Assembly: GCA_026874595.1 (NCBI GenBank)
Contig: CM049313.1
Location: 21,095,508-21,159,507 of the forward strand
Reading direction: 5' to 3'
Length of the DNA: 64,000 nucleotides
DNA from: Sipunculus nudus
Taxonomy: Eukaryota > Annelida > Sipuncula > Golfingiida > Sipunculidae
Part shown: positions 1-64,000 of the stretch, one piece after another
Layout of the letters: every line of letters begins with the position of its first letter
How positions within the stretch are numbered: position 1 is the first letter of the stretch
Position numbers and translations under genes: made by a program
Notes under the pieces: generated by a model
Database searches by the model: none
What the model was told of the DNA's origin: nothing
Seen by the model: the letters and a program-made list of their open reading frames with translations, nothing else

Positions 1-90
1 TAATTAAAGGTCTAGGAAGGCCAACCATAGGAACCGTGTGATTGTTTGTTCACACACGGATCAACCTTTAAGTTGAATCAACCAGGTAAA

Positions 91-163
91 GGGCGTAGCC
101 TAGTGGTTAAAGCGTTGGACTACAAAGTTGAAGGATCCCATTTTGAATCCCGCCAGTGCCCCA
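91..163 (+). repeat. tRNA-like SINE head
   Basis: About 72 bp resemble a tRNA: the first bases GGGC can pair with GCCC near the end. A box-A-like TAGCCTAGTGGTTAAAGCG lies at about 96-114. A degenerate box B (TTTTGAATCCC) follows at about 140-151. The anticodon arm does not form a clean stem, so this is more likely the pol III promoter head of a SINE than a functional tRNA. The SINE body downstream was not delimited. Confidence 0.5.
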
Positions 164-271
164 GAATGGTTAATGCTCGAGAGATCATTCGTGCTAATTT
201 TTTATAATGCCAAGTTATGGCTCCTAGATTACTCTGTGCATACGAAACATAACAAACATTAGACTTTCAAA

Positions 272-273
<2 letters not shown>

Positions 274-327
<54 letters not shown>
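274..327. repeat. (AT)n microsatellite
   Basis: A nearly pure AT dinucleotide array of about 54 bp. Confidence 0.97.
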
Positions 328-330
<3 letters not shown>

Positions 331-2643
331 ATAGGTATACAATCATAATGATCAGTTTAAACAAGGAACACCAGCAGACCAAGGATACATTCTATATGTA
401 AGATGGAATCAACTATGCTTGACCTCAAGGCAACCCTCTCTCAAATATTCATTTAAATACTTAAGTAATGTGATATGGGTAAATTATACATAGCTGATAA
501 TTAAAAAATGGTGGGCTTTGCCTTGTTCAGTTGGAAGATTAGGGAGGCAATATGCGCTTTCCTGAGGTCAGGGAATTGTAGTTAACGTTTGTATGATCAT
601 ATACTAACTGTCAGAGCACGTACCAGCACACTCTTACACATTTTATTCATATTCCATCAAGCTCCAACTCACCGGAAAACTCAATCATTAAATTAGTGAC
701 TTTCGATATATTCAGTAGTCAACCATACAAACAACACGAGCAAAACTAAATCTAAATATACACGAATCCAGATCCGGCTCTGGGTCCAATTTAATAAGCT
801 AATCCTTAATCAATCCCTCCATTAATATGCTATGGATTCATATAAGCAAGTAAACAAATAAACCGACAAACCTATTTTTTCTGCATCCTTATAAGTATCC
901 ATCAATATTAAAAAAAATATTTCGTGAAAAAAGACATAAAGCAAGAACGGTCGAACACGATTGACAACATAACCTCCGCCATGAGTGAATTGGCGTGAAC
1001 ATCACCCATGTGCCCGTGGCAGCCGGATGGGGACACAGGTGACAACGTCAGACGACGGTCACCTTGTTCCTTTACTCAGGTGTCATCTGCGGCCAAGCGT
1101 GCATACGCGCATCTCACCCATAAAGAGGTGATCACATGTATTATATATCGTTACCTATATTATACTGAGGAATTTTTACCATGTTCTACATATTTTCAAT
1201 GTTCATGTTGTTTTAGAATCACATTATGTGACCGTATGATGCAATATGTTTTATGATAACAATATAATATTCCCAAATTATATTTTTTTCATACTGATAA
1301 TTTTATTGTTAGTCTATTGACTTCCTGTTGGGCAAAATGAGATTATGAATCGACCAAAGTATTTATATGTGCCTACGCATATATTAAATTAGTATCACCG
1401 TATCAGTTTAGACTGACGTCATTTCCGCATGACCGCATCACTTCAAATTCATTTTGTCATAGTGGTAATGACTGATATATCCATTCATGACATTTGTTGT
1501 TCCCACAGAAAATAACCTTACATTTAGCTAGGGGTCAGACCACAGGAAATGACTGCCTGTAAATTAGTAAGCAAGGAAGTTTTTACTACAGACATTCGGA
1601 GCTTATACCGTCGTTATAATAACAAGTAGATCGGCGAAACGATCTATATCGCGGTGATATTTTTAGGATAAAATGTCCAGCGCCGGCTTCTTTCAAGCTA
1701 TTTCCGGATGTAACCCTCCCCTTACGGGGATACATTATAGATTACGTCATTGCCACCCGGGTACTTTGTGGTTAATGCGACCAATCATGCATAGTCCGTG
1801 AGCCAGCACGCGAAACCCAAGGACACCAGGCCTACTATCTTCACGAAAACCGTGTGCTTTATACTATGATATGAACCACTTTTCTTAGAGTAAGCAGATA
1901 GCAGCTACATGTTTTTTTTGTGACGAGATGAACCTCGCTTTACTTCAAAGGTTGTCCAGCATTAATTACTACAATTCTATTAGAGTTCAGTACCATCAAT
2001 ATGCCAACAGTTTAAGTATATTTTTGTGTATTGTTTTTAGGAGTACGTAAAACATGTATCTATTACTTTATTACAAGGTAGATCTTACTTCATTAACCCA
2101 AATGCAGGTATTATTTTAAACCAAGATATCGATTTTTAACGCCCACCGTCCATCTTGGAAGTAAACATACAATCCAAATAAGTTTTTGGTTTGTTTGATG
2201 GAATACTGGAAACTTGTTTTCGCAAATGTCATTGTAATTCTAGCAAGTGTTGGTATTCGCAATGTTGTCTGGCCTTTCGTTTACGTGGGCCCGTATGTTT
2301 AGCATTTGTGGAAGCAATTGTTCTCTGTTGAGGTCCTTCTGATTATATTTTATTCTTTTTATTTACTCAGAAACGATTCGTCATATTCAACGAAACTAGA
2401 TAATTTTGTCATACAATCTATTGGCTACTGTGGAATCTAACCGTCTCATTACTGAACAGACAATAAATCAAGCACCTGTTGAGTCCAACTGAACGAGTGT
2501 AGGCGTAAATGATTGAGTGAAAGCACTCCATTTGACACATTTGTCTGATCTACTGAACCGACTTTCCATGTACAATAACGCGCTAGTTGAGAGACTCATC
2601 AAATATAATAACATCTGCCCGTGTAATACCTGGACTATATGAG
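328..2643. other. AT-rich stretch without recognisable gene
   Basis: No long open frame, RNA gene or clear mobile element seen. A short piece near 976 (CCTCCGCCAT) resembles the end of the dispersed family B found elsewhere in the window. The rest looks unique. Confidence 0.5.
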
Positions 2644-3027
2644 TTATCCATATAATTGTACAAAACCAAAATTACTAAGGTTGCTGAAAACGGAGGAAAT
2701 TTTTGAGAAATCACCAAACATGCCTCTTTTTGTATTTTTAAGCTGCCTTTTGGCTCTTTTGCGAAAAAGTTTGTAAAACCAGTAATACGTGAAATTTGGG
2801 ATAATGATCGCTTTCGTTTCTTGACGGTACGGGCGGGTCAAAATTCCAAGTTCGTCACACTTTAGCAAGTCCTGATATGCCCCAGGAGACAACGGGTGCA
2901 GGGACAGGCCACGTGACCATTCGTGGTAGACTTCAGAGTGTAAAGGAGGCAGCCCGGGTCGGGGGTGGGCGGTCACAGACAAAGGCTTGTCCACGGGAAG
3001 TGGTTTCATGACATAGGGGCGCTCCAC
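2644..3027 (-). CDS. weak candidate exon, unknown product
   Basis: An open frame of 127 codons on the minus strand. It has no ATG at its 5' end: it opens with GTG just after an in-frame TAA, and a possible splice acceptor (TTCTAACCAG) abuts the opening, so it could be a terminal exon ending at the TAA at 2644. The predicted peptide is proline-rich near its start (motifs LPPLHSEVYHEW and ILTRPYRQE) and basic in the middle (LFRKRAKRQLK). No signal peptide, membrane segment or family is recognised. The 5' half is locally GC-richer than its surroundings, with codon choice that looks mildly coding-like. Open frames of this length are expected roughly once by chance in 64 kb of this composition, so support is weak. 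Confidence 0.2.
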   Translation of the reverse strand: MERPYVMKPLPVDKPLSVTAHPRPGLPPLHSEVYHEWSRGLSLHPLSPGAYQDLLKCDELGILTRPYRQETKAIIIPNFTYYWFYKLFRKRAKRQLKNTKRGMFGDFSKISSVFSNLSNFGFVQLYG

Positions 3028-3524
3028 TGGTTAGAATATGGACTGTGTTTAGATGTCACTGCCTACCTCCCGTTGTGGCAAGGAATGTAAGTCATGGTAT
3101 AAAAATAGTTTTGGTGACAATTATATCAGTGAAACCTCTCATGACCACCTCCCGGGAAACTTGACCACCGCAAACTAGAGACAGCTTTTGCGCCCTCGGG
3201 GCATAACGATAAAACCAAGTGTTGAGTACGGCCACAAATTGAAAAAGAAACAAAACTAGGTAGTTCTGATGGTGGTTGTATTAACGATTTGTTTTTGAAT
3301 TTAAGAATCATTTAAATGAGATAATAAAAGGCGACGGCCACAGTCAATGCCTTCTTGTCATAGTTGTCCGTGGTTGGCGAGATCCAGCAGTGGTCATTGG
3401 CAATGGAAGCGGCTGATCCCACCAAAAGCAATGCAGTGATTCAGATTGCATGGGTAGTAAAAGACATCATTGTAATTCAGTCACAGACAGTGTTGCAGTG
3501 GCAAGTCAATTCACTAGACTGGAT

Positions 3525-4640
3525 CAAGTCACGTCAGCGACCAAAGCCACCGTGGATAGCCATGTCAATAGAGTGGTCAATGTCACAGCAGCGACCTAAG
3601 CCACCGTGGGTAGTCGTGTCAATACAGCGGCTCAAGTCACGACAGCGATCAAAGTCAACATGGTTAGTCATGTTAATACAGTGGCCAAGATCATGGCGGT
3701 GCCCAAAGCCACCGTGATTAGACATGTCAATACCGTGGCCCATGTCACGGTAGCCATCAAAGCCACCGTTGTTAGTCATATCAATACAGTGGCTCAAGTC
3801 ACGACAGTAACCAAAGCCACCGTGGTTAATCATGTCAATACAGTGGCTCAAATCATTGCAGCAACCAAAGCCACCGTGGTTAGTCATGTCAATACAGTGG
3901 CCCAAGTCACGGCAGCAAACAAAGCCACCGTGGTAAGCCATGTTAATACGGTGGCTCAAGTCACGGCAGCAACCAAAGCCATCGTGGTTAGTCATGTCAA
4001 TACAGTGGCTCTAGTCACGGCAGCAAACAAAGCCACCGTGGTAAGCCATGTCAATACAGTGGCTCAAATCACGGCAGCAACCAATGCCACCGTGGTAAGC
4101 CATGTAAATACAGTGGCTCAAGTCACGGCAGCAACCAAAGCCACCGTGGTTAGTCATGTCAATACAGTGGCTCAAGTCATCGCAGCAACCAAAACCACCA
4201 TGGTTAGTCATGTCAATACAGTGGTCCAGTTCACGGCAGCAAACAATGCCACCGTGGTAAGCCATGTCAATACAGTGGCTCAAGTCACGGCAGCAACCAA
4301 AGCCACCGTGGTCAGTCATGTCAATACAGTGGCCCAAGTCACGGCAGCAAACAAAGCCACCGTGGTAAGCCATGTTAATACGGTGGCCAAGTCACGGCAG
4401 CAACCAAAGCCACCGTGGTTAGTCATGTCAATACAGTGGCTCTAGTCACGGCAGCAACAAAAGCCATCGTGGTTAGTCATGTCAATACAGTGTCCCAAGT
4501 CACGGCAGCAAACAAAGCCACCGTGGTAAGCCATGTCAATACAGTGGCTCAAATCATGGCAGCAACCAAAGCCACCGTTGTTAGTCATGTCAATACAGTG
4601 GCTCAAGTCACGGCAGCGACCAAAGCCATCTTAGTTTGTC
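3525..4640 (+). repeat. 54-bp minisatellite, about 20 units
   Basis: A tandem array with a 54-bp unit. Each unit carries GCCACCGTGG and, in most, TCATGTCAATACAGTGGC followed by AAGTCACGGCAGCAA. Units start near 3547, 3600, 3653, 3706, 3761 and then every 54 bp to about 4624. Early units are more divergent and some are 53 or 55 bp long; later units are close to identical. Because 54 is a multiple of three and the unit lacks stops in several frames, long open frames run on both strands: plus 3606-4445 would encode an 18-residue repeat, and minus 3534-3995 and 4011-4373 a Cys/His-rich one. A 1-base deletion near 4387 breaks the plus frame. No start context, signal peptide or flanking exon supports translation, so it is annotated as a repeat. 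Confidence 0.95.
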
Positions 4641-5394
4641 AAAGCCAGCGTGTCTATCCTTCAGTTATCTTGGTGTCATGTTTCATTTATGTTGCACACA
4701 CTATTCTTAAAGTAAGTTCCCATTTATTTATATATACATGCACACGTGTATGTATAAAAAAGGCTGCATTCGTATCAATGAAATTCGCACATGCCAGGTA
4801 TTAAGCTAAAATTATGTATAATCTGCGCACTTGATTAAAGTGAAGTTATTAACACTGGGTTACTACGTGTAACTTGCATTGGGACATATCCGCAAGACAT
4901 CGCCCGGGTTTCTAAGGGATAAACTTGAAACAGGGAGCGAGTTGACATTGGACGACTCCATAGATGGTCGGAGTTGACACGGGTCGAGCTAGCCGGTAAA
5001 CTTTCTGTTGGATGGCCCGTGCGATTGTTTCTATGATTGTAAAACATTGTCAGATGTTAAACGAAATTATAGAAAATGTCCCACCTTAGGACATACTTTG
5101 AATTGTTCCCGTTCGTTCTAGGAGCATTTCCGAGGCGTGGCCAAAGAGGTGTTTCGTATGTTATGATACATGCAGATTAATTTGCAAAATACGTCTATCA
5201 GACATTTTGCTTACCACATTTCCAATTCACTCCGGCTGTCTATCACTACTCCATTACAGAGAAACCAAAGAAATAATTTATTGTAGAAAGATATCATATA
5301 CAAATCATCAATAAATTTGTAAAAAAATACTGTATTTTACTCATCTGGCCCTTCTGAAGTGAAGAATTATCCTAGGTTATTATATATTTGTTGT
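4641..5394. other. no recognisable feature
   Basis: AT-rich sequence with no supported gene or repeat; small chance open frames only. Confidence 0.5.
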
Positions 5395-5575
5395 CATTAA
5401 AGCCAGATCATTTGGTTTATTATGGCGGTCCACATTTTATAAACACGTTGATATAAACAAAATGAACACCCTATGTACCTAAAGACTGGCGTTTTCTGGC
5501 TTATTCGCATGACAGGTTTGAAGGATTATCTTTAGTCATGCAGATATCGGAATAGGCCCTTTTTAGATCTACATT
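5395..5575 (+). repeat. dispersed repeat family A, copy 1 (partial)
   Basis: Shares an ordered set of blocks with copies at 19.1, 29.9, 41.7 and 45.5 kb: ATAAACACGTTGATATAAAC, a run close to AATGAACACCCTATGT, then CGTTTTCTGGC, and the terminal block AGATATCGGAATAGGCCC. The 5' half of the family is missing. No coding capacity; probably a non-autonomous mobile element. Confidence 0.6.
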
Positions 5576-6357
5576 CACACAGGCACACACAAAATACATT
5601 TCGGACAAAATTGATAATATGAAATGATCATACCTGGGTATTTGTGCTGGTTAAGATCTTGCTGGACAGGGCTTTGAGGAAACACCGTGCCGCGGGCTGT
5701 CTGAGGGATTAATTCATTAACATTTGTACAGGTATACTTTGATACTGACACAGATAAGGGATGGGTGTCATTCGCAAATTATTCAGGCGGACATGATCAG
5801 ATCCTTAAAAAAACCTAGTATTGTCAGGTTATAAAAACACTACCATTGTTCGGTCGTGTATTATTTTTCCTCGCATTCATGCATGTCGTACAGTAAGAGT
5901 TTTGCTACGTATCCTCCCACTTTTCACCAAGCACACTTCCTTTCATGACAAACCGTTGGTGACAAGAACAATGCAAGCACTGACTGTCAGTTATGTTCAA
6001 ATTACTGGTTCATGATGCTAAACCGCTGGCCTTAATACCGTCTCATAAGGTATTAATGAGGTATTTATACGCGCTTTTTATTTCCACAAGAAAGTATTGA
6101 TATTGGCTTCTAGAAGATCAAGCTCTTTGTGCCCATCATCAACAATACGTGTAATATTCATTTAGGTGTAACGTTATTGCTTTCACGCAGTATTTGTCTT
6201 AATAGAATGGATATCGGGTCACACGATTTCATTACCTTACCTTTTTAAACTTTATGCCACCTTGCCATTTTATTTACATGCATGTTTATACATTTTTGTT
6301 TCGTCTATTTGTGTGTAGATTTGCTGACTTAAACTATAATTAAAAACCAGAAATATG
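5576..6357. other. no recognisable feature
   Basis: No gene found. A short imperfect hairpin (TTAATACC ... GGTATTAA) lies at about 6032-6056. Confidence 0.45.
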
Positions 6358-6568
6358 CATTCTGAGGAATGCGAGCCTCCGCCATGCGGGGGGGTCCTTA
6401 TTATGGGATGCTCCACAAAACGTGTTTGCATTCACTTATTAGGCTGTACATTTGTAAATATTCCTGTAAGTCCTTCCTGGACCCCAAAATGCCCTGAAAT
6501 TTCATGGGATTAATTCTATTAACACACACGAACGGGGATGAACGCACACACGTTCCTGGCGGGAGGCA

Positions 6569-6573
<5 letters not shown>
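6358..6573 (+). repeat. dispersed repeat family B, copy 1
   Basis: Begins with a block close to GGAATGCGAGCCTCCGCCA and ends with CGGGGATGAACGCA, then CTGGCGGGAGGC. The two ends are inverted relative to each other (GCCTCCGCCA versus TGGCGGGAGGC), as in a MITE. Blocks such as AAATGCCCTGAAATTTCATG are shared in order with the copies at 37.7 and 43.6 kb. It is non-coding and shorter than copy 2, with an internal deletion. Confidence 0.6.
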
Positions 6574-6624
<51 letters not shown>

Positions 6625-6637
6625 GGGAGGGAGGGAG
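6574..6637. repeat. (GA)n microsatellite
   Basis: An AG/GA array with one interruption and a GGGA-rich end, directly at the end of family B copy 1. Confidence 0.95.
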
Positions 6638-8682
6638 CACCATACTGCACCACAAATCTACTATTGTCGTGTGACCCGGCACAATACGTTGTAATCATAT
6701 ATATTACGAGAATAAAATCATTACTCTGTGTATGACAAATAACTCAATTACGTTATGAACACGTTTCCGTGACAAGGATTTGCGTGACTTCGGTCAAACT
6801 TCTCTTCCGCCACGTTGCCGCGGTCTTGTGAAGTCTCATCGTGTGTTCCTCGGTATGAAAACGAGGGCGGGGTCACTGGGTACATACCTCATTGACGGCT
6901 AGCAAAAAAGTGCCAGGCGCCAATCGGCACAGTTCAAACAAACATACGACAACTCGAGAACCTGCCACCCACAAGAGCACATGTAAGCCGTCTGTCAAAA
7001 CCAGCGATGTCAATTCAAGAGCTATATTTTGTTCAACTTTGTCATTTTTTTAGGTTTACGTATTTGTGGTAGGCATTCTAAATCCTATAATTAACATAAA
7101 AAATGGAACCTTAAAAATGATACTCAATTTGCAATTATATTAAAAGCGTCAACGTTTCTCGTCCAATGGTAAATCAATATTTAAAGCTTCCTGAAAGTAA
7201 CATGTCAATAATTTCTACTGCCGATTAAGATGCAAGTTTTGTTGAGAAAAATTAATCATTTGCGGAAGCTGATAAGCTAATAATGAGTAACTAATTTATC
7301 TGAGTGGGCAGATTATCAATTATACACTTGGGTGGTTGTAATTCAGAAAGCGCTGCTCCTGACGTCACGGTCTCCGAGGACTTTGATTAATGGCTGCTCT
7401 CACAAACTCGCCAAAACTTCCGCCGGAAAGAATGGGTTGAACATCAATTATTATAGCTTAGTGCTTGGTAATTGGAGGCGAAAAGACATGAACAGCGTGA
7501 GCTTGTATTTCTTTGTCAATCTGGGTCACTGGGAACTCTATTTACCTTGACGATAAGCATTAAAGCCATATCATTCGCCAATAGAAAGACCACGTTGCAC
7601 CTTAACGTGCAATAACCGAGTCTGCATGCGCACACATAGACACAATTGCGGTTTGATTTTTTTAACCACCATCCAAATGCCTCGCGGTGAAAAGGGTGCA
7701 CTACCGTAATGGGGTCAATCGGTGCATTTTTCACCTGGCACCCGTGCACTGCCGAAGCTATATCGCCAAGATAAGCAATAAAATACCATATATAGTTCAT
7801 AAAAATAAAAATGCAATCTGCTTTAAACAGCTCTCCGCAGATAGGAACAATGCAATCTTGCTGCGTCAAACGACTGAATATGTTTAAGGAATTGTTATTT
7901 TCCACCTTTCGCTAACCGGACGATGATGTTAGCCTTATGGAGTAATTATTGCCTCTGCTATCTAATTTACCAGGGCAGAACCTACCATTATAACATATAA
8001 CAATCACTTATGAATGACCAAGCCGTATGCTAGAGCGTAACCAGTCGACTGGCACATAATTCTAAAGAAAAAAGTTTTAAGACTTTCATAGGACTTATTT
8101 TCATCGCCGATATATTTGATGCTGTACTATTATTAAATGTTCGTTTCATCACATGTAAGACGTTGCAGTGATGTTTTACGATTTTGCGTTCTGTCACAGA
8201 GTGACTTAACAGGTTTTACCTCCTGTACGCTTGGACTAGTTTCATGCCGTGCTTATTCCTGGGAAAAATCTGGCGCAATTTTAATGCCGTCTGGTTCAAG
8301 GGGTTAAGACATTTAGGATTCCATAAATGCTATTTAGGAAATCTTTATATCGCACCGTTGGTTATTCAATTTGCCTCTTTTTGTTCGAGAGCTCATAGCA
8401 TTTCGTCTGCTCCCGACACTTCGTTCCGATATACATAGAATCATTAATATATGAATCATTAATAAAACAATGGAACGATCACCGTTTAACTCCGCCTATC
8501 GTTATAAATATAAACTAACACACTTTGTATGAATATATGCTGTATGAAAAAAGCCTTTCATTAACGACGCTTCTGCTATCCATCGCGAGAAATGTACAGA
8601 CCGCACACCGCATATCACGGGCTTTTGTGTGTCCTCAAATTATACCATAAACTTATATAATTGGAACACGTCTAGGGTGGGC
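6638..8682. other. no recognisable gene
   Basis: AT-rich DNA. The 13-mer GCGCCAATCGGCA near 6918 recurs near 11626. A loose stem-loop (GGTGAAAA ... TTTTCACC) lies at about 7687-7738. Nothing else supported. Confidence 0.45.
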
Positions 8683-8708
8683 CATATATATACTAGTATA
8701 TATATATA

Positions 8709-8780
<72 letters not shown>

Positions 8781-8791
8781 ATGAGAGAGAG
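8683..8791. repeat. (AT)n array with TG interruptions
   Basis: About 100 bp of TA repeats interrupted by GTATGTG and ACAT, ending in a short GA run. Confidence 0.95.
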
Positions 8792-11322
8792 CCCGAGACA
8801 ATATTGAAAAAATAACTCTAAAATTCAGAAATAATTCCTGGCTTAATGTGTTAGGTTTTCTTAGGCGAAATACGTGCTCAGCTAGAGCTGTATTCCAAAA
8901 TACATGGATATCCTCACCCGAATCTTGATCGAACTTTCCTGTGTTCCACATTGTTGCGGTTCACTAAAAATTCCTTCACAGGCGAGCTGCAGTACACACT
9001 GAGACCCTGATACCAATGAATAGCTCGGCCCTCCGAGGGACAAAGAAATTGCCCTATCTTACAATGGTATGAAATCTTTTCATTTAAGATATACTATTGT
9101 GACCCAGAATGCTTACAAATTTAATGTTTTTAAATTGGATATTATCTTAATCCTCCAACAAAGTCATTAAAATGTCTTTTTGCGTAAAACTACTGACAGA
9201 CAGAGGAAGTTACGAGCGAAGGAAAAATATAATATCTCACCAACTGGTATAGCTATAATTATAACCATTCAAGCAGGATTCTTTTTGTGATTCCGGCAGA
9301 TTACTCCGTTTAAGTTAACTTCACACCTAAAGGACTTGTATTCTAAAAGAGCCCTTATCTTTTCATAAAACGCCGCGTTGGTGGATTCAGACGAATATTA
9401 TATGGAAAAGAGGGCATGGGCTTGGGAAAAATCTTATTATATTGGTGTGAAATGACCGATGAACGGGATATTTACTTTCTAGTGGACAAGTATGGGAGAA
9501 ATATTAATAATACATAGTACACGTGTACTTGAAACAAATCTGAATTTTACTGCATAAAATCAGGATTGTATGAAATTTAGTCTCAGGTATACGCCCACCC
9601 AGGCGCTCTTTGTTAGCATGTGCTTAAGTTTATTTACTCCGATATAATTGTATGTCACATCTTTGAACAAAAACGCCCACAACGGTATAATTATTTTATC
9701 ATACAAATAAAGCAGCTAATCAGTGGCACCAAATACCTATTTTTCGCATAGACAATTTGTTAGCTTTACGAACCATTGAAAATACCACCGATGAAAGAAT
9801 ACCGGCGGCGTTTAACGTTTGATTTGTGAGCTCTGCGGAGCGTGCAGTCTGCCGTAAAGTTCCCAAACTGTGGCCATCTTATTTTATTTACGTCTTTATA
9901 TTGCTATACTGGATCACACCTGTTAGAAAACCAGACATACTTCATATGTCTTTTGTGCGAAAATCCAGCCAAATTTTGTAAAAGACGGTATGGTTGAAAA
10001 TAAATGATTAAACAGCCGTATCCTTGAAAATAGCAGAACTATTTCATATTCGACATAACAGGAAACTCTTTCAGTCTGGTTAACCCACATCCGTTTTCAC
10101 ACCTGTAAGCTTTCAAAGCAAATTCCGCATAAATATAAAATTCCTCGCCTGTATCATTTTGGACAGTCTTGTGGATCTTGTTTACCCGCGTCAAGGAGGC
10201 CATGTTTTCATCTGAGTCTGTCTGTTCTGTTTCTTTTTTTGTTTGTTTGTTTTTTCTGCTACCAGGGTTATGCAAAAACTACTGAACTGACCTCTACGAA
10301 ACGTTTGGGAAGATTGGACATGAACCAGAAGAGGTCAGATTAAAATGATTCCATATATATGGACGAGAGGATCTCGTTTGCGCCTTTTGCTTTGACGGAG
10401 GTATGCGCTCTTTGAAGTACCATTCTAGTGTAATGTTTATAATTTCACGCTAGTCTTTTCCGACTAATCATGTGAGTTATCTAATGTATAGTAAAACCTT
10501 GTGATATCACTAAATGGCGCTGCTCCAAATTTTTCTCACAATCTGTCGTCCTCTTTTTAAACATTTTTTGGCGTTCTATACTTTTTTTCATCTACACACG
10601 ATATAGTCAGTTAAAATTCACATACACACAAGTACATAATTCAGGTGTGAACCTTTTTCAACGTCTCCATTTCATAACAATAATTTATTTTATTTACAAC
10701 CAGTTATATCTTTATGTCTCTGTTTTTCATCAGTAATATAACATACCTTTCAGCTACAGATTTATGTCAAATATAGACGCAACCGGTTTGTACATGTGTT
10801 TTATTGGACTCTTATGAGAAAGGATTTGTTGTTGCGAATCTTAGACCTCCACCAGTGAACCGCAAACCACACAATACGATTCATAAAATAGTGTCTTGTG
10901 GTCTCAATAACGACACCTTTCACCTCGGAACATGCCTTAGAACCTTGTGACGTGCGTTATTTGCGTAAATTGCAGAGCAAATTTCCAAAGGTACAATTTT
11001 GGTGCGAATTGCGGTATAGAAAAGGTATATATCTTTGCTGCAGTAATGCCGCAGCTGTAAACTGCTTAACGTTTGTATTGTTAATCACAGAAAAAATAGC
11101 GGGTCCGAGTTGAGTTTGTCAGCTGCTCCATCAAACCCTGATGAGATACATATCTTATCATTCATTTGATCTCCATGCCTAATAAATTCTCACGATTGTT
11201 GAATCGGATTTGGTCCAAGTATTGTGGAATATTGTCTTATAACCCGAGCAGGGAAACAGACGAACTGACAGACAGATACATAAATAACAAAATACGGCGT
11301 GGGCAATGCAGAATTTAGTAAA
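8792..11322. other. no recognisable gene
   Basis: AT-rich. A fragment at about 10392-10412 (GACGGAGGTATGCGCTCTTTG) resembles the outer end of family B-type repeats. Open frames here are short and show no family resemblance. Confidence 0.45.
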
Positions 11323-11344
11323 GATATATATATATATATATATA
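11323..11344. repeat. short (AT)n microsatellite
   Basis: Pure AT dinucleotides, 22 bp. Confidence 0.9.
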
Positions 11345-11651
11345 AATAATTGCAAGAACTGTTGTCAGGGTCTACATACTTCTGTAAGAATGTTAATTAT
11401 TTATTTTTCTGTGTTTCTGTGTTCACCAGCCTGGTTCACTGGTTGATTTTTGTGAACATACTTATAAGGTATAAATTAAATGCAGTTTAGGGTATAAATA
11501 ACCAAAATGTTATTGCTAGAAGTTGTTTTTTGACGATCTTTAAGATCTTTTGTGACGGTCGGTGAGTTGCAAAGGCTAGCTTTACGCCGGTCTGCAGAAG
11601 CCCGTCCCGGCTACCCCCGACGGGCGCCAATCGGCATGGCTATAGCCAAGG

Positions 11652-11677
11652 ATATATATATATATATATATATATAC
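11652..11677. repeat. short (AT)n microsatellite
   Basis: Pure AT dinucleotides, 26 bp, just downstream of the second copy of the GCGCCAATCGGCA 13-mer. Confidence 0.9.
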
Positions 11678-14600
11678 TTATAAATGAATAAACTTTTAAA
11701 GTTGACCGTTAATTGTTCAATGATGCACACTGCACAGGTATACATACATTACACAAACAGCAACATTATAATGATCCAAGGAAAGGTTTTCATGCACTTT
11801 TTGGGCTAAACCTTTGTATATAAGGTCAACATTTAATAAAAACAGTCGTTAGTGAAGACCGAAGAGCAATGAACTATCTGTTCTGGTACATTATCAATCC
11901 ATTCTTTTTTCAACCAATCTGAGTGTAGGATGTAAGGAATGAAGCGATGCCCACTTCATCATAGGCGTCAAATTGGATTGACCAATCATTCATCAGTGTT
12001 ACTCCATAGTTCTGCTTCGTCAATAAAAAAAAAAACAGATGAAGCCTTGTAGAACTTTATTGCATTTTGATTGCATCTTGCTGCAAAATGTTTCCGTCTG
12101 AATTTGAAGCCTATAATGAATCCTCTATTATGCGTATTACCATATTACATTTGTCATGTAATTTCTGCTCCAACAGAAAAGCAAGGGATAGTTCCTTGCA
12201 TCCCGTTTTATCCCACATTTGTCTATGAACAGGGGGACACGTCTGCATTTTTGGGATTTAATCAGGAACATGTGCCATACTTTTACGTGCATGTGTCAGT
12301 TGTCCAGTTTTGAGTAATTTTACAATCAGGGAGAGACAGTTTTGATAATTTACAACTAGAATGTGCTTAGAAATTCAACAGCGTGACAAAAAGTGCACTA
12401 AAATTACGGGTAAGTTTTCTGGTTAAAAGGATGCCCTTGAAATATCAGTCATTTTGTTAACAACGGGGGCGTTACATATGGAACAGAACACGTTAAAAGG
12501 TGGACCCGACGAGTTGAGTCAATGAGCGGCATACCGACCAAGTCGGTCCATTGTCAAACTCAGAAAAGTTCGTCACGGTCCAGCGGTCACAGTGTGCACT
12601 GAACACATCAGACGACGTGGTGCGGGCGACATCTCCGGCATGACGAGGCCAGTGGCCAGCCTTGTCGGGCTCTGGGTGTGACCATACCAAACGTGCAAAT
12701 GAATGGAGAACCGATTGACGTTCAACGTCTTGTGCCGGCTGGAGGCGTGACCTCTCCGGTCAGTTTTATTAGCATATCCTCACCGATGTGTTAGCTGCAG
12801 TACATTTCTCATAAGAACCTAAATATATATTCGTAATATTCGATCCAGTCATACCGGCCGAGACTGCTAAATGCATGGTGTATTATTTATGATTGACATC
12901 AATGGCGTATCTTTCCTACTTGGAAAATTATTCAATTGAAAGAATCCAAAGGACTTTTACGTAATCATGAAAAATAGCCTAATCAAGTATAGCCGTTTAA
13001 TGTTTGTAATTAAAAAGAGAGCAAAACAAAAGAAATAATAGAATACTGATATGTATGTATATGGATAAATAACATACATGTCTGTTGTATAAGATCAATT
13101 ACATAACCGTGTCTTAGATAAAACAACAGTTTACGATGTCCGATAGAGCCGAGTTACAGAAAAAACGGTTTATGGTTTTACAAAGGTTCTGCTCTTCAAC
13201 TGCAAAAAAAACCTGGAGTTTTTCCGGTTATCAAACAAATGTAATCTCAATGGTTATACCTTGTGTGAGTGGATAGTTATATCATTGATTTATCCGGATG
13301 AGGTCACATAAAGTCATGTGTTGTTTATTTTCTCCCTAATCGACAATATTGACAATCGACACGAACCCAGTATATTACTGGAAAAAGCTTGGCAGTTCCG
13401 AGTCTTTGCTGTGGTTCTTTATTTTGGACCACAGTTCATAACTGTAAAAAATGCATGTGATTCATAAGGTACTAATCTATCATTTTACAACAACAAAAGA
13501 AAAATTGAGGCATTTCCTAACAACTGCAACAAGTGCTTTGGAAAGCATAGATTGCTGTCAAGAAAAGGGATAAGCAAATTGCTCATTGGTTGAAGTATGA
13601 CAGACAAGTTGATAACTGAGGCATTATTCCATTTATTTAACTTATACATCATAGATTTTAATAACTTTAATCAATTCAATTGAAAAATGTTCAATGATTC
13701 TAATAATAAATTTTGTATTCCATGTAGCCCATTTATGATATAATATAATACAGTTCGGTGAATATAGTTTAATTTGGAGGTGTTGTATAATATAGATTAC
13801 CTCGAGAATCAAACATCAATGTCATGAAAGGTAAACATTAAACATTTAGATCTTAAAATAGCTGAGTGACTCAGAATATCGAACCACGATTAGTCAACTA
13901 GGTGTTACATAACTGCAGAACTCATCCTTTAAACAATCCTAAGTAAATGACTTGTTATGACAAAAAGTGTGTAAATATTGACCAAGGCAAAGCGGCTGTT
14001 GAACGACTGAAGCCATAATACGTGAGACCTCGTGTGGACGGCGGATGAGTAGGACTTATAAGGACACCACCCTTGCATGGCCTGGGCATTGGTGTCGCCG
14101 GAACTCCGGGACTTCCTCGCATTCATATGGTATTTACCATAGAGAACCTAAACCGTTTACCCGGCATGCCCTGTGTCTCTATGTAAGGTCGCGAGATGAG
14201 TGGTCTATTGTCCGCCAGGGTTACAAACCACACATGGCTATACCACATATGAATAGATACACTGCATGGATGTACATGCGCGGACGCTCCGCTAGATCGA
14301 GCCCCTGAAATTGAACTTATGACGTAACACACCATTTCTTCTTAATGTCCTTTCAAAACCGGTTCGAAATCAAATATCAGGTTATTGATAAAAAAACAGA
14401 TTTATAGGAATACTGACAAACAAAAATATGATAATTTTGAATATCTATTGTCATAAATCTTCTTATTATAACAAGTATTTTATTGGAGATACAGTGTCTT
14501 AAATAAGGCTTGGTATACCTAAAGAATAATGTTCTGCAGCGGTTATCAAGTAGATTCACCTCCTAGATAAAGATAATATATCTGGATTTTACCTAAATAT

Positions 14601-14999
14601 CAGAACAGGTGTCCATCCAGGTTTTTCATTCACGGTGAAATTCAATGTGAGAACTGTAGTATTTGATCATTATCAGTTAATCTAAGCCACTGAACTACTT
14701 TGAAATCCAATTCATATTTTTTTATTTCAGTTAATTGACAGTTAATTGTCAATTAACGATTTTTTCTCATTTGTTTTTCAATTAAACTCAATTTTAATTC
14801 AGCATTGATTCAAATTTTGCTGAGAATTATAATACCTAAGTTACCTCTATGATCGTTCATTTAAATCCAGAAAACGTTCCTTTCAATATCGAAATTCATT
14901 TTTAGTAAACAATTACATAAATAAGTATATAAAATGCAGCACTGGTTCGACACACACAAGGGCAGCAACTGATCGACAGCTCTTTTAGGGCTTGTCAGG
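11678..14999. other. no recognisable gene; GC-richer patches
   Basis: Mostly AT-rich. A GC-richer patch at about 12490-12775 holds a minus-strand open frame with GC-ended codons but no recognised family. Another patch at 14040-14310 has overlapping open frames on both strands, which argues against a real gene. A perfect 11-bp inverted repeat with a 6-nt loop lies at 14730-14757. Confidence 0.4.
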
Positions 15000-15665
15000 A
15001 GTTTAAAAAAAAGACCATCCTAATTGGCCAGTACGTTGAAATCAATCCATTGATCTACACCGTGGAAAAAGTGACATCACCGACAGATTCACATATCTTG
15101 GCCCTACCGTCACCAACAAACTGTCAGTCAATGCTGAAATCGAAAAGCGCACATCGAAAGACGCTACCATCATGTATAATCTAAGCAAAATGTTGTGGAC
15201 CATCAGACACCTCAAAGAGAACATTAAGCAAAAGGGGTCTGTGTCCTAAAAACTTTGCTGTATGTCGACAGCCAACCATGGAAAACATAATCCATCTTCT
15301 CAGCTGCCTTCGACACATCCTGCTTTTTGATGGAAGGACAAGATTCTAAGCACTGATGTCCTGATTCAACTCTATGCAGGAAGTATCTTTAGCTGCTTGC
15401 CTTATACATCGAATAGAGAATGGCCGCACAAAAGAAATTCCTGTTCTATGGTTGTCAGGCTGAACAATCCAGAATAGCCGACTGACCACAGCTGTGATTC
15501 AAGGGTGTCTGGAAGAGAGATCATAAGCTTGCCGACATTAATGTGCCGTTTGGACTCCCACTCGGACATCACATTCAGCAAATGTGGCAGGATTATTAAC
15601 TTTCCAGGGTTGGATTACTGAGTCATCTTAGACGCAGAATAAAGACTGATTGACCAGCCAATGAC
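15000..15665 (+). pseudogene. decayed non-LTR retrotransposon (LINE) ORF2 C-terminus
   Basis: From about 15077 one frame reads with the post-catalytic signature of LINE reverse transcriptases: FTYLGPTVTNKLSVNAEI, then KRTSKDATIMYNLSKMLW. A stop follows at about 15246. Further on, other frames contain blocks typical of the same region of CR1/RTE-like ORF2 proteins, such as LFYGCQ and FKGVWKRDHK (about 15450-15530), the conserved tail where these proteins normally describe a cysteine/histidine-poor end. The catalytic palm is not present, so this is the 5'-truncated copy usual for LINEs. Several stops and frameshifts make it inactive. A poly(A) run at 15735-15754 lies about 70 bp downstream and fits a LINE 3' tail. 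The exact clade is not decided. Confidence 0.7.
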
Positions 15666-15734
15666 CTCCGGGACAGAACGATTAAATGCCACTAGGGCCC
15701 CTCCCAAAGTCATAACATTCTGAAAAGAAAAATG

Positions 15735-15754
15735 AAAAAAAAAAAAAAAAAAAC
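15735..15754 (+). repeat. poly(A) run, probable LINE tail
   Basis: An uninterrupted run of about 20 A residues shortly after the LINE coding remnant, on the same strand. Confidence 0.6.
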
Positions 15755-18009
15755 GAAAATTCACCCACCAAAGTCCGACCAAATGCCAATAGACTATACC
15801 AATGCAGATAAAAGGCTTGCATTTTCAAATATAAGATCGATTAAATAATATACATATTCTAGCAAAAGGTAAAACTCCTAGTATACAAGTATGTAATAAA
15901 CAGATACATCAAGACAAATGCATTAATCTACAATGTCAAATTCCAGATCAAAGCCAAATGAGGGCTAATCTGTACAGACGGCATTGACTCCTTTTAGTTC
16001 TATTGACGTACGGATTAGGAAGGGTTTACAATACTTATATATATATATTTGCATGTTTATCTGGTATATCTTGAACTCTTTTATGTATATATATCCATAC
16101 GTCTGTTTAGTATGTGTGGTCCAATGACATGGCATGTCTCCGCTCTATGTATCTAGTGCCTGTAATTGTAGATCACAGATAATTAGTAGATCATCAATAA
16201 TGCGCGATAACATATATTACGTATAGGTATATATAAACTCAAAAGCACACGATCATAATATTAGACGATAATAAATACAAGAAAAAACTAATGGTGATAT
16301 CAAATAAACAGCACGGAAAGCAAACATGCCTAGAATATCAGAACTGAAAGGGGACGGAATCATGAGCTCTCTTCCTCGACCTATTAATGACAAAATATAT
16401 ATTGTCCCTATTCCCACAAGAGCCAAGTTTGCACAATAGAACCAAAGTGCAACTCTGTATATGTAAACACCTGAACAGGTTCATATATAATAGGAGAGTA
16501 TTACATTTCAGAGGCACGGTACTAGTGCTCTGATCGTTGGAATTCTACTAATGTTAAATTCTGTTTACTGATCAACCTAAAAAATATATATGGCACCAAT
16601 GGTTGTTTAATTGTATCATTTACAAAGTAATTTAGGATATTTGTTTTCTTTTTCAGCTGATGTAATATTTATTATACAATATCACCAGTGTCAAAAGACC
16701 AGATTTAAGATATAACATTAGTGTTCAACCATGAAAACACTTTTTCAAAGCAGTTTTAAACTAACCTAACAGTATTACGCACATCATAAGGACATAGGTG
16801 TAAAATTGGACATTAATACTAAGCCTTCCCAATTAGGTTTCTAAAATGGTTTTCATAATCATAGATTTATCCTTGGAGATTTAAAGAGCCCAAGATATCC
16901 CCGATTTGAAAAAAGTGCTACACTACATTTACGCGATAATGCAATGAACAAAATAGATAGTCAGCGGAGAATGTCCAGCGGATGAATATATTTATCATAA
17001 TAACATCTTTTACCATACAGACACGTGTCTGTCTAACAATATATTTGTCCTATGAATTTCCGCTCATATGTAGAGGGTTACATACGCCGATGATGTTATG
17101 TTTTCACTGGTGTCTGTTTGTTGGTTTGTTTGTTTGTTAGCAGGATACGGATAAAGGGGCATCTACATAGATTAACGCAAATACCGCAAGAAAAAAATTT
17201 GTTTCTTGCGGCCCTTTCTTGGATAACGGGAGGAAAGTTTCATCACAGGCACAAGTACATACACACATAGTGTTATGTACACATATACATTTACATACAT
17301 ACAGATGAACCCAAAACATTAAAGTCGCCTCAAAAATACAATATAACAGTCAATTATTATCTCTTTGTCTAAATGCTCGCCAGCCATTTTTAGTAAACTG
17401 AACAAGATACAAAATTCTAATCGGACTTGGGGAGCCTAAGATTCAATACGTATATAAACAAATATGGCGTAATCACATTATACTTTTCATAACCTTTGCA
17501 AGTAAGTGTTCGGCATAATACAAAATACTCTAATGTGACCCCGGGTCTTGATTGTACAAGTTAGAAAGTACAGGTATATGCCCTGCGGGGCTCGAAGTCT
17601 GCTCTTTGAGTTTGGGCGTGCCCCAGTATATGTTTATACTGAGAGGGAAGTTAGCGGTACGTTTAAATAATCCCCTTTGAGGATGAACATAATAAACATA
17701 TGTTCATTTGCTTTGTCATGGGAGAGTGGGACGTGAGGTGAAGAGAGATCCCTATCGTGACCAGACAAATAACGTGTTAAGTTGATGAACCACGGGCCTG
17801 AATTAGTCATTCGCATACGAACCTGTTGTGCGTGTGCCAGACCGTTTAGACCTTACCAGCGGCTTAGCTTTTGCCTTATAATCTGATTGTCCGCCTTGTA
17901 TTATCTTCGTGCCATCTGCAAGAAAGTGTTTCTACAAAATAAAAAAACTTTAAACCTTATTTATTTAACATGGATAGTACAAATATGTTATTAACTTATT
18001 ATTATTTAT
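15755..18009. other. no recognisable gene
   Basis: AT-rich sequence with short chance open frames only. No repeat family recognised. Confidence 0.45.
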
Positions 18010-18205
18010 CAAGGCATGTGGTTTAGATGGGGGTGTTCGGTTGTCTGTATGGTAGTAGGAAACCGGTGGACCCGGAGAAAATCACCGAAAGTGGACGGGC
18101 GAATTCAACCAACTCTCACAGCCCCGCCGGGGATCGAACCCGGGTCGCCGGCAGATACAGCAGAGCGGTTTACCTCTCGACTGTCCAGGCTGAATTTAAG
18201 TAATA
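18010..18205 (-). repeat. tRNA-like SINE fragment
   Basis: On the minus strand, about 18190-18115 reads as a tRNA-like segment: box-A-like AGTCGAGAGGTAAACCGC and a near-perfect box B, GGGTTCGATCC, set in a GC-rich hairpin context. Beyond it (toward 18060) comes a GC-rich block, on the plus strand GGAAACCGGTGGACCCGGAG, that resembles the body of common marine-invertebrate SINE-like repeats. The base composition is clearly unlike the AT-rich flanks. Not a functional tRNA: the acceptor ends do not pair. Confidence 0.5.
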
Positions 18206-19129
18206 TTTAGTCAGCTTATAAATTTATATGTTTCATGGTACAGGCCGAGTACTGACATGATTGCAATGTGTCGTCTCTCACCACTGGGTAAATTTGTATT
18301 CCTCTGCTTAAAATCTGGAACACACCTCCATCAACGAGAACAGTAAACAACAATAACAAAAGGCCTGATCACACCCTCATGTCAACAGGGCTTACTATGG
18401 AATGTATGTTGTTTCAAGACTCTGTGTTTAATACACTGATTAAAACTGTCGATTCATTGACTGTCCGGTGAAGCAAAGACACTTAAGTGACAAGTTCTAA
18501 CGTCTGGATGATCGCATACCTTTGAAGTTGACCCGAGGCATTGTTACCATGTACCATTATACATTTATATAATGTACGCATTTGTACAACTGGATATAGG
18601 TGGTAGTATTTTAATGCCATGATTCGGGGACAGCGTGCAGCTGTTGATATGGTAAACAAATGAGGCTTCACCCTGGCTGAAAAAAAAAGATTGGTTGCTC
18701 TCAGTGGGCTCTAGGACAATACTGTGGATGAGGATATAGTTCGAAGGATTTGCACTGAGCTTTACGCAGTGACACCAAGATATTAACCTCAAACTGTCTT
18801 CACGCCCTGTCACATGTCAATCAAACAAAGTGTAAGATGCATTTTTTTTTGGCAAACCACTAGTCTTGGTAGGTTATATGTCCCAGTAGATATTTTGAAG
18901 AACCATTGACCGGATATTTAAAATAAACGTAGCCATATGAAATATGTATTTACAGATAGGCTTGTGATTATCCTTGAGAGCAAAGTTTTGTCAGTTCACG
19001 AGGAAGTAGCCTGGCATTCGTGGAATTTGTGACACAAGCGATATATTGATCAACTTTGAAGTTGATCAACTTTAACGATCTCCGAGTGCTCTGAAAGCCA
19101 GCTATTCACCTTCCTTGTCTGCCTACGTG
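18206..19129. other. no gene; one perfect short palindrome
   Basis: A perfect inverted repeat TTGATCAACTT / AAGTTGATCAA with a 2-nt loop lies at 19046-19069. Otherwise nothing supported. Confidence 0.5.
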
Positions 19130-19585
19130 TCAATGAACTCCAGGCAATTCCTGTTTAGCAATGTTCTGATAAAAAGGCTGTGACAGATGTATGAGCTTGT
19201 TTATCTGCAAACTGTTTGTAAATACAGCAATGTTGACAAACCAAAAAAAAAAAAAAACAACAACAACAACAACATGTAACCTAGGGTGGATGGTTATATA
19301 TGTGTAAGGAAGTTAAAAGGTCACTTGGTGCAAAATGGACTTTGGAAAAATTAGTAATTTCGCCCGACTTGCCACCAGATGTCCTTGTTGAATGTGTTTG
19401 GATATATTTTGGCGGGCCTCCCACATGTTATAAACATGTGTGTATAAAAAAAACGAACAACCTATGTGCGGTGGGGTTGACGTTTTCTGGCCATTTTTTT
19501 AAATATAAGTTACAAGGGTTCCTGTTTAGTTAATAGACGTCAGATATCTGAATAGGCTCCTTTAAGTTAATAGGCCCCTTTAATT
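19130..19585 (+). repeat. dispersed repeat family A, copy 2
   Basis: The most complete plus-strand copy. Ordered blocks: AAGGCTGTGACAGATGTATG, TGAGCTTGTTTATCTG, ATACAGCAATGTTGACAAAC, an A-rich/CAACAA run (about 19240-19275), GTCCTTGTTGAATGTG, ATAAACATGTGTGTATAAA, GACGTTTTCTGGCC and the terminal AGATATCTGAATAGGCTCC. A 77-codon chance frame (19300-19533) lies inside the repeat and is not considered a gene. Confidence 0.65.
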
Positions 19586-20634
19586 TCTTTTGTCCGCTCG
19601 TTCTTTGGTTAAACGTGTTGGTTACATTTTCATAACTAGCTTGACCAGGGTTATATATACGGAACTGATTGAAGTGTGGTGTTGATCTTTTTCTCAACGC
19701 GTAACACTGGCCATTTTTTACCGATCGGCTCTCCTAATCCTCATAATCGATGTATGTTTACTCTTAAAGACTTCTCGATGATTTCTGTGGTAAGTTTGGT
19801 GGTCCACTGGATGTCTGTAGCTTTGAATCTCTGAATGTCTTGTTCCACTGGATATATTTTTATTGTCTTCAAGGTTGGCCCTAATATTCGGTTTTTGGGG
19901 AGGTATACATGTACAAGCTCTGATGAGACCTTTTTAATATAATTTTGTGAACCCTTTATTTATACATCCTTAAATATCTTGAAAAAAAACCAAGGAATAT
20001 TATGTTAACGCGATGGAGGTTTAACGTATTGCCTGGGTACGGCGAAGATTTGTAGTTAGTTTTGACTACAGATCCGGCAAATAATTGGTTGGAAACTCTT
20101 GTGCCACTAAAGCACACTGCCGAGAACTAGACTTAACCTTACATCCAAAAGGCAAAATAATAACATATCATTTTTACCATAAGGTTATTGCAACCTCATT
20201 TTATAAACAGTGCCACCAACAAGTAATAGATCTATAGCTGAACATGAACACAGGAAATCCTGGAGCTATAGTGAATGGATGATGAACAATACTCAACTCA
20301 TTGTATGATGCATCACTAATGTACCGTAACCCAGAAACAAAGCAACCTTGTAAACCCATTCCAACTCGCCGCATCTAAGTCTGACTCTGTCAGACCATCC
20401 CACCATATTCGGTTCTGGATTGGTATTATAATTCTCAGATGAATACATCGTTTAATAATTCATACGAAGCGTATCAGCACTGTAGATCATATTCAGATAA
20501 GAAGTGTTTAATAGTTATGCATATGCGTATGTTTTTTATTATATTTTGGGGGAAGCAACCGCCTCCATTTATGAGGACTTTTCTAATTCTTAACCTAAGT
20601 ATGTGAATATGAGTTCCTTTTCGTTTGGGGCTAC
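19586..20634. other. no recognisable gene
   Basis: AT-rich; nothing supported. Confidence 0.45.
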
Positions 20635-20960
20635 GTGACAGCACTCGCTTCCTGTTATTTATTTTATATCCTGGTGTCACCCAGGCCTGGTGTCCACCGC
20701 ACCTACTAGTCCTGGGTGTGTAATAACCCCCATTGCTGGGTCATAACCCCAAAGAACCCCCAAAATATGCACTCGTTTGTGAGTGAAACACAAATATTGA
20801 GTACAGCCTTCCTATTAAGCCGGCAGAGTGCTTGCCCTCTGTGGGGACCGACCTTAAAAAGCTTAATGCTTCTCTGATAAGATTGGAATTCCCCACCTTC
20901 CGGATTCGATTTCTGTGCTCTGCTCCTAGAGTCTAGGCTAGACCACAGAAATTATGCTTT
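20635..20960 (-). repeat. SINE-like family C, copy 1
   Basis: Read on the minus strand it matches, in order, the copy at 32.1 kb: TGTTTCACTCACAAACGAGT (identical over 20 bases), then CAGCAATGGGG, TTACACAC, ACACCAGGATATAAAAT and AGGAAGCG. A region further upstream on the minus strand (toward 20960) may hold a divergent tRNA-like head. Non-coding. Confidence 0.65.
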
Positions 20961-22149
20961 TATGCTTGCGTTTAAATAAATATGATTTCAAAAAACGTAT
21001 CCGTTTATTTGATGGATGACATACTTTGACCACAATACAGGGGAAGCGGTTTTTTCCAGCTTGTATGATTGAATGTACGATTGAACGATTACCTATTTTA
21101 ACTTGGTTTACTTTTCAATTTTGCCAATAAACTGGAGTTTATTTTCTCAACTACATTATATGTCAAGTTTTCTTCTTACTCACCACATTCATTATGCTTG
21201 TATACAAGTGACAGCATCATATGATGTAACAGAAGCTGAAGAAAATTTTTACTCAGTCATTTATTGCATTGTTTGCCATCTGCTTGAAATGTAGATATAT
21301 CAATTGTGAAAAAGAATAAAACTCCTGATTCATTCCATAGCATTTATTGAATTAAGATTAAGCAAAATCGGTCTTTATGAAAGAGTCTTTTACTGTCGAG
21401 TAACTTTTCTGGATATAACCAATTACAGTTGTATAGTAGTAATGAATGGCTTAGGCCTTATCATAAAACTAAGCTGGACACTTCTAAACCATAGCATTCT
21501 TATGATTTAAGTAGTGCCGGACTTCGTCTATAAACGCAGGGACGTATTTCCTCTAAATTTCTATAGGAAAACATCAAGCAACTATTCTGATGCAAATCGG
21601 TCTCCTCATCAGAAGAACCGGAAGTCACGACCTCTGGTCACGTGATAGTATTCTGACCAGCTGTAGATATCCGGGGCCTGGTTCATCAATCAAAACCGAG
21701 GGTGAAATTAAAGGAATAAAATTACCTTATCGCCTTTCTTCATTTAATGATTATCGATTATGGCCTTTCGATCCAATTCTCGATAGGATTATTCAAAATA
21801 ACCATAAAATTATGTCGGAGAGGTATGTCTGCTAAAGGTTTCCTTCCTAAATAATGCATAGATAAACATTATAATATACTTTATATAGACATTTAAATAG
21901 ACCAAGACAACAAATAATCTTTTCTTACATTACTGCAGTAACATCTAATGTCGGTTATAAGGAGGATTTTTTGTGACACCCTGGTGTTTATTCCATTTTT
22001 ATCATTGATCTATCCTAGATAATCAGCTTAAGGGTATACATTTGACCTTAAATAATACAATAATTGAAATTCATCGATTAATTCATTCCAAAATCGAATA
22101 TCAATTAATGATTGCCTTAGATTCAGTGCATCGCTTATTAAATGAATTA
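20961..22149. other. no recognisable gene
   Basis: AT-rich. A GC-richer piece around 21610-21700 containing GGGGCCTGGTTCATCAATC may be a fragment of a mobile element but could not be delimited. Confidence 0.4.
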
Positions 22150-22545
22150 CCAAAGTTACTGTCATAGTTGAGTCCACACCATTCGAGACAGATTCCATGT
22201 CGAAGTCCAGCCAAGCCGGGCCAAGTCCACCTTCAAGTATTTGGGAACTCGAGTCCAAAACTGAGCCCAAGGCCAATAAACAATTATTGCTGTTAAAAGG
22301 CGCTTTGAAATCGACAATTGAGATAATCATGTGTATTTTATATGTATTTTATTATATTTAGCTATCGATACAATAATAATCTGTCAATAGTCTTTATCAT
22401 GTGTTTTTACATCAAGCCTTACAAACAGATAAATGTCAAGGGCACACGAGACGTTTATTGAGTCTTGACTACCCGAGTGAGCCCGAATTCCTGACACTCG
22501 AATCCAAGTCCAAGTCCAAGTCCATGAATAGATGGACTCGAGTCC
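22150..22545. repeat. degenerate GAGTCC/AAGTCC hexamer cluster 1
   Basis: Two patches (about 22160-22280 and 22450-22550) rich in GAGTCC, GACTCGAGTCC and AAGTCC hexamers, including three consecutive AAGTCC-type units near 22503-22520. Same motif type as the larger cluster at 29.2-29.9 kb. A six-base unit gives chance open frames; no gene inferred. Confidence 0.6.
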
Positions 22546-23419
22546 ACGTTTGGATCCTTCATCCGTTACAACTTAAACCCCCAGTGGCTAATACGGAAAT
22601 GCAGAAACTGGGTCTAAAATCGGTTTTAAATGTTATTCATCGTTTCCGATCTGATTCTTCCATTGATTTTTCTGCTTAGTTTTAGTTTTTTTTTTCGGAA
22701 TTTCGTTATAAGGGCTCGACGTAAACGACAACCCGTTAGCTCGAGGATAGCAAAACCTACCAAGTTGACCATCGAGCCCCTTTGTGTTTGAACTTAAGTA
22801 CATGTCCATTTAAAGGAAATCCTAAACGCATCATTTGCATTTTTTCAATCTTTAACCAATTATTTGTTTGGCCCTAATTCCTTTTTAAAATCATAATTTA
22901 TATTAGGAGAGGATTTTTCTCTAGATAATAGTAGCGTTTTTTTATTGGTGAATCCCTTAATTCAGTGAATATTAAATATGACTTGTTATTATTGCTCTAA
23001 AATCTATGGTAAATGAAATTTATGCATGTAATGAACCGATATAAACACCAACACAAAAAAAACTGACCCGTCCATGAAACAGTAAGCGACTAGTTGGAAA
23101 ATGTATTGAAACAAGAAACCCAACCGGTTCATGCACAACGAATGTGACATATATAGAAAAGATAACGCCCTCGGGGAACAGCAATAAATACTCGTCATTT
23201 GGCATGATAAAATGGCGCGCAAGTCCCTTATGCCCCCCATGACCCGGCCAGACGTTCTGCCAGACTCCGACCTTGAGGAACACACGGAGCTAGACAGTGT
23301 GCCGTGATTTTACCTAGTAACAACTACATTCATATTTCAAGTTGATTACAGCTTTATGCTGCATCCCAGACAAGGCGTAGGTCTAATGCAGCTTTAATTA
23401 TATCCCCTGCAGCAAGTCT
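22546..23419. other. no recognisable gene
   Basis: AT-rich; two overlapping minus-strand open frames (about 23004-23285) share the same DNA and show no family resemblance. Confidence 0.4.
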
Positions 23420-23439
23420 AATATATATATATATATATA
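23420..23439. repeat. short (AT)n microsatellite
   Basis: Twenty bases of AT repeat. Confidence 0.9.
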
Positions 23440-23454
23440 CTTAGTACCAATATG

Positions 23455-23467
23455 CCACTAGGGGGCG
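23455..23467 (+). promoter_or_regulatory. CTCF-like core motif
   Basis: The 13-mer CCACTAGGGGGCG fits every position of the conserved CTCF core CCASYAGRKGGCR. The flanking positions match less well. Binding is inference only. Confidence 0.35.
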
Positions 23468-23604
23468 TGATAAGCTGAACACTGAAGCTTATGGTCTCGC
23501 CATTTCATCTCTGTAGCTTTATAGTATGTCAGCTTATGTCAGTGCAGAATTGACCACAGAATGTAACGGCAAAATAAGGAAACAAACATGCCAATTAAAA
23601 AAAA

Positions 23605-23895
23605 CGGTTAGAGTTACGGCTACTGCGTCGGTTTTTTTTTATTATCGGGCAGGGTTGTAAGAGTTACGACCACAGCGCTGTTTCTTCTTATCAGATGGAA
23701 TGGTTGAGTTACGGCTGCTGCGTCATTTCTTTTTATCGGGCGGGGTGGTAGAGTTACGGCCTATCGGTCGTTCTTTCTTATCAGAGGGATATAGTACTAG
23801 TAGAGCTACGACCTCTGCGTCGTTTCTTCATATCGGGAGGGCTGGCAGAGAAACGATCACTGCGTCTTTGCTTATTATCAGACGGGGTGTAGATG
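23605..23895 (+). repeat. 45-51-bp tandem repeat, six units
   Basis: Units begin near 23611, 23661, 23706, 23751, 23802 and 23848 with GAGTTACGGC or a variant, followed by CTGCGTCGTTTCTT and then TTATCAGA or TATCGGGCGGG. Unit length varies and the copies are well diverged, so the array is old. A 68-codon open frame (23700-23906) runs through it by chance. Confidence 0.8.
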
Positions 23896-25439
23896 AACAT
23901 CATTGAATCAACTTTCCATGTCACACGGAGAAACAGATCTACTGCACGTCTGTCCATATGAGACAGGGTGGCCTTAGTATAGCGATATTGTGACGTTTGT
24001 CCTTATCAGACTGTATGTAAACCTCCGCTGTTAAGACATTTTTTTCTCAGAAATAATCCTCTTTATCCAACCAGCTGAGATAACTAGCAGAAGGAAAGAA
24101 GGTTTTGTTACACAATTTTTGACAGTAACCATGATATATATTACTGCAATCTGTGCATCATATCACCCAAAGAAGCCTCTAATCAGTTCCTCTCTGAGAC
24201 GATACCGCCAATGTCAAGTGAAGCATCAATGTCTGTAATTATCCCAAGACTAAGGAAACCCAAAATAAACATAACCCAGGGAGTTCAGGACATATGCTCC
24301 CTTAAATACAAAAAGATTGCCGGGTATATGCAACACTCGTGTAAAATGACAGTGCACGCTTTGATATTAACGTTACACAGGGTTAATCATTTCTTTTCCC
24401 TCCCGGCGAGCGGTTAATGATGCAGAGGGAATTATCTATGAAATTGTCAGATGTACATCTCATTCTGGCTGGCCTGCAACGCTGGGCGAATGATATATCT
24501 GTATACATTACAGACGGGCGGGGGGATATGTGTAGTGTCAACGTACTTAATATAACAGAATGCTCAATTAAATATCCGGTATAAAAACCGTCCTAGTGCA
24601 GAACGATCTGGCAAATATATCCTGTGAATGAGCTCCTGTCCGTCTTTGTGTTTACTTCTCTCTTTTATCTCCTCCTGTTCGTTTATTTGCGCGGTCGACC
24701 CCAGGATATTTCATACCTGTACCAATATTGAACGTTCAGCTCATTTTGAAAGACAATGAAGGAAGCTACAAATATCTCCAATCTGCTGAGATATTAACGC
24801 GTATCGATTTTTCAAGTAAGTGCACATACGTACCAGAAGAAACTTTGATGGACTTTGTAAAAAGCGATAATTACACAGGGATACGATATACAGGGGAATC
24901 ACGTGATCCCCGGTAAAAGATTCGATTCAAATCAGGACAGAAAGTCATGAATATTCATGATTAGTCGGCAATTCTGCCGAGCGACACACAGGCGGGCCAA
25001 CACACTTTGTCACCTTGCGTAAACTAGAATAACACTTTTTCAAAGATATACTCTTTTATCATTTGATTATTCAAAACAAATGTTGAGTTATCCATTGATC
25101 TAGATCCTTGTATATATTACATATATAACAGCGGTTACGTTTGTAACGGATGAGCTCATTTTTCATGTTTTGAAAATGTTCATTGAAGACAGGAGTTTCT
25201 TGCTATGTAGTGACTTAAGTCATATTTTTGACTTAAGCTGATTCAGGTTACCTCCAAAATGAATAGATGTGTTCCGTAGGTATGACACTAAACAAGACAC
25301 AATTTTGATCAAAATCAGTGCATAACTTTTTGTATAAAGTTAAAATTGTTAACAGGCAATTCAATTAATGTGACTAAGGGAAAACTAATTTCTCGCATCC
25401 TGGAAATATAACTAGGAACCAACGGGTCTCGACGTTCAG
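23896..25439. other. no recognisable gene
   Basis: No supported feature. Confidence 0.45.
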
Positions 25440-25830
25440 CTGGATTAGTCTATAAGGATATTTAAATGAGCTTTTTCAAAATGTGGGTACTGTGACCTTG
25501 ACCTTGTGAACAAAAAATGTGAGAACTCACTGTCCTTGAACTTACCTAAATTTTGATTATCATAACAATCTTTAAAAAAAGCGGGTCCAGTGACCTTGAC
25601 CTTTGAACAGGTAACCTCAAAATCTACAGATATCTTCCACTTTGGGCAATTAAGCAACATGTGAAAGATGGGGGGTTTGGGATGAAAGGTTTGATTTACA
25701 ATGCATCCACAATATTTCTCAAGATGTGGGTCCCGTGACCTTGATCTTTGACCGGATGATCCCAATATCATTCGTCGCTTGCTTTCGTTTTGAGCTTTAC
25801 ATAAGTCAAGTTTGAAATCCATATGTCAAT
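25440..25830 (+). repeat. repeat with clustered TGACCTTGACC motifs
   Basis: Three related segments, each with an AAGATGTGGGTCC-like block followed by GTGACCTTGACCTTTGA or a variant, at 25492-25506, 25591-25607 and 25736-25753. On the minus strand each of the first two contains TCAAGGTCA, the monomer site of FTZ-F1/ERR-type nuclear receptors, and the second and third also AAAGGTCA or a near variant. This motif-bearing repeat is typical of interspersed repeats in molluscan genomes. A 125-codon minus-strand open frame over it is explained by the repeat. Confidence 0.6.
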
Positions 25831-28069
25831 CCAAACTGGAGTTATCATCTGGAAACAAATGTGTGTGTGGATTGACGGACAGACAGAAGGACAGGCGAAC
25901 AGACGGACGAATAGGGTGATACTATACGGTATCCAACTATGATTAATAAACACACCAGGTTGCGGGACGCTAGATGAAACCCAAGGTGACACGATAGCTG
26001 TCAAATTTATAGTCTCAAAATAAAAAAAATCGATAAATTAAAAAAAACATGTGACATAACTGGTCATGGTCAATATTAAAGGCGAGATTCATGACAATCC
26101 AGGTATTAAATATCAAGAAACTGGAGGTTTTGTATCGAATTTTTAATTATTCTGGGGGTACTAACAAGGCCCACAGCTCGGAGGATATAGGTCGCAGTGA
26201 CCTTATTTCATGTGTCAAAGGAGATTTTTATTGATCTCCATGGATATTCACTTAGAAACTTCTATGGTTAGCGGTAACGATTTGTGTCTTATTAACGGAA
26301 GGCCGGACAGACAAAGCGCCATACTTATACCTCAGTTTATTTTCAGTCAGCTGAGCTAACGAAAGTTACAACACGCCCCACGTGCCCATGGTCATTATTA
26401 CGTTCATCCAGATACCTGTACAAGGTCCAATTGGGGATCACCTATAAACAGGAAATATTTTAATAAAGCCAGGTTAGACTGCATATGGAAGTTCGTTGGG
26501 GGGGGGGGGGATTTCTGAATCCAGACTACTGTAGTAGTAATTAACGCCGTCAATGGAAGCAAGCGTGAACGGTTTAAAAATAAGTATGTGATCTCTTTAC
26601 CCATTGTTGGATCTAACCCTTTTGTTGAAGCGATAATAATGGACCCATGGTGGCTCTCGACTGGAAATCAAATGTCCTATCACTTCTTCACAACGTTTCA
26701 TTGCAAAACACCAATATGTCACATAATGTCACAGACATAAAGACAGACTGATAGACAGACTAAAGGAAACACAGGTGAATACAGCACCTCCGCCAATATT
26801 CGGTAGAGATAAAATGAACAGTGCCAAACTACACTCAAAAGTAAACTGATGTTAAGTAAACAAGAAAACATACTCGTTACCAGGAGTGGATGAAAATGGT
26901 GACAGCGTACTCAAAGACGATCACGCTCTGTTGCTCACGAGGTGAATAGTATATACTCCGGTTCAGCAAACCGATAATGAGGTGTAATCCCTGTACGTGA
27001 GGACTTGACGAGATTACTCTTCACTTGGTAACGATATAGTTACCTCCTTGATCTTTCAAATGGTAGTCATTGTAAAGCTGAATAGATAAGGCCAAATATA
27101 TAAAAGGTATGGTGCATCCGCTCGCGTCAATTTTAACCCCCGCATCAAAACTTTTTATTTTGATTTTCATCTTTCAAGAATATAAAATAAAACAATTTAG
27201 ATAAGATTTCCTTTCTAATGTAGTGCTTTTGCCTGTTTGGCAAAACAATTCTGTTATTTTCATGCTTTTCCCTAATCATATGACAATTTTTGTCGAAACA
27301 TACAAAAAAGGTAGAATATAATATCGCCCGCCCGCACTGGTTTCTGAAAAAGTGCCTTAGAACCATACTTTTTTTTATTTTGGCCTAAATGATCTCGTCC
27401 TTGACACTGGCTTGACCGAACTTTATGATATCCATGGTATTATATTACGTGTGTATATGAACGTATTATATTGAGGATATATTGGATATTTAATCCTTCA
27501 AAGTGGTTTAATCCTGCGTGTAATTTAATGATAATGCCCTGATATCTTGTATACCATACTAGTTTTTAAATCCCTAATCGTTTGTAAAGACACATACTTT
27601 GAGGCTCAGGCATGCTCTGGAAAATATTTTGTGCAGCAAAAATGACTGTTCGGTTTCGACAGCTGTAGATACAAGAAACTTCCAAATAAGATATATTGTG
27701 ACTTTTGAAGATGGACGTTTGAAGTGACAAAGGCTTAGGGAAGAATAGTACAGCGTGGGTGGGAGGCTTAGGAGATTGTCGCCTTTCCTTTAGTAAGAAC
27801 GTGGCAGTTGTGGATTGGTATTTCCTCTTATTCATGTATACAAAATACATGGGCGAAATGTGCATGGTGGTACCAGGTACACGTCATGTCGGCTTCAGGG
27901 TTTTACGCAAAACGAAAGTTTCTCCCATTTTTTTCACTTTGATCTGCTTCCGACGCTTCCGGACACTTACACTTCAGCAGGCACTTACGTAAGGGAACCC
28001 GAAAATAACAAGAAAGTGAACAAGAAATCTTCAATATATTTTTTTTCTCTCGATTTATAGGCATCATGC
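25831..28069. other. no recognisable gene; short degenerate repeats
   Basis: Contains GACGGACAGACAGAAGGACAG-like simple sequence near 25873-25910 and 26735-26765, a 12-base G run at about 26499-26510, and a further single GTGACCTT motif near 26198. No gene supported. Confidence 0.4.
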
Positions 28070-28285
28070 TTAAAGTAAGGAATATACATCTAGATTTTCT
28101 TTAGACAAGATATATTATCTTATCATAAGAAAAATTTCATTCATCATAATATCTAAAAATATTATTTCTTGCCATAAGATATCAATGTCTGATAGCAAGA
28201 AGAATATCTTAACAAAAGAAAAACAATCTTATCAGAATATAATTTTTCTTATCTTTAGCAAGACAATATTTCTTGCCCCACTCCC
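28070..28285. repeat. palindrome-rich patch, possible MITE
   Basis: Dense short inverted motifs: CTTATCATAAG, AATATCTAAAAATATT, TTGCCATAAGATATC, AGAATATCTT and ATTTCTTGCC, in a T/A-biased context unlike its flanks. Several pieces pair with each other at different spacings. This resembles a foldback or palindromic MITE, but outer boundaries and a target duplication were not found. Confidence 0.4.
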
Positions 28286-29214
28286 TAGAAAACTTTCTTG
28301 ACATTAGATTGTTATACTTAGTAAAACTAATAGGGAGAAGGGCAAAATCTTTAAAAAAAATATTTTTAGAAGTGTACTTGGAATTCCGTCATCGATTTTG
28401 ATATATATGGATATGCTATATATTGTGTTAGGATATCGCAGAGACTTAAAATCAAAGGAAATGTATGGTAACATCTTCTAACACCTGTATTGATACACTT
28501 CATACACAGTATACATTGTATCGCTTATCATTATATTTTAGATTATATTCATATAATTACTACAAAGGCATGCACAATCTGTAAACCATTCACAAGAATT
28601 TGTCTTTTATGTTTATTTGCATTAACATATTGTTTTTCAAGAAGTGCTCACAACATGCAATGCTCTCGGTCTTTTGGTTGATTAGCGGTTTCCCACTAAT
28701 TACGACAGGCTTTTTTTATCAATTTCTTTTCTGACAGGTCTTAAGTTTACTAAAGAAAAACTACCTTTTGGCTTTAAAAAAATGATATCATATAATAATC
28801 AATCTAAACCTAAGTCAATAATAGAGTGTAACTCTGTCAAATGTCATTGCAAAAAGACGACAAACCTTTGCGTGAAAACACAGCAAACAAACTAAGTGTG
28901 CTTGGTAGAAAAAGAGCGCTGTCGGCATTTCTATATAACTTTGCCCGACGGTAAGCGACTTATGTCAAATATGCTGCCGGCAAACATTGTTAGTTGCCTG
29001 AAAGAAACACACCTTGCACTAGGACTTAGTGGTTCCTGTTCAAATAATACAATTTTGCCAAAAACGAAACGATTAGCCCTAGATCGGCGCTGTGGTTATT
29101 TGTATGTCACTGCAAATATATAAGATATGTTTGTGTATCCCCACTTCAAAGCGCCCACGTAGGTGTAATATTTTATTTCACTCATCCATAGCATGAGACC
29201 ATATGTATTTAAAA
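28286..29214. other. no recognisable gene
   Basis: AT-rich; nothing supported. Confidence 0.45.
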
Positions 29215-29900
29215 CAGTGTTGTAGTCGAGTCCACACTTTCTCAGATAGAGGATAAATCCGAGTCAACTCTTGCTGAGTTCAAGCCCGAGCCTTGCGCTT
29301 CGAGCCCTAGTCCACATTATACTTGCCCGAGTGTATTTGAAAACCTGATCTAAGTCAGAGCTCGGTCTTTGTAATGAAAACAAACATGTTATTGCTGACG
29401 TAGAAAAGTTAATACCTATATTTTTATATTATTTTTTTATTATTTATTAATTTTGATCAATTTTATTTTATGAAGTGCAATCCAAGTTAGAAAATGTTCC
29501 AACAAATCTTTATTGTTAGAAGTAATCCTAGTTTATATTTATGTATTTTGTAGAACATATGCTTAGGTAAACACTTAAGTATGTCTATCTTTTAATATCA
29601 CGTGATTCGACCAATTCTTTTCAGTGTATTGATCGTTTGTTATGCAATGGGAACGTCAATAACTTCTTTTTTTCCTGATTTCTCGAGTCCTTACCAACGA
29701 GTCCGAGTTCAAGTCCGAATCCTAGACCGAATCCGAGTCCGATCAGAGTGCGACTGCTTGAAAAGTGCACTCTAGTCCGGAGTCAATGTCAAGACTCGAG
29801 TCTCGATCGACGTTGACTCCGGAATCGAGTCTGGACCTTGACTTCTGAATCCTGACTCAGGTGTCAACGTCCAGACTCGAGTCCTTCATCTCAGATACAA
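29215..29900. repeat. degenerate GAGTCC/GAGTCCGA cluster 2
   Basis: Two patches (about 29225-29345 and 29685-29890) full of GAGTCCGAG, AAGTCCGAATCC, GACTCGAGTC and related hexamers in both orientations, separated by about 340 bp of AT-rich DNA. The same two-patch layout occurs at 22.2-22.5 kb, suggesting both are copies of one element with hexamer-rich ends. Confidence 0.6.
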
Positions 29901-29914
29901 AATTAACATATTGA

Positions 29915-30265
29915 TTAAAGGGGCCCATTCACCTGTCTGACCTTTATAAACTAAAGGTAATCCCTTGGAGCTTTCATAAAAATAGGCAAGAAAACGTCGA
30001 AATCACCGCACACAGGCTGTCTGTTTTGTTTATATCAACGTGTTTATAATATATGAGGGCCCACGAAATTATTAAAACAAATTCAACAAGGGCATCTGGC
30101 AGCAATAAGATAAGCCAGAGTTTTGCAAATGACGTTTTGGAACAATTGGCCTTTCTACCTCCGCATATATGCAACCTAGCACCTTAGGTTAAATGTTTTC
30201 TTGTTTGTCAAGATTGCTGTGTTTACAAACTTGTTCACACATCCTTCACGAAGGCCTTATAAGAA
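29915..30265 (-). repeat. dispersed repeat family A, copy 3
   Basis: Minus-strand copy: reading backward it shows AAAACAGACAGCCTGTGTGCGG, CGACGTTTTCTTGCC and a final GGTGAATGGGCCCCTTT, matching the family order, and at its far end the TTTGTAAACACAGCAATCTTG block. Non-coding. Confidence 0.6.
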
Positions 30266-31762
30266 CTTTTTACAACCAAAATTACCATTAGATCATTAAT
30301 ATATACACAGAGTAAGCCAAAAAACATAAATTCTTTTAGAACAGGTAGGTGATCGGGCACCTTTTAGCGAACATTTGATATCTTTTTTTATTTAGTATAT
30401 TATATTATTATAGAGAAAAAGAAAAGATAGAAACAATACATTGACTCTGTCCATATTGAATCCAAAGGTTTCGCCCACGATTTCACACCGGTTGACCCGA
30501 GCAAAGTTTGATCCTGGGTCGCGCTGTCACATATATGAGGACGCTGTAAAGGTGATGTTTAAATGAAACGTGAGCCCCGGTATCAAGCGGCTTTCTCAGA
30601 GTGCCGCTCACACAAGATGCCGGCATACAGTAGTGACCGATCGAGCGTCAAATTGAGTCTTACTCGGACATCTCCAAAGGCCATTTCGCATTTCCCTTGG
30701 TCAGTTATTGTCAGTAGTGAATACCTGTCAGAGTATATACGAAATTAATGGGAACCTGGGAGCATGGAAAAGCAATTACGTTTGCCACTCGATTACCACA
30801 GGTCATTCAACATATTCGGTTTCTGTTATATAAAGTAAAGATGGCTGCCAAGCTCTGTAGATTAAATGTTTCTCCCGGTGCCACGTAAAATCACAGACCA
30901 CAGAATTGCAAATATTTGATTCTTATATATCACTAAGATTTATTACGAAAATCATACTAGTAACAATTATGCCATAAAAAAAGTAAATTCTCTCGACGAA
31001 ACCAAACTAACTATGATATGTATCAATTCAGTCAATTATGTCGCTTATTTACGGTTATCTTAAGCAAAACGTGCCCTTACAAATATATTTTCTAATTTGC
31101 AAATTCATGGAGTGCAATATGTACCTCAGGGGGACTTCGCTGTATCTGAGTAAAGACCCTGCTATCCCATATCACCCGGGAACTCTTATACATCCGCGGT
31201 CTATAATTGTTCTAGATATAAAAAAAAACTGCAGGTATATCATTTATTGAAATGTCCTCACTGCTACCATGCAGTTGTACTCACAACCAGCAAAATATTT
31301 CAATTTAGTATTTACTCCAGGAGACAGCGGTATTTACATGTACGTGTTACTTTAATACATGACCGAGAAACAGTGCCTTGTAACGTGTAGGGGTGCTCCT
31401 TTATCGTGTGGTGAACCGTGAAAGCCGCTATTGTACACGTCCTGCAGTATTCTCACGGCTCTAAACGTGAAAGGTCGCCGTGAAGCGTACGGTTTGTACG
31501 GAGAGGAATTGTTGGGTCCTTTCCTAATAGATATGATCAAATGAAGCGAAATTGTGCCCTTCTTTGTAATACGCTTCGTTATCTGCCTGTTCTGAACGCT
31601 TAGTCTATAGGCTTTGTTGGTTTGAGGGCTTACTGGTACAATGGCTTATAGTCTTCTGTTGTCATGAACTATGTGCACAAACGTGTTTCAATTCCTTGCC
31701 GGGGTAAAAGGCGGGCATATTTTGATGGACTGTTCCCATTGAGTCCTCAGGTTACTTGTGGG
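30266..31762. other. no recognisable gene
   Basis: AT-rich; chance open frames only. Confidence 0.45.
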
Positions 31763-31923
31763 CAGCGGGGACGGATCCAGGATTTTCGGAAAGGGAGGGG
31801 AGTGAAAATACACTATCATACCCTATAAACAGGCCACATTGCCAGTAGTGTAGCATTGAAAATCGGGGATATCCCTCCAAAGAAAGAAGTTTCTCCCCTA
31901 TCCCCTCTGCACCCGCCGCGCTG
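31763..31923 (+). mobile_element. hAT-type MITE, degenerate copy
   Basis: Starts CAGCGGGGACGGATCCAGGA, matching the CAGGGGCGGATCCAGG end seen at 33.8 and 40.5 kb, and ends in a degenerate complement (GCACCCGCCGCGCTG). About 161 bp; no coding capacity. The 8-mer GGTTACTT occurs near both sides (31750 and 31937) but not directly at the ends, so a target duplication is not claimed. Confidence 0.55.
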
Positions 31924-32084
31924 GAGATATCTCTCTTTGGTTACTTATATACCACCCTCTCACTGTTCATAAGACACGATTAACACCTCTACAATGTTAA
32001 ATATCTCTAGGAGGATAATCACGTTTACAGCAGTAAATACCGCTACAGTAGTAACACTGATAAATACCTTCACAACGTAAATAC

Positions 32085-32355
32085 CTCTTCCCTCTGGGAA
32101 GGCCTAGCCCAACGGTAGTGTTTCACTCACAAACGAGTGCGCCTTTCGGGGGTACCTAGGTGGTATGACCTAGCAATGGGGACGGTTACACACCGAAAAG
32201 CCCGCACTCCAGTTGTCACCGGGTCTGGTTAACACCAGGATATAAAATGAGAGGAAGCGTGTGATACTGCCCTGTCACGGAGTCCGAGACCGGAATTGAA
32301 TTCTGCAGATGTACATATACTTAGTTAAGCTAGCATTAAAAAATGGAGGCGTTTA
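32085..32355 (+). repeat. SINE-like family C, copy 2
   Basis: Opens with a box-A-like TAGCCCAACGG (near 32106), followed by TGTTTCACTCACAAACGAGT, CAGGATATAAAAT, CTGCCCTGTCACGGAGTCCG, CTGCAGATGTACATATACTT and AGCTAGCATT. The last blocks recur in the same order in the copy at 48.5 kb and the first in the copy at 20.7 kb. A box B is not clear. Confidence 0.7.
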
Positions 32356-33833
32356 CCTTAAAAATATTAAAAACGATATAAACCTTAACAGCAATAAATA
32401 TATCCACAGAGGATAATAAATTCACATATATACCTCACGTATAAACCTCTTACTATAATACAAGGTGGAAAGAATTAGGCGAGATTATTATTATACATCA
32501 ACGGAGCATTGTTATATGCAGGGAGGCATTTAGTTATAGCTGACTAGTCGCTTAATACAGATAACATATTACATAATATGAAACCTGGAAAACAGAGACA
32601 CTATATATCCAGTGTTAATTCGAATTAAGTATATCATATAATAATCAGGAACGATGTATGAAATCAACATCTATTTGTTGTTGATGATATAACAAGGAGA
32701 TGACGCCTCTTCTAGTGTTTTATTTATAAATGTAGAATTTGTGGTTATAGCTTAAACTTTTTATAATAAATCGTTTTTAGAAGAGGGCACACATATTTGC
32801 TAAAAGAAATCCAAGGATAAGTGTCACTGAACGAATAACGAATACATTTGATTTATTTTAAGCAGCTCGTGGGTACATTTCTTTCAATGTATTAATGAAC
32901 ACCTGCCGTTATGTGAACCTTTTTTCAAGGCCTGATATATATTTTCCAGGCGAATTAACCATATACAGGGGTCAGTCATAGCCACCCAGTAACAAAAATA
33001 TTATTACGATAAGAGGGGGTATACACTGATTGCCATGTTAGATAGCGTTTAACCGGGGCGCGGTAGAGAACAACCATAGCAGAAGATATTGTAAGATATC
33101 CTTTGGAACCCAACCTCATAGGTTACTGATAATAAGGTGATGAACGGTGGTGAACGCAGCTCCATCCGCTGTCTAATGATTAACAATACATGCTAGCAGT
33201 TTTATTGGTAGTGACTTCGCAAAGACGAGCCATGTGTCATGGCAAACCATGTATCAGCCGAAGGGTGGCGAGATGCTCAGCGCCATCTAGCGGCAGTAAC
33301 ACTACACCATAAAACCGACTTGTCTCTGTTTTCCACTCTGCAAATGTATAGAAGTATAACCTTTTTCAGTTTTATCAAACAATATATGACTGTATAGTGT
33401 TTTAACGTATTCACAGCATAATAAAATTACATAACAATAGAGTAATTTTTCAAAGAGTTGATAGATTCTGTATTATCATTCATTCACTATCGGGTAATTA
33501 GTCAGACTATATTTTCAGCAAATAGATTTTTAGCTACATTGGTGTAGCCTAATAAACCTATGAATATTGAAATATCACATTTTCTCACTTTTATGTTTCA
33601 AGTAAAGGTTATTTCTAAACCAGGCTCAGATAAATTATATTATAAAAAGTAAACTCCGAACTGGGAAATGGAGACACAGTCTATCGTTCTATATTATTAA
33701 AACATTTAATTTACGACATAAACATCTGTTTTTCTAGTTAGAAGGCGGATAGTTACACTGATCAACCCCATCCCCCCCCCCCCAAACACACACACACACT
33801 TCACATCCCTTGCTAAAAGGTTTGTGGGGGGAG
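32356..33833. other. no gene; one CTCF-like motif
   Basis: AT-rich. A CTCF-like site (minus strand CCGCTAGATGGCGC) lies at 33280-33293, one mismatch from the core. A C run and (CA)n lie near 33770-33800. Confidence 0.4.
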
Positions 33834-33996
33834 CAGGGGCGGATCCAGGATTTAGGAAAAGGGGGGGGGGGGGTCCAACCCAGGAGGACTAATGAAAATT
33901 CTAAAAAAAGGTCATCAGGTCCGGAAAAGGGGGTCAAGGCCGCAAAAGGTTGCTTCGGGTGAAAAAGGGGGGTCCGGACCCCCTGGATCCCCCCTG
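33834..33996 (+). mobile_element. hAT-type MITE, second copy
   Basis: Begins CAGGGGCGGATCCAGGATTT and ends CCTGGATCCCCCCTG, imperfect terminal inverted repeats of the CAGGGGCGGATCC type. Internal blocks AAAAAAGGTCATCAGGTCCG and GGGTCCGGACCCCCTGGATC correspond to the copy at 40.5 kb. No transposase; no flanking 8-bp duplication seen. Confidence 0.7.
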
Positions 33997-34786
33997 GAAC
34001 CTCTTCTGGGGAGGGAGTGGGTATATAAGCAAAGGCCTTTTTTCACTCCCGTCCGCTCATACTCTATAGCAAAGGTATAATATTAAACCTGACCTAGGTT
34101 AATAAAACCGGTGTTTGTAGGGATATGCGCTCTAGGAGTGCTCTCTAGTATTTTTGTATCAAGTGAGCGTGAAAAGTTACCCTGAAGATGGATCACCCAT
34201 GGCTGGCAGTTAAATTCCTGCGGCGCAGGTGAACGACCACCCAATCCATGTACAATAAATGTCTAAAGAGAGAGGTGGTGGCTTTTAGAATGGTCTTTAT
34301 GTTAACATTCTTCAGAGTTCAAGGTGGGGGTCATAAAACCGAACATCATTCAAAACCCGCGAGGTCAAACCCCTTAAGGACTGCGGGTAGCGCGTTTTAT
34401 CAAGTTCCATCAAGATTTCCTTTTCAGTACCATACCGTCTCCTTGATTCTGATACACACATTTTCAAGCCCCCGACCGCGTGGATATCAAAAGATGAGAT
34501 CACACACGGGCTCGCGACTACGGCCCTTTATTCGTTTGATAATAACATACCCCGGATCTGTGTTGTATATAGCTATTGAAACCAGTGGTGGAATTCGGAC
34601 ATTTGGGGACCAGCTGTACACAAATCTTTACCGTGCGGTGAACTTCTTCACGGTCTCAAGGAATGGACAATCTGGTGGGTTACCTTGGAAAGGTCACCGG
34701 ACCCTTATTTAACGATTACACATTCTATTCCGAGATAGAGGTTACATATATGATGCCAAATCCGATAGTTGCCAGGTGATCATTTG

Positions 34787-34819
<33 letters not shown>

Positions 34820-36300
34820 ATTATTATAATTGGAACCCAGCCCTCAAGGGCTTATATGTCACCGCCTATTTACTAATCCTTGGACATGTGTGTAGAAACG
34901 AGAAAAAAAAACAAGATGGCCACTTGAAAACCATTGAAAGTCTATTTTCTTTTGTTATCTTGATGGTAGACCATTTTCAACTAACCAGCGCTACCTGTCT
35001 TTGAGGGCAGATACTATGTGTTCGGGTATGTTACACTTATAAATAGATCCTATTTTGTTATATTTGAAATGATATAAATTCAATACGGAAAATCGCTAAT
35101 GCAGCTTCTCGTGTAGATGTAGGAGAAAAACGACTGGCTGGCGCAGCAGGAAGTCCGTTTGTGCAGACAAGCGTGATTCAGCCGGACACTTATTAGCACT
35201 GACGAAACTGACAATCCAACTTTGTTAACTTATATATGCTATGGACTCTAATTAATTAATATGATCATTGAATAAATACGAGGTTACAATTGTCTGTTAC
35301 CAGAATGTACGACAAATTCAAGAAAACTTGCAAAATTTGACGTTCATCAATGACTGAAAGACCCTGTGTACGTTTCCTTTATATCATTCTACAAGGCAGC
35401 TGATTCGAGATCAAATTCTAATGCCTTTCATGTTTCTGTAATATATTTTAACACAGCATAATAAATATGATAATTAATAAGTATCAGGATGGTCGCAAAT
35501 CAAAAATACTATGTCCAGTGCCCACACTGCTATGTTAAATGAATGGGGCTGGTCAGGCTGGAGGCTACGGGGCACTAGTTGTTTGCCTGAAGTTTTTCAA
35601 GCAGGCAGTCATTTACTGCCTCCACACACGAGAGTATCGGTATTAGCGATATCCCGTATTGTATTTTATCTTTAAGAGCGAGGTTCTCGCCAGAGAATTC
35701 TGATCTTTTTTTTTAATTGAATAACAAGTAAATCGCAATAATGACATACGGTGCCCGATTACAGCAGACGACCGTTACGAGCAGAGCGCATGTCCGTGTA
35801 TTAGGTCTACTCTACTCAGTTGTATTAGTTAGAATATCTAACAAAATGAATGTCTAAATGGGACATAAGCAACAATAAATAGTTTGTAAAAAACAAAAAC
35901 ACTATATACTTATGATAAAACAAGGTCGATCCTATATATCATTAATCTTAGCACGGCCTATTATGAGTATTTCAGAAGGGAGTTTCATTTGGGGTAATAG
36001 CTATGACACTGCACCAATGACACCTGAACTGATTACCGTAATTTGTGTTTTGCTCGTTTGTCCTTTATGACTGTGTGTCTGCTTGCAAGATGTCTTTATA
36101 CATTTGTTTTGCTCAGGTGAGCCAAGGGACTCGGAGATGAGCCCAGGGACTCGGAGGGGAGCCCATGCAGGGACTCAGATATATAATCTAGACCATGTGC
36201 GAATAAAAAAATAAATTTTAACCTTTATGTGAGAGGTGTCTTACAAGTTATTATGAATTTTATTTCAATGTTGTGGATTGACATTGACCTCGAGCAAGCG
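33997..36300. other. no confident gene
   Basis: Contains a plus-strand open frame of 154 codons (34248-34712) overlapping a minus-strand one (34312-34503, peptide ends NDVRFYDPHLEL). They exclude each other and neither is recognised. An (ATT)n array lies at 34788-34834. Three short tandem copies of a GAGCCCAGGGACTCGGAG-like unit lie at about 36115-36180. Confidence 0.4.
34788..34834. repeat. (ATT)n microsatellite
   Basis: About ten TTA/ATT units with slight end degeneration. Confidence 0.95.
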
Positions 36301-37734
36301 TTCATTGGTGGTAGCTTACACAGTAATTCGGTGCTTGCGGAAGTATACACGTTCTCCCAGTGGCGTCAAGTTAACGTCTTAATTGTTAGAGCGTTGTTAT
36401 CTTGAATTCCCATTCCCATAAAAACATTTCAAATTAATGCGCGTACGACCTTTCCCAAGCCTTTGCGGTGGAATACAGATCTCGTATCGTGACCTTTGTC
36501 CACTGAAAGACTGAATTTACAATTAATATACATGTCCATATAAAAAGTACGGGTACATAGGTCTAAAGGTAACTAAGAATTGTGTTTGCAGATGGGTACA
36601 ACAATTATTTGTGTTTCAGGAGATATGCGCTTTTCCATTGGTTTCTACTTAAAGTCTTGCTAGAGCGTTCTTATCTTGAATTCAAATTCATATCAAAAGA
36701 ATACATTTACAATAAATGTACATCCACACTTTTTTACCTAGGAATTGGCGGAGGGCTGCCCCGATTTATGACCCCCAACGAATTTCTATGGAGATCTCCT
36801 TTTTTCATGGAATTTCATGCGTGATTCTATATCGTAGGGGGATGGCCTCGATGCAAGTAAGCGTTCAGTTTGCTGCAGTATGTGCTCTCGGCTCCGGGTA
36901 CATGTCTTGGAATTTTTTTTTTTATATTTTGAAATCCGCGACCTATCGAAAAACATCATATACAGTCAATCTGTATTATAACTGACGGTGGTGGAACTAG
37001 ACTTTTGTCACGGAACTGCTCTGTGGTTTTGAACTTTCGGGAATGATGCAAAGTGTGCCCTATAGGGGGTCATTTCCGCTCTCGCAGCGCCCCCTGTCGG
37101 CAGCAACGATTGCGCACCAAGGCAAAAAGCAGTTTGTAACGCTGAATCAGGGCCTAAGGGTCTCCGTTTCTTAACATTTTCTGAGACTCAAAGAATCAAA
37201 ATGTTCAGTTGTCCCTGGAGCATCAACAAACACAATTTGGTTCTTTTAATAAAATATGTGGTAAGAAGGGTTTAAAAAATAAACGTGTGTCCTATTTTGT
37301 CTATTCCTTATTGTATAGTTCAGCGAGTCTTCATTAATCATTATATTTGGGCACCACCTGTCATATTTGTGATGAAACTGAACTGGTCTTCAAGTTCAAA
37401 ATTATGAACGGGTTGGATGAGCGGGTAAACATAAATTCCTTTCCCTAAGGTTGGCGAAGGCATACGCTCTCCTACGATCCAGGTTAATGTCTTGCACCCA
37501 GAGTTCCTGTGCCACTGGAAGTTTGATATTTGCTCTTAATTTACATATTTACATAAATACTTGGAGGTATGGGTCTGACGGTAAGGAAGATTTATGTTTG
37601 CTGTTGGTAAAAGGAACAAATCAATGTATGCAGAGATCTTGGCTCTCTGCGGAGGTCTGGGTTCTCTCCTTAATATTTCGGTAAAGGTTATAATCCGGAA
37701 TTTCCATGTACAAGAAAGACCACATTTGCCAACT
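36301..37734. repeat. region of diverged family-B-like repeats
   Basis: Two related segments (about 36330-36540 and 36590-36840) share GTTAGAGCGTTGTTATCTTG / GCTAGAGCGTTCTTATCTTG followed by GAATTC, and a third piece starts near 37450 (GGCGAAGGCATACGCTCTCC). GGCGGAGG and GGCGAAGG motifs occur at 36745 and 37454. These look like old copies of elements related to family B. A CTCF-like motif sits at 37085-37100 (minus CCGACAGGGGGCGCTG). Confidence 0.4.
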
Positions 37735-38070
37735 AGAAATCTGCATTCTTAGGAATGCAAGCCTCCGCCAGTTGAGGGTCCCTATTGTCGGATGCTCTCC
37801 AAACCATTTTTTGCTTACATGCACTTATTCGGCCCATATTCCCAGGTTCATGGATGCATTAAGTTGCTATTTACGTGTGAATATATCTTTGATGACGCTC
37901 CTGAATCCGACTCATGTAACGGACCCGCACCAAAATCTAACCGATTCTTGATTGGTCCATTCCCGAAATGCCCTTAACATTTTATGAGATTCCGTTCATA
38001 ATAGCGTGAGTTATCCTGTGAACTAACACACGAACCGGGATGAACGCATAACCTCCTGGCGGAGGCAAAA
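37735..38070 (+). repeat. dispersed repeat family B, copy 2 (longest)
   Basis: Terminal inverted motifs GCCTCCGCCAG (near 37761) and CTGGCGGAGGC (near 38055). In between are CCTATTGTCGGATGCTC, CTTGATTGGTCCATTCCCGA, AAATGCCCTTAACATTTTAT, ATTCCGTTCAT and GGGATGAACGCATA, shared in order with the copies at 6.4 and 43.6 kb. No transposase. A target duplication was not identified. Confidence 0.65.
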
Positions 38071-38589
38071 ATGTGTATATATTTCGTTCTCCTGATTCTG
38101 TGGAGGTATGCGGTCACTAGTGAAGATCTCGTGTCCTGGATATCTGTCCCGATGAAAGACCTGATTTGCTTTGAATTTATCAACTTTCTTTGATGATTGC
38201 TGTACATGGTAGCTGCTTTGGCTCTTGGGGTCAGACGTTGACCCCTGTTAGCCCAGGTATAGTCTGCTATTGAATTGCATATATTGGCAGGCGCCCACAT
38301 GAAAGACAGGCACCGATTGTTAGAGTGTTAACCTAAGTCTGTCCGTGGTCAGCGCTAGGTGATCACACCGGACGATGACCCATATATGTAGTATAGCTGA
38401 GGTCATATCAAAGCTCTTGGTATGTCGCATGTTTCTGTTTGTCAATTCTATTCTACCTCTATCTAGTTAAGGACATAATGTTCATATGCTTTAAAATCAT
38501 AAAATTCTCCATTTACAGCTGCTCATTCAATTCGCCAGTAGTTGTTTATACTCATAGTCAAAATAGAATATACTTAAAGGGAAGATTTT

Positions 38590-38732
38590 GTATGTTGGTA
38601 TATTCAGAGTGACGACTTGTATGTTGGTATATTCAGAGTGACGACTTGTATGTTGGTATATTCAGAGTGACGACTTGTATGTTGGTATATTCAGAGTGAC
38701 GACTTGTATGTTGTTATATTCAGAGTGACGAC
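38590..38732 (+). repeat. 29-bp tandem repeat, five copies
   Basis: Five head-to-tail copies of a 29-bp unit containing GTATGTTGGTATATTCAG and AGTGACGACTT. The first four are essentially identical; the fifth has GTTGTTATAT. No spacers, so not a CRISPR-like array. Near-identity implies recent expansion. Confidence 0.95.
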
Positions 38733-38857
38733 CTTGTGTAATCGTTCATCTTTAATGCTCTGTCGAGGGCAACTTTTATAAACAAGATATCACACTGGTG
38801 TTCTTAAATTTTCAGTTATATAGATTCAAGTATCCCATGACTTGCTTAGGTTATATT

Positions 38858-39739
38858 TAGTGGTGGGAGTCGGTTCCTTTTTCATAATCGATCATCGGTT
38901 TGAGCAAACCGACTGATGATCGATTATTAATCGGTTCAGACAAATATATACAATTATCAAAGAAACTATGCCTGCGTTTCCCCGGCAGGTATTCTCCTTT
39001 CGCGCACGAGTGTAACGATCTTCCACGTATATAGACACAGACTAATTTTAAGGATCACTTTAAACGATCGGCAACGTCGGGTAAAATCTTTCATAATGGA
39101 AATTAAGAGCATCTAATAATGTTAGGCCTATAGAGGGGCTATTTTTTTAGCACATGAAGGCAGATTTTACGGGCCCAGGTGCGCTTGGGGCAGATCATAC
39201 CAAAAAAAAATTGCAAACTAGACCAAAAAAGTTCTAGCTGAACTCCAAATACTCGACCGGCCGGGTTACCCCAACAAAGAATTTTTTAAGGACGGCCTGA
39301 ACAGCGGCACCTTGCATCGGTTGAATAGATTATTTCTAAGAGAATCTCGCAAAATTGGCATAGACCTGGAGAATTTATGGAGTATTTTAACGCCTTCCCG
39401 CCCATATTTTGCAATGTACATCTTGTTAGAAAACTCTCCGCCTATTCTGCAGCTCCCTGCGAGTTCAAAGATAATAAGTTTAGTAAGTCCTCTGTCCTCG
39501 CATCTACTGTGTCATATTTAGTTACATACGGAAGTTATTTGGGAACACAGACTCATTATATGAAGCGCGGAATGTGGTATAAAATGGAAGAATCATTTTT
39601 GCCTATAACTAAAAGGCATTTTTGAAAGAAAACAATCATTATTATGATTTAATCGATAGTGGTCTTTGGTAATCGAGCGCTTGAAAGTGGCAGCAAACCG
39701 ACTGACTTTAGATAAAACTCGATGAACGGCCCACCACTA
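38858..39739. mobile_element. short hAT-superfamily DNA transposon with perfect 8-bp TSD
   Basis: The 882-bp element starts TAGTGGTGGG and ends CCCACCACTA, a perfect 10-bp terminal inverted repeat. It is flanked on both sides by the identical octamer GTTATATT (38850-38857 and 39740-39747). An 8-bp duplication plus this terminus type is diagnostic of the hAT superfamily. Just inside the left end lies an imperfect palindrome, ATAATCGATCATCGG then TTTGAGCAAACCG then ATGATCGATTAT (38885-38928). Subterminal CGGTT/AACCG motifs occur at both ends. Small open frames (39312-39625, overlapping) might be remnants of a transposase but carry no recognisable catalytic or dimerisation motif. The element is therefore called non-autonomous. 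Confidence 0.85.
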
Positions 39740-39757
39740 GTTATATTGGTTTGGGAT

Positions 39758-40022
39758 CATTCATTCATCCATTTATTCTTTCGTTCGTTCATTCTTTCAT
39801 TTGTTCGTTCATTCATTTATTCATTCATTTATTCATTCATTCAATTTTTCATTGATTCATTCGTTTTTTTTATTCATTTATTTATTTATTCATTCGTTCG
39901 TTCGTTCATTCTTTCATTCATTCATTAATTCATTCATCCATTTAATATATCATCATTTATTCATTCATTCATTTAATGAATCTTCATTCGTTCACTCATT
40001 CGTTCATTCATTCATTTGTTGA
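39758..40022. repeat. (TTCA)n tetranucleotide array
   Basis: About 265 bp of TTCATTCATT/TTCGTTCATT, beginning 18 bp after the hAT element. Predicted proteins of the type SFIHSFIH are artefacts of the repeat. Confidence 0.95.
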
Positions 40023-40362
40023 TTCACTTCACAGGAATGTGGATAAAGTAGGTTAAATATAAAGGAATACACCTTAACACTAAACTCTTAGGTTACAGGA
40101 TCCGCTTTAAATAGCAACTAATCAATCAGGGTGGGTGCTGTAATGAATATTCATCTTAGAAAAGCGAATAAAAAAGGTAAATGCCAAACACGTGACTTAA
40201 GTTTTGCTGATGAGGTTAAAGATCTGATCGTGGGAAGTGGCGACACATTAGCAAGGAAACTGTAACAATGATAGGCGACAAATATCATCATAAAGGTGTG
40301 AGATCAGCACACGCCTACGTCATAATTACCAATTAATGTACACTGACAAAATATCCCAACAT

Positions 40363-40365
<3 letters not shown>

Positions 40366-40401
<36 letters not shown>

Positions 40402-40406
40402 ATATC

Positions 40407-40455
<49 letters not shown>
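40366..40455. repeat. (AT)n array flanking a MITE
   Basis: AT repeats with a few TATC interruptions, continuing at 40640 on the other side of the MITE. Confidence 0.95.
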
Positions 40456-40458
<3 letters not shown>

Positions 40459-40636
40459 GGGCGGATCCAGGGTTTTGAAAAAGGGAGGGTGATGCCAAGG
40501 AAGACTGAGAGAAAACCTAAAAAATGTCCTCTGGTCCGGTAAGGTGGGGGTCAGGGTCACAAATTTGGTTTGAAACCCTAAAAAAGGTTTTTTGTCTCCA
40601 AGGGGGGGGGGGGGGTCAGAACCCCCGGATCCGCCA

Positions 40637-40639
<3 letters not shown>
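40456..40639 (+). mobile_element. hAT-type MITE inserted in an (AT)n array
   Basis: 184 bp with ends CAGGGGCGGATCC and GGATCCGCCACTG (13-bp inverted repeats, one mismatch). Internal blocks TGTCCTCTGGTCCGG and CCTAAAAAAGGTTTTTTGTC correspond to those in the copy at 33.8 kb. The AT array continues on both sides, so the target duplication is hidden in the dinucleotide repeat. Open frames crossing it are not genes. Confidence 0.85.
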
Positions 40640-41004
<365 letters not shown>

Positions 41005-41010
41005 ATCATC

Positions 41011-41230
41011 ACAATACACAATACATCAATACGTATATCAAACAAGGACCTCTTAAATGTCAGTAACAGAACATATCTTACTGTAACAATGGGATACTGT
41101 TGTACACATTATGTGTATACACAATACACAATACATCAATACGTATATTAAACAAGGACCTCTTAAATGCCAGTAACAGAACATATCTTACTGTAACACT
41201 GGGATACTGTTGTACACATTATGTGTATAC
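41011..41230. repeat. tandem duplication, 110-bp unit
   Basis: Two nearly identical 110-bp copies (41011-41120 and 41121-41230), each holding ACAATACACAATACATC, CAAGGACCTCTTAAATG and ACACATTATGTGTATAC. Only three or so differences, so the duplication is recent. Confidence 0.95.
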
Positions 41231-41649
41231 ATGTAAGCTTATTAATACAAGCGGAAACTCCGGAGAGTCCAGGTCTACCGGCCCGTGGTAGATGTCTCTT
41301 GTCCCGGATTAAAACAGGCGCCCTCTGTACCAGAGCAAGCCCAGCTAAAACTCTCTGACAATATAGCTTCACTGTACAGATCTGACAGCGTTCTTAGATA
41401 CAGCTACAATTGTTAAAACCAGGTTAGCTTAAGAAAGGAATAATAACCACCAGCTGCATCGGAATTTGGACAAATCCGATCACCGGAAAACTTAATACTA
41501 AATACATTAATGTTGGGATATGACATAGTTATGGTGATATTTATAAGGTATATAATGAATAGTACCATTCATCGTAGTAGGTCTTAAATCCAGCTATTAA
41601 GTTACCGTTTCTATAGAATTTATGTGATCCCTGTGTTATTCTGCGTACA
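41231..41649. other. no recognisable feature
   Basis: A slightly GC-richer start (41250-41350) followed by AT-rich sequence; nothing supported. Confidence 0.4.
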
Positions 41650-42030
41650 TATTAATGAACTTTAGGAAATTCCGGTTTAGAAAAGTTTCTTTTTATTTAA
41701 TGACGCCTCTGTGACGGAAGCATTAGCTTGTTTATTCACATGCGCTAATGTTGAAAAACAGAAAAAAAACATGTGTTCTAATGTGGGTAGTTGTGTGCAG
41801 AAGCTGAGAGATCACAACAGTATATTATAAAATGCTCTTTGCCATCATATGTCATTGTTGAATGTATCTGGATTATTTTGACCCCCCCCCCCATTATTTT
41901 AAATATGTTGTGACATACATAAAATGAACAAATCATAAGTATAAGGTTTGATCGGTGGTTATGGTCTATTTTTATAAAATTTTCGAATTTAGTTTATAAG
42001 CATCGGATATCGAAATAGTCCCCCATTGTA
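41650..42030 (+). repeat. dispersed repeat family A, copy 4
   Basis: Ordered blocks match copy 2: AGGAAATTCCGGTTTAG, TGTGACGGAAGCATTAGCTT, GCTAATGTTGAAAAACA, TCATTGTTGAATGTATCTGG, ACATAAAATGAACAAATCAT and the terminal CATCGGATATCGAAATAGTC. More diverged than copy 2. Confidence 0.6.
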
Positions 42031-43204
42031 ATGCTGGGCACATAAAAGGAAGTTACGGTATGCAGTCATGGAAATTATCGCCTGCATGTAAATTTCGTAT
42101 GGAGACGTTGCTTTGCGAAATTTGTATACATGCTATGCACTTGACCACGGCAGCATGTGTCCCGAATGTCCCTATTAGCAAGGTGTCCATGCTGCGAGTA
42201 CTGGCTTGTTTTAAGAAGAAAAAAAATCTTTCAAGGTAAACGTCAATATCATACATAATGTTTGCATGATCAATTGAAATTCACAACTGCTCAGCTGGCT
42301 TCAAGGTTTCCAAGGCCAAAGTACAATACTTCATAATACACAGTCCTCAATATTCCAATGCAAAATTCCAATCGTATACTCACTTTAATGTTGGCTGTTA
42401 CACATTTTTATTGATATGCAGATGAACAGATGAACGGAGAGACAGTCTAGCAAACAAATTAGTTGAATTTTTGCTCGTTGTCGAAGCTGTTGGTAAAAGT
42501 AACATACTTAACACAGAAGCGATAGAATTGAGGAGGCATTTTTCATTACATGAATTTGCATAAACTCTAAATAATCAAGAAATTGGTCAGAGGCCACAGC
42601 CTCTCTAATCAAACTACATAGTAAATGTTTGTCACGGTTCAAATCACTGGTAAGCTCTATAAAACTGGCACTAGGTCTTAACAGGGACGTAAGAAAAGGA
42701 AAGGTAGCCTCTGCATATTAAAAAAAAAACACGTGATAGGCATCCACATGACCCCCTTCTGGTGTTATCCTATATAAAACCATCTACACAATTCCGATTG
42801 AATCTGTCCAGAACTCCTTTGCGTAAATTAACTGACAGACAAACCAGATAACCTCAGGTAATACATGGCTGAGGTGTGATAACCTCCTGGCTTATGACCA
42901 TCTACAACTTTAGTAATATTATCAAACACTAAGGCTGTACTGAGAGCTTAATTGGCGTTCCATGTACCATTTATTTTTGGTATTTTCTTAAAGAAGAAGA
43001 GGATGAAAACCCAGCACATGACGATTGTAATACGAGATCTATATTGATAATATACAATCTGTGGTAATAAGAGTTGACAGGAGATGCCTTGGAAGCAGAG
43101 TGATATAACCAGATTCAACATGGTCCAATTTGGAATAATGGCTGCTGCTTATTTATTGAAACAGCTAGTAATATTAAAAAGTATATTAAGAAGTAAACAT
43201 ATCT
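42031..43204. other. no recognisable gene
   Basis: AT-rich with chance open frames only; GATGAACAGATGAACGGA-type simple sequence at about 42421. Confidence 0.4.
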
Positions 43205-43231
43205 AAATATATATGTATATATATATATATC

Positions 43232-43315
<84 letters not shown>
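43205..43315. repeat. long (AT)n microsatellite
   Basis: About 110 bp of AT repeat with TCTAA and TGTA interruptions at its left end; produces spurious YIYI peptides. Confidence 0.97.
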
Positions 43316-43317
<2 letters not shown>

Positions 43318-43627
43318 TAAAGTCGTTGGGCCCAACACCCTCCGCCAGGATTTTGTGATCAAACTTATATGCATGGTACACAGAAAATATGTATCACTGT
43401 TCACCAACGCCATAGTTGGATCAGAGGTTAACTCAAGAACAAATGCGCCCCTAATACCCGTGAATGACTCTTATGCTCAGTCGGACAAAACGATGTCCCG
43501 CTATCACCATGGTTACACATTGTAGTAAAAACACATCATGCTGGTCCAGATTACCTCCATTACTTTCGCAGGATGCAACTTCCCATTGAAATGTATTCCC
43601 TGCAACAAAAGTTCGATATGAAACTAG

Positions 43628-43905
43628 TAATCTGCATTCTAAGGAATCATGCCTCTGCCATGTGAGGGCTCTTATTGTGAGATGCTCCGAAATTCTGTCC
43701 ATATTCTGACGTCAATGAATCCGGATCACCTGCTGGATCCACACCAAATCTAATCGATTCTTCATTGATCCATTCCCGAAATGAAAAATTGAAAAAAAAT
43801 TCTTGAAATTCCGTTCATGACTGTGTGAGTTGTATTGTGATCAAACACACCCACCCACATGCACAAACAAACACACACACGGATGGGGATGAACGCATAC
43901 TCTGC
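43628..43905 (+). repeat. dispersed repeat family B, copy 3
   Basis: Shares CTGCATTCTAAGGAATCATG, GCCTCTGCCATGTGAGGG, TTCATTGATCCATTCCCGA, AAATTCCGTTCATGACTG and GGGGATGAACGCATAC with the other copies, in order. The right terminal motif is degenerate (CTCTGCCACC). Confidence 0.6.
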
Positions 43906-44844
43906 CACCATAGAATAAGGAAAATTTAAAAGTGTAATATAATATTATTATATAGAAAATTTAGAAAAAAATCATTGAACATTTAATTCAATAACCAGCA
44001 TTACCCCCTGAGAAAGCTCCGAAAATTTAATATTCTTAATACATTAGAAGAATGAATAACTGATTTATGTGTTACTTTTCATGGAGATGGGGTTCGGGTA
44101 GGGTTGGAGTACTTCTCGGCTGTCTCTCACCTTTAACATGGTGCCGGCAGACAGCCTCTGTCAACATTAGGGCGTCACTGTGACTTCCTCGCTATGCACG
44201 GTCACTTCCAACTACACAGGTAGCAAAGCATTGTTGTCCAACCTACGCTACATTCCGCAAGTATTGTGGAATATGTGTGTGTCACAGGTGACGACTATAC
44301 AAACAGTTAAAACACACATATATACACAGACAGACTGCTTACTCCTGCCACTGAGTACCATCAATTCCTAATGTTAAGTACTAATTAACTTAATTAACTT
44401 TATTAACTAATTATTTTTTCTATCGGGCCAGTGATTGTATAAAGACTGTTTTGGAAAAAAAAAATAATTTAAACTTACGTGCATTAATAATGTGTATCGA
44501 TTTCCCTTATGTGACATTTCCTTCAAGTACGCCTTATCAGTAAGAGACTCACCAAAGGTTACTTTAAAGATTAACGTTAAGATTAAGATTAAGTTAATGC
44601 TCCCTTTTTGGCGTAGTAGGCCATATCAGGTGGCGTATAAAATCTTCCATATGCTCTTGAAATCAGTTTTAACCCCGATTTTCATATTCTTACTCACATA
44701 TTGGTATACCAGCAATAGTATATACCAATTAGAGTTATGGATATTTATACTAAAGTAACAGTGACTTAAAGGGTCCGCGATAACAGGTCTTTTAGTAAGC
44801 CATATCAGAGCCTACAAACTCACACGTTTACTCACAAACAAACA

Positions 44845-44893
<49 letters not shown>

Positions 44894-45019
44894 GTATATA
44901 TATATTGTCAATGTGACACAATAAAATATATACAACTAAGTATAAGGATATAAAACATAAGGTTTTATGTTAATTTCAAATCAGGCTTAGATATATCATT
45001 TCATAAACTCCGAAGTGAA

Positions 45020-45063
<44 letters not shown>

Positions 45064-45469
45064 AGAGAGAGAGAGAGAAAGAGAGATAGAGTAACAAATT
45101 ATAAATATCACCTTATAAATTGTCGGAGTTTGAGCATTGTTCTACATCAACATTCCTTTCCCGCTAGTCGCCTGTGACGTCATTCGTTGTACTCGAAACA
45201 GGCCGTCCACCACATGAAACAGTCTGGGAATTTACACGCAACGGCTGTGGCATGTGACGTCAGAGGCGTAACACTGTAACGAATAAACATCACCGGGATA
45301 ACACATACCTTTACATTGATGAAAAATATGGTTAACTAAATCAAGTCTGTTGATCACCTTCAAGTGCATGCATTAAATTCCTCCTTGACATTAAATGTAT
45401 TCATGTAGGTACACAATCACTTAGTACACGTCAGTATTAGTGGCTGTATCATTTTAATAAATGGAAATG
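43906..45469. other. no gene; two microsatellites
   Basis: (AT)n at 44847-44906 and at 45021-45061, the latter followed by (GA)n to about 45090. A short TTAAGATTAAGATTAAG-type repeat lies near 44575. Nothing else supported. Confidence 0.5.
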
Positions 45470-45870
45470 GGGCTGTTCCGATACCTGACATCTAATATCT
45501 GCCATCTAATGTCTAAAGGTACTGCCTTGAACATTTGTATAAAAATTGACAAGAATCCCACAGCACACAAGCTGTTCGTTTTCTTAATATCCACGTGGGG
45601 GCGCGCTAAAATAGCCAAAACACAGTTAACATACATGGACATCTGGTTTTAGGTTAAATGTACCACAGTTTTGCCAAAGGTGTTTGCAACTAATAACTTT
45701 GCAATTTCCGCACACATGCAATGGGGAAACTTAGGTCACATGTTTTTCTGTTTGTCATTTTTGGCACAAGTAAAATGTTTACGGACAACTTGTAGATAAT
45801 CAAGCTCATATATCCATCACACAGGCTTCATGAGAACTGTTATTAATTAAAATTATCTAATATAAATTAA
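45470..45870 (-). repeat. dispersed repeat family A, copy 5
   Basis: Minus-strand copy: backward it runs from GTTCTCATGAAGCCTGTGTG and ATGGATATATGAGCTTG through AAGAAAACGAACAGCTTGTG to the terminal AGGTATCGGAACAGCCCCAT. It matches the block order of copy 3. Confidence 0.6.
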
Positions 45871-48465
45871 ATTTTATGCAGTGTAAGCCGAAAATAACAT
45901 AGATTTACAGAAAAGATACGTGAATTGCTAGCTTTAAAGACAAAAGTGAAAAACGACTGAATAATCACTTTGCATCTGCAATTCCAAAATATTTTAAACT
46001 GCTGATTTCTCTTTTGCTTGCAGAGGATGTGTGATGACAGCTGTTTGTCTATCGGTCTGTTTGCCCAAAGAGTGTCTCCAAACGATATAACCTTTTGTGA
46101 AATGGTTGTTCATGGGGCAGTTGGTAATATTTTGTGGCTGGTAAATTAAATCTTTGGGTGGGTCATGATTATCCTCTGATTGTGTGCCCACACAATATTT
46201 CATCATCATAACTTCTTCATTGATTTCAATGAAATTTTATGAAAGGTTCGGGTGGGTCTGGAATGCGGATCTAGTTTTTGGCGGAGGCATGCGCCCTCTG
46301 GGTGTTTTCTAATTAGATACATTTAACACAAACAAGCAGAAAAACAGACATATGTTGGTATCTCACTTGTAAATTTATAATAGGTTTTATCCATTATTGC
46401 CCATAAATATATCAAAGCAAGTTCCTCACAATGTCAGTGTCAATTGAAATCAGTGTTCAGGTTGTAAATCTACAACCAACAGTCCTGTTCACAAGTCCTG
46501 TTGTGATAGTCATTAGCCAAGGGGCTATAATTTTTTTAATCAACGGTAACACGGGGCATTATATAACGGGTTAATAGGTTGTAGTTTCTTTCAATGATAT
46601 ATATCCCCTTTTCCATTTTATTAATATATTTATCATTTATTTCCTGCACTTCAGGCTTGATATTTCCTGTAAAACATGTTTTTAAATGATATTCCTCTTT
46701 ACCAAACAAAATACTTTATAACAGATTACATTTATGCACATACATATAAATCACCATGATACTCTTTATGCTTGGCATTATGCCCATGTTGTATGTAAAG
46801 AAAGGCCCCGTGTTACTTAATATATTCTTGGATCTCAGGTTTTATTTCATTTAGGTAAAAGAATAATGGTAGAAATCTGTTAAAACATTAGTGCAAATTT
46901 AGTTTAATGAAATTGCCGTCTCTGAAGGGATTCAAAACGTGGACGTTCAGCTCCGGAGACCAACAATAAGCCGCGTCCGACTTGTATTACATCGACCTTG
47001 TGGAATCAATGTAGCTCTATCCAGGAAGCAATGTTATAATTATCTATCTCATTGCGCATTTAACTTGGGAACGTTGCCAAAGCTGCCATAAAAGCTGCTC
47101 AGTTTCAACATGTATTTGTATCGCATTCCTGTCTTATATTGACATGAAGGTTTACTGTCGCCTACACAATATAATTATCCCTTTCAGTCCTGGCCTGAAA
47201 ACGTCGCCTACAATATTTGTCCCCACCTTAAGCGTACCTTCGCACTCACTTGACATTCCATTGAAATCAAAATCGAAACTAAATAAACTATGCTTTACAG
47301 TCTATCTTTTGACAAGCCCTCTGCAAGTATTATTTGAATTATGCGAACCCCTATAAGTCTTGGTGAATATAATGAAATACGCTAAATAACAGAATATATT
47401 AATAAATAGTTCTGATAAAGTAACATCTGTGTTCCGTCCTCCTGTATACCCCCTCCCGAAATACTATATTAGTAACTAAAATCGTTTTTTATGATTAATT
47501 TCAAATAATAATTATGATAAATTTTGTTTAAGAAATCAACATCATTTATTCAAATAAACTTATGCAAATAAAAAAGTTGGTCATAACCAGAAATGGGTTA
47601 AATAAAAAACTAGCCAAGTTGGTTTGTAAAATACACATGTGGGGGCAGCACCTGCAGGAAAACTATCACCGAGTGGAGGTGTCTGTAACTTTAGGTTCAA
47701 TGACCATAAATCCACTTTCAAACACCAGTTTTCTGCTTGGCTCTGTGTTCTATATATTCTGTCATTTGTATGCTGCCATGAACAAAAATATATACCAGTT
47801 CTTGTGACGTTTCAGTCAGTTCCGTCAACGGGCTGTTATTTATCAAACTGTCAACATAATAGTAAATAAATATGGTCATGGGTTTTTACCTCAGATTTGT
47901 AAACATGCCATGACCCCAGTTACCTTGGTGAGTTTTCAGCTGGTAAATAGGGTTCTTTATATTCAGACAGACAACAATAACTATATGTTTCTTATACGAA
48001 TGTATTTCTTGGATATTATTCATTATTGGCGACGTTATGCATGTAACTTATTTTACGTTTACAATACTGAATGAATTTACATTGAAACTCAATGTAGTTA
48101 TGTATTATATTGCTGCAATATTTTGTTAATTATTTGATATTAATGATTTATATTATATTAAATAGAATATTTTGACAATTTCAGTTGTTTGTTGTTGCTG
48201 TTATATTTAAATCCCAGCTTTTTAAATAACCTCAACTGTATACATGAAAAATTAAACTCGATGAATCAATACGTTTTCAGTTATTATTTGTTCTCTAAGA
48301 TAAGTATGATATAAAAGATCATAAACTGTGTGTATATTTGATGTATACTTTTTGTCTAAGTGATTTGCATGCATTGTTTCAGCTTTGGATTTTTAAAATA
48401 AATTATGTATTTTTGCATTTTTTGAATCTTCAGTATATCAAGAAATAAATTTGTTATCGGATTCT
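45871..48465. other. no recognisable gene
   Basis: AT-rich. A fragment at about 46235-46310 (GGTTCGGGTGGGTCTGGAAT, then GGCGGAGGCATGCGCCCTCT) belongs to the family-B-like repeats; the open frame at 45994-46209 overlaps the same element. Nothing else supported. Confidence 0.4.
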
Positions 48466-48469
48466 GTTG

Positions 48470-48695
48470 TGTGGATAAAACGCAGGACTCAAAACCGGGA
48501 GATCGTGAGTTCCAGTCTCAGCCTGGGTGCATGTGAAGCAGTAACCAGGCCTGGTATCACCAGGATATAACACGAGACGAATCGTGTGTTACTGCCCTGT
48601 CACGCAGTCCGAATCTTGAAAAAAAAATCCTGCAGATGTACATATATTTAGTTTAGCTAGCATTGTAAAAATGTTGGTGGTTACCTCCAACAAAA
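48470..48695 (+). repeat. SINE-like family C, copy 3, with tRNA-Leu-like head
   Basis: The first 60 bp look like a decayed tRNA: GTGTGGATAAAACGCAGGAC (box A region, near 48469-48488), an anticodon loop reading GGACTCAAAACC, and GAGTTCCAGTCTC (box B region, near 48508). The body then has CACCAGGATATAACACGAG, GTGTTACTGCCCTGTCACGC, CTGCAGATGTACATATATTT and AGCTAGCATT, the same order as copy 2. Confidence 0.7.
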
Positions 48696-49755
48696 AATAT
48701 GAAAAAATAGGTTTATATGCTCGGCGGTATGTTGTGAAATGCCTGAAACAATATAATGGTGGACACGTTATGTTTGCAAGAGGGAGGTTAAATATTACTT
48801 CAGATATGGTTCTGTAATTCAAAGACATGAGAAACAGGAAACAGGAGAACGCGAGTGAAACGTTGTGTGACTGGTGCTTCATACTTTTGCCAATCTCAGA
48901 ACAGAGGGTCGATCATTTGAAATATGTCGCAAGAACAAGTTTTTTTTTATATTACCAATTTTCCTATATGTGCATGTGCTTAAGACGCGTGTTTCAGGTA
49001 AACACATGTTATCAGAGGAACATGTTACGCAAATAAAACAAGTTTCAGGCTCAGTGGCAAAAAATTATAATCAGTACAATGAGAGCAGAGTGTCACGGGT
49101 TTACAACTTGGAGTTGGACGCAAAATGCGATACACTGCTCTCACTGGTCTGATTACAATCCTTGGCCATGTGCCAGACCTGGTGGTGAAACCCCGAAAAT
49201 CTTGCTATAGAAGGCAGCGGTTTAAACGAAGGAGATCTTGAACTCCTTAAAATGTATTATCGCTGCGTTAGGAATGAAAAATTGATTGTGTCAAAATACC
49301 GAGTTCATTGGAAACACTTTTTTTCCGTTTTTGGAGTGCATTCCATACGACACACACTATTATCTCTTGTCACTGGCTCCTTCTTAGCCTGCACGTCTCA
49401 TGACTGATAATTGGATAAAATTTTCGTCGCTCCCCATATATAGAGCTAATTGGTGTTTGTACACGATACGATCATATTTTCTGGAAAGGTTACTGTGTTA
49501 TCTGTTCTGTGGACATTGTACCTTTAAAACTGTTGCAGCATCGTATAGGTATCTTGGGTGGAACATAACTGCGACATATGGGCATCAGGAAGTGTTTTTT
49601 TTACCTCAGTTCAGTTATGAAAAGTTTTGTTCCAAGAAATCACGGGCCATACTGCTCACAGCCGCCATGACATGAAAAGTGAGAACATATCTTTTAGTGA
49701 TATGTTCTTGTGTGCTATTTCTTTTTTTATAAAGGAATCATACTTATTAAAACTA
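48696..49755. other. no gene; one short hairpin
   Basis: A perfect inverted repeat AGAACATATC / GATATGTTCT with a 7-nt loop at 49682-49708. Overlapping chance open frames at 48827-49152 are not supported. Confidence 0.45.
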
Positions 49756-49769
49756 ATATATATATATAA

Positions 49770-49850
<81 letters not shown>
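49756..49850. repeat. long (AT)n microsatellite
   Basis: About 95 bp of AT repeat with AAAT and ACAT interruptions. Confidence 0.97.
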
Positions 49851-49853
<3 letters not shown>

Positions 49854-52739
49854 GTAGGGTGGTGATTTCAGTCACCCTTGGTGTCTATCTCGAGTGGCGG
49901 GGGTCCAACAAAATTAGCTCTAACTCTGCTTAATAAGTCAGGCCTGTTCGTCACTGTACGTCATTGTATGTCCCGCTGTCCGCGTTCCATTGCTCTGACA
50001 TAAGTCCATTTGTCTTTCCCCGTACAACGAGTGGCTGTTTTCACAATACATACTTATTACACAATCGACGTGTCATAAGTGTTGGTAATCTCTCGGCTCA
50101 CCGGTGTGTATTGTTTACATGGATTCCTATTCCGTGTTGCATAAAAGGAATCCTCACAGGTGAAAATAAACATGCCCGGTTTAACACTAATATTCACTGC
50201 ATTGTGGAGAAATATTTGGATAAGCATATGCACCTAAGGTTGACAGCGTTCACATGTGACAGTCAGGCTTGATTTATTTGTTTGTTTACTGGGAGTTGTC
50301 CCCTCGTGTAGTTTATCAAATAATCTCGAGTGCTCTTCCTGAATTGCTCAAGTATATATGTTTTTCGCGACTTAGCGCTGCTCAGGGGTGCGTGTTTAGG
50401 GGTGAGTAGTTTCTCAACCCGACGCGAGATGGCGCTCTAGACAATACCTTTATGCAAACCTGGAAAAAAACGAAAAAAAAAAAAGATTAAAAAAAAACTA
50501 TATAAATGAATGGTGCCAGTGCAATGTATTATAATCGAAAGAACACATTTTTGATGAACTGCTCTGAATTTTGCTTTAAACAAATGAATCAAGCCAATAA
50601 TTACATTCATAAAGTATCACGGAAATTAAAAACTTGGCTACATCCCAACCATAAAATGATCAAGCAACCCTCCGTTAATAATATACATTGGTCAGCATGT
50701 CAGATTTATTTGTTGTATTAAGCCTCAGTTGTAAGTTTTGACTCTAGAATGCACGTTAACACGAACGTCATAGGCTACAGAACATATCAACATACAGGGG
50801 TTGGGGGGGGGCGCAACATTTATAAGCGTCCCTATAGGGCAAATTTAGGAAGAATTCAGTGAACTGAAGATAAAATTATATTAAAATATAGAAATATGTA
50901 ATCTACATCGTCTTTTTGCATCTCCTTTCATAATGCAGTTACAGAATGTTAATAAATAATCATTTGTCTAAGGATTTCAGGAAACAAGGCAAGGGTCTGT
51001 GACGCTTGAAATCTTTTTCGGAAGCCCTGTTCTTGGGGTCCTACCATCTGATTAAACGAGCGATTTTATGGCTATTGAGCCTATACTATCCAAGCTGGCT
51101 CTTGTAGCAGTCGTTGACCGTTGCATACTACAGGTACCTTTAAACATGCAGTCACTAGTGTAACACTGTGCTGAAAACCTGACAACGGACTCTTACAGTT
51201 AATAATATTTAATAATCCTATAGTGACATGATGTCCAGTCTTTATCATGAAACGATAATGACCTAAAATGTTATCGTAAAATATATTCAATTTTACATAA
51301 AGCTTCAACATTAACACAAAACCTCTCCCCTTCGGACGATCCAAAATCTCATGTGAGCCCCCAAAAAAATTGCCTGATCGTCCCCGACTTACCAAAATCC
51401 CTTAAATAATTTGTCAAATCATCCACAATTTTTATAAATTACAATTAGAATGAAGGCAAGATGATCAATTAAACGTTGTGGAGATATTTGCATATTTGTT
51501 GCCAGATGTTAGACATATCGCATTTAGGAAAAATAAAACTTTGTTTTAAATTTCAAATCTAGAAAAAAGCACCAAAGTCTTTGTTCATATATAACTGTTG
51601 TAATAGGGGATATTCTGGGGTTTTTAATATATATGAAAGGAGATAAAGGTAATTTTAACATAAATTTTAAAGCTCAACTGAAGCAAGGTAGCTTTGATGA
51701 TGCTCAGAACTTGCATGAGTACAGTGTGGTATGGAGGATCAGACGGGCAGTGCTTGCTGGTCTGTTTTATCAATGACATTTGATCTCAAGCTGCAAATGA
51801 GACACAGGGACCTAATCACAAAAAGGCACTCAAAATTAAGAGGAACCAGAAATAGATTTATGGTATACGATGTATATGATGTTTATGTCTGACGAGCCAT
51901 AAAAAATATAAAGATTAGATGTACGTATAAATGGTATCTGTGTGGATATGCATATTTTTTTTTGGTGACACAGGTATTAAACATGTGCCAGTCTATTTTA
52001 AATGATGTTTTTAATGAAACTTTGTTTCCATTTTGCTACATAGAATGATGTGGCATGCCGAATTTAATCCATCCCCAAGTCATATTTGATATATATATAG
52101 ATATATAGAGTTCAATGTCATGCATGTCATTGAATCTTTAAGAGTTCAATGTCATGTGTTTCTCTCTTTCCAGCACATTAAACCTGTATAGCACGTTCTG
52201 CGTTGTGCTTCTGGTGGAGTTTGTGACTGAGAGACGTGATCTGTATGTGCTGCCCACTACCCCAGTAATTGTCCTTACTAACTCCGGTGTGACACCTACT
52301 GTAACATATATATATGTCAGAGTCGGGTGATGCCTTTTGAATACTCATGTCCAAATGTTACTACCCGTCAAGGCGCCACAATATTAGTGGTAGCTGAGAT
52401 ATAACAAGAGTAGCGCCATCTCGCGTCCGTGAAACAGAACACTATTTTGTGTTTGATTTTACTGACGGTAGAAGTCGCTAGCGACAGAAATTAATCTTGT
52501 TTTAAATTTGATGCTTGCCCTCGTATCACTACACCAGCTTCGCACTTTAGTGGTGTGAATATTATCCGATGTTGAGCAGATGTTGCCGTAGAAATGTTAC
52601 TTGTGGTCTCCATAAAAATGATGAACATACAAACTATTTATATACCCACACGATCACCTTGTTGATACGGTCCAGTCAACTGCGGATGTTTTAAAGGTCT
52701 CAATACTGACTAATGAGCATGCATTAGCATCGTTATATA
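49851..52739. other. no gene; inverted pair of CTCF-like sites
   Basis: AT-rich. The 16-mer GACGCGAGATGGCGCT occurs at 50421-50436 on plus and 52412-52427 on minus. A short repeat of GAGTTCAATGTCATG lies at about 52108 and 52142. Open frames are short and unrecognised. Confidence 0.5.
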
Positions 52740-53415
52740 TGTAACGGGGTCGTAAAAGAGTGTTCGGGGAGATGTTGGTCTCTCTTTCTCTCTCGACAAA
52801 GAAACTTAATGACGCCAAGTGGTGGTGCATAAGTTTACTACAAGACAATAGAGACAAATGTTGAAATGGCGTGCTGCCACAACGAACAGTATGAGCGGAA
52901 TCATTATAACGTGTTAACACACATGCGGAAATAATACATTTAGAAAACAGTCGCATGTTTGTATTTTATGCGTTAGCAAAACTGAAGTCGGGTTTCGGAG
53001 AGAGTAAAAGTAACGTTTAAGCTCGAGAGCAAAACTGAGTCAATGTTAAAAGTTACGTCAAAGCATATATTTAGAGACCTTTTAGAAAAGACAGTTATAA
53101 AGGTAGTTAAAAATAAGAAACCTTTAACATTATGAAAAATGATAACTCACCTACAAGACTATAGAGACAAATGTTGAAATGGCGTGCTGTCACAACGAAC
53201 AGTATGAGCGGAATGCCGTCTCCACGGCTAGATTTCCCGCTCTTACCTACTCTATTGTTATGTAAAACAAGACCAAATCTGAAGGGGAACCCTGGCCTAG
53301 AATAAGCGAAAAAATAAAGCAAATCCCTGAGGGAGAACTCAGGAAACGAATCGGACGAGTTCGGTCGGTGAACTAAGGTCGGCGAACTAAACGAGTTTAA
53401 GGTAGATCCGTTACA
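52740..53415 (-). repeat. 3' LTR
   Basis: 676 bp, TG...CA ends with an 8-bp terminal inverted repeat (TGTAACGG/CCGTTACA). It contains an internal 63-bp direct duplication (52839-52901 and 53152-53214). Open frames inside it are not genes. Confidence 0.95.
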
Positions 53416-53420
53416 TACAT

Positions 53421-53428
53421 CCCCTCTT
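53421..53428 (-). promoter_or_regulatory. polypurine tract
   Basis: On the minus strand AAGAGGGG, 5 nt upstream of the 3' LTR: the expected priming site for plus-strand DNA synthesis. Confidence 0.7.
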
Positions 53429-53659
53429 AAGAAAATGGCGACCCGACATTTAAAACTAAACAAGACAGCGATGATACGATGGAACAAAGCAATCAACCTT
53501 CGACTGAAGGAAATACATCAACACATGTAGGTACATGTATATACAGAGAAGTCTAAGGCGCAATATGTACTGAACAAATGCGTCTGTCGATACCAATCCT
53601 TACCAGGATATCATTAAAACGGCCTAGTCCTTATAGGAAAAAAAGTGATTAATATTAAC

Positions 53660-55285
53660 TTAATCTATGACATAATCGCCAGAACGAAGATAGGCAGGTA
53701 ACCGTTTCTGACGTGTTGATCTTCTTAATGGTCTAGGAGGTGATTCTCTATTCACTGAAAGGGAAGGAGCATTATTAGGTGGAGGTATATATACGGGAGT
53801 CTGGACCCAGGGGCCCTCGTTATCACACACCAAGGAGGTAATAGACTCGTCATCTGATGAGATAATAGTTTCAGTTGCAGATAATACAGGTACATCAACT
53901 TGAATGTTAGTATACGTTGGTTCTGAAATAGAAAGAACATCATTATTGGTATCATCATTGGACATAGAATGCTCAGAATCAATTATCATGATAATAGCAT
54001 TTGAATTACTATCACTATCAGACGACAAATCACTAGAATTCTGAGAGTCCGGTACATTTCTCGGTACATTGGTGGTTGGAGGATCAGGTATATAATCAAT
54101 TGGCAGGAGAAGATTACGCTGTAGCGTACGACTGAGCGAGGGATTGTCGATAGGAGAGACAACATAAACGGGTATCCCTGCTTTTGGTTGCATTTTAACA
54201 ACATAAACCTGTTCTCCCCATTTATTTGCCAATTTGTGTTTTCCTGTAAAAGCTACATTACGAACTAACACGCGATCACCTATGTCAAGTACAGCGCCAT
54301 GCGACCGACGGTCGTATAATTTCTCATGACGATATTTTGAAGCGGCGGAAGTGCGTTGGGCGAAATCGTAAGCCGTCGATAACTGATCTTTCAAATCAGA
54401 AACGTAAGTTCGGTATGCTTGTTGGTCAGTTGGACTGTCAGCTCCTAAAATTAAATCTATCGGGAGTTGAGGATGACGCCCAAACATTAAGAAAAACTGT
54501 GAATACCCGGTAGACTCGTTTTTGCTACAATTGTATGCATGAGTAAGTGGGCCAACGTGATCTTTCCAGTTTCTCTTTTGTTCATACTCTAGAGTACCCA
54601 ACATGTTTAATAGTGTACGGTTAAAACGTTCAACTGGGTTACCCTGGGCATGGTAAGGAGTCGTACGAGATTTCTTTATACCACAGAGGCGACATAATTC
54701 ACGTATCAATTGAGACTCGAACTGTCTACCTTGGTCACTATGGATTCTACTAGGAAATCCATAGTGGTTTACAAAGGTATCTAGTAGCATCTTAGCAGTT
54801 TGTTTAGGCTTTGTACTTCGACAGGGAATCGCCATCGCGTAAAATGGTCCGTCATTACGAGGTCATTTTCTACCCCACCCCTAGAGGGCTCTATACTAAG
54901 AAAATCAATACAGAGTGGCTCCATCGGGCCGCTAGAGGATAGGGAAACTGAAGGAGCAGTATCGGGCGGTGTTTTCCGTCGTATACATCGAGGACATTCC
55001 CTGACATACTTCTCTATATCACGTGTCATCTTTGGCCAGAAAAACCTATCTTGAGCAAGTTGTAATGTACGATTGAGACCAAGATGGCCAACATCATCAT
55101 GAATACCTGACATAGCAGTTTGTCGACATTGTAAAGAAAGCACTAAGCTGGAATTGTTCTTTCCCATCACAAAGGCGACGACGGTAGAGAATCCCATCCT
55201 TTAGAACAAGTGAATCTAAATACCTGAAAAGATAAATCTGATCTGGTTGAAGAGTAGGTTTACTCATTCGGGTACCATCCTTCAA
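53660..55285 (-). pseudogene. gypsy integrase region, two internal frameshifts
   Basis: The integrase inserts element cDNA into the host genome. Visible parts in order: a short linker (LVLKDGILYRR, 55097-55285), the HHCC zinc domain (HDDVGHLGLNRTL then CPRC, in 54781-55197), and the catalytic core with CIDFLSIEPS, TDHFTRW, the second Asp in IHSDQGRQFES and the Glu in NPVERFNRTLLNMLG. The carboxy end has the KLYDRRSHG...LDIGDRVLVRN block and an acidic/Ser-rich tail ending in LRRSTRQKRLPAYLRSGD (53660-54835, 391 codons open). No chromodomain seen. Frameshifts lie near 55140-55155 (before the zinc domain) and near 54838-54842 (just after TDHFTRW). All catalytic residues are present, so inactivation appears recent. 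Confidence 0.85.
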
Positions 55286-56165
55286 GATAAAGAATGAAGG
55301 GTTTCAACAGGTCATCCTGCCATTGTGCAGAGCGTATATCTTGCGGGTCCTGAAACAATGATGTAGAAGGGGTGTTCATGCAAAAGACAGTATCAGGCAT
55401 ACATGTTATGGTGGATATCAAAGCTGGTGTCGCTATGTCGGGGTTACATATAGCCTTTACAACCTGTCCTTCGCCTCTACCTTTATCGCGAATAGCTCTA
55501 GGAATTCGCGAGAGCGCGTCGGCATCGCTGTTATGCTTTCCTGAGCGATATTGTATGCTAAATTCATAATTTGCAAGTTCGGCAACCCATCGTTGTCCTG
55601 TGGCATCAAGCTTTGCTGTGGAGAGAACATAAGTAAGGGGGTTATTATCTGTAAAAACAGTGAAACGGGAGCCGTACAGATAGGCTTTGAATTTATCTGT
55701 AATGCTCCATTTTAAAGCTAGAAATTCTAACTTGTGCGCTGGATATCTAGACTCCGCTGGTGTTAAGCTGCGGCTTGCAAAAGCAATAGGTTTCTTCTCC
55801 CCATTCTGTTCATGGTACAAGATACCTGAAAGCCCACTGAAACTGGCATCAGTATGCAAAATAAAAGGACGTGTAAAAACTGCAAAAGCAAGCACAGGAG
55901 CTGTGGATAAAGCATCAATCAATGAATCAAATGCATTTTGATGATCAGATGTCCAAATAAACGGTTGGGTTGCTGCCTTCGTAGATTTTACTTTTGCCTT
56001 TGGTCTGCGCTGGTCTCCCTTCCGTAGATTATGGAGAGGTCTAGCTAAAACAGCAAAACCTTTTATGAACTTGCGATAAAAACCTGCAAATCCTAAAAAT
56101 CTACGTACATCCTGGACACAGTTAGGTATTGGCCATTCTTTCAGTACCTGTATTTTGCTGGGATC
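55260..56165 (-). pseudogene. gypsy RT connection and RNase H
   Basis: Follows a frameshift near 56165-56180. It begins with the RT thumb/connection block (VRRFLGFAGFYRKFIKGFA), then RNase H with the expected acidic residues: Asp in ILHTDASFSG, Glu in HKLEFLALKW, Asp in FTVFTDNNPLTYVLS, and the end block HNSDADALSR. RNase H degrades the RNA strand during reverse transcription. The frame closes at 55260, where a further frameshift (about 55270-55285) separates it from integrase. Confidence 0.85.
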
Positions 56166-56896
56166 AGTTTATTGCTTTCTTTTGACACCACAAGCCCCAA
56201 ATACTTGATGTCTCGCTGAAAGAAGTGACATTTAGATGGTTTTAGCTTTAGACCTGCATCAGAAAGACGTTGAAAGACAGAATTTAAGCGGTCTAGGTGT
56301 TCATCGAAAGTACGGGACGCTACAATGATATCGTCAAGATATAACCAGCATTCCTTCAGATGAAGATCCCCCATAACCTTCTGTATTAATCGTTGAAATA
56401 AGAGAGGCGCGTTCATTTATCCAAAAGGCATAGTTTCAAATTGATAGAATCCTAATGGACCTACAGTAAAAGCTGTTTTCTCTTTGTCTTCTTCTGCAAC
56501 TTCCACCTGTGAATATCCAGACTTCAGGTCTAGGGATGAAAAATACTGACAATCTGTTAAAGAGTCCAATGTATCATCCATCCTCGGCAGAGTGTGAGCA
56601 TCTCTTATTGTACGACTGTTCAATTTCCTGTAATCAACACAAAACCTCAAAGAGTTATCTGGTTTACGCACAAGGACCACAGAACTGGCAAAAGGACTAT
56701 TGCTCTCCTTGATGACTTTGGCTTTCAGCATATCTCGAAGAAGTTCTTTCACCTCATGAAACATTTGTGGTGGAATGCGCCTGTATCTTTCTCTGAAAGG
56801 TTCATTATTGGTTAATTTGATTTCATGTTTGACTATACTGGTGCGCCCCAAATCAGTATCACTGAAAGAGAAAATATGTTTCCATTTGACTAACAA
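56141..56896 (-). pseudogene. gypsy reverse transcriptase with in-frame stop
   Basis: Reverse transcriptase core. Motifs in order: a PFRERYRRIPP entry, ESNSPFASSVVLVRKPD, LRFCVDYRKLNSRT, FSSLDLKSGYSQVEV (catalytic Asp), FETMPFG and the YLDDIIVAS catalytic box. An in-frame TAA at 56417-56419 falls directly after FETMPFG, where related elements normally have Leu or Met; one base change would account for it. The frame resumes without shift and continues to a frameshift near 56165-56180. The upstream border near 56890-56900 is also frameshifted relative to the linker. Confidence 0.9.
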
Positions 56897-57211
56897 GCTT
56901 GCAGCTGTTCTATTTCATATGATGAAATGTCATTGCCAAACTTGAATGAATTAAGGAAATCATCTGCAGCATCTGAAGCAGGTAATGATGGTGGAACAAC
57001 AGTGGCTTCCTGTAAATTACAAAGAATGGTTTTACTCGGAATTGTAACATGATCACAAGATAAATTCTGTATAGTAACAATAAATCTGTTTTTCACCTGA
57101 AGAAAAATCTACTTCCTGGAGCGATGGATGCATCATCAATCCTGCAGGTTAGGCATGCATGAAGTTTTCTTCAGCTACAACTAATACTCTACCCGGTGTA
57201 TGGGCTCTTGT
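56890..57211 (-). pseudogene. gypsy PR-RT linker, degenerate
   Basis: Joins protease to RT. Readable pieces are THTPGRVLVV-like sequence in the protease frame, an in-frame TAA at 57149-57151, a frameshift near 57090-57105, and then FIVTIQNLSCDHVTIPSKTI in another frame up to 56890. Such spacer blocks between protease and RT are usual in gypsy elements; no enzyme activity is expected here. Confidence 0.6.
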
Positions 57212-57804
57212 TTAAACACTAATAGAGACAGTGGCACCAGGCAAGACCTTTATTGCTTTGGTGGATATAACATGATTTATGTTACTGGTAGTTTTCTTTT
57301 CCAGTGTTTGGATACTCGGAAAAGCAAGTGTCCATGGGGTTAATATACCCAACTTCTGAACAAACTGGTTTCCCGCCTTGTTCTGGAGCATCTGTAAACA
57401 AGAGCTGAGAAGGTTTGTCCCAATTAAGAAAGGAACATCATGGTTAAATTCAGTATCCTTCATTACCAGCACTGGAACAGAAAAAGTTTCATTTTGCAAT
57501 ATGTCAGGGAAAATTATGCCAACTGGTACGATCCCAAGATATTCTATTGATTCGCCACCAACATGTCGTAAATCGAGATCTTCAACCCCAATCATATCAG
57601 AACTTGAAAGATGTTTCTGAAAGAACCATTCTGCAACAGTACTTACTTGTGACCCTGTGTCAAGTAAGCCATTGCATGATATGTTATCAGCACTCATTTC
57701 AACAATATGGGTATTACCAACAACAGGAACAGGGATCGATGATTTAGACGTGGGTTTACTATTAGCACCTGTTCTCCCCCACGACTGAGAACAGGTAACG
57801 TTTA
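57212..57804 (-). pseudogene. gypsy aspartic protease, reached by -1 frameshift
   Basis: Aspartic protease that cuts the Gag-Pol polyprotein. The active-site block LLDTGSQVSTV lies about 45 codons after the frameshift site. The frame has no ATG near its start; it is continuous with the position reached by a -1 shift at the end of gag, so it is read as the first part of Pol rather than as a separate gene. It closes at a TAA (57212-57214) in a position where related elements read on, so this is probably a nonsense mutation rather than the natural end. A possible internal ATG start at 57697 is not needed. Confidence 0.8.
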
Positions 57805-57811
57805 GTTTAAA
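57767..57811 (-). promoter_or_regulatory. predicted -1 ribosomal frameshift signal
   Basis: On the minus strand the last two sense codons of gag sit in the heptamer T TTA AAC (57805-57811), followed at once by the gag stop TAA (57802-57804). After an 8-nt spacer (57797-57804) comes a perfect 10-bp stem ACCTGTTCTC / GAGAACAGGT (57787-57796 and 57767-57776) with a 10-nt loop. Slipping back one base puts ribosomes in the protease frame, which is open. This has the order and spacing of classic eukaryotic -1 signals. Confidence 0.8.
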
Positions 57812-59097
57812 AGTTTACCAAATCTGTCCCTTTTAGCATGACAAGTGTCTGCTGTATGGGTATTTCTTTTACATCGGTTGCAATACAAGTCTTTTGGTGT
57901 GTCAGTATCTACTGATTTCTTAGAATGGTCTCTGCCTCTACTCGTTTGTGTTTTTTCTAACTTAGAAACTCTGTTTTCCATCCTATCTAGTTTTGAGGAA
58001 AATTTAGAGTCTAAGGCATCCAATCTCTTAAACAATGGGTCAAAGTTTGGTGTTTGTTTGGCACTGCTAGATGAAGATAGTTGATGGGTACTAACAGATG
58101 CCTTCTCACCTGACTTTACTGATTGGCTCTTTTGCATCTCTAGAGAACGGCAAGCTGTGAAAATTTCATCAAAGCTTTCGTCACATTCAAATCGATATCT
58201 TGTAGCTTCTTTGTTCTCCTTTGAGACCAAGCCATCCCAAAATTTAGACCTAAGCATTTGATTATAACCTGAACAAGACAAAGCACGCTTCTCTTTGATC
58301 AAATCAAGCATCCGATGGAAGCTACAGCTCCATGATACGATATCCTCTTTTGGACCTTGTTCACTAGAGTGAAACCTATGTTCTAAGACATTTACAGGTA
58401 AGACATTGCCAAAGTTTTTGTCAAACTTATCAAAAATATCGTTAGGGTTTGACCCCTCGGGCATAGATAAAAGTACACTACCTGCCGTACCTTTAACCGA
58501 CTGATGTATGGCGGCAAGTATCTGCGCCTGAGAGGTAGAATCCTCTGACAATAATGCCTTAACATGAGACCTCCATTGTTCATAACTGCCATCTTGATCT
58601 CTACCACCTGTAAAGGAAGGTAATCTTGGATTTAAAACGGAATAACTGTACTTTCCAGAAGGAAAGATGTTACCACGAACCTTCCTCATCTTGGCAAAGA
58701 GGTCTGATATCTGGTCATCTGAAAGGAATGACAGCTTGTTAGTCAATTGATGTATACTCCTTTCTGCAACAGACTGTGTAATATCAACATTATTCAACCT
58801 ATCCCTTTCAATCAAAGCATTAATCTCACTAATGTCAGTCTCCTGACCAGGAGCCAGTGAGAATTTCTTGAAATCTGCATGTGTTGCAGAAGATGCTGAC
58901 TTTTCATTATGGAATATGATATATTCTCTCCCTGTACACAGGTGTGAGTGTGCTTCCCTAACCAGCAATAAGTTATTTACTTCACAAATCTTACCAAACT
59001 GGGTTAGCAAATCATTATAATCAACATCCGGTGGGACCCCATGTATGGAAACCACACATTTAATGTCAACCATGTTTGCAGTGTAATGCTTAAACAA
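57802..59097 (-). CDS. gag: gypsy Gag polyprotein, intact
   Basis: Structural capsid protein of the element, 431 codons without a break. Residues 1-120: an N-terminal region with CVVSIHGVPPDVDYNDLL, which in PNMA-type proteins corresponds to an RNA-recognition-like fold. Residues about 150-340: a capsid-like domain introduced by LPSFTGGRDQDGSYEQW. Residues 370-395: a charged coiled-coil-like stretch (LDSKFSSKLDRMENRVSKLE). Residues 406-419: one CCHC zinc knuckle, CNRCKRNTHTADTC, followed by a basic tail. The first ATG (59097) is about 1 kb inside the 5' LTR. Gag is the only full-length open frame of the element. The resemblance to PNMA-type domesticated Gags is by eye. Confidence 0.9.
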   Translation of the reverse strand: MFKHYTANMVDIKCVVSIHGVPPDVDYNDLLTQFGKICEVNNLLLVREAHSHLCTGREYIIFHNEKSASSATHADFKKFSLAPGQETDISEINALIERDRLNNVDITQSVAERSIHQLTNKLSFLSDDQISDLFAKMRKVRGNIFPSGKYSYSVLNPRLPSFTGGRDQDGSYEQWRSHVKALLSEDSTSQAQILAAIHQSVKGTAGSVLLSMPEGSNPNDIFDKFDKNFGNVLPVNVLEHRFHSSEQGPKEDIVSWSCSFHRMLDLIKEKRALSCSGYNQMLRSKFWDGLVSKENKEATRYRFECDESFDEIFTACRSLEMQKSQSVKSGEKASVSTHQLSSSSSAKQTPNFDPLFKRLDALDSKFSSKLDRMENRVSKLEKTQTSRGRDHSKKSVDTDTPKDLYCNRCKRNTHTADTCHAKRDRFGKLLN

Positions 59098-60084
59098 TCC
59101 TAAGTGTATTACCCCTACGTGCTATAATACAAAGTTGTTCAAAACAAAAGTCACCTTCACTATTGTTTACATCTTATAGTAAAATGACATTATCAAATCC
59201 AGAAGTGACAGCACGAGATACAAGGCAAGAAGTGTAGACTGAAATGAGAGAATAAGTTAGTGTTAGAAAAAAATGAGAAATGAGCAGATAATTTAAAGTC
59301 AAAATGTTAAAAAAAACTGGAAAATCTGAAAAAAAATCCAGCTCAACAAAGACAACTTTGACGAAAATATCCAGGTTAAAAATAAAACCTGGACAAGTCC
59401 CATAATGGAATATCATTGGCCTGAGCGATAATGAAGCGGTAGTGATGGACAGAAGAGAATAATGACGAATAAAGGTGAATCCTGACGCCTGCTACCAGTA
59501 GCTACCACAATGTATGGTTACCTCAGACCTTAGTATATACATTAAATGTGACCCCTACATGTACATGTTTAAACAATAATATCAGCAAAAGGTCCTGCAA
59601 ATTTGTTCTGCTAAGAACTGTTCTAGGCACAGTTCAAAATGAACATTAAAACGTCAAAGACACTTGTTCCACTTAATTGTTTAACAGTGGTACATGCAAA
59701 AGTTCAGCGGCGAAAAAGTACCTTGTGTGGTGAATTCCTTTGACACTCTGAAAACCAGCCGGCTTTGATTTCCTTCGTGACAGAGAAATTGTCTACAGGC
59801 GCACAAAATAACAATTTCAAGCAGCTTTCAAGTTTGCGCATAGTGAACAGAGCACAGTGGCCCTCGACGTAGTCATGCATGACATAGCATAAAGCGGCAC
59901 GCGCAGTTCGAAGCGAAATACCCAGGTCCTCAAAGGGTTAAAGCGACGTCTTGCGATCCAAGAAATTAAATACTGGCCAGTATTGTAAGATAGTTCGTGT
60001 AGCGACATTTGAGAATCCGTGTAGGCCTACTCATAGCATACACGTTAATGCGCATTATAACACACTCGACGTTATTTACCTAGA
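59098..60084 (-). other. 5' leader of the gypsy element
   Basis: About 1 kb between the primer-binding site and the gag ATG, with no coding signature. It probably holds the packaging signal, which cannot be seen by eye. Confidence 0.6.
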
Positions 60085-60103
60085 CATCTCACTGGGGGCT
60101 CCA
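60085..60103 (-). promoter_or_regulatory. tRNA primer-binding site
   Basis: On the minus strand TGGAGCCCCCAGTGAGATG starts 2 nt after the 5' LTR, and its TGG pairs with a tRNA CCA end. Which tRNA it fits was not decided. Confidence 0.75.
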
Positions 60104-60105
60104 TT

Positions 60106-60781
60106 TGTAACGGGGTCGTAAAAGAGTGTTCGGGGAGATGTTGGTCTCTCTTTCTCTCTCGACAAAGAAACTTAATGACGCCAAGTGGTGGTGCATAAGT
60201 TTACTACAAGACAATAGAGACAAATGTTGAAATGGCGTGCTGCCACAACGAACAGTATGAGCGGAATATTTATAACGTGTTAACACACATGCGGAAATAA
60301 TACATTAAGAAAACAGTCGCATGTTTGTATTTTATGCGTTAGCAAAACTGACGTCGGGTTTCGGAGAGAGTAAAAGTAACGTTTAAGCTCGAGAGCAAAA
60401 TTGAGTCAATGTTAAAAGTTACGTCAAAGCAAATATTTCGAGACCTTTTAGAAAAGACAGTTATAAAGGTAGTTAAAAATAAGAAACCTTTAACATTATG
60501 AAAAATGATAACTCACCTACAAGACTATAGAGACAAATGTTGAAATGGCGTGCTGCCACAACGAACAGTATGAGCGGAATGCCGTCTCCACGGCTAGATT
60601 TCCCGCTCTTACCTACTCTATTGTTTTGTAAAACAAGACCAAATCTGAAGGGGGAACCCTGGCCTAGAATAAGAAAAAAATAAAGCAAATCCCTGAGGGA
60701 GAACCCAGGAAACGAATCGGACGAGTTCGGTCGGTGAACCAAGGTCGGGGAACTAAACGAGTTTAAGGTAGACCCGTTACA
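60106..60781 (-). repeat. 5' LTR
   Basis: 676 bp, the partner of the LTR at 52740. It has the same terminal inverted repeats and the same 63-bp internal duplication (60205-60267 and 60518-60580). About 2% different from its partner. Confidence 0.95.
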
Positions 60782-60829
60782 TATATATATATATTCTGGC
60801 GTCGCCAGAATGATCCGAAGAGAAAACAA

Positions 60830-61900
60830 GATATCTACCCCTGCCGACAAGACCAACAACTTCTACAAGCTAGAACCACAGACCTATAACAAACTCCTTG
60901 AAGAAAATATAACAAAGACCTACAAGAAATCGCAAAAAAAATGCAGCACATGAAACCAACCTCGAAAACAAAAAAATAGCTACAAGACTCAAGCTTGCGG
61001 ACAGAGTGGAAACCATGGCGGAAAATGAAGCATTTGTTACACTGAAAGACCACAAACCCAACTTTTGGAATAAGCCCACCTGCAGACTGATCAATCCAGC
61101 AAAAACCGAAATTGGCAGAATCAGCAAACAAAAACTTGAAAAAATTAACATCAACGTCCGAAAAACACTTCGACTGAACCAATGGAAAAACTCACAGGAT
61201 GTTTCAAAAGAATTGAAGACAAAGGTAACACAACATTTATAGGATTCGACATATGTGAATTCTATCCTTCGATCTCTCAGCAGCTACTAAAAAACGCCAT
61301 CGATTTCGCATCGAAAATTGAACACATTCCAGAAGCGACAGAAGAAATAATAAAGAAATCCCTGCTGTTTCACAACAACACGGCCTGGAACAAAAGAAAT
61401 AACAAAGAGCGATTTGACGTAACAATGGGCAGCTACGATGGGGCAGAAACTTGTGACCTGGTTGGACTATATTTGCTGTCAGAACTTCGAAAAATTGATG
61501 GTATCGACGTAGGATTATACAGAGATGACGGCCTTGCCGCATGCAACTTGAAACCCAGAGACGCTGAACAAGTTAAAAAAAAAATTGCAAGATCTTTAGC
61601 CAATTTGGACTGAAAATCACAACCGAAGCCAATAAAAAAATTATAGACTTCCTGGACATCACATTGGACCTGAACAGAGGAGAATACAAACCATTCATGA
61701 AACCAAACAATATCCCAACTTATATCCATAAGCACAGTAACCATCCCTCATCCATAATAAAGAATATACCAGCAAGTATCTCAACAAAAGACTGTCCACC
61801 ATTTCATCCAGCGCAGAAGTATTTGACCGAGCTGCACAACCATACCAAGATGCATTAAGAAAAAGCGGATATGACCACAAACTAAAATACTCCGAACCAC
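60830..61900 (+). pseudogene. Penelope-like reverse transcriptase, frameshifted
   Basis: RT of the Penelope type, related to telomerase RT rather than to LTR-element RTs. Blocks in order across three frames: ADKTNNFYKLEPQTYNKLL (from about 60838), ATRLKLADRVETMAENEAF, FVTLKDHKPN and NKPTCRLINPAKTEIGRISK (61006-61240), then FIGFDICEFYPSISQQLL (near 61236) and the catalytic YRDDGLAACNL (near 61518), then FLDITLDLNRGEYKPF and NIPTYIHKHSNHPSSIIKNI. Frameshifts lie near 60937-60945 (an A run), near 61190-61210, near 61580-61610 and near 61780. YRDD is intact, but the frame is broken at least four times. Block order matches the family; no other element type has this combination. Confidence 0.85.
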
Positions 61901-61977
61901 AACAACCCAACTAAAACAGTTAGAAGAGAAAAAGAACGAGACACATCATATGGTTCATTCCACCATACAGCGCAAAT

Positions 61978-62612
61978 GTGAAAACAAATATCGGAAAAAA
62001 GTTCCTGCAACTCCTGGATAAGTGTTTTCCCCCGGACCACAAGCTGCATAAAATACTGAACCGAAACACTGTGAAACTCAGCTACAGTTGCATGCCAAGC
62101 ATGAAACAGATAATTTCGGCACACAACCAAAGACTCCTCAGACATGAAAGAGAGAAAGAAAAAACGGAAGTTACCAGCACAAATTGCAACTGCAGAAATA
62201 AAAATGAATGTCCGATCAAGGAAGGATGCCTTACACAAAGCGTAGTTTACCAAGCCACAGTCACCAGACAAGATAATAATCACGTGGAAACATATTGGAC
62301 TGACAGAGAACACCTTCAAAACAAGATACTATGGACACATCAGTAGTTTTAAGAATAAGAAATACAGAAACAGTACCACACTTAGCCAATATGTATGGAC
62401 CTTGAAATAAGATAAAGTGCCATATGCCATCAAATGGAAAATTATCACAAAACGCAAAGCCTACTCCACCACAACGAAAAAAATGTAACTTATGTAACAC
62501 TGAAAAATATTTTACTTTATGCAGACCAGAAGAAAGCACATTGAACAATAGAAGCGAACTGACCACGACTTGTAAACACAAGACCAAACACCTGCTTTGT
62601 AACGTTAAGTAA
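61978..62612 (+). pseudogene. Penelope-like GIY-YIG endonuclease region, broken
   Basis: Starts with a basic linker (NRNTVKLSYSCMPSMKQI, RHEREKEKTEV), then a Cys-containing segment (CNCRNKNECPIKEGCLTQ) and the start of the endonuclease fold, VVYQATVTRQDNNHVETYW (near 62242-62300). In intact relatives the last part continues with YIG plus Leu/Thr; here the frame shifts just after ETY, so the second half of the YIG motif is lost. Later blocks [20 protein letters not shown] and CKHKTKHLL (62483-62612) are in other frames. The nuclease would nick target DNA to prime insertion; this copy cannot. Confidence 0.75.
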
Positions 62613-62748
62613 TCACACAAATCCCCACGGAACCAGCGCAACACAATAGCCACCTGGGCCCCAGCGACAACCTCACCGAACCGAATAACCCCAGATTAAT
62701 CCGACCTATTATGGCAAACTTTACCTGCACGTCTGATCAGTTCAGTTA

Positions 62749-62804
62749 GTACCTGAAGAGTGAGCCGGCTAGCCAGCTGTACTCATGAAACAGTTCTGTA
62801 GTAC
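62749..62804 (+). ncRNA. hammerhead ribozyme (PLE-associated)
   Basis: All core parts are present in the right order. Helix I GTAC (62749-62752); conserved core CTGAAGA (62753-62759, consensus CUGANGA); helix II GTGAG (62760-62764) with CTCAT (62782-62786), 5 bp including one G-U; core GAAA (62787-62790); a very short helix III CAG/CTG (62791-62793 and 62796-62798) with a 2-nt loop; then TA with predicted cleavage after A62800; and helix I again, GTAC (62801-62804). Short helix III is the hallmark of hammerheads found in Penelope-like elements. It lies in the tail of the Penelope element, downstream of the endonuclease remnant, as expected. Confidence 0.85.
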
Positions 62805-62832
62805 ATGAAGTAAAACTAACTGTTTATGATAC

Positions 62833-62833
<1 letters not shown>

Positions 62834-62868
<35 letters not shown>

Positions 62869-62877
62869 TATATACTT
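62834..62877. repeat. (AT)n microsatellite at Penelope 3' end
   Basis: About 44 bp of AT repeat with one AAA interruption. Confidence 0.95.
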
Positions 62878-64000
62878 AATATACATATGCCTATTTAAAT
62901 TATTGATGTAAACATTTAAAATTGAAATCCTTTATTAACATTTTATGGTATTTTTCGTTTTCACCGATATTACTTCAGGCATTTCAGGAAAACAGTTCAA
63001 GGACAGAATCTGACCGAGGGATCAGCTTGGGGTAATTTTTCGCCAAATCGTATCTTTGTTGGCATGTACCCCTGGGTAAGTTAATTGACCAAAGGTGTAA
63101 AACAAACCCGTACTGCGCAGACAACATACTACGGTCCCAGGGCGCGTCACGGCAGCCTATCAAAGCAACCAAGTTGTTTGATGTTTATTAATCTACCCAG
63201 ACTTTACATGCACGGGAGGGGGGTGGGGGGGGGGGGGGGGGGGGGCATGCAGGAGATCAGCAGGGGAGACCTTGACATATATGGAAATTGTTGAGAAAAT
63301 ATGTGTCCTGGCTTCAAAAAGGTGGATGAAACTGCTTCATGTACTTGACAATTAAATACACTTATAGTGTTTTAGTTATAAATGCAGGCCATTGTGACTA
63401 TTGATTAGTTATAAAGTCACGTCTGCAATTTTCTACTCCTTTTAGGGAAGTTCTGTCCCCTGTAGTATACACTACTGAATCTAAAGGCAGAGTATCAGCA
63501 TAAAAATAGGGCATCCTTCTGAAATTTTATCTTTAACACAGAAATTTTATACATACTGTATCAGTGACTAACTGCGTTTCAACTTCCCGAATAGAAGCGA
63601 GAGGAGGCGCCAAACATTCGGGCATTCGTTTGACTAAATGACAAGAAACTAGCACTTAAAGCGTTCATACTACTGCACCGTTTAAGAGAATAAGGTCTTT
63701 ACAAATATGTTTCTCTTTTGCGTTTTACCTGATTCCGCCATATGATCATCATCACATGGCATAATAAGGATTTATTGAAATGATGATAAAATATATCTAC
63801 ACAGTTTACTTCCGACAACCAACTTGGTTTTTTTTTATTATTTACCGTGCTTTATATAACCAGTTTAATCAAGCTTTGTAATCAGTTTGCTTAGCATCTG
63901 ATTTTCCGCATATCTGCTGGTTGAATATAATTTTGATAATTTTAATTTACCCCGTTTATTATTTATAATCGTTCTTGATTTTAATTTTTTTAGTGATTTA
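62878..64000. other. no gene; long G run
   Basis: AT-rich apart from 63100-63260. A G-run of about 30 bases with one T and one A interruption lies at 63214-63245, possible G-quadruplex DNA. No gene supported; the last 300 bp are AT-rich and featureless. Confidence 0.5.

Follow-up and report, generated by a model that had tools for sequence, protein, structure and literature searches.

The window, by which we mean the whole stretch of 64,000 nucleotides of Sipunculus nudus DNA analyzed here, carries a hammerhead ribozyme at the 3' end of a decayed Penelope-like element (PLE), and their features are collected in Table 1. By its sequence, the host is a dead, 5'-truncated and frameshifted Neptune-like PLE lying between two (TA)n runs. 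The first-pass annotation had placed the ribozyme in the tail of such an element and described its reverse transcriptase (RT) and endonuclease (EN) as broken, and both statements are upheld: an RT motif, a Cys-rich linker and an EN-like remnant precede the ribozyme, and the eight mapped protein pieces fall in three frames, with stops between some of them. We take the YRDD to be the RT motif and the IGLT... remnant to be presumably a GIY-YIG endonuclease; the latter is named by eye, because Pfam gave no match for it. When the RT pieces are joined with X they match RVT_1 (E 2.8e-4, 21.1 bits, below the Pfam cut-off of 29.6), and Pfam on three unjoined pieces returned no relevant family. A PDB search with the joined RT pieces gave no match, and a protein search of viral and prokaryote contigs gave no relative. 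Among the characters of PLEs, the RT domain is present in the window, and the arrangement of pseudo-LTRs, tandem and inverted copies and tail is found at the level of the family, the window copy itself having a single ribozyme. The window element is about 95% identical to its closest long copies. According to passages of one study, the Cys-rich RT-EN linker sets Neptune-like PLEs apart from Penelope and Poseidon (PMC3846280). Two other repeats were seen in the window, a 73-bp direct repeat just 5' of the element (60195-60267 and 60508-60580, 93% identical) and a tandem repeat of about 20 copies of a 54-bp unit at 3524-4628.

Table 1. Features of the element and its predicted ribozyme, in window coordinates.
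Feature	Position	Strand	Basis or remarks
(TA)n, 5' edge of insertion	60778..60794		Sequence, repeat search
5' junction, short palindrome ATTCTGGCG T CGCCAGAAT, start of truncated element	60794..60812		Homology to longer copies from about 60803
Decayed RT-endonuclease coding remnant, N-terminus missing, three frames	60803..62610	+	Translation, fragment map
YRDD, presumed RT motif	61518..61529	+	Translation, frame starting 60801, read by eye
Cys-rich segment CNCRNKNECPIKEGC between RT and endonuclease, Neptune-like trait	62185..62229	+	Translation
Presumed GIY-YIG endonuclease remnant (IGLT...), broken	62294..62609	+	Translation
Type I hammerhead ribozyme with extended stem I (minimal motif 62749-62804)	62743..62822	+	Descriptor, family model, paired changes
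Core CUGAAGA (C3-A9), CTGAAGA in DNA	62753..62759	+	Read from sequence
Stem II and loop	62760..62786	+	62760-62764 / 62782-62786, 5 bp, plus distal hairpin
Core GAAA (G12-A15.1)	62787..62790	+	Read from sequence
Stem III hairpin ACAGUUCUGU	62790..62799	+	62790-62792 / 62797-62799, 3 bp, 4-nt loop
Predicted cleavage, A62800 / G62801	62800..62801	+	From core position
Short 3' terminus of element, 34 nt beyond cut	62801..62834	+	3' boundary common to genomic copies
(TA)n, 3' edge of insertion	62835..62874		Sequence, repeat search

The conserved core of hammerhead ribozymes is CUGANGA ... GAAA ... UH, and the window has this core together with the three helices of a type I hammerhead around it, stem I being open-ended. 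Inner stem I pairs GTAC 62749-62752 with GTAC 62801-62804 (4 bp), and outer stem I pairs CAGTTA 62743-62748 with TAACTG 62817-62822 (6 bp). The complete core and helices first noticed at 62749-62804 are intact in the sequence and are supported by paired changes across families, so that at this level the hammerhead motif is confirmed, within a larger structure of 62743-62822. The cut that had been predicted after 62800 also fits the position of the core, with U16.1 at 62799 and A62800 as H17. The first pair of stem II (10.1-11.1) is G-U and not G-C, likewise in 9 of 36 family copies, and such a pair probably lowers hammerhead activity. Stem III is exactly self-complementary in three of the five tabulated loci besides the window (L093, L097 and L099); in the window a U-U lies at the center of ACAGUUCUGU.

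To support the fold we turn to seven stretches 3' of related elements in the same 1.43-Gb genome (L093-L099), which amount to about five families, since L093 and L094, as well as L095 and L096, are near-relatives of each other. A hammerhead descriptor matches in six of the seven, and in L099 the core was seen by eye, with one stem I mismatch. A covariance model built from 23 copies of the window family (R1) matches in five of the seven loci (53-83% identity of the RT-EN linker segment), with E-values, in 72,782 bases, of 3e-20 for L093, 1.5e-17 for L094, 2.7e-15 for L099, 7.8e-6 for L098 and 0.0049 for L097. R1 has no match in L095 and L096, where the hammerhead is visible to the descriptor only and stem I is imperfect. 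In a six-row cross-family alignment, which was fitted to the R1 structure and has two rows from one subfamily, both sides have changed at 11 of 23 pairs and 93.9% of cells pair, values that none of 500 shuffles reaches. Paired changes are present in each of the four counted helices, and pairing falls to 22-40% when partners are slid by 1-3 columns. Within the window family we found no covariation, because the copies are too alike. The 62743-62822 locus is also the window's only match to the descriptor, strict or loose, on both strands; 1036 Markov-simulated 64-kb strands gave no strict and 10 loose matches, with thresholds that were set when the motif was already known. A separate pattern, CTGATGAG..CGAAAC..GTC, has 81 matches in the genome, a number in which three places occur twice, and its reverse has 4. 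It marks additional families of hammerheads; at the three places read (L101-L103), one of these families has its end close to (TA)n.

Two kinds of analysis do not pick out the ribozyme. Rfam reports no hammerhead in the window at the gathering score, nor among its matches at E up to 10 in sub-stretches of 4001 and 121 bases; the first-pass annotation had named the lack of a covariance-model hit as a ground for rejection, and, taken literally, that is the outcome with Rfam. The same library reports a hammerhead in none of the seven related loci, gives only 17.4-22.8 bits, against cut-offs of 48.5-52, at L100, L101 and L102, and yields no hammerhead score at L103. Rfam 15 is thus insensitive here, as it misses the same ribozyme at L093-L099 and scores it below threshold or not at all in L100-L103, and its gathering cut-off is a criterion of the library and not a biological definition. 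Given these misses at the window and the seven related loci, annotation based on Rfam may undercount PLE ribozymes of this kind. A search of the whole genome with RF00163 found no match, which is uninformative, because 14 controls were likewise blank. Folding energy is similarly indistinct: the nearest-neighbor minimum (-19.7 kcal/mol) belongs to another fold, the hammerhead fold has -12.2 kcal/mol with its non-canonical core contacts outside the energy model, and 21 of 200 shuffled versions match the folding of the ribozyme region (z -1.36).

The ribozyme belongs to a family with many copies. An exact-core pattern has 68 matches in the 1.43-Gb genome, compared with none for the reversed pattern, and the RT-EN linker segment (102 aa) has 150 scored matches among 1593 candidates, some in open frames of more than 700 aa and one series spaced 2427 bp. 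We fetched 62 rows that represent 61 of the 68 exact-core places, with L026/L051 shown twice; they leave out the window's own place, five places that were not fetched and L046, which is an exact duplicate. Most of 47 listed copy ends stop at the same 3' boundary, which lies 34 nt beyond the cut; there (TA)n begins at once or a tail of about 70 nt intervenes, usually with (TA)n after it. Exceptions include L033, L037 and one arm of L041. L026/L051 is a single tandem locus in which an EN remnant, the ribozyme, 144 nt past the cut and the presumed ATG of the next copy follow each other. This order puts a ribozyme in the 5' pseudo-LTR position as well, and the second copy that had been anticipated there in a relative is therefore present. 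One duplicated locus (L028, L031, L032, L045 and L046) combines a 75%-identical PLE copy with a changed hammerhead core and, downstream of it in the same orientation, a short copy of the window family.

At the other end, 30 arms out of the 51 non-duplicate ones with an exact core comprise hardly more than the ribozyme and start at 62730-62753 (with an accuracy of about 10 nt; the fetched stretch clips L061 and L062). These 51 arms come from the 62 rows after 11 were dropped as duplicates or cut by the end of the locus, the L058 arms being counted separately. A further 8 arms begin inside the ribozyme (62755-62814) and are invisible to the exact-core pattern. The copies occur as 25 head-to-head rows and 55 single arms. 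In 16 of 18 non-duplicate head-to-head pairs both ends could be typed, and 15 of the 16 combine a long with a short end (L030 by eye), compared with 49% expected from the single arms, which include duplicates (p 1.7e-4). The inverted pairs carry the tail on one arm, as is described for one of two inverted pLTRs of published PLEs in parts of PMC3846280. One inverted ribozyme dimer with a GGTAGC/GGTCGC loop (L052-L057 and five unfetched places) has the same flanks in the 6 fetched of 11 places and hence seems to ride in another multiplied repeat, and L014, L018, L019 and L020 look like a second dimer of this sort.

To see which state of the RNA was copied, we compared the copies with the position of the cut. 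All 62 fetched exact-core rows continue past it and none ends there; over the next 10 bases 60 of the 62 match at 8 or more, and L081 and L083 match at 6. Taken from the other side, the contexts 5' of exact 62801-62821 matches begin with R in 118 cases and with Y in 10. Among the 65 R contexts read, three have no ribozyme and one more has a partial one, and two of the three are both strands of one palindrome whose arms start at 62801. Of 75 matches read or bounded, at most 13 lack an upstream ribozyme (3 of 65 R contexts and all 10 unread Y contexts). The palindrome (C5:55750828-55750865) is perfect, with both arms starting exactly at 62801, and is the clearest candidate for an insertion from cut RNA, while GTAC microhomology could also explain it. 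Similar clustering of arm starts would follow from a structural block, or from snap-back, at stem I. For the inverted pairs we considered snap-back self-priming through stem I and set it aside, as two-strand extension and the long/short pairing explain them at least as well.

We consider it very probable that this is a hammerhead in the 3' pseudo-LTR of a dead Neptune-like PLE, that tandem transcripts of such elements are cut, and that insertion primes past the cut and copies through an uncut ribozyme. What can be seen directly is the fold with its cross-family support, the element remnants, the family copies, the common 3' ends and the tandem locus. In live tandem copies the cut in the transcript would fall between A62800 and G62801, and the cleaving form may be a dimer. 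Insertion would prime on nicked (TA)n, at a distance of either 34 or about 105 nt beyond the cut, and reverse transcription would read back through the uncut ribozyme. Read most simply, the copy ends suggest that RT initiates internally, beyond the ribozyme, and in many cases continues as far as an RNA 5' end that lies a little upstream of it. Even very short copies would carry the ribozyme because insertion starts past the cut and reads back through it, and the window copy would be one passive remnant of this process.

What cleavage contributes is a separate matter. As almost all observed insertions were copied through a ribozyme that had not been cut, cleavage may not be part of insertion and may even oppose it; the ribozyme would then practically be the pseudo-LTR, with the fold kept for, e.g., protein recognition or template choice, a proposal that we make tentatively and that we regard as somewhat less probable than its opposite. 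A role in processing is also made uncertain by PAc (Poseidon of Anolis carolinensis), for which passages of PMC11167929 report that the ribozyme cuts only with protein present, that RNA-seq revealed no ends at the cut and that cleavage is dispensable for insertion in vitro.

The strongest rival to copying of an uncut template is that the family spreads mainly in the fashion of retrozymes, with ribozyme-only copies being transcribed, cut, circularized and re-inserted by the element's protein as a non-autonomous family. The abundance of nearly ribozyme-only arms would suit this, as would an array (L100) in which a 48-bp unit with the ribozyme of another family is repeated in tandem, and the excerpted literature, in which metazoan retrozymes with type I hammerheads are described and PLEs are proposed to mobilize them (PMC7229834, PMC7761336). 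We nevertheless judge it improbable. The copies are head-to-head rows and single arms, in a count that did not target head-to-tail pairs, and in the locus maps two adjacent same-strand ribozymes appear, besides the whole-element tandem L026/L051, only in the L028 duplication group, where one of the two belongs to the 75% family and has the changed core. No exact-core row ends at the cut, and few 62801-62821 matches are without an upstream ribozyme. The window itself was rejected as a metazoan retrozyme, having one ribozyme beside RT-EN remnants. The L100 array (C17:18283100-18284050, 177-745) has about 12 head-to-tail copies of a unit that contains little beyond the L095-family PLE hammerhead, apparently between inverted and direct ends of an L095-family element and (TA)n, and it suggests that a tiny template was copied again and again, or that slippage occurred.

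A second rival is that selection keeps the ribozyme in dead copies for a host function, and this we regard as very unlikely. The core of the window copy is intact despite several frameshifts, and no core variant is common to three or more of the 36 copies that were kept from 51 assembled (8 too short and 7 segmental or nested duplicates were left out), both of which speak for such selection. However, the core is intact in 26 of the 36 and damaged in 10, the 12 core positions have 12 deviating cells, which is not significantly fewer than at random positions (permutation p 0.16), and decay of 2.5-5% would be expected to leave all 12 core residues intact in 54-74% of dead copies, hence in most copies of such age. 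With a core that is not significantly less variable and with intact cores expected from decay, selection in dead copies is unsupported. That the copies have no core variants in common would agree with selection acting in the active lineage, but the same pattern is seen in stem III and inner stem I. The suggestion that the ribozyme is kept while the protein is lost is thus correct in that many copies lack the protein and are nearly ribozyme-only, whereas preferential keeping is not supported, given the damaged cores. Most likely the ribozyme survives in the window because copying starts at that end, its retention following from 3'-anchored insertion and not from visible protection. That the likeness to a hammerhead arose by chance or from low complexity is hardly conceivable, as the blank Rfam searches and the weak folding z-score that favor it are set against a strict descriptor that found nothing in simulated strands, model matches across families and paired changes that, if they stand, already refute chance.

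Hammerheads of PLEs have been in print since 2014, and minimal type I forms were reportedly described by Cervera and De la Pena in 2014 and Lunse et al. in 2017. The window ribozyme is a further member of this group, and it differs from the minimal forms in a possible 3-bp stem III hairpin, in a 6-bp outer stem I and in the G-U pair at 10.1-11.1 of its subfamily. It resembles them, as far as the excerpted descriptions go, in its type I core, weak stem III and location in a pseudo-LTR. Parts of the review literature portray PLE hammerheads as minimal type I motifs that are located in pseudo-LTRs and possibly cleave as dimers, and in 2020 one review spoke of a mystery with regard to their role and their activity in vivo (PMC7761336). 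The self-complementary stem III of L093, L097 and L099 agrees with the literature on dimers. The positions of copy ends relative to the cut tell which RNA state, cut or uncut, was the template and so provide a testable record; in a non-exhaustive search of partial texts we met no earlier record of this kind.

Metazoan retrozymes consist of tandem repeats that are non-coding, measure about 150-300 bp and contain a canonical type I hammerhead. The window family shares with the non-LTR retrozymes described in sections of PMC7229834 a type I hammerhead in short protein-less copies, whereas the window copy keeps RT-EN remnants and the fetched short copies are single or head-to-head, head-to-tail copies not having been targeted. 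The closer parallel is PAc, for which the available portion of PMC11167929 reports internal initiation of RT and extension of both target strands; this internal initiation, its AT-rich targets, its tails and its two-strand extension fit the copy ends in the window family, and the hammerhead lies near the start of the ORF in both. The two differ in that the window family has a Neptune-like Cys-rich linker and two discrete termini, and in that the cut site lies 144 nt before the presumed ATG in L026 and, by the same excerpts, 26 bp inside the ORF in PAc (PMC11167929).
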